Below are positions 1 to 64,000 of a stretch of 64,000 bases of DNA, in pieces. Source of the DNA: Tridacna crocea (Eukaryota; Mollusca; Bivalvia; Cardiida; Cardiidae); the NCBI GenBank assembly GCA_943736015.1, contig OX031064.1, forward strand, positions 34,523,361 to 34,587,360, in the 5' to 3' direction. Made by a program: the position numbers and the translations under genes. A model generated the notes under the pieces. The model did not search any database and was not told where the DNA came from. It worked only from the letters and a program-made list of their open reading frames with translations. Position 1 is the stretch's first letter; each line of letters begins with the position of its first letter.

Positions 1-178
1 GAGAGAAAAAAATATGGTGGAAAAAGGAGAAATGCTGGTGAACAACTTTTTCCCATTTTCCACAATATTTTCTACCTTTCCAACGTCAAATCTTACCTTT
101 TGAATTAACTATATTTTTTTTCGTTCACAAATGCTTTGAATTAGGACATGTGTGAAATTTTGTCTTTTGGTAAAGAAG
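1..178 (+). mobile_element. PBM-A fragment cut by the window edge
   Basis: Degenerate stem (GGAGAAATGCTGGTGAACAA) and a long-arm end TTTTGTCTTTTGGTAAAG. The left part lies outside the window. Confidence 0.6.
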
Positions 179-215
179 TAAGGTCTCATATTACCGACTG
201 TTGGGGACCATAGTT

Positions 216-443
216 TTAACCTTTACCAAACGACAAGATTTTAGACTGGTCCAAATTGAAAGCGCTTGCAGACGACAAAATAAACATAACCTAAAAATTG
301 AAATTTGTTTCCAGCTGGGTAGAAAACATTGTGGGAAAAGGAGAAAATGCTGGTAACCAGCATTTTCTCCTTTTCCCACAAGGTTTTCAAAAGGCTTGTA
401 TCTCAGGGTCGTAAAAACCAGGAATTGTTTGGTAAAGGGTTAA
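216..443 (-). mobile_element. PBM-A MITE
   Basis: TTAA at both ends (216-219, 440-443), long arm left (CCAAACGACAAGATTTTAGA), hairpin tip CTGGTAACCAG. One stem mismatch (ACAAGG in the right arm). Confidence 0.9.
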
Positions 444-449
444 GTCAAC

Positions 450-681
450 TTAACTCTTTACCAAACGACAATTTTTTTTAGACTGGTCCAAAGTGAACAT
501 ATTTGCAGACGAAAAAACAGACATAACTCCAAAGTTGAAATTTGTTTCCAGCAGGGTAGAAAACATTGTAGGAAAAAAAAGGAAATGCTGGTAACCAGCA
601 TTTTCTCCTTTTCCCACAGTGTTTTCAATAGGGTTCTATCATAGAGTCGTAAAAACCAGGGATTGTCTGGTAAAGGGTTAA
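450..681 (-). mobile_element. PBM-A MITE
   Basis: Six bases after the previous copy; TTAA at 450-453 and 678-681. The A tract in the left stem is expanded. The right stem arm carries CACAGTG. Confidence 0.9.
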
Positions 682-890
682 CCCTTGATTTTACGTGTCT
701 GCAGTCCAAGTCTTTTGAAAACACTGTGGGAAAAAGGAGAAATTGCTCGTAACGAGCATTTTCTCCTTTTCCCACAGTGTTTTCTACCCACTTGGAGAAC
801 TTTCTGCCATTTTTATCAAATTTGAAATTGTCGTCTGCAAACTCTTTTAGTTTGGAAGAGTCTAAAATTTGTCGTTTGGGAAAGGGTTAA
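678..890 (+). mobile_element. PBM-B MITE sharing a TTAA with its neighbour
   Basis: Subfamily B: GTGTCTGCAG short arm and tip CTCGTAACGAG. It starts on the same TTAA (678-681) that ends the previous element and closes at 887-890. The short arm is shortened. Confidence 0.9.
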
Positions 891-1419
891 ACAAAAGGGT
901 TACAGCAAATATTGCATAATGACCCATTAATATCCTTTCCTTTTACACCAAAAGATCTTATCAACGTGTTTTCACGACCACATTAGAGAAGGCTTTTCGA
1001 ACACATTCCTGTTCAAGTGAGGAAAATGCTACTGACCAGGAATGCTTCCCTTTCCCACAACGAATCGACAAATCCTACGTTAGACTGGTGTCAGTCCCTT
1101 AAATAGAGCCTTTTCATTGAAACAAAATCACCAAGTAAAACTGCAAAACGAATACTCTGTGTTCTCAATGTTCTGAATGTCTGTATTTCAGAAGAAGGGC
1201 AAGTAACAGCACATATTTCTGTGACTTTGCTGTAGTTGTGTACCTTGTTTATTAGAATGACTTAAATGCAGGGCCTGAATGCCAGGCTAATCCTACGTGT
1301 ACGGTCTAAATTTTTGTCTGCTTATTCTTGTAAAATGCACACAAGAGCACAAATTCGTGGGCTAGTAAAGAGTCGCTGTAAAACAGTGTATGTTTCCATA
1401 CAGATCAATGCAACCCCGT
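891..1419. other. No gene seen; very degenerate PBM remnant at about 965-1080
   Basis: GAGGAAAATGCTACTGACCA and CTTCCCTTTCCCACAACG recall a PBM stem. The rest (1081-1419) shows nothing I can assign. Confidence 0.4.
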
Positions 1420-1649
1420 TTAACCCATTACCAAACAATCCCTACTTTTGACGACCCTGAGAAAGAGGCCTTTAGAAAACATTGTGGGAAAGGGAGAAAA
1501 TGCTGGTAACCAGCATTTTCTCCCTTTCCCACAATGTTTTCTACCCTTCACAAAATAAATCTCAAATTTTCAGTCACTTTTATTCTGTCGTCTGCAAATG
1601 CTCTCGATTTGGACAAGACTAAAATTCTGTCGTTTGGTAATGAATTCAA
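1420..1649 (+). mobile_element. PBM-A MITE
   Basis: Left TTAA 1420-1423, right end mutated to TTCAA. The stem variant GGAAAGGGAG is matched by CTCCCTTTCC in the other arm. Confidence 0.88.
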
Positions 1650-2024
1650 CATGCTTATTTTTACATCGATTAAGAAACAAGCTCTTATAACTTATACTAA
1701 TCTCTCTCGGTTCTGCTTCCTGGGAACTACAACAGTACTCGCGCCGAATATGCAGGCCTATGAAAAATCCCAAAGATGAAACCCGCTCCTGTGCATCGAA
1801 ATCAGGACCTTTTGGTTACGAGACCTCACCACCACGGACACCGAAACCTCGTTGAAGTGCTTTAATCTTTGCTCGCTGTGTCCAATCAAATCAATGCATA
1901 AGATACCACGTGATGATAGTGAATTCATATGACGACAGAAAACTTGTATTGTTTTTTCAGTTGCGGGTAGAAAATTCATCAAATGTATTAACGTCACGTG
2001 GTTTTGTAGACAGGTCGAACTTAC

Positions 2025-2156
2025 CACCAAAATATACGCCGATGGCAATTCCACATGCCACCAGGAAGAAAAGACCGACGATTGCCGCCACGACACAACA
2101 TCGACGTCTGCTTGCCTCTTTTGAGTAGAATTCTGTGGAATCCGAAACGTCACTCG
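2025..2156 (-). CDS. Internal exon with transmembrane segment (same gene as 3646-3907)
   Basis: The exon is delimited by the acceptor TTTTCTTCAG (exon from 2156) and a strong donor GGTG then GTAAGT (exon to 2025). At 132 bp it is phase 1 on both sides. It encodes SDVSDSTEFYSKEASRRRCC and then a hydrophobic span VVAAIVGLFFLVACGIAIGV followed by YFGG. The RRR before the span and the positive-inside rule suggest N-in/C-out (type II-like) topology. The CC pair at the membrane edge could be palmitoylated (inference). With the upstream exon it gives a cytosolic tail of about 100 residues or more before the membrane. The extracellular part must lie in exons further along the minus strand, probably outside the window, because nothing convincing was found at 1-2024. 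The protein is not recognised. Confidence 0.72.
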
Positions 2157-2237
2157 CTGAAGAAAACAATAGAAATTATAGTAAAAGTGAGTCCTGCGAC
2201 GTGAAAAGGTGGTTTATTGTAGATCTGTAAAAATATC

Positions 2238-2290
2238 CATCTAGGTCAGCCTTCGCACTTCACGCAGACTGACCTGGTCGAAACCTCGTG
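2238..2290. repeat. Short palindromic fragment, AGGTCAGCCT family (F)
   Basis: TAGGTCAGCCTTCGCACTTC followed by ACGCAGACTGACCTGG forms an imperfect hairpin. It is related to the copies at 23752, 24445 and 46439. Confidence 0.5.
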
Positions 2291-2513
2291 CTACTGCGCT
2301 ATTTTCAGCATGTCGAAGGTTTGGTCTGCCTCTCAATTCATTCTATTATTATAGAGTATAATTTTTCTTTCCATGAGAATGAGAATCTTCTTGGTAATTG
2401 TGATCACGGAGAAACCTTAAATCTCCATTTGTCAGACGACAATGAAATATAAACTGAGCCAGTATTGCAATGAAATAGTTATTTTTCAAAACGAATATTT
2501 TCCAAGTCCGAAC

Positions 2514-2743
2514 TTAACCCATTACCACACAATCCCTACTTTTGACGCCCCTGAGAAAGAAGCCTTTAGAAAACATTGTGGGAAAAGGGAGAAAATGCTG
2601 GTAACCAGCATTTTCTCCCTTTCCCACAATGTTTTCTACCCTTCACAAAACAAATTTCAAATTTTCAATCACTTTTATTATGTCGTCTGCAAATGTTTTC
2701 GATTTGAACAAGCCTAAAATATTGTTGTTTGGTAATAAGTTAA
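2514..2743 (+). mobile_element. PBM-A MITE in the intron of the membrane protein gene
   Basis: TTAA at 2514-2517 and 2740-2743. Stem with GGGAGAAAATGCTGG and CTCCC in the partner arm. It lies in the intron between the exons at 3646 and 2156. Confidence 0.92.
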
Positions 2744-2747
2744 TGCA

Positions 2748-3241
2748 ATTTATTATATACCTAGCAGTGAAATCCTGGAATTTCCCAGTGTAATACATTT
2801 TGATATCGTCACTAGTGACGATATCAAGTTTCACTTTCACTTCCTGCCGTAATTCATGAAGTACTTTTTTTTTATTAAGCACTTACAGATAGTGTTAATT
2901 GTAAGTTCTATATTTTCAACTAGACAATCCAACTACTTTTCTCAGTCGTTTTTTTTTTAATTATGTATTCACCTGCACTATGTCCCTGGCTTCTTCTCTC
3001 TATTCAAAGTATTGATTTCGACTTTTCAAACGAAAAATTAAAAATTATAATGTTAATAAGGTATAATCTATAATAAAAAGAATAATCAACTGTTTTTTTT
3101 TATTTAAAAAATCTCTCTCTCGGATGCGTCGTAAGGCGTTAAAAAAAAACTCGTGCTGCGCACTCGTTTTTTCAACGCCTAACAACGCATCCTCGTGAGA
3201 TATTTTTCATATCAAAAATAACCAGCTGATTATCCTCTATT
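2748..3241 (+). repeat. Foldback element S, copy 1
   Basis: Begins TTTATTATATACCTAGCAGT, as at 18177. It contains a perfect 26-bp palindrome TGATATCGTCACTAGTGACG ATATCA (2801-2826) and a long imperfect hairpin (3079-3240) centred on ACTCGTGCTGCGCACTCGTT. Confidence 0.75.
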
Positions 3242-3399
3242 TAAAAAAAATGCACAGAACGTGCTGTTTGATCTTGAATGTACACTGTACGACACGGAGA
3301 CTTGCCTTTAACAAAAATTTTGAAATAGCAACGTGTGGCTTTTACCTACTGACTTGGAGCTTTCATTGAGAGCTGATGTAGCATGTAAGCTATAGAGTC

Positions 3400-3628
3400 T
3401 TAACCCATTACCACACAATCCCTACTTTTGACGCCCCTGAGAAAGAAGCCTTTAGAAAACATTGTGGAAAAAGGAGAAAATGCTGGTAACCAGCATTTTC
3501 TCCTTTTCCCACAATGTTTTCTATTCTTCACAAAACAAATTTCAAATTTTCAGTCACTTTTATTTTATCGTCTGCAAATGCTTTCAATTTGGACCAGTCT
3601 GAAATATTGTCGTTTGGTAAGGGGTTAA
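3400..3628 (+). mobile_element. PBM-A MITE 16 bp from a splice donor
   Basis: TTAA at 3400-3403 and 3625-3628. The intron donor of the minus-strand exon is at 3645/3644, so the element occupies intron positions 18 onward. Confidence 0.92.
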
Positions 3629-3645
3629 AACAAGAATGCACAAAC

Positions 3646-3907
3646 CTTGTTTGAGTCTATAGCTGCCCCCACTCCAGTTTGTTTTGTAGCCTAGATATGG
3701 CGCGTTGTCGTACATACGCCCTGTAGAGATCGATCCCTGGTCGACACGTTTGCCATCTTCTCCGATCACATAAAATTGTCCCTCGCTCGAATAAGCCATG
3801 CTTCTTGGCTGACCCGAAGTCCAGCTCCAGGTGGGAAAATAGCGAGGATAATACTGGTAAACGCCCTCGTTCAGAGGTAGAGGTCTCCGTCGACTCCGGT
3901 CCGAATC
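3646..3907 (-). CDS. Internal exon of an unrecognised single-pass membrane protein gene (cytosolic segment)
   Basis: An open stretch on the minus strand is bounded by a clear acceptor (CTGTTTCTTTCAG, exon from 3907) and a weaker donor (ACAAG then GTTTGT, exon to 3646). It encodes 87 residues plus one base: an acidic/basic start DSDRSRRRPLPL, then a Tyr/Trp/Gly-rich segment (YQYYPRYFPTWSW, GQFYVIGEDGKR, YLGYKTNWSGGSYRL). It starts in phase 0 and ends in phase 1, which matches the exon at 2156-2025, so joining them keeps one frame and creates an Ala codon. No domain was recognised. The composition suggests a cytosolic juxtamembrane region. A trinucleotide repeat lies just upstream of the acceptor and a PBM element just downstream of the donor. 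A spurious open frame inside repeats is possible, but the phase match argues against it. Confidence 0.68.
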
Positions 3908-3925
3908 CTGAAAGAAACAGAAATA

Positions 3926-4008
3926 CAAATCATCATCATCGTCGTCAGCATATCGTCGTAGTCGTAGTCGTAGTCGTCGTCGTCGTCATAGTGATCGTCG
4001 TCAGTGAA
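3926..4008. repeat. (GTC/ATC)n trinucleotide repeat
   Basis: Runs of CATCATCATC, GTAGTCGTAGTCGTAGTC and GTCGTCGTCGTC. It ends about 17 bp from the acceptor AG of the exon starting at 3907, within the branch-point zone on the minus strand. Confidence 0.85.
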
Positions 4009-4141
4009 AATGACAGAAATTTATCGGAGAAAAACAGGAGTAAATTTGCATACACAAACAGACAGATGTACTTGATATAAGCATACTTTCGTATGCTCTG
4101 ATTTTTCCTTTTTACTATGCTGAGCAAATGGACAAAATCTC

Positions 4142-4212
4142 AGTCTGTATGTCTGTCTGTCTGTCGTTCTGTCTGTCTGTCTGTCTCTCCCTCTCTCTCT
4201 ATCTCTTTCTTG
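4142..4212. repeat. (CTGT)n and (CT)n microsatellite
   Basis: CTGTCTGTCTGTCG, CTGTCTGTCTGTCTGTCTC then CTCTCTCTCTATCTC. Confidence 0.9.
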
Positions 4213-5050
4213 TGTATTATAATTAGTAGTGCGAACACTAATGTAAATTCATTATATTGTAAGGGGAGGGTCGATTTCTAAGTTGTTATAACTTGTGACC
4301 CAACCCCATTTCCATGTAAATTTGAGGGAAAATAAATATGTTTAAACAGACGGACAGACAATCCTTTAATCAGAGGTATCGGCATATATAATATCACTAC
4401 AATTATACCCCTAGTTTCGTTCTGAAACAGCTGTAAATGGAGAGCTCGCTACACAAATACATAAGCACATATACCATGGAAAATGTCCCAGACGGACGGT
4501 CAGACGGACAGTTCGGTACAAGGAAATACAAACAGGATCCAACCTCTCTTTCATTCATTTTTTTGTATGTGTGAAGGGGTGGGTGGGGGGGAGATAGAGA
4601 TAATTTCCCTTCCCTCCCAAACTATCAAACCTTTCCTTAACTTTCTTCAATCCTAAAATCGTCTTCCGTTTTATTTCGGGTCAAAATATTAGTTTTAATC
4701 TTTAAGTTGCTAAGACCGATGTAGGACACTTTTGTGGGACAATGTAGATCAAGATCAGACCGCAGAGAAGGTGCAAACTTGAAAATATACTCTCTACTTT
4801 TATGTATTTAGTTGTTTCTATTTCCAATATCGCAATCTTCCGTAAACAAAATTTAATGTTATACATATATAACAGTGCCAAAATATTCAGTTGTGTAATT
4901 TCCTTTACTTCGCTCGAATTTGTATAAAACAGAGAGTACAATTATTTTGTATTTGAAAGTCACAGTTACTGAACCGTTTTGAGGTCTCCAATGATAAAGA
5001 AATCATGCTGTATTTCGAAATAAATCTACTGGTCTAAACATTATTAATCC
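4213..5050. other. No gene seen; AT-rich with GACGGAC runs and a family D fragment
   Basis: Short GACGGACGG/CAGACGGACAG runs lie near 4350 and 4490-4512. A G-rich run GGGGTGGGTGGGGGGGAG lies near 4575. ATGTAGATCAAGATCAGACC at about 4741 is half of the family D palindrome. Confidence 0.5.
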
Positions 5051-5156
5051 TACCCTTCACAAAACAAATTTCAAATTTCCAGTCACTTTTATTTTGTCGT
5101 CTGCAAATGCTTTCGATTCGGAAAAGCCTAAAATATTGTCGTTTGGTAACGAGTTT
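5051..5156 (+). mobile_element. PBM-A right half only
   Basis: Starts at CTACCCTTCACAAAACAAAT, exactly where the hairpin ends, and runs to the long-arm end. The terminal TTAA is now TTTA. Confidence 0.8.
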
Positions 5157-5232
5157 ATAGTGTATTTTATATCACATCGTTCCATGTATTGCACTATTTT
5201 GTATGTAAATTTATGTATGATTGGCCGGAGGC
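5157..5232 (+). repeat. Duplicated flank, copy 1
   Basis: TATGTAAATTTATGTATGATTG and preceding bases recur at 5760-5840 after another PBM copy, so PBM half plus flank were duplicated together. Confidence 0.75.
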
Positions 5233-5463
5233 CTAAACTCATTACCAAACGGCAATATTTTTTACTTGTTGAAATTGAAAGCATTTGCAGACGACAAAAT
5301 AAAAGTGACTGAAAATTTGAAATTTGTTTTGTGAAGGGTAGAGAACATTGTGGGAAAAGGAGAAAATGCTGGTTACCAGCATTTTCTCCTTTTCCCACAA
5401 TGTTTTCTAAAGGCTTCTTTCTAAGAGGCGTCAAAAGTAGCGATTGTGTGGTAATGGGATAGT
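5233..5463 (-). mobile_element. PBM-A MITE
   Basis: Long arm left; terminal TTAAs eroded (CTAA left, ATAG right). Stem tip CTGGTTACCAG. Confidence 0.85.
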
Positions 5464-5530
5464 TATCAAACGGCTTTCTTCATCATGTATAGGCCTATTA
5501 CTGTTTATATTCTCAGATTTTTTTTTTAAA

Positions 5531-5759
5531 TTAACCCAATACCCCACAATCCCTACTTCTGACGCCCCTAAGAAAGAAGCCTTTAAAAAACATTGAGGGA
5601 AAAGGAGAAAATGCTGGTAACCAGCATTTTCTCCTTTTCCCACAATGTTTTCTACCCTTCACAAAACGAATTTCAAATTTTCAGGCACTTTTATTTTGTC
5701 GTCTGTAAATGCTTTCGATTTGGACAAGCCTACAATATTGTCGTTTGGTAACTAGCTTA
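5531..5759 (+). mobile_element. PBM-A MITE
   Basis: Left TTAA 5531-5534; right end GTAACTAGCTTA. The long arm and the following 80 bp resemble 5051-5232. Confidence 0.87.
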
Positions 5760-5871
5760 TAGTATATTTTATATCACACTCTTCATGCATGTATTGCATT
5801 ATTTTGTATGTAAATTTATGTATGATTGCCCGGAAACCTTAAAACCCGAATGAAATATTAGTCGTTCATCG

Positions 5872-6113
5872 TTTAGCTCTTTACCAAAGGGCAACATGTT
5901 AGACTGGCCCAAATTGAAAGTACAACAGACTTGCAGACAACAAAATAAAACATAACTCAAAAATTGAAATTAATTTCCAACAGGGTAGAAAATATTGCGG
6001 GAAAATGAGAAATTGCTGTTTACCAGCATTTTCTCATTTTCCCACAATGTGTTCAAAAGGGTTCTATCTCATGGTCGCAAAAATGAGATCAGGAATTGTT
6101 TGGTAAATGTTAA
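5872..6113 (-). mobile_element. PBM-A MITE, diverged
   Basis: Left TTTA, right TTAA 6110-6113. The stem has GAAAATGAGAAA paired with TTTCTCATTTTC, another two-sided change. Confidence 0.8.
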
Positions 6114-6116
6114 TGG

Positions 6117-6285
6117 TTAAGATATGGTTGCGCAAGAAAAACTTGTGGATACGTGTTAGATCGAACAAAGACATTGTAAAGAAAGGAGAAAATACCGGTA
6201 ATGAATATTTTCTCCTTTTCTCACAATGTTTCAAAAGGGTTCTCACAATGGATTGTTATGACCCGAGATTGTTGGGTAATTGGCC
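6117..6285. mobile_element. PBM-A remnant
   Basis: Stem ACATTGTAAAGAAAGGAGAA with CTCCTTTTCTCACAATG, then GTCATAACAATCC-like arm remains. The left arm is lost. Confidence 0.5.
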
Positions 6286-6463
6286 GAGGAGAGTGAGAAA
6301 GGAAGGTGAAGGTCATTTGCGGCGTTCTCTTTTTTTTTGACTTCTGGGTAACGGATCACCAATCATACGTAAAGAAAAGCGTTGTATTACCTTAAATAAT
6401 TTCGGCTGTTTTATAAAATGTGATATAGCTGAATACACTTATGACCTATCCCACGACATTCTT

Positions 6464-6772
6464 TTGAGAGAGAGAGAGAGAGAGAGGGACAGACAGACAG
6501 AGACAGAGAAGACAGAGACAGACAGAGAGACAGACGGACGGAGCAGAATGGTGGGTGTTCAGGCAGGCAGGCAGACAGACAGACAGAGCAGAATGGCACT
6601 TGGCGGTCAGACAGACAGTTCCTGTTTGACAGAGATGGGTCGAGGGAGGGAGGCAGGGAGGGAGAGAGGGAGAGAGATAGAGAGAGAAAGAGAGAGAGAG
6701 AGTGCCAAAGGGTCGGTTGGCGATCAGGATGACAGACAGACACAGAAGAGTTCTTGTTCTTGTTTGACAGAA
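6464..6772. repeat. (GA)n/(GACA)n low-complexity tract
   Basis: GAGAGAGAGAGAGAGAGA, then GACAGACAGACAGAG and GGGAGGGAGGCAGGGAGGG blocks. Open frames across it are artefacts of the repeat. Confidence 0.9.
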
Positions 6773-6780
6773 AATTAGCA

Positions 6781-7128
6781 TAAACCCCCTCCTTATTTTT
6801 TCGCCTCCCCACGTCCTACTTTCTGTTAATTTCTTGTAACTATTTTCAGAAACTTCAGCAAGGTCAAATAACTACCTTTATTAAATATTACGTTTCTGAC
6901 TGCATGAGATGGCTATATATGAAATATCGGATCGGCCAAACCGCTGGTATTTCGAACAAACTATCGAGCCCCTAAGGTGTTCCAATTACCGAAGATCGAG
7001 ATGACCCCCGTCTATCTTAAATGCTCACATAGACTTTTAACCACAATATAAGAATCAGCACATGCTTTTAGAATTCGTATCTAACCTGTTACACGTTGTT
7101 TCTACTTTTCAAACTCTGCAGAAAGCAC
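6781..7128. other. No gene or repeat recognised
   Basis: AT-rich sequence. No splice-bounded open frame and no match to the families seen elsewhere in the window. Confidence 0.5.
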
Positions 7129-7354
7129 TTAACCCATTACCACACAATCCCTACTTTTGAGGACCCTGAGAAAGAAGTCACTAGAAAACATTGTGGGAAA
7201 AGGAGAAAATGCTGGTAACCAGCATTTTCTCCCTTTCCCACAATGTTTTCTACCCTTCACAAAACAAATTTAAAATTTCGCTCACTTTTATTTTGTCAAG
7301 CAAATGCTTCCGAATCGGACAAACCTAAAATATAGTCGTTTGATAATGAGTTGC
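7129..7354 (+). mobile_element. PBM-A MITE
   Basis: Left TTAA 7129-7132, right end TTGC. The stem arms differ by one base (AAAAGG versus CCCTTT). Confidence 0.88.
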
Positions 7355-7525
7355 GCAATTTAAGTTATATTTACTCTGACTTACATGTTTCGGCAAATAC
7401 CTTTTTTTATTACCCCCAAAAACATAACATGATTGCCTTAGAAGAACTACAGTTTATGACTATTTTGTGAAAGCTGGTATTTATGGCGGTGTGAAAATAG
7501 TCCCAAAAAGTAGAGGTATTCCATG

Positions 7526-7802
7526 GGCAGATCCAGAGGGGGGAGGGGACCGGGGGGGGGGGTCCGGACCCCCCCCCCCCGGAATTTTGGCAAAATTGTG
7601 GTTATCAGATTCGTGAAATGGTACTGGTTTGATATTGCACAGCATTTATGTAAAATACAGTCATAAATTTAAAAAAAAGTAGGTTCTAAATGTGGAGACC
7701 TCCTCATGGTTACATGGTTAGTATCATATAATAAGACGAGTGCGTTTTCGGTGGCCCCCCCCCCCCCCCCCCCCCCCCCAAGAAAGATATCTGGATCCGC
7801 GC
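7526..7802. mobile_element. Terminal-inverted-repeat element with G/C homopolymers (family R)
   Basis: GGCAGATCCAGAGGGGGG at the left matches GGATCCAGATATC read inward from the right. Inside the ends are a G11/C13 palindrome around GTCCGGAC (7552-7582) and a C26 run (7755-7780). It is probably a small DNA transposon relic; the family is uncertain. Confidence 0.5.
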
Positions 7803-7987
7803 GCATGTATTCATTTTATGTTAAATTTACTGTAAAAATGCATTAGCCAAAATATTGAAGACAGAATAAATAGTTTCAAATTGTTTATTATTCACTCCCA
7901 TATGGAGTGGATTGCACCAAGGTTACGTTGTGCAAACCTCCAAGGCCGAGTGTCTTCCTATTTCGCTCTCATAGCGCAAAGGAAGAC

Positions 7988-8215
7988 TTAACCCATTACC
8001 ACACAATCCCTACTTTTGACGCCCCTGAGAAAGAAGCCTTTTGAAAACACTGTAGGAAAAGGAGAAATGCTGGTAACCAGCATTTTCTCCTTTTCCCACA
8101 GTGTTTTCTACCCTTCCCAGAACAAATTTCAATTTTTCAGTCACCTTTATTTTGTCGTCTGCAAATGCTTTCAATTTGGACCAGTCTAAAATTTTGTCGT
8201 GTGGTAAAGAGTTAA
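7988..8215 (+). mobile_element. PBM-A MITE
   Basis: TTAA at 7988-7991 and 8212-8215. The stem carries ACACTGT with ACAGTGT in the opposite arm instead of ACATTGT/ACAATGT. Confidence 0.92.
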
Positions 8216-8516
8216 GCAATGTTCTGTAAAAAGGGTTCTAAATGAATCTGCAAAAATAATTCAGGTTGTGCAGGCTGTGTTCGATCCTTTTTCCTAGTTG
8301 TAAAATTTCTGCTTGTCCCGAGACCAGCCCACCTAATGATTCGGTCTGTTTGTAGCAAAAATACATTTTGTGCATGGGAGTATGACTTGCATTGTGTATT
8401 GCATTACGCTCCCTGTCTTAGAATACAGCCTGGTAAAATGCAAAAACTCGGTCAGTATACCTACAATAAGCAGTAGCGGCAATTTAAAACTTCCTTGTTT
8501 TTATACTATAATATGA

Positions 8517-8600
8517 AATTGATAATGTACAAGTAAGATCTAGTTACATATTCTGTACAGACTGATCTTAGTCTGCACAGTCCGCAAGGTCGTTCGATAA
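8517..8600. repeat. Family D palindrome, degenerate
   Basis: GATCTAGTTACATATTCTGT then ACAGACTGATCTTAGTCTGC and CAGTCCGCAAGGTC; compare 19505 and 38755. Confidence 0.5.
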
Positions 8601-8850
8601 AAAAAATAATTCAGCCTCTACTAGACAATCCTAATCGAGCCCATATTCACCAACCATTCTTAAGAACGTTCTTTGTCTTATTCTCCAGAATTTTCTACAT
8701 TTGTAAGTAACACAGCTGCCAGTATTTCTCATTTTCCCACAAAGTTTTTACAAGCCGTCTTTAAAAGGCTCGTAAAAACACAAAATTTTGTACGAACGGA
8801 TGAACCAGTTGACACTGACTTGTATGAATGCAGATCAATATCAGAAAGCA

Positions 8851-9035
8851 TATTCACCAACCACTCTTAGGAACATTCTTAGTTTTATTCTTCAGAATTT
8901 TGTCAATGTGAAAGTAACAGAGCTTCTGATCGGCTAAACCATTTGGTTTAGCCAATCAGATGTTCTGTTACTTTCAGATTTAAAAAATTTTGAAGAACAA
9001 GACAAAGAATGTTCTTAAGAATGGTTGGTGAATAT
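8851..9035. repeat. Family C palindrome (TATTCACCAACCA ends)
   Basis: A near-perfect inverted repeat of about 90-bp arms: TATTCACCAACCACTCTTAG outer end, GTAACAGAGCTTCTGATCGG inner, and centre AAACCATTTGGTTT. The right end is TGGTTGGTGAATA. Confidence 0.85.
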
Positions 9036-9204
9036 GGACCCATCTGATCTTTGCCGATACTGTTTGCTTATTAAGTTATGTTTTCAGCGAAACCTTTTCA
9101 GTGAAGCCTTTAAAAGGCTCGTAAAAACACAAACTTTTGTACAAAAGGGTTAAGCAGTTGACACTTAATGCAGACCAATATCAGAAAGCATATTCGCGAG
9201 GTCA

Positions 9205-9404
9205 GTATTCACCAACCATTCTTAAGAACATTCTTGGTCTTGTCCTTCAAAATTTTGTCAATGTGAAAGTAACAGAACTTCTGATGGGCTAAACCATGAG
9301 AAGGTAACAGAACTTCTGATTGGCTAGACCATTCGGTTTAGCCAATCAGAAGTTCTGTTACTTTCACATTGACAAAATTTTGAAGAACAAGACAAAGAAT
9401 GTTT
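9205..9404. repeat. Family C palindrome with internal duplication
   Basis: Same element as 8851-9035. GGTAACAGAACTTCTGAT occurs twice in the left arm (9265 and 9306). The right end is truncated at about 9404. Confidence 0.8.
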
Positions 9405-9477
9405 CAGTAAAACATATCTTCGACAGGAAATGGGTAAAAACACTGGGCTTCTTAAAGCGACTCAATGTGTGGATGTG

Positions 9478-9540
9478 GACAGTGTAGATCAAGATCAGCT
9501 TGTGTAGAGCGTGCAGTCATATCGTGAATCTACAGTGTCC
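9478..9540. repeat. Family D palindrome
   Basis: CAGTGTAGATCAAGATCAGC ... GAATCTACAGTGTCCG, an imperfect hairpin. Confidence 0.6.
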
Positions 9541-9624
9541 GATACGATGACATTTTTCCAGTGATAAGAACTGTAAAAGCGTAATGATTTAGGATTGGTT
9601 CTAACTGATAGTTTGAGAATGTCC

Positions 9625-9854
9625 TTGAACCCATTACCAAACGACAAAATTTTAGACTGGTCCAAATTGAAAGCATTTGCAGACGACAAAATAAAAGTGA
9701 CTGGAAATTTGAAATTTGTTTTGTGAAGGGTAGAAAATATTGTGGGAAAAGGAGAAAATGCTGGTTACCAGCATTTTCTCCTTTTCCCACAATGTTTTCT
9801 AAAGGCTTCTTTCTCAGGGGCGTCAAAAGTAGGGATTGTGTGGTCGTGGGTTTA
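9625..9854 (-). mobile_element. PBM-A MITE
   Basis: Long arm left; ends TTGA and TTTA. Stem centre CTGGTTACCAG. Confidence 0.88.
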
Positions 9855-10047
9855 CTTATTCAGCAGTAAAGTGTTGCATTACAAAAGCTCCTTTTATTCA
9901 AATCGATTTATAATTGTATTTGTTGAATTATATATAGACAGATCCGGGCTGTTATTTCATAGAGTAAATACAAAGACCTGCTTTTATGTAAAAAAAAAAT
10001 GCAGTCAGTCTGTTCACCAACGAAATATTCATGTAATTATCACCGAA

Positions 10048-10240
10048 CTACACTTTTCAGACTTGTCCAATATGACAGCAAATGCAGAAAACGAATTGGT
10101 AGTGGTATCAACGATATTTTTTTGCCTTTGAAAGGACAGAGAAGAGTGCAGGAAAAGTATAAAACAATGTTTACCGCAGCATTTTACCTTTTTTCCACAA
10201 AAATGTCTAAAAATTTCTGTCTCATGGTCTTTGAGAGTCT
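10048..10240 (-). mobile_element. PBM remnant, strongly diverged
   Basis: GACTTGTCCAATATGACAGC AAATGCAGA (long arm), AACAATGTTTACCGCAGCAT and TTTTTTCCACAAAAATG (stem). Confidence 0.4.
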
Positions 10241-10317
10241 CGATTCTTTGGCAATGACTGTCATATGATCGAATGAAATCATAGGCTGCAAATGATTGGA
10301 TGATATTTTGCGCCGCT

Positions 10318-10530
10318 AAAATCATCAGACCTCTCCAACAGTGGTGAGTTTAAAAGCCAGATTGCTGTCTAAATTCATTTTTCTTGCGAAATTGTACTGA
10401 TACACAGTCTGTTTCGTCATGGTTTTGTAAATAAAGCGAAATCAAAACGCCGAAACAGGAAATAGGCGTGGCCATTTACTCTTATATGACGAATATCAGA
10501 AAAAATATTTGTTAAATCAATTTGCCATGT
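10318..10530 (+). repeat. Dispersed repeat T, copy 1
   Basis: ATACACAGTCTGTTTCGTCA TGGTTTTGTAAATAAAG and flanks recur at 38322-38545 in the same orientation. Class unknown. Confidence 0.7.
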
Positions 10531-10739
10531 CTGCAAATGAACCCTCAAAAAATTGTAATTTTTTCAATAAGCAAATAAATCCAAGCAGCAGAAATAAAAG
10601 AAAAATTTCGTTAAAAAAGAGAAGACTGCTGGACAAAGTCCACTCTCTTGCACTCCGGATCATTACATTCACCTCTGTAGTGGGCTCAGAAAGTAGTCCG
10701 TCATTACGTCATATTTTTGTCACATGACCATAACTCAAA

Positions 10740-10886
10740 ATGGCTACACAAACGCCGGTGAAAGAAAGTCCAATATCGATTGTTTCGTATGTGGTTCAAA
10801 CAGCATGGGACCAATCAGACTTAGTGATAGGAAATGAACAAAAGAAGGATTTTCTGAAAAGCCTATATATCTTTAAAGGACGATAG
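10740..10886 (+). CDS. Small ORF (48 residues) with good start context, uncharacterised
   Basis: AAAATGG gives a strong initiation context. The frame MATQTPVKESPISIVSYVVQ continues to TAWDQSDLVIGNEQKKDFLK and stops at TAG after SLYIFKGR. Upstream within 70 bp are TCATTACGTCA (CRE-like) and TCACATGACC (E-box-like), which would fit a promoter-proximal first exon. An internal TTTC then GTATGT could act as a donor and shorten the coding part. No family was recognised, and there is no evidence of conservation. Confidence 0.22.
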   Translation: MATQTPVKESPISIVSYVVQTAWDQSDLVIGNEQKKDFLKSLYIFKGR

Positions 10887-11334
10887 CCGATATTTAATCG
10901 AACAAACTTAGATCCAGCGGTGTGTCAAATCAGCTGTCATCATTCATGGGCGCAGCCATTTTTGTTAAAATCGGCGTAAGATTCTGAAAAGTGAAGAGGC
11001 TCGAAAAAAATAGTTCCATTTTATACAGGTAAATTCATCAGTTTGAACGCACCTATAATGTATCCAGAATCATATTTCCTTTGTCTAACTTACAATTTTA
11101 CATATGAAACAGTTAAACAGTGACAAAACATCTTTTCTTCGCTTTGACAAGATTCTTGTAATTTAGCCCATCGCAGAGATGTATGTGAGGTAACGAACGA
11201 CAACTCTGCGCAGAGATTGGACAAAGTCATGCGACTTAAAAAAGCGACAAGAAGGCCATCATGACCGGCATGTAAAGCATAATTATGAGGTTTCTACGCG
11301 ACGGCTTATTTACTTGTTTGTTTACATGTGCCAA
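10887..11334. other. No gene seen; one ATGGCTGCG(C/T)CCATG motif on the minus strand
   Basis: The motif near 10959 (minus) recurs near 17306 (minus) with a similar start context, but both open frames end within 15 codons. The rest is unassigned. Confidence 0.4.
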
Positions 11335-11420
11335 AATATATTGAAATTAAAAGCCAATAAACTATTTGAAAACATTGATGCTGACCTCTCCTGGATTCTT
11401 TTTAAATAAGCCAACTTGTT
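11335..11420 (+). repeat. Direct repeat V, copy 1
   Basis: ATTGAAATTAAAAGCCAATA AACTATTTGAAAACATTGAT; near-identical to 11573-11658. Confidence 0.85.
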
Positions 11421-11572
11421 GATGCCTTAAAGTTAATCGCGTCCTATCGTTAATTGTGACAATAGAACATCATGTGTACTGAGCTCTGGTTTTGAAACGT
11501 AGAATGATGATGGTTAAACATTAGGCGGCTAAGCGCTACTCAAGGACATTTTGCGGACTGTGTATATTCATA

Positions 11573-11658
11573 TATGCATTGAAATTAAGAGCCAATAAAC
11601 TAATTGAAAACATTGATGCTGACCTCTCCTGTTTTTTTTTAAAGAAGCCAACTTGTTT
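11573..11658 (+). repeat. Direct repeat V, copy 2
   Basis: See 11335-11420. The two share TGATGCTGACCTCTCCTG and GCCAACTTGTT. Confidence 0.85.
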
Positions 11659-11861
11659 ACTCAGGCATATCCTGGTGAAATCTCCCCCTTATTCGCGCGT
11701 TTCCCACAATTCATAGGTAGTAGGCTATGACTCTGAATTCGATTGGCCAAGAGCACCCCAAGAAAATCGAAAACAAAGCTTAACATAGTCTTAACAAAGT
11801 ATGGTATCGTTTGTTTCATCGATCAAAGTGAAACATTTTTCAGGTAACGTTTACCATTAAA

Positions 11862-13080
11862 ACAAGAGCCGTCAGAGACGGGTTATGCTCCCCGAACAAG
11901 TGCTTGTCATAAAATATATGAAATTGATATAAGTTCACTTCTTTTATCCTAAGAGGACTTGTTCATGCCCCCCAAAAAAATTGAAGTGAAAAGGCAATTA
12001 CTATCTTAGAGATAGCCAACACGAACTTGTAGAGGACAATAAGCCCACTAAGCCCCCTTTAAGTCCCCTTTTCCCATTAGACAATATTGCATCATTGAAT
12101 TAGATATAACAGGTGTGTGGTTTGTGGCATTTTTGAATAATAAATCAAAATTCGAAATTTCATAAAATTTTGAGCAGTCGTAAGCAGTCGTGTAGTAAAT
12201 ATTACATTAAACCATTTTTTACATGAAGCCCCCTTTTTCTTTGACGCAGCCTGAAATTCAGAAACCGGAAGAGAGGTACCTGGGCAACGTTCCAACAAGT
12301 TCAGATTTGAAATTTCATAAAATCTTGAGCACTGATGTAGGAGATGCTAGTGAAAAACAATTTTTTCCATGAAGTCCCCCTTTTCCGTGATGCAGCCTCA
12401 AATTGAGAAGCCAGGATAGAAGTATTTGCGCATTAATAATTCAGAGAATGAAAATAACAAGGGCACATGCTGAAACTTGTAAAACAAGATATAACCATGA
12501 AGTTTCATGGAAGTTTGACAAAAACTGAACGAGATATTAGTAAAAATTGCAATTTTCCTTGGCATTTTTACAAGAAACCCCCTTTTCAATGACAGAGGGT
12601 CAAATTGAAAAACACATAAATAAAGAAACAAGAGCACATGGTGAAACTTTGAAAAAACAATATAACCATGAAGTTTAATGAAATTTTGACCAACACTGAA
12701 TGAGATATTAGTAAAAATTGGAATTTTGCAAGAAACCCCCTTTTTCCATGACAGAACGTCAACTTAAAAAAGGCCAAGATTAAAAATAGCAAGGGCATAT
12801 GCTGAAACTTTCCATAAACAATATAACTATGAAGTTTCACGATATTTTGACAAAAACTGAATGAGTTATTAGTAAAAAATGTCGTGTCGGCACTTTACCC
12901 TAAGGAGTTCATATATGAAGTTTCATCTAATTTGGTCCAAGGGTTGTGGAGAAATGGCTTCGGACGGACGGACGGACGGAAGGACGGGCGGACGGACGGA
13001 CGGACAGACGGACGGACAGACGAAGCGGCGACTATATGCTCGCCCTTCGGGGAGCATAATAAGCGACGCTCTGTGACAAA
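11862..13080 (+). mobile_element. 1.2-kb element with terminal inverted repeats, internal tandem units and (GACG)n
   Basis: The left end (GTCAGAGACG, TTATGCTCCCCGAA) is mirrored at the right (TTCGGGGAGCATAA, CGCTCTGTGAC). Inside are about five related units of 150-190 bp, each with ATAACCATGAAGTTTCA-like and AAGCCCCCTTTTTC-like motifs. A (GACG)n tract lies at 12961-13022. A bivalve-type non-autonomous element; transposase class unknown. Confidence 0.7.
12961..13022. repeat. (GACG)n microsatellite
   Basis: GGACGGACGGACGGAAGGAC and similar, part of the enclosing element. Confidence 0.95.
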
Positions 13081-13086
13081 AGGGAC

Positions 13087-13315
13087 TTTATTCATTACCA
13101 AACGACAATATTCTAGACTTGTCCAAGTTGAAAGCATTTGCAGACGACAAAGTAAAAGTGACTTAAACTTTGATATTCGCTTTGTGAAAGGTAGAAAACA
13201 TTGTGAGAAAAGAAGAAAATGCTGGTTACCAGCATTTTCTCCTTTTCCCACAGCGTTTTCTAAAGGCTTCTTTCTCAGGGTTGTCAAAAGTAGGGACTGT
13301 GTGGTAATGGGTTAA
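13087..13315 (-). mobile_element. PBM-A MITE at the edge of the 1.2-kb element
   Basis: Left end TTTA, right TTAA 13312-13315. It lies 6 bp after the end of the 11862-13080 element. Confidence 0.88.
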
Positions 13316-13320
13316 TAAGT

Positions 13321-13385
13321 CTGCGAAAAGTGACAGCTCCGGTCAACCTGTGGAGTCCCCGCAGGCTGACTTGCTACTGGTCAAT
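13321..13385. repeat. Family F palindrome, degenerate
   Basis: GCGAAAAGTGACAGCTCCGG TCAACCTGTGG ... CGCAGGCTGACTTG. Confidence 0.5.
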
Positions 13386-13531
13386 TTTCCGCATGCATAT
13401 GGACCATTCCATCCTATGATTTTGTGGTTTGTTAGAGTTTATGAGTCTGTAATTAAATAATCAGAATCTTTATTGACTTATACATACACATGTATATCGT
13501 CGTATACAAAATATTTTTAAACAAATGTAAT

Positions 13532-13534
13532 GAG

Positions 13535-13597
<63 letters not shown>

Positions 13598-13625
13598 CTC
13601 CACCTCTCTCTCTCACACACACATA
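13532..13625. repeat. (CT)n/(CA)n microsatellite
   Basis: TCTCTCTCTCTCTCTCTC blocks followed by CACACACACA. Confidence 0.95.
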
Positions 13626-13687
13626 AACACACAAAAAAATTACAATAAACAAATCTACCCGCATTTAATAATGAAATGCTAGGTTTA

Positions 13688-13908
13688 ATGAAGAGAACAG
13701 AACAGAACACAAATTTTAATGACGTATACTAGTTGTACATAGTCATTTTTAACATGAAGTTCAAATATATATCACGTGATATCTCAATAGAAATACATGA
13801 CATACATGTATAACAATACGTAGATAAGAAGATATATGGAGAATGGGCTCACACAGGATACATATAGAAAATCAAAAGCAGTTGTATCAATTAATATAGA
13901 AAATTCCA
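13688..13908 (-). mobile_element. LINE 3' UTR with (TTCTG)n tail
   Basis: This continues the ORF2 fragment at 13909-14319. AT-rich, non-coding sequence runs to a short pentanucleotide tail GTTCTGTTCTGTTC (minus strand). Such microsatellite tails replace poly-A in several LINE clades. Confidence 0.55.
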
Positions 13909-14319
13909 TTAAGTTAAAGAACTCAGAAAGTTATTTCTTTGTTTCGTTGCATGGAAAATAAATTTACCTAAATTAATCAGAACTGATTTATTCCTTGTAT
14001 TTAGAAGATTGACGAACTTTAACATACTGGGCCTTGTTCGATAAAATTTCTTAATAAACTTTACTCTTAAATCTTGAAAAACTTTACAAACGAGAATAAA
14101 ATGAAATTCGTCTTCTATTTCTGGTTCGTTACAAAACTGACACAGTCGTTCGTTTCGGGGTGATCTATTTGGTCCATATCTGCCGGATTCTATTCGAAGT
14201 TTATGTGAAGATAATCTGATTTTTGATAGACAAGTTCTAAATGTTCTATTATATAGTAAATCAAGAGAAGGGGCCATTTCGAAGGAACTTACTAAATGTA
14301 AATACAGATGACATAACAA
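13909..14319 (-). pseudogene. LINE ORF2 C-terminal fragment with zinc-knuckle (CxxC...HxxxxC)
   Basis: The translated minus strand shows the C-terminal tail typical of non-LTR retrotransposon polyproteins: a basic region (LRIESGRYGPNRSPRN), then LCQFCNEPEIEDEFHFILVC, a C-x2-C...H-x4-C zinc-binding pattern (zf-RVT type), followed by DLRVKFIKKFYRTRPSMLKF and a stop. Upstream reverse transcriptase sequence is absent: the 5' side is cut near 14400 where a PBM element begins. It is therefore a 5'-truncated, dead copy. The clade (Jockey/CR1/L2-like) was not resolved. Confidence 0.75.
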
Positions 14320-14405
14320 AGTACTATTTTCAAGATCTGATCGTAATTTCTGGAGAAAACAATCAATATATTATAGCGATTCATTAACTGTTCTGTTCTG
14401 TTCCA

Positions 14406-14609
14406 TTAACCCATTACCATTACCATTCAATCCCTACTTTTGACGACCCTGAGAAAGAAGCCCTTAGAAAACATTATTGGAAAAGGAGAAAATGCTGGTA
14501 ACCAGCATTTGCTCCTTTTCCCGCAATATTTTCTAACCTTTCCAGAACGATCTTCAGAATTTAAGTCACATTAAACTCGTTGTCTTCAAATGCTTTCAAT
14601 TGGATAAAC
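14406..14609 (+). mobile_element. PBM MITE, first half of a dimer
   Basis: TTAA 14406-14409 left. The long arm uses AACCTTTCCAG and CACATTAAACT, a variant shared only with the next copy. It stops at GGATAAACC without a terminal TTAA. Confidence 0.82.
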
Positions 14610-14828
14610 CATACAATCACTATACTTTTGGCGAACCTGAGAAGGAAGTCTTTAGAAAACATTGTGGGAAAAGGAGAAAATGCTGGTAACTAGCATTTTC
14701 TCCTTTTCCCATAATGTTTTCTAACCTTTCCAGTACAATTTCTAGAATTTTTGTCACATTAAACTTGTTGTCTACAAATTCTTTGAATTCGGATAAACCT
14801 AAACTTTTGTCGTTTTGCCATACATTAA
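14606..14828 (+). mobile_element. PBM MITE, second half of a dimer
   Basis: Begins inside the short arm (ACAATCACTATACTTTTGG) directly after the first unit; right TTAA 14825-14828. Same long-arm variant. Confidence 0.82.
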
Positions 14829-14985
14829 ACCCCCTTTTGATAGGGCGCGAATCAAATATAAACCTAAGTAGGAAAAAGACCTTTGTCACTGAAATATCTT
14901 TTTCTTGTCACTTGTCACTGAACTTTCCCCGCAGAGAGCCATTATGCTCTCAAGAGTGCTACATATATATGCTAATCGGGTACCA

Positions 14986-15067
14986 GGATGGCGAGCAGTC
15001 TGGGTGAAAGCACTCGCCCTGAGAGCGAGGGGTCCCGAATAGTTCGATTCCTGTAAAGGCACCATCC
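14986..15067 (+). mobile_element. tRNA-Ser-like relic (SINE head or pseudo-tRNA)
   Basis: GGATGG at the start pairs with CCATCC at the end. CTCGC-CCTGAGA-GCGAG makes a perfect anticodon-type stem with a 7-base loop containing TGA at the anticodon position. AGTTCGATTCC resembles a B box. Base 33 is C instead of T and the T stem is poor, so it is not a functional tRNA. Confidence 0.45.
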
Positions 15068-15186
15068 GCGACCCCTTGAAAATGACCAGGATGAATTCAG
15101 AAGTAGTGGTAAGGATTAACGGGGTCTCATGAACTAGATAGCAAGGACCGTTCTAAAATACAAAAAGTGAAAGAATGTCGAGCGGT

Positions 15187-15260
15187 CCAAGTAGCTGAAT
15201 GGTTAAAGCAATGCTCTATAAACTAGAGACCTCAGGTTCGAGTCTTGTACAGACTGCAGC
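15187..15260 (+). mobile_element. tRNA-like relic (SINE head)
   Basis: TAGCTGAATGGTTAAAGC (A box) and GGTTCGAGTC (B box) flank a CTCT-ATAAACT-AGAG stem-loop. The T stem and acceptor stem do not pair, so a SINE head is more likely than a tRNA gene. It lies 120 bp after the Ser-like relic. Confidence 0.45.
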
Positions 15261-15726
15261 TCTCGGAAATGATGACATGTACATGTTCAAAATCGAGCAA
15301 AACAATAGGCCCGTTGGAGCAAATTTTAGTCAATGTAGAAGACGAGGCATAGTAAAGATTTCGAAAGACTATAGAACAAGATGGCACAATGTGCGTTAAG
15401 ACCCAAATGCACATTTTTTGCAGCCTGATCTTGCTGTACACTAGCCACACTATATAACAACTTTATTTAGACTACACGAACTCATATTTGACAAAAACGA
15501 AAAGATTATTTTGTCCATACCTTTAAACGTTGCAGCGCTTGCTTTTAGGTATTGTTTTATTTTCAAAAATCCGGAAAATAACAGTGAAAACAGCACAGGA
15601 CTGTCTGCATGAAATGAAATTACACAAGCTTGCTCCCTATAAAGTTTACCCCTGGTATGTAATTTGTCGCGAACATAATACCGCAAAATGGGCTCCATTT
15701 GAGAGACAAGTCACGCCTCAGTGCAG
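15261..15726. other. No gene seen
   Basis: Non-repetitive within this window. Several short open frames but none with splice signals and recognisable composition. Confidence 0.4.
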
Positions 15727-16262
15727 ACTTTAAAGGTGGCCCTTCAGACTTTGGGACGAAAATTTTACAAAAATGCAAAAAAATCATCCTTATACTCCCA
15801 AAGCCTTTTAATTTGCGTTCATAAAACCCCAGTAGTCGAAAATCATCCAATAACACGAGAAATTAGAGATTTATTACGGAACAGGTTGACACCAACGGGA
15901 GACACGTTCTATTTTTAGATTATCAATTCACCCATTTTAATACAGGAAAACGCTAACATCCGTCCAAAGAAGACATTATGGAAAATAATTATTACATGTT
16001 TGTTATGTAATGGAATTTAAGCGTTATTAGTCACGTACCAGTCACTTGACATTCCCACAATGCTTTATTGATTTTTGGCGCAAAATCTAAAAATAGCTTA
16101 AGAGGCTACGTAGCCTTTTAAGGGAATACCATCAAAAAAATTTTTTTTTGGAATTTTATGATTCTTAATTATTGATGATTTGTATTGTGTTTTCATATAA
16201 ATTTCAATGATATATATATTTTTTAATTTGGTGTGATGTGAAAATTCTAAATACCCACCTTT
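15727..16262 (+). mobile_element. Element E, copy 1 (TTAA-flanked)
   Basis: Starts TTTAAAGGTGGCCCTTCAG and ends ATACCCACCTTTAAA, so TTAA flanks AGGTGG ends. Internal landmark AGAGGCTACGTAGCCTTTTA. The inverted copy is at 23158-23727. Confidence 0.7.
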
Positions 16263-16737
16263 AAATTTGTTCCCATTTATCTACCCGACAATTGATTATT
16301 CAAAATGCTGCATCATCAGTCAAATAATTTAGGTTTACAAAGCTCAGACTAGGACAGTGAATGACATAGTTATAAGTTATAACCCCAAAATTTTGAAGCT
16401 TAGATTTCTGAATTTGGAAAATTTCTGACATTTACCCAGACAAAATCATCAATTAAGCATTACTTTTCGAGGATTTAATTTGCATAAAAAAGTCTTATTG
16501 GTTGCGGTAGCTTGATTGACTGCGGATACAGACTGATGATAGGCATACGGTATTATCACGTTGTATGATTGTTGGAAACAGACAGTTTTCTATAAACCCG
16601 TCCAAAGTGTGAATGAAGTAAAAGAGATGTCAATCAGGAACTGAACTGAAAAGTCCTATGCTATTCTGTGAATGCAAATGGTATCGGATTTCTTATTATC
16701 GAGCATGCGCAATGGCCAACTTATAATTTACTATAAA
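16263..16737. other. No gene seen
   Basis: AT-rich sequence, no repeats shared with the rest of the window and no convincing exon. Confidence 0.4.
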
Positions 16738-16965
16738 TTAACCCTTTCCCAAACGACACATTTTGGACTCTTCCAAACCAAAAGAGTTTGCAGACGACAA
16801 TTTTAAATTTGGAGAAAATGTCAGAAAGTTCTCAAAAAGGGTAGAAAACACTGTGGGAAATGGAGAAATTGCTCGTTACGAGCAATTTCTCCTTTTCCCA
16901 CAGTGTTTTCTAAAGACTTTTACTGCAGACACGTAAAAACAAGGGCTTGTGTGGGAAAGGGTTAA
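16738..16965 (-). mobile_element. PBM-B MITE
   Basis: TTAA at 16738-16741 and 16962-16965; tip CTCGTTACGAG; stem ACACTGTGGG with CCCACAGTGT. Confidence 0.93.
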
Positions 16966-17193
16966 CCCTTTTCCATACAATGACGATTTTTGACAACCCT
17001 TGGAAAGCAGCCTTTTGAAAACTTTGTGGGAAAAGGAGAAATTGCTGGTAACCAGCATTTTCTCCTTTTCCCACAATGTTTCCTACCCTTTCAGTAAAAA
17101 AAAATTGCACCATTTGAGCCACGTAAAAATTGTCGTCTGCAAATGCTTTCAATTTGGACAGGACTTAAATTTTGTCGTCTTGTTCAGGGTTAG
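16962..17193 (+). mobile_element. PBM-A MITE sharing a TTAA
   Basis: Uses the right TTAA of the PBM-B copy as its left flank; right end TTAG. The long arm carries TGAGCCACGTAAAAATTG, a variant also seen at 43451. Confidence 0.9.
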
Positions 17194-17752
17194 CAAATAG
17201 AAGCAAAGTAAGATCACTATGAATTCTTTGTGGAGCCGCATGAGCGGAGACACTATATTTTTATTCGGTTTTGAAAAGTACCCATGGACGCAGCCATATT
17301 GTTAACTCGGCTTCAAGTCATTTCGCAACTAGGTCATTTCGTACCTATGCCATCTCCTACAATTTCGCAATATCGTACCTATCTTTTTTTTTGTCATTTC
17401 GTACTCACTTCGATAATTTTTGGTCATTTTTCATACCCAGATTTTAATATCAATGTGGTAAGTTGAAACCTAGTTTTTAATACTATTTTCTTCTGTTGTT
17501 TCTCGAATGACAACTGCTTTTGTAAATAGCGCCAAAATAAAATCATGTTAAATTTCGCCGAAGAATAGCTATAATATGATTTTTTTGAAGTTTGAAGTTG
17601 CATTGTAAGGATTGTTTAGGACTTCTCAGTTCATTTCTGACATAGTTCAGCACAAATTTACCTTGGTCAATTTGAAATGCTGTCATGTGCCTTATTTCAG
17701 AAACAACTGATTGGCGGCGCCATTGATGTTATGCATCAACATTTTCTTGTAT
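17194..17752. other. No gene seen
   Basis: Contains TCATTTCGTAC/TCATTTCGCAA repeats (17318-17430) as short imperfect tandem motifs. No exon. Confidence 0.45.
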
Positions 17753-17960
17753 ATCATCTTTTGTGTTCTGAAAAAATTACTAAACGAGCCATGCTCTGGC
17801 AAAGAGGAATAACTCTATACCAAACGACAACAGTTTAGTCTGGTCCAAATCGAGAGCATTTGTGGACAACAAATATAGCGTTAATCAAAACATGAACTTT
17901 GTCTTTCATAGAGTAGAAAACATTGTGAGAAAAGGAGGAAATGCTGGTAGACTTCATATT
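17753..17960 (-). mobile_element. Tandem duplication unit 1 with truncated PBM
   Basis: Flank ATTACTAAACGAGCCATGC plus a PBM long arm from 17809. The stem is broken after AAATGCTGGTAG. Confidence 0.8.
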
Positions 17961-18180
17961 TCACCTTTGGTGTTCGGATAAAATTACTAAACGAGCCATG
18001 CCCTTGTAAAGAGGAATAACTCTATGCCAAACGACAATAGTTTAGTCCGGTCCAAATTGAAAGCATTGAAATTGAAAACATTGAAATGGTTACCAGCATT
18101 TTCTCCTTTTCTCACAATGTTTTCAAAAGGCTTCCTTCTCAGGATCGTTAAAACTAGGGATTGTGTGATAAAGAGTTTTA
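17961..18180 (-). mobile_element. Tandem duplication unit 2 with internally deleted PBM
   Basis: Repeats the flank ATTACTAAACGAGCCATGC. PBM runs 18016-18180 with part of the long arm and left stem replaced by a short TTGAAAACATTGAAAT repeat. Right end TTTA. Confidence 0.8.
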
Positions 18181-18534
18181 TTATATACCTAGCAGTGAAA
18201 TCCTGGAATTTCCCAGTGTAATAAATTTTGATATCATCACTAGTGACGTTATCAACTTTCACTTTCACTTCCTGACGTAATTTGGGAACTACTTTTTTTT
18301 TTCGACTACATTTTTTTCGACTTTCAAAGGCAAAATTACAAATAATGATGTTAATAAGGTATATAATAAATAGAATAATCAACTGGTTATTTTTGATATG
18401 AAAAATATCTCACTCGGACGCGTCGTAAGGCGTTAAAAAAACTCGTGCTGCGCACTCGTTTTTTCAACGCCTAACAACGCATCCTCGTGAGATATTTTTC
18501 ATATCAAAAACTACCAGTTGATTATCCTCTATAT
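18177..18534 (+). repeat. Foldback element S, copy 2
   Basis: Same start and hairpin as 2748-3241 (stem about 18370-18531, loop region CTCGTGCTGCGCACTCG). It joins a PBM right end directly. Confidence 0.78.
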
Positions 18535-18654
18535 ATTACATCATCCGTGGTCCATGATATCAAAGAACTGAAAGAAGTCATCACATGGATCTATGAAAAT
18601 CAACTTTGTCTGAAAATCGATTGTTTCATAGAAGCACCAGTTGTTTAACCCTTT

Positions 18655-18978
18655 CCCAAACAATCTCTTGTTTTTACCTGGGAAACAAGGCTTTTGAAAA
18701 CAATGTAGGAAGAGGAGAAAATGCTGGTAACCAGCATTTTCTCCTTTATCACAATGTTTTCTACTCCTTCATAGACAAAAAACATCATTTACGTTACATT
18801 TGATTTGTTCATCTGCGAACGCTTTGGTGGTAACCAGCATTTTCTCCTTTTCCAACAATGTTTTCTTCTCCTTCAGGGACAAAAATCATCATTTACGTTA
18901 CATTTGATTTGTTCATCTGCAAACGCTTTGGTATACACATAGTGTAGTCCAAATTTTTTTCATTTAGGAAGGGGTTAA
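18655..18978 (+). mobile_element. PBM MITE with duplicated right half
   Basis: TTAA at 18655-18658 and 18975-18978. The segment from GGTAACCAGCATTTTCTCC to TCTGCRAACGCTTTGG is present twice in tandem (18724-18827, 18828-18930). Confidence 0.87.
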
Positions 18979-19035
18979 CATGTAAAAAAATTGTCAGAAG
19001 CAAAACACTGTTGATTCATAGAAGGCTGACCTGGG

Positions 19036-19236
19036 ACCGTATTCACCAACCAGTCTTTACCAAACACTCTTAGCCTTATTCTTCGGCCGAATTTCGTCAG
19101 TGTGAAAGTAACAGAACGTCTGATTAACTAAACCATATGGTTTAGCCAATCATAAGTTCTGTTACTTTCACTGTCAGAAAATCTTGACGAATAAGACAAA
19201 GAACGTTCCTAAGAATGGTTGCTGAATACCGGCCCT
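19036..19236. repeat. Family C palindrome
   Basis: GACCGTATTCACCAACCAG left end, GCTGAATACCGGCCC right end, centre AAACCATATGGTTT. Confidence 0.85.
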
Positions 19237-19504
19237 GGGTCGATAATTTTTGCATCTGCATTAACCCATAGGCCTTAGAAACTCTATTGGTCTATATTCA
19301 AAAGAGAGGGAACCGCCAGCGTGCTATTTATAGTAACAGTGTCCGATAATGAAACTTTCTTTATCCCTTCATAGACAAATGGAGTTTCAGAGGCCTATGA
19401 TTAACCCTTATCCTGCTAAATAACTAAAATTAAATTTTCATTTCGATATTAAATGTCACGTTTAAAAGTCAAAGTCACGTTTTTGGTAATTATACCTCCT
19501 TAGA

Positions 19505-19569
19505 GGACAATGTAGATCAAAGATCAGACTGCACGTTCTGTGCAGTCTGATCTTGATCCAAACTGTCCG
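19505..19569. repeat. Family D palindrome
   Basis: TGTAGATCAAAGATCAGACT, then GCACGTTCTGTGC centre and AGTCTGATCTTGATCC. The flanks GTCCGCAAAAGGTCAG match 38755-38836. Confidence 0.8.
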
Positions 19570-19889
19570 CAAAAGGTCAGCGAGTCGCGCTTAGCAGCCA
19601 AAGAGTTTAGTCCCCGTTCCATCGAGCATTCCTGGAATACAGACGTGTTCTTGTCTTCTAACAGACCACTCTCGAAAACATTGTAGCAAAGTGAACATAT
19701 TTCTACTTTTGCCTTAATATTCAAATCAACCTTACTTATCTTGGGCATGGACAAGCTCGTGTTGCGTAATCTGTATTGCTGTCTAACAGTTACCGTATCA
19801 ACGTAGAGCTTTGCTGGATACGCCAGCCACATTCAATGGGTCAAGCCAGCCAGCCAGCTAGCCAGCTAGCCGGCCAGCCAGTCAGTCAT

Positions 19890-20238
19890 TCATCAGATTA
19901 TTACGTCTTTATGTGTTTAGTTACGATACAGTTTTAGTCTTTAACACAGCGTTCAAACTTGTCCAAAACTCTCAACTAAATTTTTAATTCCATTTACGAT
20001 ACAAAACATTGCAGGAAACTACTAATAGTATTTAAATCACTCTCACATTTAAAGATACGTAAGAGAATGTCCACTTAGTTACTGAAATAATCAGTGAAAT
20101 TATCAGTGAAATTATTAATTTTCTTGGGTATTTGTATATTGAAAAATGTTATATATATTGCATGCTTTGTACTATATTGCTATGACCATTAAGCTTATAT
20201 GCTTACGAGTCAAAATAAAATATCTGTTCTGTTCTGTT
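19890..20238 (+). mobile_element. LINE 3' tail with (TCTGT)n end
   Basis: AT-rich sequence ends ...GAGTCAAAATAAAATATCT then GTTCTGTTCTGTT, the same pentanucleotide tail as the LINE at 13.7 kb but on the plus strand. No coding part is left. Confidence 0.4.
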
Positions 20239-20291
20239 ATTACAGTTGATGATAAGTTATAAGATATTTTTCATGTAACACCTTCCTCTGA

Positions 20292-20518
20292 TTTACTATT
20301 TACCGAAGGACAAAATTTTAGACTTGTCCAAATTGAAACCTCATATAGACGACAAAATAAACGTGACTGATAAATTGAATATGACTTTAGCAGAGCAGAA
20401 AACATGGCGGGAAACGGAGAAAATGCTGGTTACCAGCATTTTCTCCTTTTCTCACAATGTTTTCTGAAGGCTTCCCCCTCAGGGTCGTAAAAACCAGGGA
20501 TTGTTTGGTAACGATTAA
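20292..20518 (-). mobile_element. PBM-A MITE
   Basis: Long arm left; TTTA left, TTAA 20515-20518 right. Confidence 0.88.
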
Positions 20519-20640
20519 ACCTTTAGCCCGCGACAAAAGTTTCGACTTGTTCGCCTTGACAACATTTGAAGACCACAAACGTCTATGTGGTTCAAACGAT
20601 CGAATTTGAGTTGAAAGGGTAGAAAACAATCTGAAAACTA
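20515..20640 (-). mobile_element. PBM half copy sharing a TTAA
   Basis: Starts on the previous TTAA with ACCTTTAGCCCGCGACAAAA. Only the long arm and GTAGAAAACA remain. Confidence 0.55.
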
Positions 20641-20652
20641 CAAATGACTTAC

Positions 20653-20661
20653 CTGCGACAT
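20653..20661 (-). CDS. Possible first coding exon (Met-Ser-Gln) of the membrane protein gene
   Basis: On the minus strand GAAATGTCGCAG is followed directly by a consensus donor GTAAGTC. The ATG has A at -3 and an in-frame TAG four codons or fewer upstream, so it would be a true start. The donor is phase 0, exactly what the acceptor at 3907 needs, giving MSQ joined to DSDRS. The intron would be about 16.7 kb and full of repeats, which is plausible for bivalves. The 9-mer CAGGTAAGT can occur by chance in a window this size, so this is a hypothesis only. The 5' UTR would extend to the right of 20661. Confidence 0.28.
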
Positions 20662-20953
20662 TTCCTATAGCCAAAATTTATTTCACATACATTGAATTCC
20701 GTTTCTTTTTTCTCTCAAAAATTGATAATTATCGATCCAGCTATTTCGGGAGTGCTCGAATGAAATAAAAATTGTGTGATCATAGGGCATGTACGATTTA
20801 GAAATAAGAAGACATTTGATAGTCACGGTTGACTGCAAGAGATCTGTGTTGAAGTATTTTTGCTCGACTGGTTCAAGAGATTGTCTTACGAAATATGTAG
20901 CTACGACATGTAGGCCTTTATATGTATATGGGTATACGATATGAAATGTCACT

Positions 20954-21012
20954 CTGAGAGAGAGAGAGAGAGAGACAGAGACAGAGAGAGACAGAGAAAT
21001 AGACAGAGATAG
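20954..21012. repeat. (GA)n microsatellite
   Basis: GAGAGAGAGAGAGAGAGA with GACAGAGA interruptions. Confidence 0.9.
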
Positions 21013-21282
21013 TTTTTGAAGGGGGTTTTCGGCGTTAAATTCTTGTAAAACAACGATACACTAGTAAACTCTCAAATGAGCCATGCTGGGTGAAAAGAGG
21101 GTTTCACAATTTTCTATAGAAATCTGTCTGAACAAATTTTCATTCCCAAACACTTTGTAAATAATTTTTTGAATGTAATTTATCAATTGCATCGACAGTT
21201 TTCACCGACAGATTAAAAGATATCAATAACTTCTCCGTGAAGAGTTCAGCCGTTGTTAATGAAACTCATGAAAACCGCGTGT

Positions 21283-21510
21283 TTAACCATTTCCTAAACA
21301 GCAAATTTTGGACCAGACCATATTGAAAGCATTTTGCAGATGACAAATCAACAGTTGCTAAAAAGATGATTTTTCTATATGATATGGTAGAAAACATTGT
21401 GGGAAAAGGAGAAAATGCTGGTTACCAGCATTTTCTCATTTTCCCACAATGTTTTCAATGGGCTTTTATTCCTGACCAGTAAAAACCAGGGATTGTTTGG
21501 GAAAGGGTTA
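21283..21510 (-). mobile_element. PBM-A MITE
   Basis: TTAA 21283-21286 and 21507-21510. One right-stem base changed (CTCATTTTC). Confidence 0.9.
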
Positions 21511-22577
21511 AGACCATGTGACTGACAGTTCTTCATATTGAACCCCCCCACCACCAGTTTTCCTTTGATATCGTCACAACTCGGCCGATTTGTTCTGAAA
21601 TCTGTATAGTATGTAATACCATAACATTTTTTTTTGAACAGAACATCGTTTATTTGACAAAAACTACATAGTTTATAGTCATATAATAAACAAATTTTTA
21701 AATCAAATGCATTTTAGTCACGCGATTTATTAATACACACAATTCAAAATGATCTAATATGAAGCTTTAAATAAATTAATAAGTAAACAGTGAATGGGTG
21801 AAATGGTATTTTCAGTATTGATACTTGAAAGTATAGGTCTGTGGAGGGAAAAACTCATATTAACAAATAGAATAAGGGAATTTGTACCGCAATCGGTCGA
21901 CAAATCACTCGATCAACCAGTCCGATTGAACGACTAATCAGTCGATCGATTGCCACAATACAATCCATCAATGAATCATTCAATGATGCTGCCATTGGAC
22001 AATGAAGCATCATGAATGAATGAGAATGTAAAAATAAATTTAAAATTGGACTTAATATAAGTGAAAAATTTAGAACATAACATTGTTGGGTATTATCAAT
22101 ATGAGAAATACTTCGTAGAATGAACATTAATAATTATTCAGAGATTTCTTGGACATTTAATGAATATACCTAGTAATGTAACATTGTTGAACCGCAAACC
22201 GTAAAACGAGTACAAAGTAACTACATCTAGATATAAGATCTGCTTCAAAAGCACGCACTCTTTTAAACTGAGAGATTTTGCCTCTAAAACTCAATTTCTG
22301 TCATAGGTTATGGAAGGCGAAATTTGTAAGGAAAAAGCCGCCAAGCGCGTATGGTGCGTTTACTTAAACCACGAATATGCTACAGGTACCTTATGTAAAA
22401 TTTTTATTAACGACAGGTGAACTCTTTCCCAAAATTGTGTCATAAATTTACGGGTACAACTTGTCGACTTCTATTTTCAGATGAATTTCCCCATTTCACA
22501 TTCACATAAAGAGTAATCATTATAATAACTACAGATTTTTATCGCTTTGTGTGTGTGTGTGTGCGAAGCTTACCCTT
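21511..22577. other. No gene seen; about 1 kb AT-rich
   Basis: Contains CGATCGATT-type short motifs near 21900-21960 and a (GT)n run at 22548-22563. No exon with splice sites. Confidence 0.45.
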
Positions 22578-22706
22578 TTAACTCATTACCAATTGACAAT
22601 ATTTTAGGCCCGTCCAAATCGAAAGCATTTGTAGACGACAAAATAAACGTGACTAATAATTTGAAATTTGTATTGTGAAGAATGGAAAAAAATGTGGGAA
22701 AAGGAT
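22578..22706 (-). mobile_element. PBM-A left half
   Basis: TTAA 22578-22581 and the complete long arm. It breaks off inside the stem after GTGGGAAAAGGA. Confidence 0.8.
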
Positions 22707-22727
22707 CTTGGATCTACGTTGTGTCCA

Positions 22728-22958
22728 TTGACCCTTTCCCAAACGACAAATTTTGGACTCTTCCAAACCAAAAAAAAAAATTGCAGACAACAATTTAAGA
22801 TTTGGAGAAAATGCCAGAAAGTTCTCAAAAACGGTAGAAAACACTGTGGGAAAAGGAGAAATTGCTCGTTACGAGCAATTTCTCCTTTTCCCACAGTGTT
22901 TTCAAAAGACTTTTACTGCAGACACGTAAAAACCAGAGCTTGTTTGGGAAAGGGTTAA
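22728..22958 (-). mobile_element. PBM-B MITE
   Basis: Left TTGA, right TTAA 22955-22958; tip CTCGTTACGAG. An A-tract expansion lies in the long arm. Confidence 0.92.
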
Positions 22959-23157
22959 GGAGATGTAGGTATATTTTTTCCCACAAAGTAAAGCTTAGAA
23001 TAACATCATTTTGACTATTAGCTTCAAAATTTCATTTATTTCGCAAGATAAGGGCTAAATAAGGAACATTGAACAACGGAAAATGTAAAATTTAATAACG
23101 ATAAAAAAGCAGCTTTCTTAATTGGACTGTAAAATGAAAAGCTTGATCAGTCAAACG

Positions 23158-23727
23158 TTAAAAGTGGGTATTTAGATTTTTCACATCACACCAAATTAAG
23201 AGATAATTATATATATATTACTGAAATTTATATGAAAAGAAAAACAACAATACAAATCATCAATAATTAAGAATCATAAAATTATCAAAGAAAAAAAAAA
23301 TGATGGTATTCCCTTAAAAGGCTACGTAGCCTCTTAAGCTATTTCTATATTTCGCGCCCCCCCCCAAAAAAAAAAAAAGATTTGTGGGAATGTTAAGTGA
23401 CTGGCATATGACTAATGGCGCTTAAATTCAATAACATAACAAACATGTAATTATTTTCCATAATGTCTTCTGCGGACGCTATGTTTGAAACTTCGCATGT
23501 GTATTTCCGGTACGTAAATGAGCGAGTTGCTCATGTAAAAATAGATCATGTTTCCGGTCGGTGTCGCACTGGGCTGTAGTGAATCTCAAATTTCTCTTGT
23601 TGTCGGATGCTTTTCGACTACTAGGATTTTATGAAAGAAAATCATACGGCTTTGGGAGTATAAGGATGATTTTTTTGTACTTTTGCAAAATTTTTGTCCA
23701 GAATCTGAAGGGCCACCTTAAAGGTGC
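23158..23727 (-). mobile_element. Element E, copy 2 (inverted)
   Basis: Reverse complement of 15727-16262: GTTAAAAGTGGGTATTTAG left, GGCTACGTAGCCTCTTAAGC inside, GGGCCACCTTAA right. Confidence 0.7.
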
Positions 23728-23751
23728 AATCTGTGACTTTGACATATAAAA

Positions 23752-23870
23752 ATGACACGGGTCATGCTCTATGAAAACGGGATTTAATGCATCTACGAAT
23801 AGTTTCAACTCAGGTCAACCTGCGCAAGCCGCGCAGGCTAACCTGAACAGAACATTTTCGGCTAAGATCA
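23752..23870. repeat. Family F element
   Basis: GGGTCATGCTCTATGAAAAC, TTAATGCATCTACG, then the palindrome AGGTCAACCTGCGC ... GCGCAGGCTAACCT. Confidence 0.6.
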
Positions 23871-24444
23871 GTTTTCTGCGTGTCCTAAAGGTAGTGTATT
23901 AGTCGAACGAATTGACATGAAATAAATGACCGCCATTACCATATATTACACGCTTGAGTTACTGTCCGAACTTAGCTTCGGGTAACTTCATCTGCATGCG
24001 GAACGGTGTCCGCGTTTTTCAACTCTACAGGCAGCTAATAGTTTTATAATGTCTTAAAAAAAAATACTTAAAATACCCGAAACAAACATTATTTTGTTGG
24101 TTTAAGTTGGTAGTAGGTGGCGAGTGACTTAGATCTAAGACGCACTTTCTATGCAGCCTGATCTTGATCTATGCCAACCGCAAAAGCTTTTTTATTTTGG
24201 CTAAGGCGCGGTTAGGGCCAAACCCGACATTTTCCGGTACCGTTAACAGAATTTCCGTAAGGTCCGATTATACCCGATGATATAAACGTGACCCATCGTG
24301 CGAAAAGGGACCATCTGGGAATTCTTTCTGTACATAAGTTGGATGTAAACAGATCAACGATAGTGCAGGTCAATTTCAGTTGATAATTTAAAAAAATGAC
24401 TGTATATATAAGAAGGTACAATGACCACTTTTCATACAGAAAAT

Positions 24445-24540
24445 ATCACTACAGCGAAAAGTGTCAACTCTGGTAAGCCTGCGCAATTCATGCAGTCTAA
24501 CCAGGGTTGATACTTTTCGCAGTTCGCAGAAGGTCCCTTT
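24445..24540. repeat. Family F palindrome
   Basis: GCGAAAAGTGTCAACTCTGG and CCAGGGTTGATACTTTTCGC pair around TGCGCAATTCATGCA. Confidence 0.75.
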
Positions 24541-24569
24541 TTGCAGGATGGATAATAGATATTCACTCT

Positions 24570-24954
24570 TTAAGGTAAGACCTGTGTAATGCACTTTCGG
24601 TGAACATGGGGCAAAAATTCTAATTGGGTGAAAAATAAGAATAAATAAGGATTTATGCAGAAATAATATTTTGCCAAATTTCTAACGGAACAGAAATTCC
24701 GTTTATGTCTATCTTGAAATTATTTTTTGATACTTTTTTTTAGTTTCCTGAAAGGGGATGTAACTATTATTTCTTTTTGAATTGAGAATATAGTGGTTTT
24801 AGATTTATAAATGATAACTCAAAGAAGGAAAAAATGGAAAAAATGTATAAGTGAAAGTAGTTCAATAATACTCATTTTTTAATTATAGCTAATTTTGCAG
24901 GATGATATTTTAGTGGAAATAGTTGTTTTCCATTACACAGGTCTTTTTCCTTAA
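24570..24954 (+). mobile_element. Element G, copy 1 (TTAA-flanked, 385 bp)
   Basis: TTAA at 24570-24573 and 24951-24954 with inverted ends GGTAAGACCTGTGTAATG and CATTACACAGGTC...CC. No coding capacity. The inverted copy is at 28419-28785. Confidence 0.85.
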
Positions 24955-25140
24955 TTATTTCTTGCATAAAAGTGAATTTCAGGTCAATTTAGTCGAGTAA
25001 TACCACACGAACCAGTCGTTTGTAAGACAAAATATATTTTATAACATCTATCACTACGTGATGTGTTGCTTCATATAATGTACTACCAGAGCTGCAGATC
25101 AGAGGGAGTGATGGCATTCTAAATCCGTCATTTCGCTTCA

Positions 25141-25213
25141 AAACCCTGTTGCGGGTACTCATTAGAATCGTCTCGATGAGACGATTCTAATGATTACCCA
25201 CACCATAGGGTTT
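25141..25213. repeat. Hairpin with TAGAATCGTCTC arms
   Basis: CATTAGAATCGTCTC-GAT-GAGACGATTCTAATG is a perfect 15-bp-arm hairpin inside a wider inverted repeat (AAACCCT...AGGGTTT). Confidence 0.8.
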
Positions 25214-25371
25214 GTTGGAGGATAATTAGTACATTTATTTTTCAATTTTGAAATCAAAATCACCCCGTCCCTATCTGGAGCTCTGACTACGATGGATGTA
25301 TAAAATTAATTTTGTCTAATAGCAGAAACATGAGGTACACTACTCCTAGAACACGCAGAAAAAAAGACCTG

Positions 25372-25445
25372 ATTATCAGCGAAAAGTTTCGGCCCAGGCA
25401 CTGCGCAGGCTGACATGAGTTGACACTTTTCGTAGATGCACAACA
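25372..25445. repeat. Family F palindrome
   Basis: GCGAAAAGTTTCGGCCCAGG ... CATGAGTTGACACTTTTCG. Confidence 0.65.
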
Positions 25446-25485
25446 ACAATGCATTAAGCTTCCTTTTGCCATTTTATCGACGCTA

Positions 25486-25722
25486 TTTACCCATTACTAT
25501 ATAGACAATCCCTAGTTTTGACGCCCCTGAGACGGGGGAAAGCCTTTAGAAAACATTGTGGAAAAAGGAGAAAATGCTGGTTACCAGCATTTTCTCCTTT
25601 TCCAACAATGTTTTCTACGCTTCACAAAACAAATTTCAATTTTTCAGTCACTTTTATTTTGTCGTCTGCAAATGCTTTCAATTTGGACCAGTCTAAAATT
25701 TTGTCGTTTGGTAATGAGGTAA
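25486..25722 (+). mobile_element. PBM-A MITE
   Basis: Left TTTA, right GTAA. A small insertion (CGGGGGA) lies in the short arm. Confidence 0.86.
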
Positions 25723-26580
25723 CCCTACCTTTTTACAGCGTTGGCCATTTTTAACACTTAGAGTGTACAATAAACCCCACCAACATTTTCAGTCTGGAAG
25801 TAAACCTATATATGATAGTGCAACTTCAAGGTTGCCTGTGCTCACACTGTGTCCGAATACCGGACAGTATAGATAAAAGATCACATAGAATGTTTTCTAC
25901 AGTCTGATCTTAACCTACGTCAGTCGAGAAAGGAATATAACGTTATGAAAGGAGCATTATGGGCTGAGGCAAAGTGTCGTATGTTTCACGTGTTACGAAA
26001 TGTGTTTAAATCACGGTACGGTTACAAATCTACAGATAGTTTCGTATTTTTTAGTTTCTTATTTCATATTAAGTTTCGCTTTTTCTTGATCATGCGCAGT
26101 TGAGGAAAACAGATACTGCCTCATTATAATATTTCAAAGCAGATCGCAAAAAAAAAAAGAGGTAACAACAATTTTGATATTTTTCCCTCACTAGTTAGTT
26201 TCTTTTCATGAAAAAAAAAAGGCCATGATTAGAAATTACGTTTTCCAAATATACATGTGTTTTTTTTAATTTCGTCACTCACAGTAGATCCATACGAAAT
26301 TTGGCAGAACATACAAAACACGTCGTCATTGTTTTTGCCCTTAATAAATCATATGATACTACATGTATAAGATTCGACATTCTCAGTTGGCAGAACTCGG
26401 GTGGTCCTTCGGCTTTATTTCAATGAATAGAGCTTGAAACTGTTGGAGAATAATTTCAGCATTTGGAATTTCCGGAATATCTTATCACCAGAATAAGTTT
26501 CAGTAGTGGATTTACGCACGGCTAAAACCAGCAACCAAAAACAGTCAACAAAAACACAACCTTAGCTCATCTCTAAACTA
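25723..26580. other. No gene seen; family D relic at 25862-25935
   Basis: The relic reads CAGTATAGATAAAAGATCAC ... CTACAGTCTGATCTTAACC. The remainder is AT-rich with A tracts and is unassigned. Confidence 0.45.
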
Positions 26581-26581
26581 C

Positions 26582-26734
26582 ATATCGTCGGTTTGCTTCC
26601 AAAACCTCGTAACTACAGCTTGTTACAAGGTTTTGGAAGCAAACCGACGATATGGTCGGTTTACTTCAAAAACCTCGTAAATACATCTTGAGACAAGCAA
26701 TAGTTACGAGGATTTTTAAGTAAACCGACGATAG
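26582..26734. repeat. Two adjacent hairpins, family H
   Basis: ATCGTCGGTTTGCTTCCAAA pairs with TTTGGAAGCAAACCGACGAT (26582-26653). A second, CGGTTTACTTCAAAAACCTC with GTAAACCGACGAT, follows at once. Single copies occur at 31957 and 41348. Confidence 0.88.
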
Positions 26735-26735
26735 G

Positions 26736-26953
26736 AGTCATGTTCTAGCAAAAAGGAGCGAAAATGCATCACCGTGGTGCACTTTACCTAGCAGGACATC
26801 AAATTTTTGTAAATCAACAAAATCCATGTCGTGTGTCCTCCGACTGGACCATTAGGTAGACTGGTCCTTTTAGCATCACGCTGACCAATAGCACAAGGTT
26901 TCGGCCCAGGTCATCCTGCGTCTTACAGTGGTCATTACTTTTTTGTAGATGCC
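26736..26953. repeat. Family F element, long form
   Basis: TCATGTTCTAGCAAAAAGG, GGTAGACTGGTCC and CGGCCCAGGTCATCCTGCG recur in 46439-46652. Confidence 0.6.
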
Positions 26954-27183
26954 TTAACTTATTACAAAACGACAATATTTTAGGCTTGCCCAAATTGGAA
27001 GCATTTGCAGACGACAAAATAAAAGTGACTGAAAATTTGAATTTTTTTTTTGTGAAGAGTAGAAAACATTGTGGGAAAAGAAGAAAATGCTGGTTACCAG
27101 CATTTTCTCCTTTTCCCACAATGTTTTCCAAATGCTTCTTTCTCAGGGGCGTCAAAAGTAGGGATTGTGTGGTAATGGGTTAA
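26954..27183 (-). mobile_element. PBM-A MITE
   Basis: TTAA 26954-26957 and 27180-27183; tip CTGGTTACCAG. Confidence 0.92.
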
Positions 27184-27665
27184 GCCTCCTTTTCAAGGAA
27201 CATGGCTCTCATATTTAGATACTTCTTTCACTTTGTAGTCCTACCGGTTGACCTCAGCAGATAAGAGTGTGGGCGGCAAATACTTCCAAAAAAAAGAAGC
27301 CACACTCATATATCAACGACTTGTTACAAAATTTTTCGATCCTGTCATGACACTGCAAGAGTTTTCTTAATCGGTCAAATAATTCAACCTGCGCTCTATC
27401 AAGCGTTAATACTATCATCCTAAACTGGTAAGCATGGTACCAGTAGAAGCCCATTACTTAGTATATACGATATTTTTTATCAGCGTATCTAAGTGTGCTG
27501 GCTTTTGACCTACATTTTGGTATCATATTCGAATGAATAAATAGAACATTCCGATTGGTCAAAAATACAGACATGTTTATTCTACGGGTGACTACACGCC
27601 GTCTATCTTTTTTTTTAAAAAAAATTCTTCGTGATAGCTAGTGTTATACAATTTGTTTTGCTACA

Positions 27666-27894
27666 TTTACCCTTTACTAAACAATCCCTGGGATTCACGA
27701 CCAAAAGGAACAAAAGATCTCGAAAACATTGAGGAAAAGTAGAAAATGCTGATAACTAGCATTTTCTCCTTTTCCCATAAAGTTTTCTACTCTAACACAG
27801 AGCTCATGCTAATTTGAACACCAATGAAGAAGTTGTTTTCTGCAGATATGCTGAATTCGAAAGAGACGAAAAATTATCGTTTGTAAAGGGCCCA
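27666..27894 (+). mobile_element. PBM-A MITE, diverged
   Basis: TTTA left; the stem lacks the GTGG stretch on the left. The right end is TTTGTAAAGGGCCC. Confidence 0.7.
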
Positions 27895-28140
27895 GTGAAG
27901 AGTGAACATTATTTTCTTTTACCCTTTGTTGTTTTTTCGCTGGCCAACCAAGAAGGTTTATATTTTTCTGCTCGATTCATTATAAAGTTACGCCTACGTC
28001 TAAAGTTTTATAAACGTCTGTATCTAGGAGCGCTTTCGTCAAATCAAGCGAGGAAGGGAGCTATTCATTTTATTATATATAATCTCATCAACCAAAAATG
28101 ATTTATCATGGACTGATTACTGAAATGAATGTAATCTAAC

Positions 28141-28402
28141 CCGCTTTAAAAATACTGTTTCAGCTATAACACGGTGACAGCTCATATTTTCACATATAGC
28201 CTCGATTTCACCTTTACGAGGCTGGGACTCTGAAGTGTCTTGTCCAAGAAGACTTCTGCAAAAAAAAAACAAAAAAAAAAAAACCAGTGGATCAGAATGA
28301 TAAGGCTTGAACCCGTGGCCTGCAGTTCACGAGTCCAACCTTGAACCCGTGGCCTCCAGTTCACGAGTCCAACACTTCAACCCTGGTGGATAAACCACGC
28401 AG
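28141..28402 (-). mobile_element. tRNA-derived SINE with duplicated head
   Basis: Same family as 51683-51900 (body CTTGGACAAGACACTTCAGA on the minus strand). The B-box segment CACGGGTTCAAG occurs twice about 37 bp apart, so the tRNA-like head is partly duplicated. An internal A-rich stretch lies at 28260-28282. Confidence 0.6.
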
Positions 28403-28418
28403 GAGATTTATCAATGAA

Positions 28419-28785
28419 TTAAGGTGAGACCTGTGTTATGGAAAACAGCTATTTCCACTAAAATATCATCCTGCAAAATTAGCTATAACAAAAAATGAGT
28501 ATTATTGAACTACTTTCACCTTTTCATTTTTTCCATTTTTTCCTTCTTTGAATTATCATTTATAAATCTAAAACAATTATATTCTCAATTCAAAAAGAGA
28601 TAATAATTACCCCCCTTTTCAGAAAACTAACAAAAGTATCAAAAAATAATTTCAAAATAGACATAAACGGAATTTCTGATCCGTTAGAAATGTGCAAAAA
28701 TATTATTTCTACATAAATCCTTAATTCATCCTTATTTATCAACCAATTAGAATTTTTGAAGTGCATTACACAGGTCTTACCTTAA
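28419..28785 (-). mobile_element. Element G, copy 2 (inverted)
   Basis: TTAA at 28419-28422 and 28782-28785; reverse complement of 24570-24954 throughout (e.g. AAAATATCATCCTGCAAAAT). Confidence 0.85.
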
Positions 28786-28854
28786 GTACATGTATGCCTA
28801 GACAAATCACTACTGAAAAAGAAAGACAAAAGTAAGAAGCAAAAAAAAAAAGAA

Positions 28855-28975
28855 ATGTATTCCCTAAATGGGCTACGAGGTCTCTTTCGCTATTTTTGAA
28901 TTTTGGCACCAGATTTTCACGCGAAGACTTGTGAGAATGTCACATGATCAATAACGCCATTTATTGCAAGAATTC
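28855..28975 (-). repeat. Element E fragment
   Basis: TATTCCCTAAATGGGCTACG and TTGTGAGAATGTCACATGA match the middle of 23158-23727. Confidence 0.45.
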
Positions 28976-29153
28976 GTTTTCAACTGAGTATGACAGCGCC
29001 ATATCTGCTGTGATATAAAATAGACGGAGTAACCCATTGCACAAGAACCAACCCATTATTTTAATGCATATTCGTCCTGCAAGGTGTAGCACGATTGAAG
29101 CTGCCTTTACGGATGATCAAGAGTTTCCCTGGAATTTTAATTTTACCATCTTA

Positions 29154-29205
29154 GTCGTGTGTGTGTGTGTGGGGAGGGGGGGGGGGAGGGGGGGCGGGGG
29201 GTGTT
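29154..29205. repeat. (GT)n followed by G-rich tract
   Basis: GTGTGTGTGTGTGTGGGGAGG then G runs of 4 to 10 interrupted by A or C; capable of G-quadruplex formation. Confidence 0.9.
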
Positions 29206-29222
29206 GCATGCGGGTGTATAAA

Positions 29223-29451
29223 TTAACCCTTTACCAAACGACAAAGTTTTAGACTGGTCCAAATCGATAGCATTTGCAAACAACGAAATACACGTAACCT
29301 AAAAATTGAAATTTGTTTCCAGCAAGGTAGAAAACATTGTGGGAAAAGGAGAAAATGCTGGTTACCAGCATTTTCTCCTCTTCCCACAATGTTTTCGAAA
29401 GGCTTCTATCTGAGGGACGTAAAAACCAGGGATTGTTTGGGAAAGAGTTAA
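29223..29451 (-). mobile_element. PBM-A MITE
   Basis: TTAA 29223-29226 and 29448-29451. Confidence 0.92.
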
Positions 29452-29566
29452 AAAACAAGACTAGACAGCATCAAATGTGCAGTAACGAACAACTTCTCTT
29501 GAACCCACGATGCTCTAAAAATATATTGGTTGTACAGTGTGGCGATAAAAGTTCGCGATTGTATGT

Positions 29567-29772
29567 TTGATTGAATGGTGTTTCATGCTCCTTTCACATT
29601 TTTCTTTCTCCATTGATATCATGACTACAGCTGACATGTTCATGTTTGTACTGGTCAAGGGCTCTAAATTGTCTTGCCCAGGAAAACTCGGCTTGAACCC
29701 AAAACTCGAGGTAAGGAGACCAGCATGGGACCACCCTGTCACGCAGTCTTCACTAAATATAGAAATCACTTA
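29567..29772 (-). mobile_element. Degenerate SINE
   Basis: It aligns by eye to the SINE at 51683-51900: GGTGTTTCATGCTCCTTTCA tail region, CTTGCCCAGGAAAACTCGGC body and TTGAACCC (inverse B box). It abuts the TA-flanked MITE at 29773. Confidence 0.5.
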
Positions 29773-30019
29773 TACCCCGGGGTCTCCCTATTTGCTACGC
29801 TACATCGACCCCCCCCCCCCCGGGACAATTGACTAATTAAACTTTGAATCAGCCGCCGAAAATCGATACGAAACGTCATAGCGTACAGTCCACTCGCCCA
29901 TCACAAAATGATGATGGAACCAATGAAAAGCCAGCATTCGGCCAGCGGTAAAGCGAGGGAAATTCAATTAATTGTCCCAGGGGTCGATGTAGCGTAGCAA
30001 ATAGGGAGACCCTGGGGTA
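29773..30019. mobile_element. MITE I: TA-flanked, about 55-bp inverted ends
   Basis: TA then CCCCGGGGTCTCCCTATTTG left is mirrored by CAAATAGGGAGACCCTGGGG then TA right. The match continues through GCTACGCTACATCGACCCC and GGGACAATT. Internal sequence non-coding. Fits a Tc1/mariner-type non-autonomous element. Confidence 0.82.
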
Positions 30020-30137
30020 TCCGAGGATGGAAATCACTCATAAAATAGCACCTGTTCAGTTTGCCCATTTGTTTTCATTACCTTTCCTTGTACACGGATG
30101 GACATACCACTATATGTCGCCTTTCGTTCTTATAGAT

Positions 30138-30366
30138 TTAATCCATTACCACACAATCCATACTTTTGACGCCCCTGAGAAAGAAGCCTTTAGAAAACAT
30201 TGTGGGAAAAGGAGAAAATGCTGGTAACCAGCATTTTCTCCTTTTCCCACAATGTTTTCTACCCTTCACAAAACAAATTTCAAATTTTCAGTCACTTTTA
30301 TTATGTCGTCTGCAAATGCTTACAATTTGGACAAGCCTAAAATATTGTCGTTTGGTAATGAGTTAA
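30138..30366 (+). mobile_element. PBM-A MITE, consensus-like
   Basis: TTAA 30138-30141 and 30363-30366. The 33-bp stem arms match perfectly around CTGGTAACCAG. Confidence 0.94.
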
Positions 30367-30537
30367 CAGAGCGTAAAAAAAAACTTACATTGATGTAAAT
30401 CTTGTAATTTGTATAAACTGGGTAAACATTCGGATATTCATAAGATATGATTATCTAAACATATAAAACTTGTAAAATATCTTTTGATCGATTTTCTCAA
30501 GCGTTTCGGTCAATATACTTCATGCCTTACGAAAGTC

Positions 30538-30765
30538 TTAACTGTTTACAACACAACAAAATTTTAGATTTGTCAAAATTTAAAGCATTCGCAGATGACA
30601 AAAGAAATGTGCTCAAAAAATTGAAATCTGTCGTGTGAAGGGTAGACGACATTGTTGGAAAAAGGGGAAAATACTTGCTTCCAGCATTTTCTCACATTTT
30701 TATACTGTTTTCAAAAAGCTTCTTTCTCAGGGTTATCAGAAGTGGATATTGCGGTAAAAGGTTAG
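30538..30765 (-). mobile_element. PBM-A MITE, diverged
   Basis: TTAA 30538-30541 left, TTAG right. The stem is interrupted by several mismatches. Confidence 0.75.
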
Positions 30766-30839
30766 CTCTTTTACTAAAACGAAAACAACTTGCAGAAGAC
30801 TACTTGGAAAATAAAAAAAAAAAGTAATACAGTAAAATA

Positions 30840-30893
30840 ACTAACTCACTATCTAACTAACTAACTAACTAGCTAACTAGATAAATAAATAAG
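30840..30893. repeat. (AACT)n tetranucleotide repeat
   Basis: TAACTAACTAACTAACTAGC followed by ATAAATAAAT. Confidence 0.9.
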
Positions 30894-30921
30894 GCATGAA
30901 CAACACAAAATTACATTCTGT
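30886..30921 (+). repeat. Target site duplication, left copy
   Basis: About 35 bp identical to 31205-31240. It flanks the LINE 3' end between them. Confidence 0.7.
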
Positions 30922-31204
30922 TTCTCTCCTTTTCTTTTTGTTAATACATGTATGCATTTCCATGATGTTTTGTTTGCACAATGTGCACCTGTGTTCGGAC
31001 CAAGGGAGGGGCCTTTGCATTTTCGACTTGTAATTGCAAGGGCCTCTTTCGGGTTGGAATTTGGCTGCACATTGGCTCTTTTTCTAATTAGTTTGATTAT
31101 ATGTGTCTTTTTCTTTTCTTTCTTTCTTTTCTTCCTTTTTCTATATTTTGTATTTTCATTGTTGTTATGAAGCTCGCCAATTTGGCGGATAAAAAATAAA
31201 ATAA
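30922..31204 (+). mobile_element. 5'-truncated LINE 3' end with A-rich tail
   Basis: A 283-bp insert with a pyrimidine-rich middle and the ending GAAGCTCGCCAATTTGGCGG ATAAAAAATAAAATAATAAA. It is flanked by direct copies of AAATAAGGCATGAACAACAC plus AAAATTACATTCTGT (30886-30921 and 31205-31240). Together the A-rich 3' end, 5' truncation and long target duplication indicate target-primed insertion. Confidence 0.7.
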
Positions 31205-31240
31205 TAAATAAGGCATGAACAACACAAAATTACATTCTGT
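31205..31240 (+). repeat. Target site duplication, right copy
   Basis: Matches 30886-30921; see the enclosed LINE tail. Confidence 0.7.
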
Positions 31241-31956
31241 ATCTCATTTCTGCTTAAGATTTGGGCAAGCAGTTTCTTTTCTTGCTGCATTCTCTTCGTA
31301 AGATGTCTTTTATTCATTCACGGGTATTTTTTTCTCTTACAATCTTTTCCAAAATGAACGACTGGGTCGCAAGAAACATCATCCGCTAACAATATACATT
31401 CAATGCCCTAACAAAAGGGGGTTTTACGCATCTCTATTGTGAATTGAACGAAGCAGATCACTCTATAATTTACATGTATAAATCAATATAACCCATTTAG
31501 TCTAACAATTGCTTGAATCACGTGGTACAAACGTCCTTGAACATGCAAAAAATTTACAAATGGCAAAAACTTTCGACCAAGGAAAGCCTGTCGTATTATC
31601 AAATATTTTCAAAATTTAAAATAACCAACGTTTTGATTGGCTTAACCAAAAGATCTAGCCAATCAGAAGTTGTGTTACAAGAAGGGTTGGTGAATACGGA
31701 TCTCTGATACATGTATTTAGATGGCAGCGGAGGTACAGTCTGCTATATTTTACCCAGGTACATGTATATCATAATCCCGGGTAAAACAATTTATACAGGA
31801 CTGATCGTCCATTTTATCGACAATTATAGGTCGCCACAGTGAATCAATCTTTCTGCATGTCTTCCAAACATCTCCTCATCGACGAAATTTACAGAAACTT
31901 TAATTAAAACAGCCGAATTTCATTCAAACTTACCGGCGTGTTTTCCAATTATGACA
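31241..31956. other. No gene seen; family C half element at about 31510-31703
   Basis: GATTGGCTTAACCAAAAGAT CTAGCCAATCAGAAG and GGTTGGTGAATACGGATC belong to the family C palindrome; the left arm is degraded. Confidence 0.5.
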
Positions 31957-32029
31957 CATCGTCGGTTTACTTCGAAAACCTCGTAACTACAGCTTGTAAC
32001 AAGTTGTAGTTACGAAGTTTTGAAGTAAA
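31957..32029. repeat. Hairpin, family H
   Basis: CGGTTTACTTCGAAAACCTC GTAACTACAGCTTG pairs with TTGTAGTTACGAAGTTTTGA AGTAAAC. Confidence 0.85.
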
Positions 32030-32104
32030 CAACACAGTTCTGTTTCACAGTAATGCCCGTGCTTTGAATTTGTTTTTTTATAACGACCAGTGGTTTTGGG
32101 GCTG

Positions 32105-32333
32105 TTTACCCATTACCACACAATCCCTACTTTTGACGTCCCTGAGAAAGAAGCCATTTGAAAACACTGTGGGAAAAGGAGAAAATGCTGGTAACCAGCA
32201 TTTTCTCCTTTTCCCACAGTGTTTTCTATCCTTCCCAGAACAAATTTCAAATTTTCAGTCACCTTTATTTTGTCGTCTACAAATGCTTTCAATCTGGACC
32301 AGCCTAAAATTTTCTCGTGTGGTAAAGAATTAA
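32105..32333 (+). mobile_element. PBM-A MITE
   Basis: Left TTTA, right TTAA 32330-32333. The stem has ACACTGTGGG matched by CCCACAGTGT. Confidence 0.91.
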
Positions 32334-32400
32334 TGACTTTTCAATATAATATTTGAGTGGTAATTTCCCATACTGCAGTGATTACCGAGTGATATATGGC

Positions 32401-32735
32401 AAGGCCGTCGGAAGCGGTCCGGCCGGTCCGGCCATGGCCGGACCAAATTTTCGGCTGAAAATGAAAAATGGCCGGACCAATTTTCGAAAAAAAAAAAAAA
32501 ATGCGCAATATAAACCTTTAAAATGCGCCAGAATGCACCAGAAAGCGTCTTATTTCAAAATTTTTCTGGGGGAGCATGCCCCCGGACCCCCCTGGCATGG
32601 GCTTAAAAGCGTAATATAAACCTCAAAAAATGTTCTAGAATGCACCAGGGAGCGTCTTATTTTTCAACTTATTTTTCGCAACTTCGTCGCTCGCCATACT
32701 GGCCGGACCAAATGAAATTTCCTTCCGACGGGCCT
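32401..32735. mobile_element. Small transposon K with AGGCC(C)GTCGGAAG ends
   Basis: AGGCCGTCGGAAG left and CTTCCGACGGGCCT right. Internal GGCCGGACCA repeats and GGGGGAGCATGCCCCCGGAC. Possible 8-bp flanks ATATGGCA/GTATGGTG differ only by transitions, hinting at a hAT-like target duplication (inference). Confidence 0.65.
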
Positions 32736-32784
32736 GTATGGTGTTTTGTAGGCTCTACAATAATTAGAGGCTGTGTAATTAACC

Positions 32785-32912
32785 CATGTAGCTTATATCA
32801 TAGAAATAATATAAGCCATGTAGCTTATATCATAGAAATAATATAAGCCATGTAGCTTATATCATAGAAATAATATAAGCCATGTAGCTTATATCATAGA
32901 AATAATATACGC
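32785..32912. repeat. Minisatellite, 4 x 32 bp
   Basis: The unit CATGTAGCTTATATCATAGA AATAATATAAGC starts at 32785, 32817, 32849 and 32881. The copies are identical except for one change at the last end. Confidence 0.97.
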
Positions 32913-33046
32913 AACACCTGTTACCTTTTATTAACGACAAACTACCATGCGAACAGAAGTTTGTTGAGATCTTGTTTCGAGTCCATCAATGAAGTGCAAC
33001 TTCAACCCTTTGACTGCTTAGCACAATTCACTAACCTTTTTCGAAC

Positions 33047-33110
33047 AGTGTAGATCAAGATCAGACTGCACAGAACGTGTGGTCTGATCATGAATCTACG
33101 CTGTCCGACA
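33047..33110. repeat. Family D palindrome
   Basis: CAGTGTAGATCAAGATCAGA CTGCACAG and reverse match ending AATCTACGCTGTCCG. Confidence 0.8.
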
Positions 33111-33137
33111 AGGAAATATTTTCTCCGAAAAATAAGT

Positions 33138-33361
33138 TTAACTCTTTACCAAACGACAAAATTTTAGGCTTGTCCTAATCGAAAGCATTTGCAGACGACA
33201 AAATAAAAGTGACTAAAATTTTGAAATTTGTTTTGAGAAGGGTAGAAAACATTAGGGAAAAGGAGAAAATGCTGGTACCACCATTTTCTCCTTTTCCCAC
33301 AATGTTTTCTAAAGGCTTCTCTCTTGGGGTCGTCAAAAGTAGGGATTGTGTAATGGGTTAA
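33138..33361 (-). mobile_element. PBM-A MITE
   Basis: TTAA 33138-33141 and 33358-33361. The tip is reduced to CTGGTACCACC. Confidence 0.9.
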
Positions 33362-33677
33362 AATAACGTAATTCGTGATTTTACGAAACCCAGTGAACAC
33401 GAGGTACAAAGTAGCCATAACTAACCATAGGACTTATCTCAGTATTTCGACAACGGTATTTGATTTTTACTCTGTAGTATACATCTTTATAATTCGGACA
33501 AATCTGCAGTATTGTTTTCCGGAAAAAATAGAAAAGACTAAGAAATAGATGGAGAAATGGCATTTCCACACAGGCTTGCTTTTTTTTTCATATTAGAGGA
33601 TAACTGAAGATGCCACAAAATGAAACAAACTACAATGGACATACGATGAAGAAAACAGTCTCTGGATAATGATATTG

Positions 33678-34078
33678 GACATTGTCTCCCGCTAGATGGC
33701 ATTAGAACTAAAGATACTCATCTATCTAATTTGGGCATCCTGGGCACAAACCGGACTACTTTACTACGCGAAAGCCGCAATTTTGAATTTGAAACTTACT
33801 AAAATAAACGTTTACTCAATAAAACCCTTCCTCAGCTGCTATTCATTCAGTTATGGCCAGTTTAGAAAAATCTGGAGCTAAAACAGGCCTGATTTTTGCT
33901 CAAACGCATTGATAAAAGCCATTTTCTCCATTGCTACTTTATAGCGCGTATTACTACAATCCCCATAATATTTGGGGGAGTGATGTGTCATATAAGACAG
34001 GTCGACTCTTCGAAAAATATGACATGCGAAGACAACGCAATATTGGAGAAAAGTTGTAATAGAAGGAAGCTCATTTAG
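33678..34078 (+). repeat. Element L, copy 1
   Basis: TGTCTCCCGCTAGATGGCAT left; TAATTTGGGCATCCTGGGCA, ATAAACGTTTACTCAATAAA and ACTTTATAGCGCGTATTACT are shared, inverted, with 40552-41018. Confidence 0.8.
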
Positions 34079-34124
34079 AGCAGCAGCTCCCATTGTAATA
34101 CATCTTTCTATGGTCTATAGTCTC

Positions 34125-34347
34125 TTAACCCAAACGATAAATTTTGGACCCTTCCAAACCGAAACAGTTTTCAGACGACAATTTTAGATTTGGGGAAAAA
34201 TGGCAGAAAGTTCTCAAAAAGGGTAGAAAACACTGTGCGAAAAGGAGAAATTGCTCGTTACGAGCATTTTCTCCTTTTCCCACAGTGTTTCCAAAACACA
34301 TTTACTGCAGACACGTAAAAACCAGGGCTTGTTTGGGAAAGAGTTAA
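34125..34347 (-). mobile_element. PBM-B MITE
   Basis: TTAA 34125-34128 and 34344-34347; tip CTCGTTACGAG. Confidence 0.92.
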
Positions 34348-34489
34348 CAAACAATCTGGAATTTAAATAAACCTGATGAGGTAGAATTTTAAAACTTTGT
34401 AAGAAAAGACTGCTTTCAGTATTTTTTTCCTTTTCAGCACAACAATAACAATATTTACCCCTTCAACCGTTTAACACATAATCTCGACT

Positions 34490-34662
34490 TTAACCCTTAA
34501 CCAAACAATCCCTGGGTTTTACGACTCAAAGGACCCTTCTAAAAACATTGTGGGAAAAGGAGAAAATGCTGGTTACCAGCATTTTCTCCTTTTCCCACAA
34601 TGTTTTCAAAAGGCTTCTATGATAGGGTCGCTAAAACAAGGAATTGTTTGGGAAAGGGTTAA
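34490..34662. mobile_element. Symmetric PBM, two short arms (173 bp)
   Basis: TTAA 34490-34493 and 34659-34662. Both arms are short-arm type (CCAAACAATCCCTGG left; CAAGGAATTGTTTGG right), so the long arm is missing. Confidence 0.88.
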
Positions 34663-34778
34663 AGGGAATAAACTTGTGTAAATAAAAAGAATAAACAGAA
34701 ACTCTTAACTAGGAGGACAAAAGAAAAACATTTAGTGTCGTGTAAAAATTCCATAATTGTTGTATGTTTCCTCATTTA

Positions 34779-35010
34779 CTGGTCTGCAACATGGGAAAAG
34801 GGGAATTCAAACGTCGGCGTAAAAAGTCCTCCCGGATAAGCCTGCGCAGATCGAAAACGACAATTTCCGTTTTTATCTAATTTTCTATTTTGCGATAGTG
34901 CGCTGAGGAATAAAATGTGATGTAATCGTAATTGCGGACTGCGCAGGCTGATCTGATACAATACTCCTCGCAAATGTCCCAATGCCCCCTTTTCGCGTGT
35001 TGCAGCTGGC
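34779..35010. mobile_element. Family O element, diverged
   Basis: CTGGTCTGCAACATGGGAAA left, TTCGCGTGTTGCAGCTGG right. Palindromic CGGATAAGCCTGCGCAG and CTGCGCAGGCTGATCTG modules inside. Confidence 0.7.
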
Positions 35011-35159
35011 CAATTTTAGAAATCACCTTCGAAAGTTTCCTTTCCTAGGGTACTCTATCACTTATAATTAGTCCCGCCAAGTTCATCTGACCAATTTTAC
35101 TGTATTTTAAAACATATTGACCCATTAATATTGCTGTACAAGCGCTTTTTTAAATTTTT

Positions 35160-35385
35160 TTGACCCATTACCAAACGATATTTTAGACTGGTTTAAATTG
35201 AAAGCATTTGCAGACGACAAAATAAAAGTTACTAATAAATTTGAAATTTGTTTTGTGAAGGGTAGAAAACATTGTGGGAAAAGGAGAAAATGCTGGTTAC
35301 CAGCATTTTCTCCTTTTCCTACAATATTTTCTAAAGGCTTCTTTCTCAGGGGCGTCAAAATAGGAATTGTGTGGTAATGGGTTAA
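35160..35385 (-). mobile_element. PBM-A MITE
   Basis: TTGA left, TTAA 35382-35385 right. Confidence 0.9.
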
Positions 35386-35713
35386 ATCAATGACAAATTT
35401 AAGGAAGGGGAAATAATAATTTTTTTTAAGAGTATAAAAAATATGTTAAAAAAAAAACATGTTAGTCAGTTGTTACACGTTATTTCTCCTTTTTCCTGCA
35501 ATATTTTCCAAAACTATAACTTCCATATGTGTGGGTTAGCTGTACCATACAGTATAAAGTTTATCTTATTTTACAACTGTTATCCACAGTGTGTTAATTT
35601 GTTTACGCCAAAGGACAAATCCCCGTAACCCTTTCATCGCAAAATTTATAACTGAGACACGCTCTGGTAAAAGGGGGCTTAATGCATCTCCCTAATACAT
35701 TATTTCAAACAAG

Positions 35714-36357
35714 TCATCGTACATCTTCGCGAGCCAAAGTTACGATCACTACGTGGATCTTACCTTGGCTGACTGAGCCCGATTTCGAGATTCCTGCGAT
35801 GCGCCCTCTATTGGATGCTGGTTATTAACCCCCTTTACATCATATTTCTAAAAGTCAATGAAATATCGTTTAACCCTTTCCCAAACAAGCCCTGGTTTTT
35901 ACGTGTCTGCAGTAAAAGTCTTTTGAAAACACTGTGGGAAAAGGAGAAATTGTTCGTAACGAGCAATTTCCCCTTTTCCCTCAGTGTTTTCTACCCTTTT
36001 TTGAACTTTCTGCCATTTTCTGCAAATCTAAAATTGTCGTCTGCAAATTTTTTCATTTTGGAAGGGTTCAAAATTTATCGTTTGGGAAAGGGTTAACAAA
36101 CCGCTTACGAATACACATGAAGCGATAAGCAGACATCCACGTAGGTTTTCATGTTTACCTTCTATTCGAAAGGTAGAGACATTGTTCTATTTTTATCAAA
36201 GATGAAATGCTACGAGCGATTTCATTCGTTGCAGTTAGAGCTGGCTGCATCCAATGAAAACGCATATCGGGCGAATGTAAAAATCAAGCTCGATCCGCCA
36301 AGGGTAGAGTAGCGTAGTGAATCGTCAGCCTTGGCTTGCGAAGATGTTCATCGTATA
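35714..36357. mobile_element. Element J with about 60-bp inverted ends, carrying a nested PBM-B
   Basis: ATCGTACATCTTCGCGAGCC left; GGCTTGCGAAGATGTTCATC GTAT right. The similarity extends through CACTACG, CCTTGGC and GATTT. Without the insert the element is about 415 bp. Confidence 0.72.
35870..36096 (+). mobile_element. PBM-B MITE nested in element J
   Basis: TTAA 35870-35873 and 36093-36096; tip CTCGTAACGAG; stem ACACTGTGGG with a one-base mismatch (CCCTCAGTGT). Confidence 0.93.
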
Positions 36358-36410
36358 GTTATGGATCCGTAATATCCAGAGTTTTTTTTAAACAACCTAA
36401 TTAACCCTTT

Positions 36411-36611
36411 ACGCCGTAGATACTCATTTCTACACATTGCTTGTAGGAGTCTTTGGAAAACATGTGGCAAAAGGTGAAATTTCACCTTTTGTCACAATGT
36501 TTTCTATGCTATCAAAAGGTGTAATTTACACATAAGAAACGGCTCCCTCCTTGCTGTTATTTAGGGTCAGTTAGAGATGCCATAGAAGTGCCTTATGGAG
36601 TAGAGGGTTAA
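36411..36611 (+). mobile_element. PBM-C MITE, hairpin tip deleted
   Basis: TTAA 36411-36414 and 36608-36611. Stem GTGGCAAAAGGTGAAA joins TTTCACCTTTTGTCAC directly, lacking the tip present at 44257-44485. Confidence 0.88.
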
Positions 36612-36690
36612 TCACGAAGTAGACTAGTCCTTGGCCATACAGAAGACTGACCAATCGCAAAAAGTTTTAGCCCAGGTCAGCCATACATTT
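36612..36690. repeat. Family F fragment
   Basis: AGTAGACTAGTCCTTGGCCA and TTTTAGCCCAGGTCAGCC; compare 46439-46652. Confidence 0.5.
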
Positions 36691-36696
36691 TTTTCT

Positions 36697-36927
36697 TTAA
36701 CCCTTTACCAAACGAAAAAATTTTAGACTGGTCCAAATTGAAAGCAATTGCAGACGGCAGAATTAAAAATTGATTGAAAATTTGAAATTAGTTTTGTGAT
36801 GGGTAGAAAACTTTGGGGCAAAAGGAGAAAATGCTGGTAACCAGCATTTTCTCCTTTTCCCACAATGTTTTCTAAAGGCTTCTTTCACAGGATCGTCAAA
36901 AGTAGGGGTTGTGTGGTAATGGGTTAA
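36697..36927 (-). mobile_element. PBM-A MITE
   Basis: TTAA 36697-36700 and 36924-36927. Confidence 0.92.
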
Positions 36928-37170
36928 GCCTGTATTTATACCAAACTGTCGTATTTATTTCTTTCACGCCTCATCGCCGATCCTGAATTGTTCATACCGG
37001 GTAACATCGAAAGGGAAAATATTTACCTGTAAAAGATGAACGGAAATCGATGAACCGTCGTATTTATGTCTTTTTCTCGTTCACAAACAAGTATACATGT
37101 ACCAATCTCCCCTTGCCTTGTACAAATCGATCGGGTGGTCTCTATTTCTCCTCCGGGTCTCTTTTATTCC

Positions 37171-37177
37171 CTCCCCA

Positions 37178-37212
<35 letters not shown>

Positions 37213-37402
37213 TCTCTCTGGCTCCCTTTCCTTCCCTCTCTTTGACACCCCTTGGTCTCTCTTTCTTTCCCATTCTTCTCTTCCTGCCCCCCTCACTCTT
37301 TCAGTTCCCTTCTATTTCTCCCCCCTTTCCTCGGCATATCCACCCAGTCTCCCTCTCTCTCCATCCGTCTCTCAACCCCCTCCCCCTCTTTCGCTCCCTG
37401 CC
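37171..37402. repeat. (CT)n and pyrimidine-rich tract
   Basis: TCTCTCTCTCTCTCTCTC then mixed CCCT/CTTT. Open frames here read Ser/Leu/Pro repeats and are not genes. Confidence 0.9.
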
Positions 37403-37603
37403 TGCAATTTTGGTCCAAGTATGAATCGTCAACGAAAATGAATTTTAAAACTTCGATAAAAAGTTACCAAATCGCTTCGGACTGTTTCTTTTTGCGACCT
37501 ATATTTGGATCGAATGTACAAGGACAGATTGTCATCTTCATAGTAATTAGAATGGTTTCATTAAATGCATTTTAATGCTCGTATTGTTCACTCAAGAATC
37601 ACA

Positions 37604-37772
37604 GACTGGTATTCTTCAGATCTTTCTTATAGTCTCGTTATATAAGAGTTTCTAAATTTGAAAGTAACACAACTTCTGATTGGTTAAACCAAACGATTTA
37701 ACCAATCAGAAGCATTGTTGTTTCAAATTTAGACAATTCTGGAGAATAATAAAAAGATAGTGAATACAGACC
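37604..37772. repeat. Family C palindrome
   Basis: AAATTTGAAAGTAACACAAC TTCTGATTGGTTAAACC pairs with GATTTAACCAATCAGAAGC...GTTTCAAATTT. Confidence 0.8.
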
Positions 37773-37848
37773 TCATGTCTTCACGGAATCAGACGAAGAG
37801 TAAGCTGGGTTGCCACAATTTAACTAATGCTACACCATGGATCATGGC

Positions 37849-38077
37849 TTAACTTCAAAAGGCAAAATTCTAAATTTGTACAAATTGAAAGAATGTACAA
37901 AGGACAATTCATTTTCTTTTTTTTGCAGATTTACCTTTGAAGAGGCACACACAAAAAAAAAAAAAATGTGGAAAAGACGAAATTGCTGGAAACCAGTGTT
38001 TTTCCTCTTCCAACAATGTTTTCATGGTCTTCCTTCTCAGAGTCGTTACGATTTGAGATTGTGTGGTGAAGGGTTAA
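37849..38077 (-). mobile_element. PBM-A MITE, diverged
   Basis: TTAA 37849-37852 and 38074-38077. The stem is eroded (GTGGAAAAGACGAAATTGCT). Confidence 0.75.
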
Positions 38078-38321
38078 ACGATGTTTGTCTAGATAGCGAA
38101 ACAACATCTTGTGAACTAAATTCATCATCAACATTATGCGACATATTGTACAAAGAAAAACAACAAAAGTTTATAATTCGTTCTTCGTGACTAAATTACT
38201 GAGCTTTTGCAATCATGAGGTCTTGAATTCGATCCTCAACAGTAGCACTGGTTCCCATATTCTGATCTGCGCAGGCTGACTTGAGTCGATGCGTTTTGCA
38301 ATTATTGGAGAGGTCATCAGA

Positions 38322-38545
38322 CCTGTCCAACAGCGGTAAGTTTAAAAGGCAGACTGCCACAGAATTCGCTGTCTAATTCTATTTCTTCAAGCGTAATTGT
38401 TGTGATACACAGTCTGTTTCGTCATGGTTTTGTAAATAAAGGGAAATAAAAAAAAAAAACGAAGCAGGAAATAAACGTGGTTTATTTTTATAAATGACGA
38501 ATTTCAGAAAAGATTTAATTTAGTAATTTGTCATATATTATGCTT
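38322..38545 (+). repeat. Dispersed repeat T, copy 2
   Basis: Same order of blocks as 10318-10530, including TACACAGTCTGTTTCGTCAT. Confidence 0.7.
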
Positions 38546-38754
38546 GCCTAGCACAGGTTGCTTATTTAGAAGAGGTGTCCACTTGGACAAGCTTTTACCG
38601 TAAGGACTTGTTTAACAACACATGTAAAATAAACAATATTTCAACCCTTTCACAGTTAAATTAACTAAAATGAAGTTTTCAGTTCGATAGTGAAACCCCT
38701 AAATCTTGCTACTTTCAAAAAATATATCTTGGGGATAATATCTTCCTCTCGGGC

Positions 38755-38836
38755 AGTGTAGATCTAAGATCAGGCTGCACGTTATGTGCAGTCTGATCTT
38801 GATCTGCACTGTCCGCAAAAGGTCAGTGAGTCACGC
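38755..38836. repeat. Family D palindrome with flank
   Basis: CAGTGTAGATCTAAGATCAG ... CTGATCTTGATCTGCACTG then TCCGCAAAAGGTCAGTGAGT, as at 19570. Confidence 0.82.
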
Positions 38837-40059
38837 ATAGTGTTCAGATTTAGGGTTTAGAAAAAATTGTACATGTATGTATTGGACGGTCAAACTGTAT
38901 TTAGTTTACTTCATTACGCTATGTACAACACAATACTAAATATCCAATACATTGTTTAGGTACATATAACGAATACTGAATTATTGACAACCTGGGCAGG
39001 TTTATGTCTGTTTACGTAAACATTAGTACTGTGCGTCTTCGACGTAAAATTGACCATTTGAAATTTCAAGATCTCACAATTTTCTAATAAACGGATATTC
39101 TGCTGAATACATTAAAATGAAAATTTCAAGCTGAAAGCAATTCTGAATAATAAAACATGATTTATTGGCGCGTCGCACTCAGGGGTCTAAGGGTTTCGTG
39201 TTTAGATGTTCTATAACTCTTCACAAAAGGTTTAAACTGCAGATCATAACGATCTTTTTTTTTCTGAAAGGAATCCAAAGCTACATGTACGTCGTGGCGC
39301 TGGGGATCCCTTTTGCAAGGCATTCCTGAACCAAAGGCTGGAATTTATATCTGTAGAAGCATTGTTGGAAAAGGAGTAAATGCTGGTTAAAAGGATTTTC
39401 GCCTATTCCCACAATGTTTTCAAAAAAATTATTTCTCAGAGTTGTTAAAATCCGGGACTTTTAGTATAGGGTTCTGTCGGATGGAACCAAATTATTTGAC
39501 CACGACCCAGTCTACACAAACGGTTTCTGAAGGGAAGAAAGTCAGCAGTATAAATACATGTATATGTATACAACTCGGACGGTAATTCAGTCAGTTACAC
39601 TATCACAGACAGAAACAAAATCACTGTACTTTTATATCGGACAAAAAATTGTTAATTTTCTTCGAAAACTTATCTAAACTCTTAACAAACAAGTACTGTT
39701 TTAACAAGCCTGATAAATAAGCCCATTGAAAACATCGTTGTAAGCATCTTCCTCTTTTTCGTAAGATGCTTTTGTATTATCAATGAAATAATCCGGACAT
39801 TTTATCCACATTAACGTTTTAGTCCGTAAAACTTGTGTTATTTTGGCTAGGTTTTTAATTTTGTCTCTACATAGCGATTTAAATACAGAAATAATGATTA
39901 ATAACAGATGTTTGTAATTTTTTTTACGTTATCGAAAATACCATAAATCACATACCGGATCGAAATAATCCGCGTCAGACATACTTCGTCTGCAGCAAAA
40001 CACACATTGATTTCAATTCTGTTAGGCGCTCCGTGAAGCTATTTTTAGAAAACAACTTC
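38837..40059. other. No gene seen; two PBM remnants
   Basis: Remnants lie at about 39350-39477 (GGAAAAGGAGTAAATGCTGG, CCCACAATGTTTTC) and 39680-39770. The rest is unassigned AT-rich DNA. Confidence 0.5.
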
Positions 40060-40268
40060 ATACCCGACTACGAAATTTTAACTAGGCCAAATTTTAATCA
40101 TTTGAAAGCGGCAAATGAGTTCAATCTCAAATGAAAAGATTTCTTTTTGTCGCTGAAAGGGTAGACATGGAAGAAATATAATTTTACAGCATTTTTTACC
40201 AGTGTTTTCAAAAGCATTTCTGGTGAAAAGAAAAAAAGTTAAACAGAATTGTTGGTAAAGGGTTTTAA
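40060..40268 (-). mobile_element. PBM remnant
   Basis: Degraded long arm (AAATTTTAACTAGGCCAAAT) and stem. The right end GGTAAAGGGTTTTAA is shared with the next copy. Confidence 0.5.
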
Positions 40269-40494
40269 CTCTTTACCAAACGACAAAGTTCTCGACTTGT
40301 CGAAATTCAAAGCATTGGCAGACAACAAAAGAGACGTGACTCAAAACTTAAAACTGGACTTAAGAAGAGAAGAAAACATTGTGGGAAAAGGAGAAAAGGC
40401 TGGTTACCAGCATTTTCTCCAATTCCCAGAATGTTTTCAGAATGCTTCTTTCATCTGGGACGTAAAAAACAGGGGTCCTTTTGTAAAGGGTTTT
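40265..40494 (-). mobile_element. PBM-A MITE sharing a TTAA
   Basis: TTAA 40265-40268 left; right end AAAGGGTTTTT. The stem has two mismatches. Confidence 0.86.
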
Positions 40495-40551
40495 TGTGAC
40501 GGGTTTTAAATCAGGGCAGTGTAATTAACGACACGGTTACCTGGCTCCATT

Positions 40552-41018
40552 CTAAATGGGCAATGAAGGGCTGAAATAAAATTGTTCGAGCTGAACCAAG
40601 GGCGAATTTATTGGCTGCCATGTGCCAATAGTGTCCTAAATTTTCACCCAATAGAGCGGTGTCTGCGCATGTCACATTCTTCGAAGATTCGGCCTGTCTT
40701 ATATGACGCATCACTCTCCCCGATATCGGAGATACTTTAGTAATACGCGCTATAAAGTAGCAATGGGGAAAATGGATTTTATTAATACATTTGAGGAAAA
40801 ATCAGACCTGTTTTCGCACCAGATTTCTCTAAACTGCTGATCATGTCTGAGTGAATCGCACGAGATAGCGTTTTATTGAGTAAACGTTTATTTCAGTTTG
40901 AAATGCAAAGTAACGGTTGTAGGGTAGAAATGTGGTCCGGTTCTGTACACAGGATGCCCAAATTAGATGCATATTTGTAGAATGCCTTCTAGCGGGAGAT
41001 AATGCCCAACACAGTACA
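40552..41018 (-). repeat. Element L, copy 2 (inverted)
   Basis: Reverse complement of 33678-34078 in block order, ending TTCTAGCGGGAGATAATGCC. Confidence 0.8.
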
Positions 41019-41054
41019 GAGCAATGTTCACTATTCTTTTCTGAACATCTTTAA

Positions 41055-41286
41055 TTAACCCTTTTCCACACAATGACGATTTTTGACACCCCTGTGAAAG
41101 AAGCCTTTAGAAAACATTGTGAGAAAAGGAGAAAATGCTGGTAACCAACATTTTCTTCTTTTCCCACAATGTTTTCTACCCTTCCCAAAAAAAATTTCAC
41201 AGTTTCAATCACTTTTATTTTGTCGTCTGCAAATCCTTTCGATTTGGAGAAACCCAATAAAATTTTGTCGTTTGGTAAAGGGTTAA
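41055..41286 (+). mobile_element. PBM-A MITE
   Basis: TTAA 41055-41058 and 41283-41286. Confidence 0.92.
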
Positions 41287-41347
41287 GACATGTACTTGAC
41301 TGTGCTGTAATTATAGGCTGATCCAAATTATAAACATTTGTATACAA

Positions 41348-41434
41348 CATGTCGTCTGTTTACTTCAAAAACCTCGTAACTACAGCTTGTTTCAAACTGT
41401 AGTTACATGGTTTTTGAAGTAAACCGGCGTTATG
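41348..41434. repeat. Hairpin, family H
   Basis: GTTTACTTCAAAAACCTCGT AACTACAG pairs with CTGTAGTTACATGGTTTTTG AAGTAAAC. Confidence 0.85.
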
Positions 41435-42344
41435 TTGTGTTTATCGAATTGCAAAATCTCTGCTGTGGATAAATGAGGAAATACCGGCTGCCAGTACTTT
41501 CTTATTTTCCCACTTTGTTTTCAACAGCATACCTTCTTGGGGTCGTTAAAATCGTTGATTCAACGAAATTCAGGGTATTTTTTGTGCATCGATTGTGAAG
41601 CAACTTCTTACAGCTTAAATCAATGACTCTTGGTGTTTTCTTCCCAAAATCCACCTAGTAGGTTACTTGCACATTATGGCGTCAGAATACGGTCGACAGC
41701 CGCAGCCCTGTTACATCGTTCGTTTACAACAAACAAACAAACAAACAAAAAGCTTAATTTCTTTCCCAAAGATATGCCAAAATAAATAAGTTCATCATTG
41801 TCCCAAATTGGGAGGAAAACGTAAAAAAATGTCTGATACTTTTGGCTAGGGACTAACGGCGCCTAACCTTAGTAACCACGTTTCAGACTTTTGCATGAAA
41901 GCTGCAACCACTCTCAACATCATGTATAAATGCACTCTATTCGCTGTCTCCGATTTGCTGGAACTGCAACTGCCGTTTCTTATTGGCTTGAAACGACACA
42001 CCCCTCAAAACCGCCTTACACTTTACGAGTTTTTCATTCGTGATGTAAAGTACACGACGAAAGAACGGGCTGTTTTTATATTTGCCGAGAAATTGTACAA
42101 GAAAATTTATTCACAGCAAGAGTATTTAACGATGTTTGTTTGCGTGATGAGTTTTAAATGAGAACCCTTAAAACAGGAAGAAATTCTCCCATTTATTTCA
42201 CCAAATACTCATTTAGAGCATGACACAACCAACATCCGCGTTGACCTCGGGTCGTTGCTGTGTGCACACCTTTGGAGGTATATGGAACGTGGCGTAATTG
42301 GTATTTGATTTATAAGACTTGTATGGTGTGTATCCAATTGCTTT
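41435..42344. other. No gene seen; PBM-like remnant near 41460-41570
   Basis: GAGGAAATACCGGCTGCCAG and TTATTTTCCCACTTTGTTTT recall a PBM stem. (CAAA)n lies at 41727-41748. An 88-codon open frame at 41895-42161 has no splice support. Confidence 0.45.
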
Positions 42345-42438
42345 ACATATATCGATGGGTGAGTGAAACACTATTCCAAGTGCCTGTACATTGTAGATGC
42401 ACTTAGAATAGTGTTGCACTCGCCCATCGATATATGCA
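42345..42438. repeat. Long hairpin N, about 38-bp arms
   Basis: CATATATCGATGGGTGAGTG AAACACTATTC pairs with GAATAGTGTTGCACTCGCCC ATCGATATATG; loop about 15 bases. Single copy here. Confidence 0.88.
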
Positions 42439-42600
42439 CTTTCCTCTTACCCATAGCCATCAGTGCTTTTGAGAGCTTTGATTCAATTCAAAGCCCTGAC
42501 CATTCCAGAGGACCAAGGAGGACCCATTGATAAAATTTTAAGAAATGACATACAGAATCATCGCTTCATAGTTTACAACTACAACAAAACTGTTGAGATA

Positions 42601-42888
42601 TGGCTTGCAACACGCGAAAAGAGGCACTCGGACATTTGCGTTAAGTGTCGTCTCGGATCAGCACAGTCTACGCAGGATTATCCAAGACGGAACTTCACGA
42701 CTATATTAGACTTTGTGCTACAGTAGACTTTGCACAAAACAGAAGATTACACACACACACACACCCACACACCCACACAAAAAAACTAGACAGTGTTGTT
42801 TTGGATTAGCCTCCGCAGGTTGCGTATGCCGATCCGAGACGACAATTTACGCAAACGTCTGAATGCCCCTTTTCGCGTGTTGCTAGCC
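42601..42888. mobile_element. Family O element, copy 1
   Basis: TGGCTTGCAACACGCGAAAA left and TTTTCGCGTGTTGCTAGCC right. Subterminal GTGTCGTCTCGGATCAGC modules. A (CA)n insert lies at 42751-42778. Confidence 0.82.
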
Positions 42889-43030
42889 GTATTGAAACCT
42901 ATAGTAACTTATACTGCTAAGTAATTCAAGAATATATACAACTTCTTCTCTTTCCAAAACTTGTAGAAATGACAAAACGGGAATTTTACTGGGGAACGTA
43001 CTAGGTTGTTTTTTTGCTTAAATGCATATA

Positions 43031-43292
43031 TGGTGTGCAACACGCGAAAAGGGACATTCGGACATCTGCGTAAAGTGTCGTCTCGGATCAGTGTGTGCAG
43101 TCCGCACAGGCTAATCCGAAACGACACTTTCCGATTTTATGCGATTTCTGTTTTACGCAAGTCTACTGTAGCACAAAATCTAATGTAGTCGTAAAGTGCC
43201 GTCTCGGATTAGCCTGCGCGGACTGCGCAGGCTAATCCTGGACAACACTTTACGCAAATGTCCGAATGCACCTTTTCACGTGTTGCACTCCA
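43031..43292. mobile_element. Family O element, copy 2
   Basis: GTGCAACACGCGAAAAGGGA left, CCTTTTCACGTGTTGCAC right; two GC-rich palindromic modules with CGCGGACTGCGCAGGCTAAT. Confidence 0.84.
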
Positions 43293-43450
43293 ATTATATA
43301 TAGTAACAAAAAATCTATTTGTTTATATAAAACGCATTTTCCTGGTCATTTAGTACACGTAAATGATGTGAACTTAGTAAGCAATTAGCTTCGGTTCACA
43401 CAGACTTACAATGCCAAAGTAGCGTGAGAAATGGCTACTGTTAGAAAATT

Positions 43451-43671
43451 TTATCCCTTTACCACACAATGTCGACATTTAACGACCCCGAGGAAGAAGC
43501 GCTTTGAAAACATTGAGGGAAAAAGAGAAAATGCTGGTAACCAGCATTTTTCTCCTTTTCCTACAATGTTTTTAAAGAAAAATTGCATGATATGAGCCAC
43601 AATGAAATTGTCGTCTGCAAATGCTTTCAACTTAGACAATCCTAATATTTTGTCATGTGGTCAAAGGTTAT
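43451..43671 (+). mobile_element. PBM-A MITE flanked by TTAT
   Basis: TTAT at 43451-43454 and 43668-43671 replaces TTAA on both sides. The long arm is the short TGAGCCACAATGAAATTG variant. Confidence 0.88.
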
Positions 43672-43842
43672 TGTGATGCAGCAGCAGATCCGAAAAAAAC
43701 AAACACCTTTAGTTCTGTCAGAGTTTATAGTAATGATATACTTTCTTTCGATTTCTGATTTACTTTTTTAGACTCTTCCGTTCTAGACTGCTCGATATTG
43801 AAAGTGTTTTAAAATCATGTTATTTCAATTATAAGATTTGTT

Positions 43843-44072
43843 TTAACTCTTTACCACACGATGAAAGTGAAAACTTGTCAAAATTGAAAGCATTTGCAGA
43901 TGACAATTCAAACGTGTATCTGGTGACGGTACTTGTCTTTGATAGGTAAGAAAACATTAAGGGAAAAGGAGAAAATGCTGGTTACCAGCATTTTCTCCTT
44001 TTCCCTTAATGTTTTCAAAAGGCCTCTTCCGCAGGGGTCGTTAAAAATCGGGATTGTGTGGTAAAGAGTTAA
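43843..44072 (-). mobile_element. PBM-A MITE with two-sided stem change
   Basis: TTAA 43843-43846 and 44069-44072. The 33-bp arms (43950-44016) pair perfectly although CATTAAGGG/CCCTTAATG replaces CATTGTGGG/CCCACAATG. Confidence 0.94.
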
Positions 44073-44164
44073 AAAGGAAAGCAAGCACAGCGTGTAAAAG
44101 ACAAAATACTACCATTTTTACCTTCACGCGCAATTCTTTAGACAGCCTCACCCGAAAAGGTCTT

Positions 44165-44255
44165 AATATATTTTCCTTGGTATTTTTCTAAATGCTTCTA
44201 TATAATTTTCTTGGTATTTTCTCAAAGCTTGTGTATAATTTTCTTGGTATTTTCA
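44165..44255 (+). repeat. Short tandem repeat, TATAATTTTCTTGGTATTTT
   Basis: Three imperfect copies of a unit of about 37 bp (44165, 44200, 44232). Confidence 0.8.
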
Positions 44256-44256
44256 A

Positions 44257-44485
44257 TTAACCCTTTACCCCATAAGGCATTTCTATGGTATCTATAGTTG
44301 ATCCTAAATAACAGCAAGGATGAAGCTGTTTCTTATGTGCATATGACACCTTTTGATAGCATAGAAAATATTGTGGCAAAAGGTGAAATTGCTCGTCACG
44401 AGCAATTTCACCTTTTGCCACAATGTTTTCCAAAGGCTCCTACAAACAATGCGTTAAAATGAGTATCTATGGAGTAAAGGGTTAA
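44257..44485 (-). mobile_element. PBM-C MITE, full hairpin
   Basis: TTAA 44257-44260 and 44482-44485. Stem GTGGCAAAAGGTGAAATTGC with tip CTCGTCACGAG; arms match. Confidence 0.93.
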
Positions 44486-45101
44486 ATGATTTTTCTCCGT
44501 TCCATTATCAAGTTGAGCGCTGGATGGATGGGGTGTAGTCTTTCAGTCATGGCTGTTTACTTGATTGAGGGAGTCCAGCTCCTTTGTCCGGCACTCTATA
44601 CATTGTCTGCGTGTTCGGCACTTTTCTGTCGGCATTTTTCCAGCTAGTAGTAAGACTTAAAGTATATATTTTACGCCATGCTCGCCTTGTCTCAGGTGAT
44701 TTTTCATTTTCATTATTTCTGTATTTTCATGGACTAAGTACAACTGTGTACTTGTCGCAAAATGATTTTTTTTCTGTTTTGTTCTTTTAATGAAATCGTT
44801 TGGATGAGGGTTATTGGCAGGTATAATCTACAACGCTTGGAAGAGCATAAAGTTCTATAACAAAAAGAATTCAAGCTATGTATCGTTTTCGGGTATGTTG
44901 TCACGATCTCGTTCTAAAAATAGGTAAAATAATTACTTTTCTTGTAACCTGATGTCATTTATGTATATCACCACAGTAGTTAAAATATATACCTATAGTA
45001 CTCGGACCACTTCGTACAAGTTATGCAAAATCAAAAAAAGATGACCGGTTTGGCCCAACCTCGCTCACTTGAGTAATAATAAAGTCGTGAACGCAAATTT
45101 C
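44486..45101. other. No gene seen
   Basis: Contains a 68-codon open frame (44584-44790) of hydrophobic composition without a supporting start or splice context. Confidence 0.4.
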
Positions 45102-45313
45102 TTAACTATATCAAACGACAAAATCTTAATTCCAAATTGAAAGCATTTGCAGACGACAAAATATACGAGGCTCAAAAACTGAAAGTTGACCTTAGAAAAG
45201 TAGAAAACATTGTGGGAAAAGGAGAAAATGCTGGTTACCAGCATTTTCTCCTTTTCCAACAATGTTTTCAGAAGGTTTCTTCCTTGGGATCGTAAAAAGG
45301 ATAAAGGGGTTAA
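45102..45313 (-). mobile_element. PBM-A MITE
   Basis: TTAA 45102-45105 and 45310-45313; small deletions in both arms. Confidence 0.9.
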
Positions 45314-45332
45314 CCTTTAGGCTGCAAACCTT

Positions 45333-45404
45333 TTGCGGACAGCGTGAATCAAGATCAGACTGCACAGGGAGTACAGTCTGATCTTTGATCTACCTTTTTG
45401 GACA
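45333..45404. repeat. Family D palindrome
   Basis: TTTTGCGGACAGCGTGAATC, AAGATCAGACTGCACAG and TACAGTCTGATCTTTGATCT. Confidence 0.8.
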
Positions 45405-45604
45405 AGGAGGTTTATAAAAAGGGGGAATATAAAAATATTTACAACAATGTTTGGTCCCACAGATGACGCTACATATCAAAACCTGAAGTTTTGTGTACTG
45501 TATTTCCAGGCAAAAAATATGAAAGGCTGTGTAAGCCAATGGCCATAATTGCTATGACCTTACTCACCTACATATCTAATATTCAACGGCTGTGACTTAC
45601 AATA

Positions 45605-46375
45605 CAAGAGGACCATGATGGCCCGGAAATCGCTCACCTGAGTCTATTGACCAAACATGAACCATTTTCAACCTAGTTTTCCAGTGACCTAGTTTTTTTT
45701 TATCAGACATTACGCATTATCAAACATTTTTGAGATATCAATAAGACAAACATTCTGAGCAAGTTTCATGAGTATTGGACTGAAAATGTGGCCTCTACAG
45801 CGTACAAAGGGTGTTTTCTAAGATTTGACTAAGTGACCTAGTTTTGGACCTAACAATTACCCATTATCAGTCTGATACCCTGAAACTTGTTCATAATATT
45901 TGTCTTGGTGATACCTTGAATGAGTTTGAAAATGGGTCGTGTGGAGTCAAAAACTAGACCAATGAGTCAAATATTAAAAAAACCTTGTGTACACTCTAGA
46001 GGCCATATTTTCTGCCTGGTACTCTTCAAACTTGGTCAGAATGTTTGTTTTGATTTGACCTAGTGACCTAGTTTTTGACCCGACATTACAAATTTTCGAA
46101 CTCGTCCAAGATATAATCGAGCCAAAAATTCTGACCAACTTTCATTAGTATTGGACTGAAAATGTGGCCTCTAGAGCGTACACAGGGTTTTTCTAAGATT
46201 TGACCTAGTGACCTAGTTTTTGACCCGACATGACCCATTTTCGATCTCATCCGTGATATCATCAAGGCAAACATTCTGATCAACTTTAATGGGTATCGGA
46301 CTGAAAATGTGGCCTCTAGAGCGTACACAAGGTTTTTCTAAGATTTGACCTAGTGACCTAGTTTTTGACCGGACA
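45605..46375 (+). repeat. Satellite-like array, about 145-bp unit (GACCTAGTGACCTAGTTT)
   Basis: The motif GACCTAGTGACCTAGTTTTT recurs near 45682, 45828, 46057, 46200 and 46346, with AATGTGGCCTCTAGAGCGTA between. It opens with AAGAGGACCATGATGGCC, a bivalve-type repeat start. Confidence 0.88.
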
Positions 46376-46438
46376 TGTTTTCAAAAGGTTTTATACTTCA
46401 AGGGCGTCAAAACTCGGGATTATGTGGTAAAAGTTTAA
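46376..46438 (-). mobile_element. PBM half copy
   Basis: Only ATGTTTTCAAAAGG and the short arm to TTAA 46435-46438. It joins the satellite array at the hairpin edge. Confidence 0.75.
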
Positions 46439-46652
46439 TGCATCTGTGAAATCCATGGTACAAATTCAACCAACCACATGCTTGTGATCCGTAATATCCA
46501 CTTTTTGTGACAACCAACTGAATCATGAAGTAGACTGGTCCTTGCACATACAGAAAATGTACCAATAGCGAAATGTATCGTCTTAGGTCAGCCTGCACTA
46601 AGAGCGCAGACTGACCTTCGACGATACTTTTCGCAGATGCATTAAGCCCCAG
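46439..46652. repeat. Family F element, long form
   Basis: AATGCATCTGTGAAATCCAT, GTAGACTGGTCCTTGCACAT and the palindrome TCGTCTTAGGTCAGCCTGC ... GACTGACCTTCGACGA. Confidence 0.65.
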
Positions 46653-46660
46653 TTTATAAT

Positions 46661-47036
46661 TGGCTCGTGACACGCGAAAAAGGTCATTCAGACATTTGCG
46701 TAAAGTGTCGTCTCGGATCACCCTGCGCAGTTGGCGCAGGCTGATCCGAGACGACACTTTATGGCTATATTAGTTTTGTTTTACAATAGACATGCGTAAT
46801 ACAGAAAATTGCATAAAAACGAAAAGTGCCGTCTCGGATTATCCTGCGCAGGCTGATCCGAGAAGGCACTTTACGACTACATTAGTTTTGTGTTACAATA
46901 CACGTGCTCAATACAGAAAATTACATAAAAACGGAAAGTGCCATCACGGATCAGCCTGCGCGGACTGCGCAGGCTGATCCGAGACAGCACTTTACGCAAA
47001 TGTCCGAATGACCCTTTTCGCATATTGCAAGCCATA
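46661..47036. mobile_element. Family O element, triple module
   Basis: TGGCTCGTGACACGCGAAAA left, TTTTCGCATATTGCAAGCCA right. Three palindromes of the type CGGATYANCCTGCGCAG lie at about 46705, 46835 and 46960, separated by similar AT-rich spacers. Confidence 0.85.
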
Positions 47037-47065
47037 TAGAATATGGCTCATAATTATGCATTGAC

Positions 47066-47250
47066 AAGAGACAAACCTTTAGACTGGCCCAAAGCAAACG
47101 TATCGGCAGACGACAAACTAAATATTGCACAACTTGGGACTTTTTTATGTGTAAGGGTAGAAAACATTGTAGTAAAGGGAAAAAAGTGTTGGTCACAAGC
47201 ATTCTATCATTATCTGCAATGTCTTTATAAAAAAGGTTTCTTTTGAAAAG
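47066..47250 (-). mobile_element. PBM remnant
   Basis: AAACCTTTAGACTGGCCCAA (long arm) and AAAACATTGTAGTAAAGGGA (stem) are recognisable. Confidence 0.55.
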
Positions 47251-47384
47251 ATACCTTGCAGAATACTCTTTCCAAGCCAGTAACTGCTTCTGCACGTAAC
47301 CTTTGTCTAAAGCTATGATCAGACGAAACTATGATCAGAGAACCCCGTCACCAAGACTGTCAACAATCCTCGGAAAGGAATGGA

Positions 47385-47462
47385 TCGAGCCGGAAACTTG
47401 AACCAGGAACCCCCTGGTCCCAAGTCTTGTATGCGACTGACTTCGCCACTGGGTTTGGCTAC
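47385..47462 (-). mobile_element. tRNA-like SINE head fragment
   Basis: On the minus strand an A-box-like CCCAGTGGCGAAGTC is followed by CCTGGTTCAAGTTTCCGGC (B box GGTTCAAGT). It resembles a SINE head; no body was assigned. Confidence 0.4.
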
Positions 47463-47493
47463 CTTATATATATTCACTGCTTATATATCTCTG

Positions 47494-47721
47494 TTTAACT
47501 TGTGACAAAACGACAAAAATCTAGGCTTGTCCAAATCGAAAACATTATTTTGCAGACGACAAAATAAGTGACTGAAACTTTTAAATCTATGTGAAGGGTA
47601 GAAAACATTGTTGGAAAAGGAGAAAATGCTGGTTACTAGTATTTTCTGCTTTTCCCACAATGTTTTCTAAAGGCTTCTTTCTCAGGGTCGTCAAAAGTAG
47701 GGATTGTGTGTAAAGAGTTAA
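47494..47721 (-). mobile_element. PBM-A MITE
   Basis: TTAA 47494-47497 and 47718-47721. Confidence 0.9.
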
Positions 47722-47890
47722 CCCTTTCCCAAAGAGTTCTAATCACCTTGTGGAGAAAACGGCTTTTGAAAGCAGTGAGTTAAGCAGGATTTTCTCCTTT
47801 TACCACCGTTTTTTTCTCTTGTTTGTAAATTTCATTGTCCGAGTAACATTTTTCATCTATAAATGCTTCAAACAAGGTAAAATGAAAAAT
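47718..47890 (+). mobile_element. PBM remnant sharing a TTAA
   Basis: CCCTTTCCCAAAGAGTTCTA, AACGGCTTTTGAAAGCAGTG and GATTTTCTCCTTTTACCACC; no right end. Confidence 0.55.
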
Positions 47891-48046
47891 TCTAAGGGCT
47901 TGTAAAAATTTATCAGGAGGCACAAAGAAAAACAAGAAGAACTGCGAGTAGTTCTGAGTAACGCTATAATAACACTGATATATATTGATAAAAGACCAGT
48001 ACAAACATTTTGAAGCGAAAATTATCACATATCGGCTATAGTTGTT

Positions 48047-48257
48047 TTAACCGTTTACCACACAATCCCGACATTTAACGATCATGAGGAAGAAGACTTT
48101 AGAAAACAACTTGGGAAAAGGAGAAAATGCTGGTTACCAGCATTTTCTCCTATTCTCAAATTGTTTTCTACCTATCCTAAGACAACTTTTTGTAGTATGG
48201 AAGACGGAGCTTTCACTTTGGACAAGCCTACAATTCCGTCGTTCGGTAAAGAGTTAA
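48047..48257 (+). mobile_element. PBM-A MITE
   Basis: TTAA 48047-48050 and 48254-48257; shortened long arm. Confidence 0.87.
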
Positions 48258-48330
48258 CCCTTTGGCAAACCATTCTTCATTTTGACAATCCTTAAAAAAA
48301 AAGACATTTTAAAAACATGGTGTAATGTCT
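48254..48330 (+). mobile_element. PBM short-arm fragment sharing a TTAA
   Basis: CCCTTTGGCAAACCATTCTT, then AGACATTTTAAAAACATGG; cut before the stem. Confidence 0.5.
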
Positions 48331-48337
48331 AATTAGG

Positions 48338-48568
48338 AGTCAACTCTTTATAAAATGTCAAAATTTTAGACATGTCAAAATTCAAAGCGTACACAGACAA
48401 AATAATTAAATGTGATTCAAATGACAATTTCAATAATTGAAAGTGTAGAAAAAATCGTGGGAAAAAAAAGAGATAATATTGCTTAATTGCATTTCTCCGT
48501 TTCCTCAATACTTTCAAGAAGAATTCTTCCTCAGGAAAATTAAAACCCTGGCCAGTGTGGCAAAGGCT
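48338..48568 (-). mobile_element. PBM-A MITE, strongly diverged
   Basis: TCAACTCTTTATAAAATGTC start, ATCGTGGGAAAAAAAAGAGA stem, GTGTGGCAAAGGCTCA end. Confidence 0.6.
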
Positions 48569-48599
48569 CACGTAATATTTTGCAGCATAAAAACACTTA

Positions 48600-48858
48600 T
48601 TTTACTTTGATTGATTTTGCGTTTATTCATCATTGCCACCGATTTCCCATATGGGCGACGCCCCATGAAGGCTTATAGGACTGTTGCGGTGGATAGTCCA
48701 GATATAGGACGAAATCCATCCTAAGTTTCACCTGGTTCTTTGATGTGCTCGGTGTATAGCACCGTCACATAGGACCTCAGTTCTACGTCTCGTCTGAAAG
48801 ACTATTAGTAATTTCAGATGGCAACCAAATTTTAAAGTTTGCCTTCTTTGTTTTTATG
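48600..48858. repeat. Unassigned, probably repetitive (CGTCTGAAAGACTA)
   Basis: Contains TACGTCTCGTCTGAAAGACT, a motif I associate with molluscan interspersed repeats. Not repeated in this window. Confidence 0.3.
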
Positions 48859-48859
48859 A

Positions 48860-49655
48860 TAAAAATTGTGACCCCCAGGGTCCGTGCCAATCTTGACCCG
48901 ATATGCACTATATGAACAAACTCGGTAGAAGTCCACTAGGAGATGCTATACACCAAATATCAAAGCCCTTCGCCTTCTAGTTTCAGAGGAAAAGAATTTT
49001 AAAGGTTTTCCTTCTTTGTTCCCATGTTCAATCTTGTGAACCCTGGGGTGGGGTTAGTTTTGACAGAAGGGGCATCATATGAACATATCTGATAGAAGTC
49101 CACTAGGAAATGCTACATACCATATATCAAAGTTGTGCACCATCTATCAGAGAAGAAGAATTTTAAAGTTTTCCTTCCTTGTTCCCTTGTTTGGAGTTGT
49201 GACCCCCCGGGCAGAGCCAGTTTTGACCACAGGGGCATCATTTCAAGGAACTTTGTAGAGGTTCAATAGGAAATGCTAGATGTCACATATCAAACCTCTA
49301 CGTCCTCTAGTCTTCAAGGAAGAAGAACTTTTGAAGTTTTTCTTCTTTGTTTGAACTTGTGACTCCCTGGGCAGGGTCTGTTTTGACTCCAGAGGCATCA
49401 TATGAACAAACTTGGTAGAGCTCCGCTAGGAGATGCTACACAACAAATATCAAAGCTCTACTTTTCTTGTCTTAGAGAAGAAGATTTTCAAAGATTTTGC
49501 TACTTTTACCTTTCTGTTGCCATGGCAACCAGTTATGAACAACTTTAGTACAGCTTCACCTAGACTATCCCGTCAACAAGTTTCTTCAAGATTGGTCTTA
49601 GGAGGAGAAGATGAAAGAAATTTCGGACGATGGACAACACACAACATATTAATTG
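48860..49655 (+). repeat. Satellite-like array, about 164-bp unit (TTGTGACCCC)
   Basis: TTGTGACCCC-type motifs at 48867, 49033, 49196 and 49359, each followed by GGGCATCATATGAACA and TAGAAGTCCACTAGGA. Ends CAAGATTGGTCTTAGGAGGA. Confidence 0.87.
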
Positions 49656-50340
49656 AGAAATAAATGTGGCCTCTAGAGTGCCCATAAGCTTTTTCTTTAA
49701 TTTGACTCAGTGATCTAGTTTATGACCCCAGGTGATCCAATTCAAAACCTATCGGATATTTTATCAAGACAAAAATTCTGACCAACTTTCAAGTCAAATG
49801 ATCAAGAAATATGGGCTAGACAGTTCTCTTAAGGTATTTCTTAAATTTGACTAAGTGACCTAGATTATGATCCCAGGTAACCCAATTTTGAACTCATACC
49901 AGACTTTATCAAGACAAATATTTCAATCAATTTTCAAATCAATCAACAATAAATGTGGCCTCTAAAGTGGTTACAAGGTACATGTACTTCTGTAATTTGA
50001 CCTAGTGACTTAGTTTATGACCCCAGTTGACCCAAATTTAGACTCATGCGCAATGTCATCAAGACAAATATTCTGTCCAATTTTCAAGTAAATTTCTCAA
50101 AAAATTTGGCTACTACCAGGCCCACAAGGTATTTCTTTTATTTGACCTAGTGACCTAGTTTATGATCCAACATGATCCTATTTCAAATTCATCAAAGATT
50201 TGATCAAAGAAAACATTCTGACCAATTTTTAAGTCATTTGAGCAACAAATGTGGCCTCTAGAGTGCCCACAAGGTATTTCTTTAATCTGACCTAGTGACC
50301 TAGTTTCTGACCCCAGATGACCCAAATTCAATTTCACTGA
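49656..50340 (+). repeat. Satellite-like array, about 147-bp unit
   Basis: GACCTAGTGACCTAGTTTAT near 49703, 49850, 50000, 50144 and 50290; the same family as 45605-46375. Confidence 0.88.
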
Positions 50341-50690
50341 ACATGTTGTGCTCAGGTGGACTAAGTGTAGATCCACTACAAATATCAAAGCTGTACACCT
50401 TCCAGTTTCAGCAAAGAAGACATCTAGAACTTTCCTTCTTTGTTCCCATGGTTCAAACTTGTGACCCCATTTTCAAAGATTTTGCAATCTCTTTTCCTTT
50501 TGGTTGCCATGGCAACCAGAGTTATAGCTGGAATTAAATCTCCTAAAGAACTTTGATATAGCTTCACCTAAGGAGCTACCCGTCCAAGTTTCATCAATAT
50601 TGGAGTAGAGGTTTAGGAGGAGAAGATGTTTAAATTTATTGTGGATGATGCATGACAGATGATGGACATTTGTTGATCACAAAAGCTTAT
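50341..50690 (+). repeat. Single 164-bp-type satellite unit plus end segment
   Basis: CCTTCTTTGTTCCCATGGTT CAAACTTGTGACCCC, then GGTTGCCATGGCAACCAGAG, a natural small palindrome. Confidence 0.75.
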
Positions 50691-50762
50691 CTTGAGCACT
50701 TCATGCACTGGTGAGCTAGATATGTACAAAAATCCATTAACTATACCACATTTCAAATAAGA

Positions 50763-50997
50763 TTTACCCTTTACCACACAATCTTGAGTTTTGATGCCCC
50801 TGAAGAAGGCTCTTAAAAACATTGTAGGAAATGGAAAAAATGATGGTTACCAGCATTTTCTCCTTTTCTGACAATGAATTCTACACTACCAAAGACAACT
50901 GCCATAAGTTGAACTATATCTTAATTGTTTTCTGTAAATGCTTCAAATCTGGACAAGTGTACATATTTGTTGTGCGGTAAAGAGTTAACTAAGAGAC
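50763..50997 (+). mobile_element. PBM-A MITE
   Basis: TTTA left, TTAA 50994-50997 right; several stem mismatches. Confidence 0.85.
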
Positions 50998-51682
50998 AAA
51001 ATAAAATAAAAATAACAACAAAGGCACATACAAAAACAATAGGCCCTTAAGGGTCTACCAGTTGTTACATGTGCTAGCAGGTATTTCAATTTATTAGAAA
51101 GAAGCAAATATAACAATCACTCTATCAGTGATTCCATATCACAGGATCACTTTTTCCTAATGTAAATGTACTATCTATCAGCTCTAATACATGGAGGATA
51201 TTTGTTTTTTATAGGGAAAGATCGAAATTTACTTCATTGAGTGAACATCAACCAATTTGTGACTGTACTACTCGTGAAACTATAACATTCATGAGATACA
51301 AATTTGCAAATTTAAAAAAAAAATAACCCATAAATATTCTATTAATATTATGAAACCTAATCAAAATCAAGTATCATTTTTTTTGGTTATTAGCTGTGGC
51401 GTATTCCCTCCACATTGCAATGCATTATAGTATTATGTCAAGCGCAAGAAATGCAAGGTAAATTATGTCATATTTCCATCTGGTTGAGAGGCAGATGCTA
51501 GGTAACTAGTGTGAGGGAACAACTCTTTCCACCTTCAATTAAAGAGTTAGAATATAAAACTTTCCAGATTATAAGCAAATTCAATATTGCAGTACCAAGA
51601 GTAATAGACATTCCCGCAGGTTTCAAAGAAATGGACAAAAACCTTTTCATCAAATTATTGCTTTTCCTGAACAAATATTGGT
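50998..51682. other. No gene seen
   Basis: AT-rich, non-repetitive within the window; an 87-codon open frame from 51511 runs into the SINE and is not supported. Confidence 0.45.
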
Positions 51683-51900
51683 TGAATGGTGTTTTATGCC
51701 GCTTTCAATATTATTTCAGTCATATCACAGTGACAGTTCACATATTCATGTTTCCTGGGTTTCACCAGTACTAGGCTAGGCTCTGAGGTGTCTTGCTCAA
51801 GGACACTCCTGTGAAAAAACCCAGAGGAGCTAGTGAGGCTTGAACCCAGGACCTCCAGATCACGCATCCTGCACTTTTACCACTGAGGCACACAGTACCC
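51683..51900 (-). mobile_element. tRNA-derived SINE
   Basis: Read on the minus strand it begins with a tRNA-like head: A-box-like GCCTCAGTGGTAAAAGTGC and B box GGGTTCAAGCC, about 35 bases apart. A body with CTTGAGCAAGACACCTCAGA and a tail ending near GCATAAAACACC follow. The same body occurs at 28141-28402, 29567-29765 and 60575-60690. Confidence 0.65.
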
Positions 51901-52241
51901 ACCTTAACAAAGATTTGGATTCTCTTGATTCCTAAAAGAATTCAACTGGTAATATACAAATAAACAGAGCAAGTATCTACAGTGTAGGACAAATAATGTT
52001 GATTTAAACAGTAAAGTTTTAGCTTAAACTTCAGGTTGTCAAAATTTCTAAATTTTCAATATTGGATTTAAGCTACTGATAATATATGCAAACAGTGCGC
52101 AAGTTTCACAAAAGTCTAATCATAAATAAAAATTTCTTTGCACAAATAAAAGAAAGATATAGCAATAGGATGAACCAGGACATGAATGCAAAAAGGACAA
52201 TGAATAAGATGTAAAGAAAATGTCAGTGATCACCACCAGAT

Positions 52242-52470
52242 TTAACCCTTTACCACTTAATATAAATGTAGACTTGTCAAAACTGAAAGCATTTGAAGAC
52301 AACAATTTAAATGCAGTTCAAATAATAGTCTTTGTCTTTGTTAGGGTAGAAAACATTGTGGGAAAAGGAGAAAATGCTGGTTACCAGCATTTTCTCCATT
52401 TCTATCAATGTTTTCAGAAGTCGACTCTGTCAAGGTCTTTGAAAATTGTGATTGTCTGGTTAAGGGTTAA
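52242..52470 (-). mobile_element. PBM-A MITE
   Basis: TTAA 52242-52245 and 52467-52470. Confidence 0.9.
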
Positions 52471-53290
52471 GCAAGTACTATTCATATCCTCTGGTGCCCA
52501 AACTGCGCCACTCTAAGCTTTATCTCGGAACAAAAATAAAAATAGATGATATGCAAAAGGAAAAATAAATGCAGATGTCAAATGTGTTATTTTCCATCAA
52601 TCTCCATCAAAATTCATGTGTACAATAATTTTAAACTTCCAAAACTTGATAAAACTTAACTGCATGTCAAACAAACAACCGCCATTTTTGGTGTGCCTAA
52701 CTCTGCCACCTGGAGTAACGTAACAAATTCTCCCAAGTCTCAAAATATTGTCCAATTTATTAATGTTATCATTTTTTTTTTTTAACAAATGTAACTTCAA
52801 CATTAAGTTGTTTCAAAATAAATAACTGCTGGGGTTTATCATTGCTTTTATGTGATCCACATAATGCATTTGCAAATGTTCAAATCATTAAATAAAGAAG
52901 GGGCAAATCTCTTGGAACAGTGGAGTAAATAAATTGACTTCCTGTCTATGTGAAGAATCTGTAAATCAAACATTACTATTATGATGATGGCAAAATTGTT
53001 AAAATCAATATTAAACATTTAAAACTTTGTGTTTGAGTTTGTAATTAGGCCCTCCTTTTCTATAACACAGCTTAGTATAAATAGGAAAGAATGAAACTAC
53101 AACTACAACAAAAGTGCAGCATACCCCCAACAAAGCTCCTTGTCACAGAGTGTGTCATTTTATAAGTAACTGTTATGCTCCAGACCAAAAACAAAACTTA
53201 AAATTTACAAAGTGAAATAAGTCTAAAATTAGTGGAAATAGAATCATGTTTCTTGTACACTGCACTTCTCGTTAATGGGATCTATCTGTA
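52471..53290. other. No gene seen
   Basis: AT-rich, only short A/T tracts; no exon with recognisable content. Confidence 0.45.
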
Positions 53291-53940
53291 TATGAAGTTT
53301 GAAGTCAAAGGTTTTATACTTTGAAGTTATTCCACGAACAAAAATCTAAAGTTAAAATTTACAATGGGTAATAACTCTAAAAATAGTTGGAATAGAGTTA
53401 TGGTTTTTGTACATTGCACTCTCGTTAATGTGGTTTATCTATATATAAAACAAATCCCAAAACTCTTGACAATATGTTTGATGTCACATGATTCTGTGAA
53501 AATTGTACCAAAATCTGCCAAGAAATGTAGGAGGCATTGTGTTCACAAGAAAAAGACTGAAAAAAAAAAAATATGTTTGAGGTCACATGATTCTGTGAAA
53601 ATTGCACCAAAATCTGCCAAGAAATGTAGGAGGCGTTGCGTTCACAAGAAAAAGATTGAAAAAAAAAAAATGAAGGCCCCTTTTTCTATGATGCAGTTAC
53701 GAATTGCAAAACCTGGACAATTTGCTATATGTCACATGAAGAGAAACATTCTGTGAAAATTCTATTCAAATCCTTCGAAGAAATGTGGGAGGATTTGCGA
53801 TCACAAGAAACAGAATGCAAAAAAAAATTAAAAATATGAAGCCCCCTTTTTCCATGGTGCAGCTACAAATTGCAATATGCCATAGGTCACATGATGAGGA
53901 ACTTTCTGTGAAAATTTGACAGAGTTGCAATTGACAGGTC
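53291..53940 (+). repeat. Tandem units related to the 11862-13080 element
   Basis: GTCACATGATTCTGTGAAAA and GCCAAGAAATGTAGGAGG repeat at 53483 and 53583, then more diverged near 53733 and 53888; AAGCCCCCTTTTTCCATGG links it to the 1.2-kb element. The 130-codon frame here is a repeat artefact. Confidence 0.75.
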
Positions 53941-54183
53941 AATCTGGGTTAAATTTTTTCCTTCATTTTCTAATGGTGGTAGATAGATGTGACAAGTTGT
54001 ATGTAAAAACTCTGTATGGCTTTCAAGGTAAGACTAAAAATATCAAAAGTGTACTGAACCATGTAACTTAAAATCGCTCCAAGTCTGCCATTTTTAATCA
54101 ATTTCAACTTTCCATTTACAATTCTTTAGTAAGTGAATGCTTTTCATTAGGTCCTGACCAAAATATCATCATTTCATGAGGAG

Positions 54184-54411
54184 TTAACCCTTTACTGAAT
54201 GACAAAATTTTAGACCTGTCCCAATTAATAGCATTTATAGATGACAGTTTCAGTGTGGTCTATATCAAATGGGTTTTCTTTGAAAGGGTAGTAAATATTG
54301 CGGGAAAAGGAGAAAATGCTGGTAACCAGCATTTTCTCTTTTCCCACAATGTTTTTGAAGGGCTTCTCTTTCAGGGGTGTTAAAAGTTGTCATTATGTGG
54401 TAAAGGGTTAA
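54184..54411 (-). mobile_element. PBM-A MITE
   Basis: TTAA 54184-54187 and 54408-54411. Confidence 0.91.
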
Positions 54412-54932
54412 AGCTTACAAAAAACATGTACCATAGAAAGACAAGAAGGCAAAGATGGCCCTGTATTGCTCTACTAGCTAGTAAGTAGAAACACTAAAGC
54501 CAAGCATTGCAATGCATGACCAATTGGTTTCAATCCAGAAGACATCAAATTTTTTTCTATAAATTCCTATCAGAAAGTAATGACCCCATGGCAAAGCCAT
54601 TTTTGATCACAAAACTCTTAATTATTTGACTTATTATGTCTATATGTCCATGAAATATCTGCAGACAGCTCTCTGTTTGCGGATGTCCATTGTGTACACA
54701 AATTGTACAGGAGAATAACCTAGACCTAGGAATATTATTTTTTTAGAGTTATGTTTTTTACAATGTACCAAGAAACCAGTCTCATTGGCACCTATCCAAA
54801 AGTGAAATATCATTCAGCTGAATCTAACAGAATAAAGACATATAAATAAAAAAAGTCTTATAAACTTGTATCACCAGGGGTTTGACCCATTTTAATCCAA
54901 AGGGTATCATTTGACCAATTCTGGAGAGGTCT
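54412..54932 (+). repeat. Mixed satellite-type sequence
   Basis: Starts AAAGACAAGAAGGCAAAGAT GGCCCTGTATTGC, followed by single 164-bp-type units (AGTAATGACCCCATGGC). Confidence 0.6.
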
Positions 54933-55158
54933 ATCAACCGATTACCACACAATCCCTACTTTCGACGACCCGAGAGAGAAGTCTTTAGAAAACACTGTGG
55001 GAAAGGAGAAAATGCTGGTAACCAGCATTTTCTCCTTTTCCCACAATGTTTTCTACCCTTCATAAAACAAATTTCAGATTTTCAGTCACTTTTATTTTGT
55101 CATCTGCAAATCCTTTTGATTTGGACAAACCTAAACCAAATACTTTGTGTTTGGGACA
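54933..55158 (+). mobile_element. PBM-A MITE, right end altered
   Basis: Left TCAACC; the right end reads ACTTTGTGTTTGGGACA without TTAA. Confidence 0.84.
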
Positions 55159-55248
55159 AGAAGTTTTTCAAAGTTGTTGGCTCAGCCAATTTTTTTTCCT
55201 GGGACTGATGGTAGTCACTGGGATGGGATTAATTCCTCTCTTATCACT

Positions 55249-55346
55249 GACCATCGTGTTGATGATGGGAACACAGTCAGTGGCATTGAATGAATATTGT
55301 GTGCAGTGTGAAAGAATCTCCAGGAAAGCATGGACAGGTGCTCTGG
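55249..55346 (-). CDS. Weak candidate exon, unrecognised
   Basis: Non-repetitive sequence sits here between a PBM element and satellite-like units. On the minus strand CATCATGACAG could be an acceptor and ACGATG then GTCAGTGA a donor. One frame reads ARAPVHAFLEILSHCTQY followed by SFNATDCVPIINTM. The polypyrimidine tract is poor. The plus strand is equally open and reads as a hydrophobic peptide, so coding sense is undecided. It could belong to the gene with the exon at 56857-57098, but phases do not clearly agree. Confidence 0.2.
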
Positions 55347-55419
55347 CTGTCATGATGTAAATAATATAATGTTGAAAGTAGCATTAAACATCATACATTA
55401 CCATACCATTTAAAAATTG

Positions 55420-56400
55420 TCACTGTATAAGACTACGTAAGGCTTGTTACCTGCAATTTTGACTCAAAAATAAATAGAGATCCACTTGGATGAATCTAAA
55501 TTCAAAGTATTACAGTTCTAAGCCTTTCTGTTTGGAACAAGAAGTTTTTTGGGACTGGCATTAGCCCTACCCCTTGGTGCTGGTAAAGAATGAAAAGATG
55601 GTAATTTGTGATTGGTAAAAATATAAATGTATTTGTTTGGAGGATGCTTGCTGGCATATATACTCACAATTTATGAAACCACTTTTATAGGAGTTGCAAC
55701 GGCCAACTGATTCCTCAGAGCCTTGATTCATACAATAGCAAATTAAAGTAAAACAGAATGGTCCTTTTTTGTTCAACATGCATTTGGAAATTCAGTATTT
55801 CAACATCATAAATGCCAATAACTTAATATAACTTATCAACCAAGTAAAAGCAGTGAGGAAAAATAGGCACACTCTTATAGGGTAAATAGTCCTTATTCTA
55901 TTTCATATTGAGCCGCAAATGAACTACACTATTCATATTCAAGTACCTCTTACACTATCTTTGTTAAAGATATTTCTTGTTCCAAGATTTTACTATTTTA
56001 GCCCCTGTAAAATTTGTGACCCTGACAGCTGGGCATTTTTGACCTGATCATTCAAACATACTTGGAAGAATCTCCACCAGATAATACAATTAATAAAAGA
56101 TTATTTACGAATATTACAGCCCTAAGCTTTTTGGTTTGGAAGAGGAAGATTCCCAATATTTTCACTCTACTAACCAATGTAAAACTCGTGATCCATGCAG
56201 CAGACCAATTTTGCCCTGAGAAGTATCATTTGAGCAAACTTTGTAAAAGCCCCAAAGATAAAGCTCATTGCAAAATTTGGTTGCCCTAGGCCTTGTAGTT
56301 CTGGACAAGAAGACTTCAACAGACCTACTAATTTTTCACTATTTCATTGCCATTGCCATGGGAGAATTGTGAGGAATTTATCAATTTATCTTTTTAACAC
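55420..56400 (+). repeat. Degenerate 164-bp-type satellite units
   Basis: CTAAGCTTTTTGGTTTGGAA, AATTTTGCCCTGAGAAGTAT CATTTGAGCAAAC and CATTGCCATTGCCATGGGA fit the family at 58-61 kb. Confidence 0.6.
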
Positions 56401-56609
56401 ATTTGAAAAAAAAAAAACCCTGACAACTTTGCTGAGAAGTTTAGTTGTGATAGGTCTGTGGTCTAGGAGCAGATAGATATAGAATTTGATAACAATGAAT
56501 GGCAGAAACTGGGCAATCACAAAAGTCCATCATGGGCATTCTGGGCTTGGATGAGTTAAAAAGTCAAATAGTGAATTAGTCGAATAGTGAAAATAAATGG
56601 AAATTACAG

Positions 56610-56800
56610 CAGTACCAAACAATAACATGTTTTGACAGCCCTGAAAAAAAAGGCTATCAGTAACACTAGTAAACACTAGTAACCAGCATTTTCTCCTTTT
56701 CCCAGTGTTTTCTAATTTGTAGAAGACAAATCCCTTTATTTCTGCCACAAATTTATCCTTGCAATTCCTTTTGATATAGAACTGTCTAAAATTTTGACCT
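56610..56800 (+). mobile_element. PBM remnant
   Basis: AACACTAGTAACCAGCATTT TCTCCTTTTCCCAGTGTTTT with a reduced left arm. Confidence 0.65.
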
Positions 56801-56856
56801 CTCCTGTACAATTAAAACTTCATGATTTTATACCAGTGGGTCTTGTGCAGCCCTTC

Positions 56857-57098
56857 CTACACTGATGTGGACTGTGGCCAGTTTGTGCGTCTGTTGCTAT
56901 CCTTGGACACAGCTCCTCCCAATAGCTGTTTTGTTGCAATCATGTGCCTCTTAAAGGTATCTTTTACAACCTGGTTTCGTCTCACATCATTATTAACAAC
57001 ATGTAGGTGAAGAACTGAATCTGGATGGCGTGTACATGACAACGTTAAACGATCTAGAAGAACATCTGCACATTGTTTTGGGTCTGAATATCCTGCTC
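56857..57098 (-). CDS. Exon of an unrecognised protein, possibly C-terminal with STSV end
   Basis: The acceptor CTTGTCTTTTTCTAG precedes an open segment from 57098 to a TAG at 56859-56857. It encodes about 79 residues beginning (x)GAGYSDPKQCADVLLDRL, continuing TLSCTRHPDSVLHLHVVNND, then VRRNQVVKDTFKRHMIATKQ and ending NWPQSTSV. The composition is that of a folded, soluble, alpha-helix-rich domain and differs from the flanking repeats. If terminal, STSV is a class I PDZ-ligand-like C-terminus. Alternatively a donor in TCAGT then GTAGGA at 56860 would splice on before the stop. The exon begins with two bases completing a codon. The family is not recognised. No partner exon was established, and the region to the left is a degenerate PBM copy and satellite units. 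Confidence 0.5.
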
Positions 57099-57509
57099 CT
57101 AGAAAAAGACAAGTCATAGTCAATACAGTTGGTCTTAGTGACCATCTTTGTTCAGCAAGTTAAATGTGTTAAAGGCTCAGTGTGGGTCAGAAGCAAATAG
57201 TACAGATGTTAAAATGCAACTGTAATTAATTTATACATGTACATGTACATGTACTATTAAAATCCAGAGCTACCGCTAAAGTTGACGAACACCCCTCACC
57301 TGGTCTATGTCAAGAAATAACTTTTTGTCAAAGAAATGCAAAATGCCTAAGTCCAAAGAGTTAAGAGACTATTACACAGCTAATAAATACTGAAACAAAA
57401 TAAAGAAACTTTGAAAAGGAACCTGAAATGGGCTCCTCTTCCATACCCCTCATGATGCAATGCACTCTGCTCACCAAGATTTCTTTTCATGAATTCTGTG
57501 GATAACTGC

Positions 57510-57736
57510 TTAACTCTTTACCACAATCCTGACTTTTAACGACCCTGAGAAAGAAGTCTTTTGAAAACACTATGGGTAAAGGAGAAAATGCTGGTAACCA
57601 GTGTTTTCTCCATTTCACACAGTGTTTTCTACCCTTCCTAGACCACATTTTAATTTTTCAGTCACCTTTATTTTGTCATCTGCAAATGCTTTCAGTTTAG
57701 ACTGGTCTAAAATTTTCTTGTGTGGTAAAGGGTTAT
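57510..57736 (+). mobile_element. PBM-A MITE
   Basis: TTAA 57510-57513 left, TTAT right; stem with ACACTATGGG and CACAGTGT. Confidence 0.88.
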
Positions 57737-57954
57737 ATCTTTTAAAAAGATATCACTTTACCAGCATATGGGTATAATTACTGAGCAATAGAGTCAACAA
57801 TAAAATCAATCAATGTGCCACAACTCATTGGAAAATCATTCAACATCTTAGGTTTGTATTAAAACTTCCTATGAAGTCTGAAATCCATCATGTAGTTATT
57901 GAGTAATAGAGAGGACATGAAAATTCATGGAAGGAACATAACTCCTTTAACAAA

Positions 57955-58633
57955 AGAGGGCCATGATGGCCCTGTATTGCTCTACTGGCTAATAAGTAAA
58001 AACATAACGAGCCAAACATTACAGTATTTGGCTAATTGGTTTCAAACTTGAATACATACAATTTTTTTTCTACAAAAACCTATGAGAAAGTTATGACCCC
58101 CAGGCAAGGTCAATTTTGACCACAAAGCTATAATCACTTGAATCCTGGTGGAGGGCCACAAGATTATGTCCCATACCAAATAATACAGGTCTAGAATGTG
58201 TGGTTATAAACAAGAAGATTTTCAAAGTTTTCTCAATAAAAGGCCCTGTAAAACATGAGACCTATAAGACAGGGCTAAATTTAGTAGCCATATCATGGTT
58301 AGTAACAAGATGACTTATAAAGTTTTCACCACAAAAGCCCGTGTAAATCTTGAGACCCCTGGTGTGGGGAAAAACTTGACCCCAAGGCTATAATTTGGGC
58401 CCTCCTTGTAGAGGCTCACAAGATAAAGCTACATGCAAAATCTGGTAGCCCCAGGCCTTATGGCTAGGTACAAGTAGATTTTTAAAGTTTTCCCAGTATG
58501 AGCCCATGTAAAACTTGTGACCCCCAAGATGGGTCCAAATTTGATCCCAGGGCTGTAATTTGGGCACACATGGTAGACAACCATTTGATAAAGCTAGATG
58601 CCAAATTGAGTAGCCCTAGGCCCTAAAGCTTGG
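57955..58633 (+). repeat. Satellite-like array, about 163-bp unit, part 1
   Basis: Starts GAGGGCCATGATGGCCCTGT; CTTGTGACCCC-type motifs near 58095, 58255, 58350 and 58515. Interrupted by the transposon at 58637. Confidence 0.82.
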
Positions 58634-58636
58634 TAA

Positions 58637-59787
58637 CCCCCCGATCTCACAGACGCCGATTTCCAAAATAATCGTAGTGCTTCGGGAGAGCGCATTTTCT
58701 CCGATTTACCACGAATTCAAGCCGTTTTTCTCCGATCATCCTTGGACGAGGGGTATTTTTAGACATACATCGGTGTGTTCCCGATGGGCTGCGAAAAACT
58801 ACGATGCGATACGATTTACTACGCTATTGCCCCAATTTTGTTCCGAAGTACGCCGAGTTTAGGAGCCGAGTTACTACGAAGCAGTACGATCTTGACCGAT
58901 TATCCTGATTTCTTACTACGATGGACTACGATGCACAAAGATTTACTGCGACATACGCCGACAGATCTGAATCGACTACGAGTTTCAAATCTTATTTCAG
59001 GATTATGCCCCGACTTCGTCCAATGGGTATAAATTCCGTGATTAACAGCAAAAAAACCCAGTTATCATGTTGATATTAGTCGTCATCCTCCAACTCATTT
59101 TGCAGGACAACTGGCTGATCCGGAATAAAATCAGGGTCAGGTTAGTTCTATGTGCTTAATGGTGGAGCTTGGGTGCTCGATGGAGGAGGTATATCTGTTG
59201 TAGCTGACTGCTTTTCCAAGTTCGAAAGCCCCCTTTTTGGTCCCATTGTATCGAAGTATAGGGAAATGTCTCGTTCAAAGGTTGGAAAAAATCTGCAAAT
59301 GAATCGTTTTCAAAGTTGATTTGCCTTTTTATACCAATCAAAATTCGGGGTACTTCGTAGTACTACGGGATGATATCTTAGCAGTTCGTACTTAATCGTT
59401 GTAGGTCGGTGTAGCTCGTGATGCTAGTTGCGTATCTCGTCGTAGTTCATCGGCAAGAATCGGGAGTTACTTGTAGTGCATCGGCGTTATTCGGGGTTCA
59501 TCGCCGAGGTAGGTACGCCGAAATAGGACCGAATAACGCCGATTTGCTTACTACGAACAACAACGACTTAGTACGAGGTACACCGAGGTGCGCCGATTTC
59601 GGCACGATTTTCCAAATCGGGAGAAAAATTTGCGCATGTTGAAATTTTTGTCCTGATTTATTTTTGATCCCGAATTGATGCCGATTTGAGTCAGGAGGCA
59701 CTACGGCTGTCCCGAAGCTAGCCGATTTCGCACCGATTTTGAAATTTTCGAAATCAGGATTAAATCGGGGTCTGTGAGACCGGGGGA
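58637..59787. mobile_element. 1.15-kb CpG-rich DNA transposon with TAA flanks
   Basis: Ends CCCCCGATCTCACAGACGCC GATTT and, read inward from the right, CCCCCGGTCTCACAGACCCC GATTT. TAA lies on each side (58634-58636, 59788-59790). The interior is packed with TACGA, ACGCCGA and TACTACGA motifs and has no transposase. TAA duplication hints at PIF/Harbinger, but the class is unproven. Confidence 0.8.
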
Positions 59788-59790
59788 TAA

Positions 59791-60370
59791 GAGAAAATTT
59801 TTAAAGTTTTCCCTATGTAAGCCCATATAAAACTTGTGACCCCCAGAGCCAGCCCAATTTTCACCCAAGGACTATAATTTGGGCACTCTTGGTAGGAAAC
59901 CACCTGATGAAGATACATGACAAATTTGGTAGCCCAAGGCCCTATGGCTAGGTACCAGAAGGATTTTAAAGTTTTCCCTATATAAGCCCATGTAAAACTT
60001 GTGAACCCCAGGGCAGAGCCAATTTTGACCCCTGGACTATTATTTGAAAGAACTTGGCAGAAGTCTACTAGATAACGCTACATGCCAACTTTGGTAGCCC
60101 TAGGTTTTATGGTTTCAGACAAGAAGCTTTTCAATGATTTTCAATATTTTTCAGTTTTGTTGCCATGGCAACCAAAGTTTTTGAAGGAATCAAATTCTTT
60201 CAAGGAATTCTGAAAAGGATCATGGCAGGATCCTTTCTGTGAAGTTTCATCAAAATTGGATGGGTAGTTTCAGAAAAGAAGATGTTTGAAATAAAAGTTA
60301 ACGCATACACGGACGGACGGATGCACTGACTGACGTACATGGACACTGGGCCATGCCATAAGCTTGCTGG
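59791..60370 (+). repeat. Satellite-like array, about 163-bp unit, part 2
   Basis: CTTGTGACCCCCAGAGCCAG (59837) and CTTGTGAACCCCAGGGCAGA (60000) continue the array; ends with GCATACACGGACGGACGGAT. Confidence 0.82.
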
Positions 60371-60574
60371 CCTTTTGCCTGTGGAGCTGAACATCATTCA
60401 ATCATAATGAAATTATACAATGCATATTTTGGCTTCATATAAAAACTTTCTATGAAATTTGACTGAAATCAGTTCAGAAGAAAAAATATATGAAAGGGCT
60501 GTAACTCATTGGATAAGAGGGCCAAGATGGCCTATTATCGCTCAACTGGCTTATAAATTGATTGATTATATGGT

Positions 60575-60690
60575 GTTATATGGTGTTAAATGCCATTTTC
60601 AACATTATTTCAGTTATACTGTGGCAGTCAGTGCACCTATCCATGCATATCATGGTCGAAACAATGGTCAGCTGTGGGAGAGGAATGAAT
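60575..60690 (-). mobile_element. SINE body fragment
   Basis: ATATGGTGTTAAATGCCATT TTCAACATTATTTCAGTTAT matches the tail and body of the SINE at 51683. The tRNA-like head is missing. Confidence 0.45.
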
Positions 60691-60779
60691 CTTGTTGCAA
60701 GAACATCATGGCAAGATGATATCTGTAAAGTTTGGTCAAAATTGGAAGAGTGGTTTCAATAAATTTCACTACATAAGCC

Positions 60780-61500
60780 CATGTAAATTTTTTACCCCTG
60801 GGGTGGGGTCAAATCCCACCCTTGTGCTATAATTTTGGTACTCTTGGTAGAGGCCCACCACATAAAGCCACATACAAAATTTGGTAAACCTAGGCCTCAT
60901 GACTTAGTACAGGGAGATTTCTAGAGTTTTATCTATATAAGCCCAAATAAAAATTGTGACCCCTGGGGGCTGGCCAATATTTTTTACTGCAGGGCTATAA
61001 GTAAATTTGACCACGAGGCTATAACTTGGGCAATCTTGGTAGAAGCCTACTAGATAAAGCCACATGCAAAACTTGGTAACCCTAGGCCATGTGGCTAGGA
61101 AGATTTCTAAACTTTTCTCTATATAAGCCCATGTAACACTTGTGACCCCCGGTGCGGGGTCAAATTTGACCCCAGGGCTATAATTTGAAGAAATTGATAG
61201 AGGTCTACTAGATAAAGCTACATGCCAAATTTGGTAGCCCTAGGCCCCATGGTTTCAGACAAGAAGATTTTCAAAGATTTTCAATATTTTTAAGTTTTGT
61301 TGACATGCCAACCAGAGTTTTTGAAGGAATTAAATTCTTTCAAGAAATTCTGAAGAGGACTATGGCAGGATCATTTCTGTGAAGTTTCATCAAGATTGGC
61401 TAGGCAGTTTCAGAGAAAAAGATGTTAAAAAAAAGTTAACAAACAGATCGTCGGATGGACACACGACGGACACTGGGCCATGAAATAAGCCCCCTGGCCT
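60780..61500 (+). repeat. Satellite-like array, about 163-bp unit, part 3
   Basis: Motifs near 60790, 60955 and 61140; ends with ATCGTCGGATGGACACACGA CGGACACTGG. Confidence 0.82.
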
Positions 61501-61519
61501 AGGGGCAGTGGAGCTAGAA

Positions 61520-62060
61520 ATCATTCAACCATAATTAGATTATACTATGCACATCTTGGCTTCATACTGAAACTTTCTATGAAGTTTAACTGAAATCAAT
61601 CCAGTAGTTAATAAGAAATAGAGCAGACCAATAATTCATGAAAGGGCCATAACACCTTTGAAAATCATTCAACCATAACCAAATTATAAAGTGCACATCT
61701 TTGCTTCATACTATTCTTTGCAGTTTCACTGAAATCCATCCAGTAGATATTGAGAAATAGAGCAAACAAGAAAATTCAGGAAAGGTCCATATCTCATTGG
61801 AAACTCATTCAACCATGACCAAAATTATAATATGCACATCTTTGCTTCATACTAAAACTTCCCATGAAGCTTGATTGAAATCAATTGGGTGGATATTGAG
61901 AAATAGAGCGGACCCCCAAAAAATCATGAAAGGGCCATAACCCCTTTGAAAAAACATTCAACTGTAACTAAATCACAGTATCCCCTTCTTGGCTTCATAT
62001 TGAAACTTACTATGAAGTTTGACTGCAATCTGTCTAGTAGTTATTGAGAAATGAGAGTTA
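61520..62060 (+). repeat. Tandem array, four units of about 140 bp
   Basis: CATTCAACCATAA-type starts at 61525, 61664, 61804 and 61944, each with TTGGCTTCATACT, ATGAAGTTT and GAGAAATAGAGC. Confidence 0.9.
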
Positions 62061-62239
62061 TAATGATGATGACCAAATTATACAGGTAAGTAGTAGTTGC
62101 CAAGGAAATGCGTCACCAACACTGATGCCCCTGCAATATGACCAATGTCAGTCATGTCCTAATTCCAAATTCAAACAAAGACCTATTTACTTACAAATAC
62201 ATTATGAAATCTATATAAAATGTATATGCAAAAAGTTTT

Positions 62240-62345
62240 GCCGAGCTCACTGACCTTGAACTCTGAGGTTTTGCTCCTGATAGGTAGTCTGTACATGGCA
62301 ATCATTTGTGCCAGATTAGTTTGAAATACAACAACACACATCAAA
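62240..62345 (+). repeat. Single unit of the 175-bp family
   Basis: GACCTTGAACTCTGAGG and CATGGCAATCATTTGTGCCA, as in 62900-63700. Confidence 0.55.
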
Positions 62346-62629
62346 ATTAAAGGCTGGACATACACATCACTTTTTGCAAGAACACATACATATGTGCTAT
62401 AAAATACTGTTAAAATGACTCCTTTGGTTAAAGAGTTATAATCTGCATGAGATTTTCACTACCAGGGAAAATCACTGAAAACAAATGGAGTAAGCTAGAG
62501 TTACATGTCTTGAATGCACCCCTACTTCTTGATGCCCTAAGAATCTGTATTTATTATCACCAGTTTCAACCTTAAGAAAATTTAACAAATATGGGAAAAA
62601 ACTCAAAAACAGAGTCAGAGTAATCTTTC

Positions 62630-62861
62630 TTGACTCTTTACCAAACAATCCCTACTTTTAATGACCCTGAGAAAGAAGCCTTTTGAAAACACTGTGGGAA
62701 AAGGAGAAAATGCTGCTAACCAGCATTTTCTCCTTTTTCCAAAGTGTTTTCTACCCTTCACAAAGAAAAAAATTTAAATTTTTCAGTTACCTTAATTTTG
62801 TCGTCTGCAAATGCTTTCATTTTGGACCAGTCTCAAATTTTCTCGTGTGGCGAAGAATTAA
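62630..62861 (+). mobile_element. PBM-A MITE
   Basis: TTGA left, TTAA 62858-62861 right; stem with ACACTGTGGG. Confidence 0.9.
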
Positions 62862-63700
62862 ATGCCTTTACAGCCTGATGAAATATAATGAAAATATACT
62901 AATGGGTTATTCAATGAGACCTCAACTCTTAACCTGTGAAATGGTTCTTGCATTCAATACATCAACTATCCATGGTGACCTTTTGTGCCAAATAATTTTG
63001 GAATCCAAAAAAGTAGAGTGCATACAGACAATCATTATTACTATAAATGCAGCAAAAGTTGACAAGTTCAACTGAGCACTGTTGCCTTACCTTTCAGCTA
63101 GTAAGATGGTTGTAACACACATTTTCTATCTATGGTGGTAAGTTTTACCATGTTACACAGAAATACAACCATGAATGTTACACTTACTGACTAAACAGGC
63201 ATACATATCATTACTATAAATCAAAGTTCTGATAAAGTTAAATCAAGTATTGTGACCTTGATCTTTGAGTCTGCAATACTGTTGCTGTACTTGACACAAT
63301 TATCTATCCATGGTAATCTTTTGTGCCAAATCACTTTAGGAATCAGCCCATTCACCTGGAAGATATCGGCCAGACGGGAAGACCTGTCATCACTACATTT
63401 GTAGCAAGTATTGACAAAGTTCAACCAAGCACAGTGACCTTGAACCTTGTGATGGTGACATGGCTGTTACACACAACATGTCTATTCATAGTAATCATTT
63501 GTGCCAAATTATTTTAAAATCAGACCATACACCTGGAAGTTACTGGTCAGATAGGAACACCTGTTGTCACTAGTCTATACTTGCAGCAAATATTGACAAA
63601 GTTCAATCGAGCATCGTGACCTTGACCTTTAAGCTGGTGAGTATGTTTATTGCATGCAAGACATTGTCTATACATTGTAATCATTGTGCTAAATTATTTT
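62862..63700 (+). repeat. Tandem array, about 175-bp unit
   Basis: TTTGTGCCAAAT(A/C)A near 62982, 63325, 63500 and 63683 with GTGACCTTGA(A/C)CTTT and ACCTGGAAG(T/A)TA between. Confidence 0.85.
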
Positions 63701-63800
63701 AGAATTGGTAAATAGACCTTCAAAATGGAAAACATTGTGGGGAAAGGAGAAAATGCTCTCTCTGGGCTGTTAAAGTTAGTATAATGTGGTATTGGGTTAA
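63700..63800 (-). mobile_element. PBM with one stem arm deleted
   Basis: GGAAAACATTGTGGGGAAAG GAGAAAATGCT jumps straight into TCTCTGGGCTGTTAAAG; TTAA 63797-63800. Confidence 0.7.
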
Positions 63801-64000
63801 GATAGAAATGCAATTGCAACTGTCCATTTTCTTCTTTTAAAACATTAATATCAATTTAAAATTCATTCAATATCTAGGCAACAAAGTTTTGTACCCATGT
63901 TTATATTAAGTCCACAAGATTGAAACCTTTCTATATTTCACTGAACTGTGTTTCTGTAAGTTGAAAGGCATCATACTTGTGTATTTGGTGTAGAAAAATC

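Follow-up and report, generated by a model that had tools for sequence, protein, structure and literature searches.

Matched stem changes in an abundant TTAA-flanked MITE of Tridacna crocea are probably for the most part inherited subfamily marks

MITEs of the piggyBac superfamily are the closest described counterparts of the element analysed here, with which they share TTAA on both sides, small size, a lack of visible coding capacity and a very high copy number. CCCTTT-type ends beside TTAA, which we take to be those of piggyBac, are likewise common to both. A 67-nt palindrome in the middle of the element is not known to be a defining feature of this superfamily's MITEs. Foldback-type and long-hairpin transposons also contain a strong internal inverted repeat, although the hairpin described here is internal and short, and the outer arms of the element are non-complementary beyond about 15 terminal bases. 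Template switching is a further process known to reshape such structures, and two reports describe arm homogenisation together with spacer inversion, in yeast (PMC8604942) and for RNA hairpins and genes (PMC8794818). Quasipalindrome mutation as outlined there predicts both outcomes; an excess of T/A switches at the centre of the present hairpin fits that prediction, whereas most of its stem changes are uncorrected and the link between centre flips and matched changes is not robust.

The window, meaning the whole 64-kb stretch of DNA that was analysed, contains 63 copies of the MITE in both orientations, as identified by an iterated profile search with a threshold of at least 50 bits. The consensus is 222 bp long, flanked by TTAA, with the ends TTAA-CYCTTTACC...GGTAAAGRG-TTAA. 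We sampled 20 further stretches of 10 kb (200 kb, all from contigs C1 to C4) of the source genome, which comprises 1.05 Gb in 31 contigs, and combined them with the window to obtain 219 copies. Where the end of the copy was reached, TTAA was present at 81 of 113 left ends, at 78 of 107 right ends and at both ends in 43 of 63 copies, against a background of 6.3 percent of random 12-base stretches. The 200-kb sample holds 156 copies, corresponding to 0.78 copies per kb and 14.6 percent of bases; extrapolated from this sample, the genome may contain some hundreds of thousands. Judged by its ends, the element is a piggyBac-like MITE. It is rather probable, taken jointly with the subfamily explanation given below, that it represents a high-copy, non-autonomous DNA transposon with TTAA target sites, piggyBac-like ends and a 67-nt central palindrome. 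No Pfam match was found in the four window ORFs tested, which lie outside the focal MITE, and the hairpin core had no match in viral contigs or in a set of bacterial and archaeal genomes. Some copies directly adjoin one another, in opposite or equal orientation (14417-14818, 16741-17189 and 453-887).

The focal copy occupies 43847..44068 on the forward strand (profile match 43846-44066, ends read directly), between unstranded TTAA target-site copies at 43843..43846 on the left and 44069..44072 on the right. Its terminal inverted repeats are about 15 bp long (CTCTTTACCACAC.../...GTGTGGTAAAGAG), and the hairpin lies mid-element. This hairpin, a 67-nt palindrome, has two 33-bp arms around an unpaired centre base, which is T in the orientation used. 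In the focal copy it spans 43950..44016 (+), with arms at 43950-43982 and 43984-44016 around the centre T at 43983, and forms a perfect 33-bp stem carrying the diagnostic variant CATTAAGGG/CCCTTAATG.

From this and other variants, the initial annotation had proposed that stem changes generally come in matched pairs. The letters that it quoted are indeed found at every copy cited (the focal one, those at 16738, 32105, 1420 and 5872, and subfamilies B and C), though these are a selected set. Elements starting near 16738 and 32105 have the variant CACTGTGGG/CCCACAGTG. The hairpin at 32160..32226 (−) carries C-G at pair 8 (CACTG/CAGTG) in a perfect stem. Subfamily B (CTCG/CGAG) is represented at 16844..16910 (+), with C-G at pair 8, T-A at 26, C-G at 31 and one mismatch, at pair 18, and at 22837..22903 (+) by a perfect stem. 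The hairpin of the 1420 copy (1475..1541, −) has a matched change at pair 18, AAAGGGAG/CTCCCTTT, and that of the 5872 copy (5987..6053, +) one at pair 19, AATGAG/CTCATT, along with several other pairs that are mismatched. In the subfamily C hairpin (44364..44430, +; GGCAAAAGGTG/CACCTTTTGCC), pairs 14, 21, 26 and 31 are changed and matched, and the centre is C; its states are also present outside the window, with T-A at pair 21 in 8 of 124 copies and C-G at pair 14 in 7 of 124. The hairpin at 48102..48168 (−) combines matched changes at pairs 8 and 10 with a G.T at pair 9 between them and a centre flipped to A. A left-arm change at pair 18 is common to 1475-1541, 2569-2636 and 7184-7250, where its partner is matched, accompanied by an extra base, and unchanged, respectively.

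Counted over all copies, matched changes are the minority. The 2079 cells of the stem alignment for the 63 window copies comprise 1617 in the consensus state, 215 one-sided changes, 37 two-sided paired, 9 two-sided unpaired and 201 gapped. The 124 copies from the 200 kb elsewhere gave 587 one-sided, 82 matched and 41 two-sided unmatched changes, and a further 30 copies, kept from 44 once 7 query hits and 7 copies with poor coverage had been set aside, gave 125, 14 and 1. One-sided changes are thus 5 to 7 times commoner than matched ones in the window and 124-copy sets, and they fall equally on the left and right arms (143 versus 139 in the 54 window copies kept after 9 of the 63 were dropped for poor coverage). 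Only 5 of these 54 well-covered copies have a perfect stem. An alignment of copies that sets stem covariation against single-arm change, the check proposed with the original claim, therefore contradicts it as a general statement (215 one-sided to 37 matched changes in the window, 587 to 82 elsewhere).

Two-sided paired cells are nevertheless more frequent than in shuffles (27 versus 5.8; 47 window copies in a MAFFT alignment), and 20 of the 27 are located in pairs 8, 26 and 31 (10, 4 and 6), where 19 of the 20 coincide with subfamily states. The same pairs provide the commonest matched states among the 180 copies that remained when 39 of the 219 had been dropped for poor hairpin coverage: C-G at pair 8 (20 copies), T-A at 26 (19) and C-G at 31 (18), followed by T-A at pair 21 (9), C-G at 14 (8) and T-A at 6 (6). 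In this sample G-C at pair 18 occurs in one copy and T-A at pair 19 in two. Outside pairs 8, 26 and 31, the private matched cells of the 47 window copies number 7, against 1.85 in shuffles (p 0.0018), and same-copy co-changes in the window number 9 at the true register, against 0 to 7 across 20 slid registers.

Shared descent was taken into account by comparing pairs of copies on a flank-based tree, the pairs being chosen on paths without a shared branch. The 22 independent pairs of the window differ on one side at 145 stem pairs, on both sides with a match at 8 and on both sides otherwise at 18; for 57 pairs from the 150 copies kept for the tree (69 of the 219 dropped) the counts are 343, 19 and 42. 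Matched differences are 19 of the 61 two-sided ones in the 57 pairs (31 percent), which is the share that unlinked, random second changes would give. Correction between the arms would bring matched two-sided changes within copies up to the frequency of one-sided ones; one-sided changes outnumber them by 215 to 37 over the window copies and by 343 to 19 over the independent pairs. General evolution by matched pairs is thus rejected by the one-sided excess in the window, the 124-copy sample and the independent pairs alike. In the 18 closest pairs, 46 differences are one-sided, and the two-sided ones, of which 0.9 would be expected, comprise 3 matched and 2 others. Partner columns co-change 74 times in the 150 copies, about 2.3 standard deviations above the 60.2 expected from non-partner columns. 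Tree-based expectations for the window were drawn from subsets of 47 and 41 copies; in the 47 copies partner co-changes number 17 against 7.0, and a weak 9 against 5.8 once pairs 8, 26 and 31 are left out. True double events may occur at a low rate, in view of the shuffle excess and register count in the window and of the closest pairs.

Selection on an RNA folded from the hairpin, for example a small-RNA precursor, could be suspected from the long, near-perfect consensus stem and from the matching of inherited changes. Such selection would tolerate G.T above A.C, and the symmetry of the palindrome makes the chances of the two equal. One-sided transitions lead to G.T and A.C 232 and 198 times in the 180 copies (p 0.11) and 56 and 48 times in the window (p 0.49), and Rfam gave no match in the window at gathering thresholds. 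With neither a G.T preference nor an Rfam match, selection at the RNA level, one of the causes first suggested, is rejected or unsupported, and on the sequence evidence we regard it as extremely unlikely.

Which stem variants are inherited was determined on the tree built from the flanks, where a variant counted as inherited if the number of copies carrying it exceeded its changes on the tree by at least 3 (54 copies) or at least 5 (150 copies). The 150 copies contain 6 inherited variants in the 67 hairpin columns, against 85 in 155 flank columns, and these six correspond precisely to the two sides of pairs 8, 26 and 31. The 54 window copies contain 4, both sides of pairs 8 and 31, against 60 in the 155 flank columns. 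The recurrent states at pairs 14 and 21 are absent among inherited variants on that tree, which leaves out copies with short flanks. The comparison with the flanking arms thus bears out the original claim in part, since the inherited stem variants are scarce and matched, but individual copies decay one arm at a time. As for the arms outside the hairpin, which had been stated to drift without pairing, the consensus gives them no complementarity beyond the terminal repeats of about 15 bp, so they have no pairing to retain.

Because a tree built from the flanks favours inheritance in the flanks, one arm was held out as a control. On the left-arm tree of 48 copies, the inner branches of the hairpin total 0.14, or 13 percent of the 1.05 measured for the right arm, and its end branches 3.56, or 52 percent of 6.88; on the right-arm tree of the same number of copies, the corresponding shares of the left-arm length are 16 and 38 percent. 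Dividing inner by end branch length gives 0.153 (right arm) and 0.040 (hairpin) on the former tree, and 0.099 (left arm) and 0.043 (hairpin) on the latter, with 48 copies in each case. These ratios indicate that the hairpin is conserved mostly in lineages that multiplied. Some process keeps the stem paired in those lineages, either selection acting on the source elements or template switching at a low rate. Not only the pairing of the hairpin but also its sequence is conserved, so its role is equally likely to be sequence-specific or purely structural.

The focal variant was followed further by searching the source genome with 131 bases around 43950, where 40 of 2567 first-look candidates were scored. 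This yielded at least 41 full matches, with identities between 96 and 100 percent, and the best 28 of these, the window copy included, were read. A-T is kept at both pairs 10 and 11 in 23 of the best 28, four have G.T at pair 10 and one has A.C at pair 11; 16 of the 28 hairpins are identical. The 14 stem cells that differ among the best 28 are all one-sided and none is two-sided, a divergence that is understated because these matches were chosen for similarity. The G.T at pair 10 in four of the 28 is possibly a one-sided intermediate. As 23 of the 28 keep both pairs, CATTAAGGG/CCCTTAATG is a subfamily mark rather than a private correction. The alternative raised alongside the original claim, that the variants are only old subfamily differences, thus largely holds for the focal variant and for pairs 8, 26 and 31, while the 1420 and 5872 variants fall outside that demonstration.

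We consider it probable that the matched stem differences are mostly inherited subfamily marks, the stem being kept in source lineages and decaying freely after insertion. This reading builds on what the copies show: they are numerous and flanked by TTAA, one-sided changes are in excess, few stem variants are inherited, and both the focal variant and the states of pairs 8, 26 and 31 mark subfamilies. A source element would gain a paired change and multiply, producing many copies with an identical matched change; after insertion, both arms would mutate independently and one-sided mismatches would accumulate. The stem would be kept by selection on source elements if an intact palindrome is needed for, or aids, mobilisation, and we infer that double changes would be reached via one-sided steps. 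Selection on mobility is most likely what maintains the stem in source lineages. The causes originally advanced, selection on folded DNA or RNA or correction between arms, accordingly find no support as processes acting in individual copies, and what stands is narrower, namely that all clearly inherited stem variants are matched.

Arm-to-arm correction by template switching during replication, in which one arm is copied onto the other and the spacer sometimes inverted from T to A, has to be weighed in the light of the behaviour of the centre base, where such inversion would yield a T/A excess. The centre has 8 T/A switches on the window tree, more than any other of 140 A/T-majority columns (next 7), and comes first, with 7 to 8 switches, in all 200 of the 200 bootstrap trees used for the window. 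It also ranks first of 141 columns in the 150 copies (19, next 15) and first of 142 outside the window alone (12, next 11), but its lead narrows to 21 against 20 at 174 copies. T to A accounts for 19 of 27 centre changes, compared with 377 of 1049 changes from T elsewhere (36 percent; p 0.0003). The excess is to be read with the close flank columns in mind and with the absence of any pairing constraint on an unpaired base; the centre switching may also be an artefact of assembling or sequencing a perfect palindrome. Of 9 pairs with a centre flip, 6 also show a matched arm difference, against 7 of 47 without a flip (p 0.003; 57 pairs, 56 scored), and the mechanism itself is described in PMC8604942 and PMC8794818. 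At 174 copies, however, the association weakens to 5 of 8 against 12 of 55 (p 0.028), with a median p of 0.17 over 40 jittered pairings, and flips also go with unmatched two-sided differences (p 0.017); at the level of copies the association has p 0.14. The link between centre flips and matched arm changes is not robust.

The hairpins at 1475, 2569 and 7184 resemble corrected, part-corrected and one-sided states, and form a candidate series of correction states. The unconstrained tree does not unite them; a single clade with a one-sided ancestor is not rejected (AU p 0.078). Against correction as the main process, one-sided mismatches dominate, perfect stems are confined to 5 of 54 copies, and the 28 focal-subfamily copies show 14 one-sided and no two-sided changes. 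We therefore hold it to be distinctly unlikely as the explanation of the matched differences, and template switching to be a minor or unproven contributor. A bolder proposal, which we put forward tentatively and think unlikely, is that template switching is frequent across these MITE hairpins, perhaps hundreds of thousands per genome, inverting the centre and now and then copying one arm onto the other.

Gene conversion between copies could move whole hairpins or arms and flip the centre, given that a palindrome pairs in either orientation. The density of copies (0.78 per kb, 14.6 percent of the 200-kb sample) would favour such exchange. Pair 8 recurs on the flank tree, with C on the left in 23 copies by 10 changes and G on the right in 31 copies by 15 changes, and a one-sided right-arm G at this pair is found in three separate copies of the window. 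The same pattern is produced by repeated mutation and by an uncertain tree, though, and most stem variants are scattered, one-sided and unshared. Inter-copy exchange is thus very unlikely to account for the matched differences, but it could blur the inheritance of stem variants.

Subfamily structure in a multi-copy element can mimic stem covariation, and independent pairs, slid partners and the separation of inherited from scattered variants are means of telling them apart. Under the favoured reading of inherited subfamily marks, the contrast between a near-frozen stem in source lineages and later free decay suggests that the palindrome matters for mobility. With copies estimated at 0.8 per kb, the family also offers many identical hairpins at which spacer inversion and correction of the arms could be gauged; if frequent template switching were true, it would amount to a natural record of spacer inversion across a eukaryotic genome.

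Other repeats are present in the window. The ORF at 13909-14370 (−) gave no Pfam match up to E 0.1 and presumably resembles the tail of a mollusc-type non-LTR retrotransposon. Long inverted repeats lie at 8849-9036 (93-nt arms, 2-nt spacer, 87 percent) and 9227-9403 (69-nt arms, 39-nt spacer, 96 percent), and a palindrome with 45-nt arms and a 1-nt spacer at 42346-42436. A second kind of hairpin occurs in two copies, at 41344-41438 and 26651-26733, with GTTTACTTCAAAAACCTCGTAA-like arms in common, and repeats that are dispersed or in tandem, their units measuring about 145 and 165 bp, are found at 46012-46386, 49659-50328 and 56207-61257.
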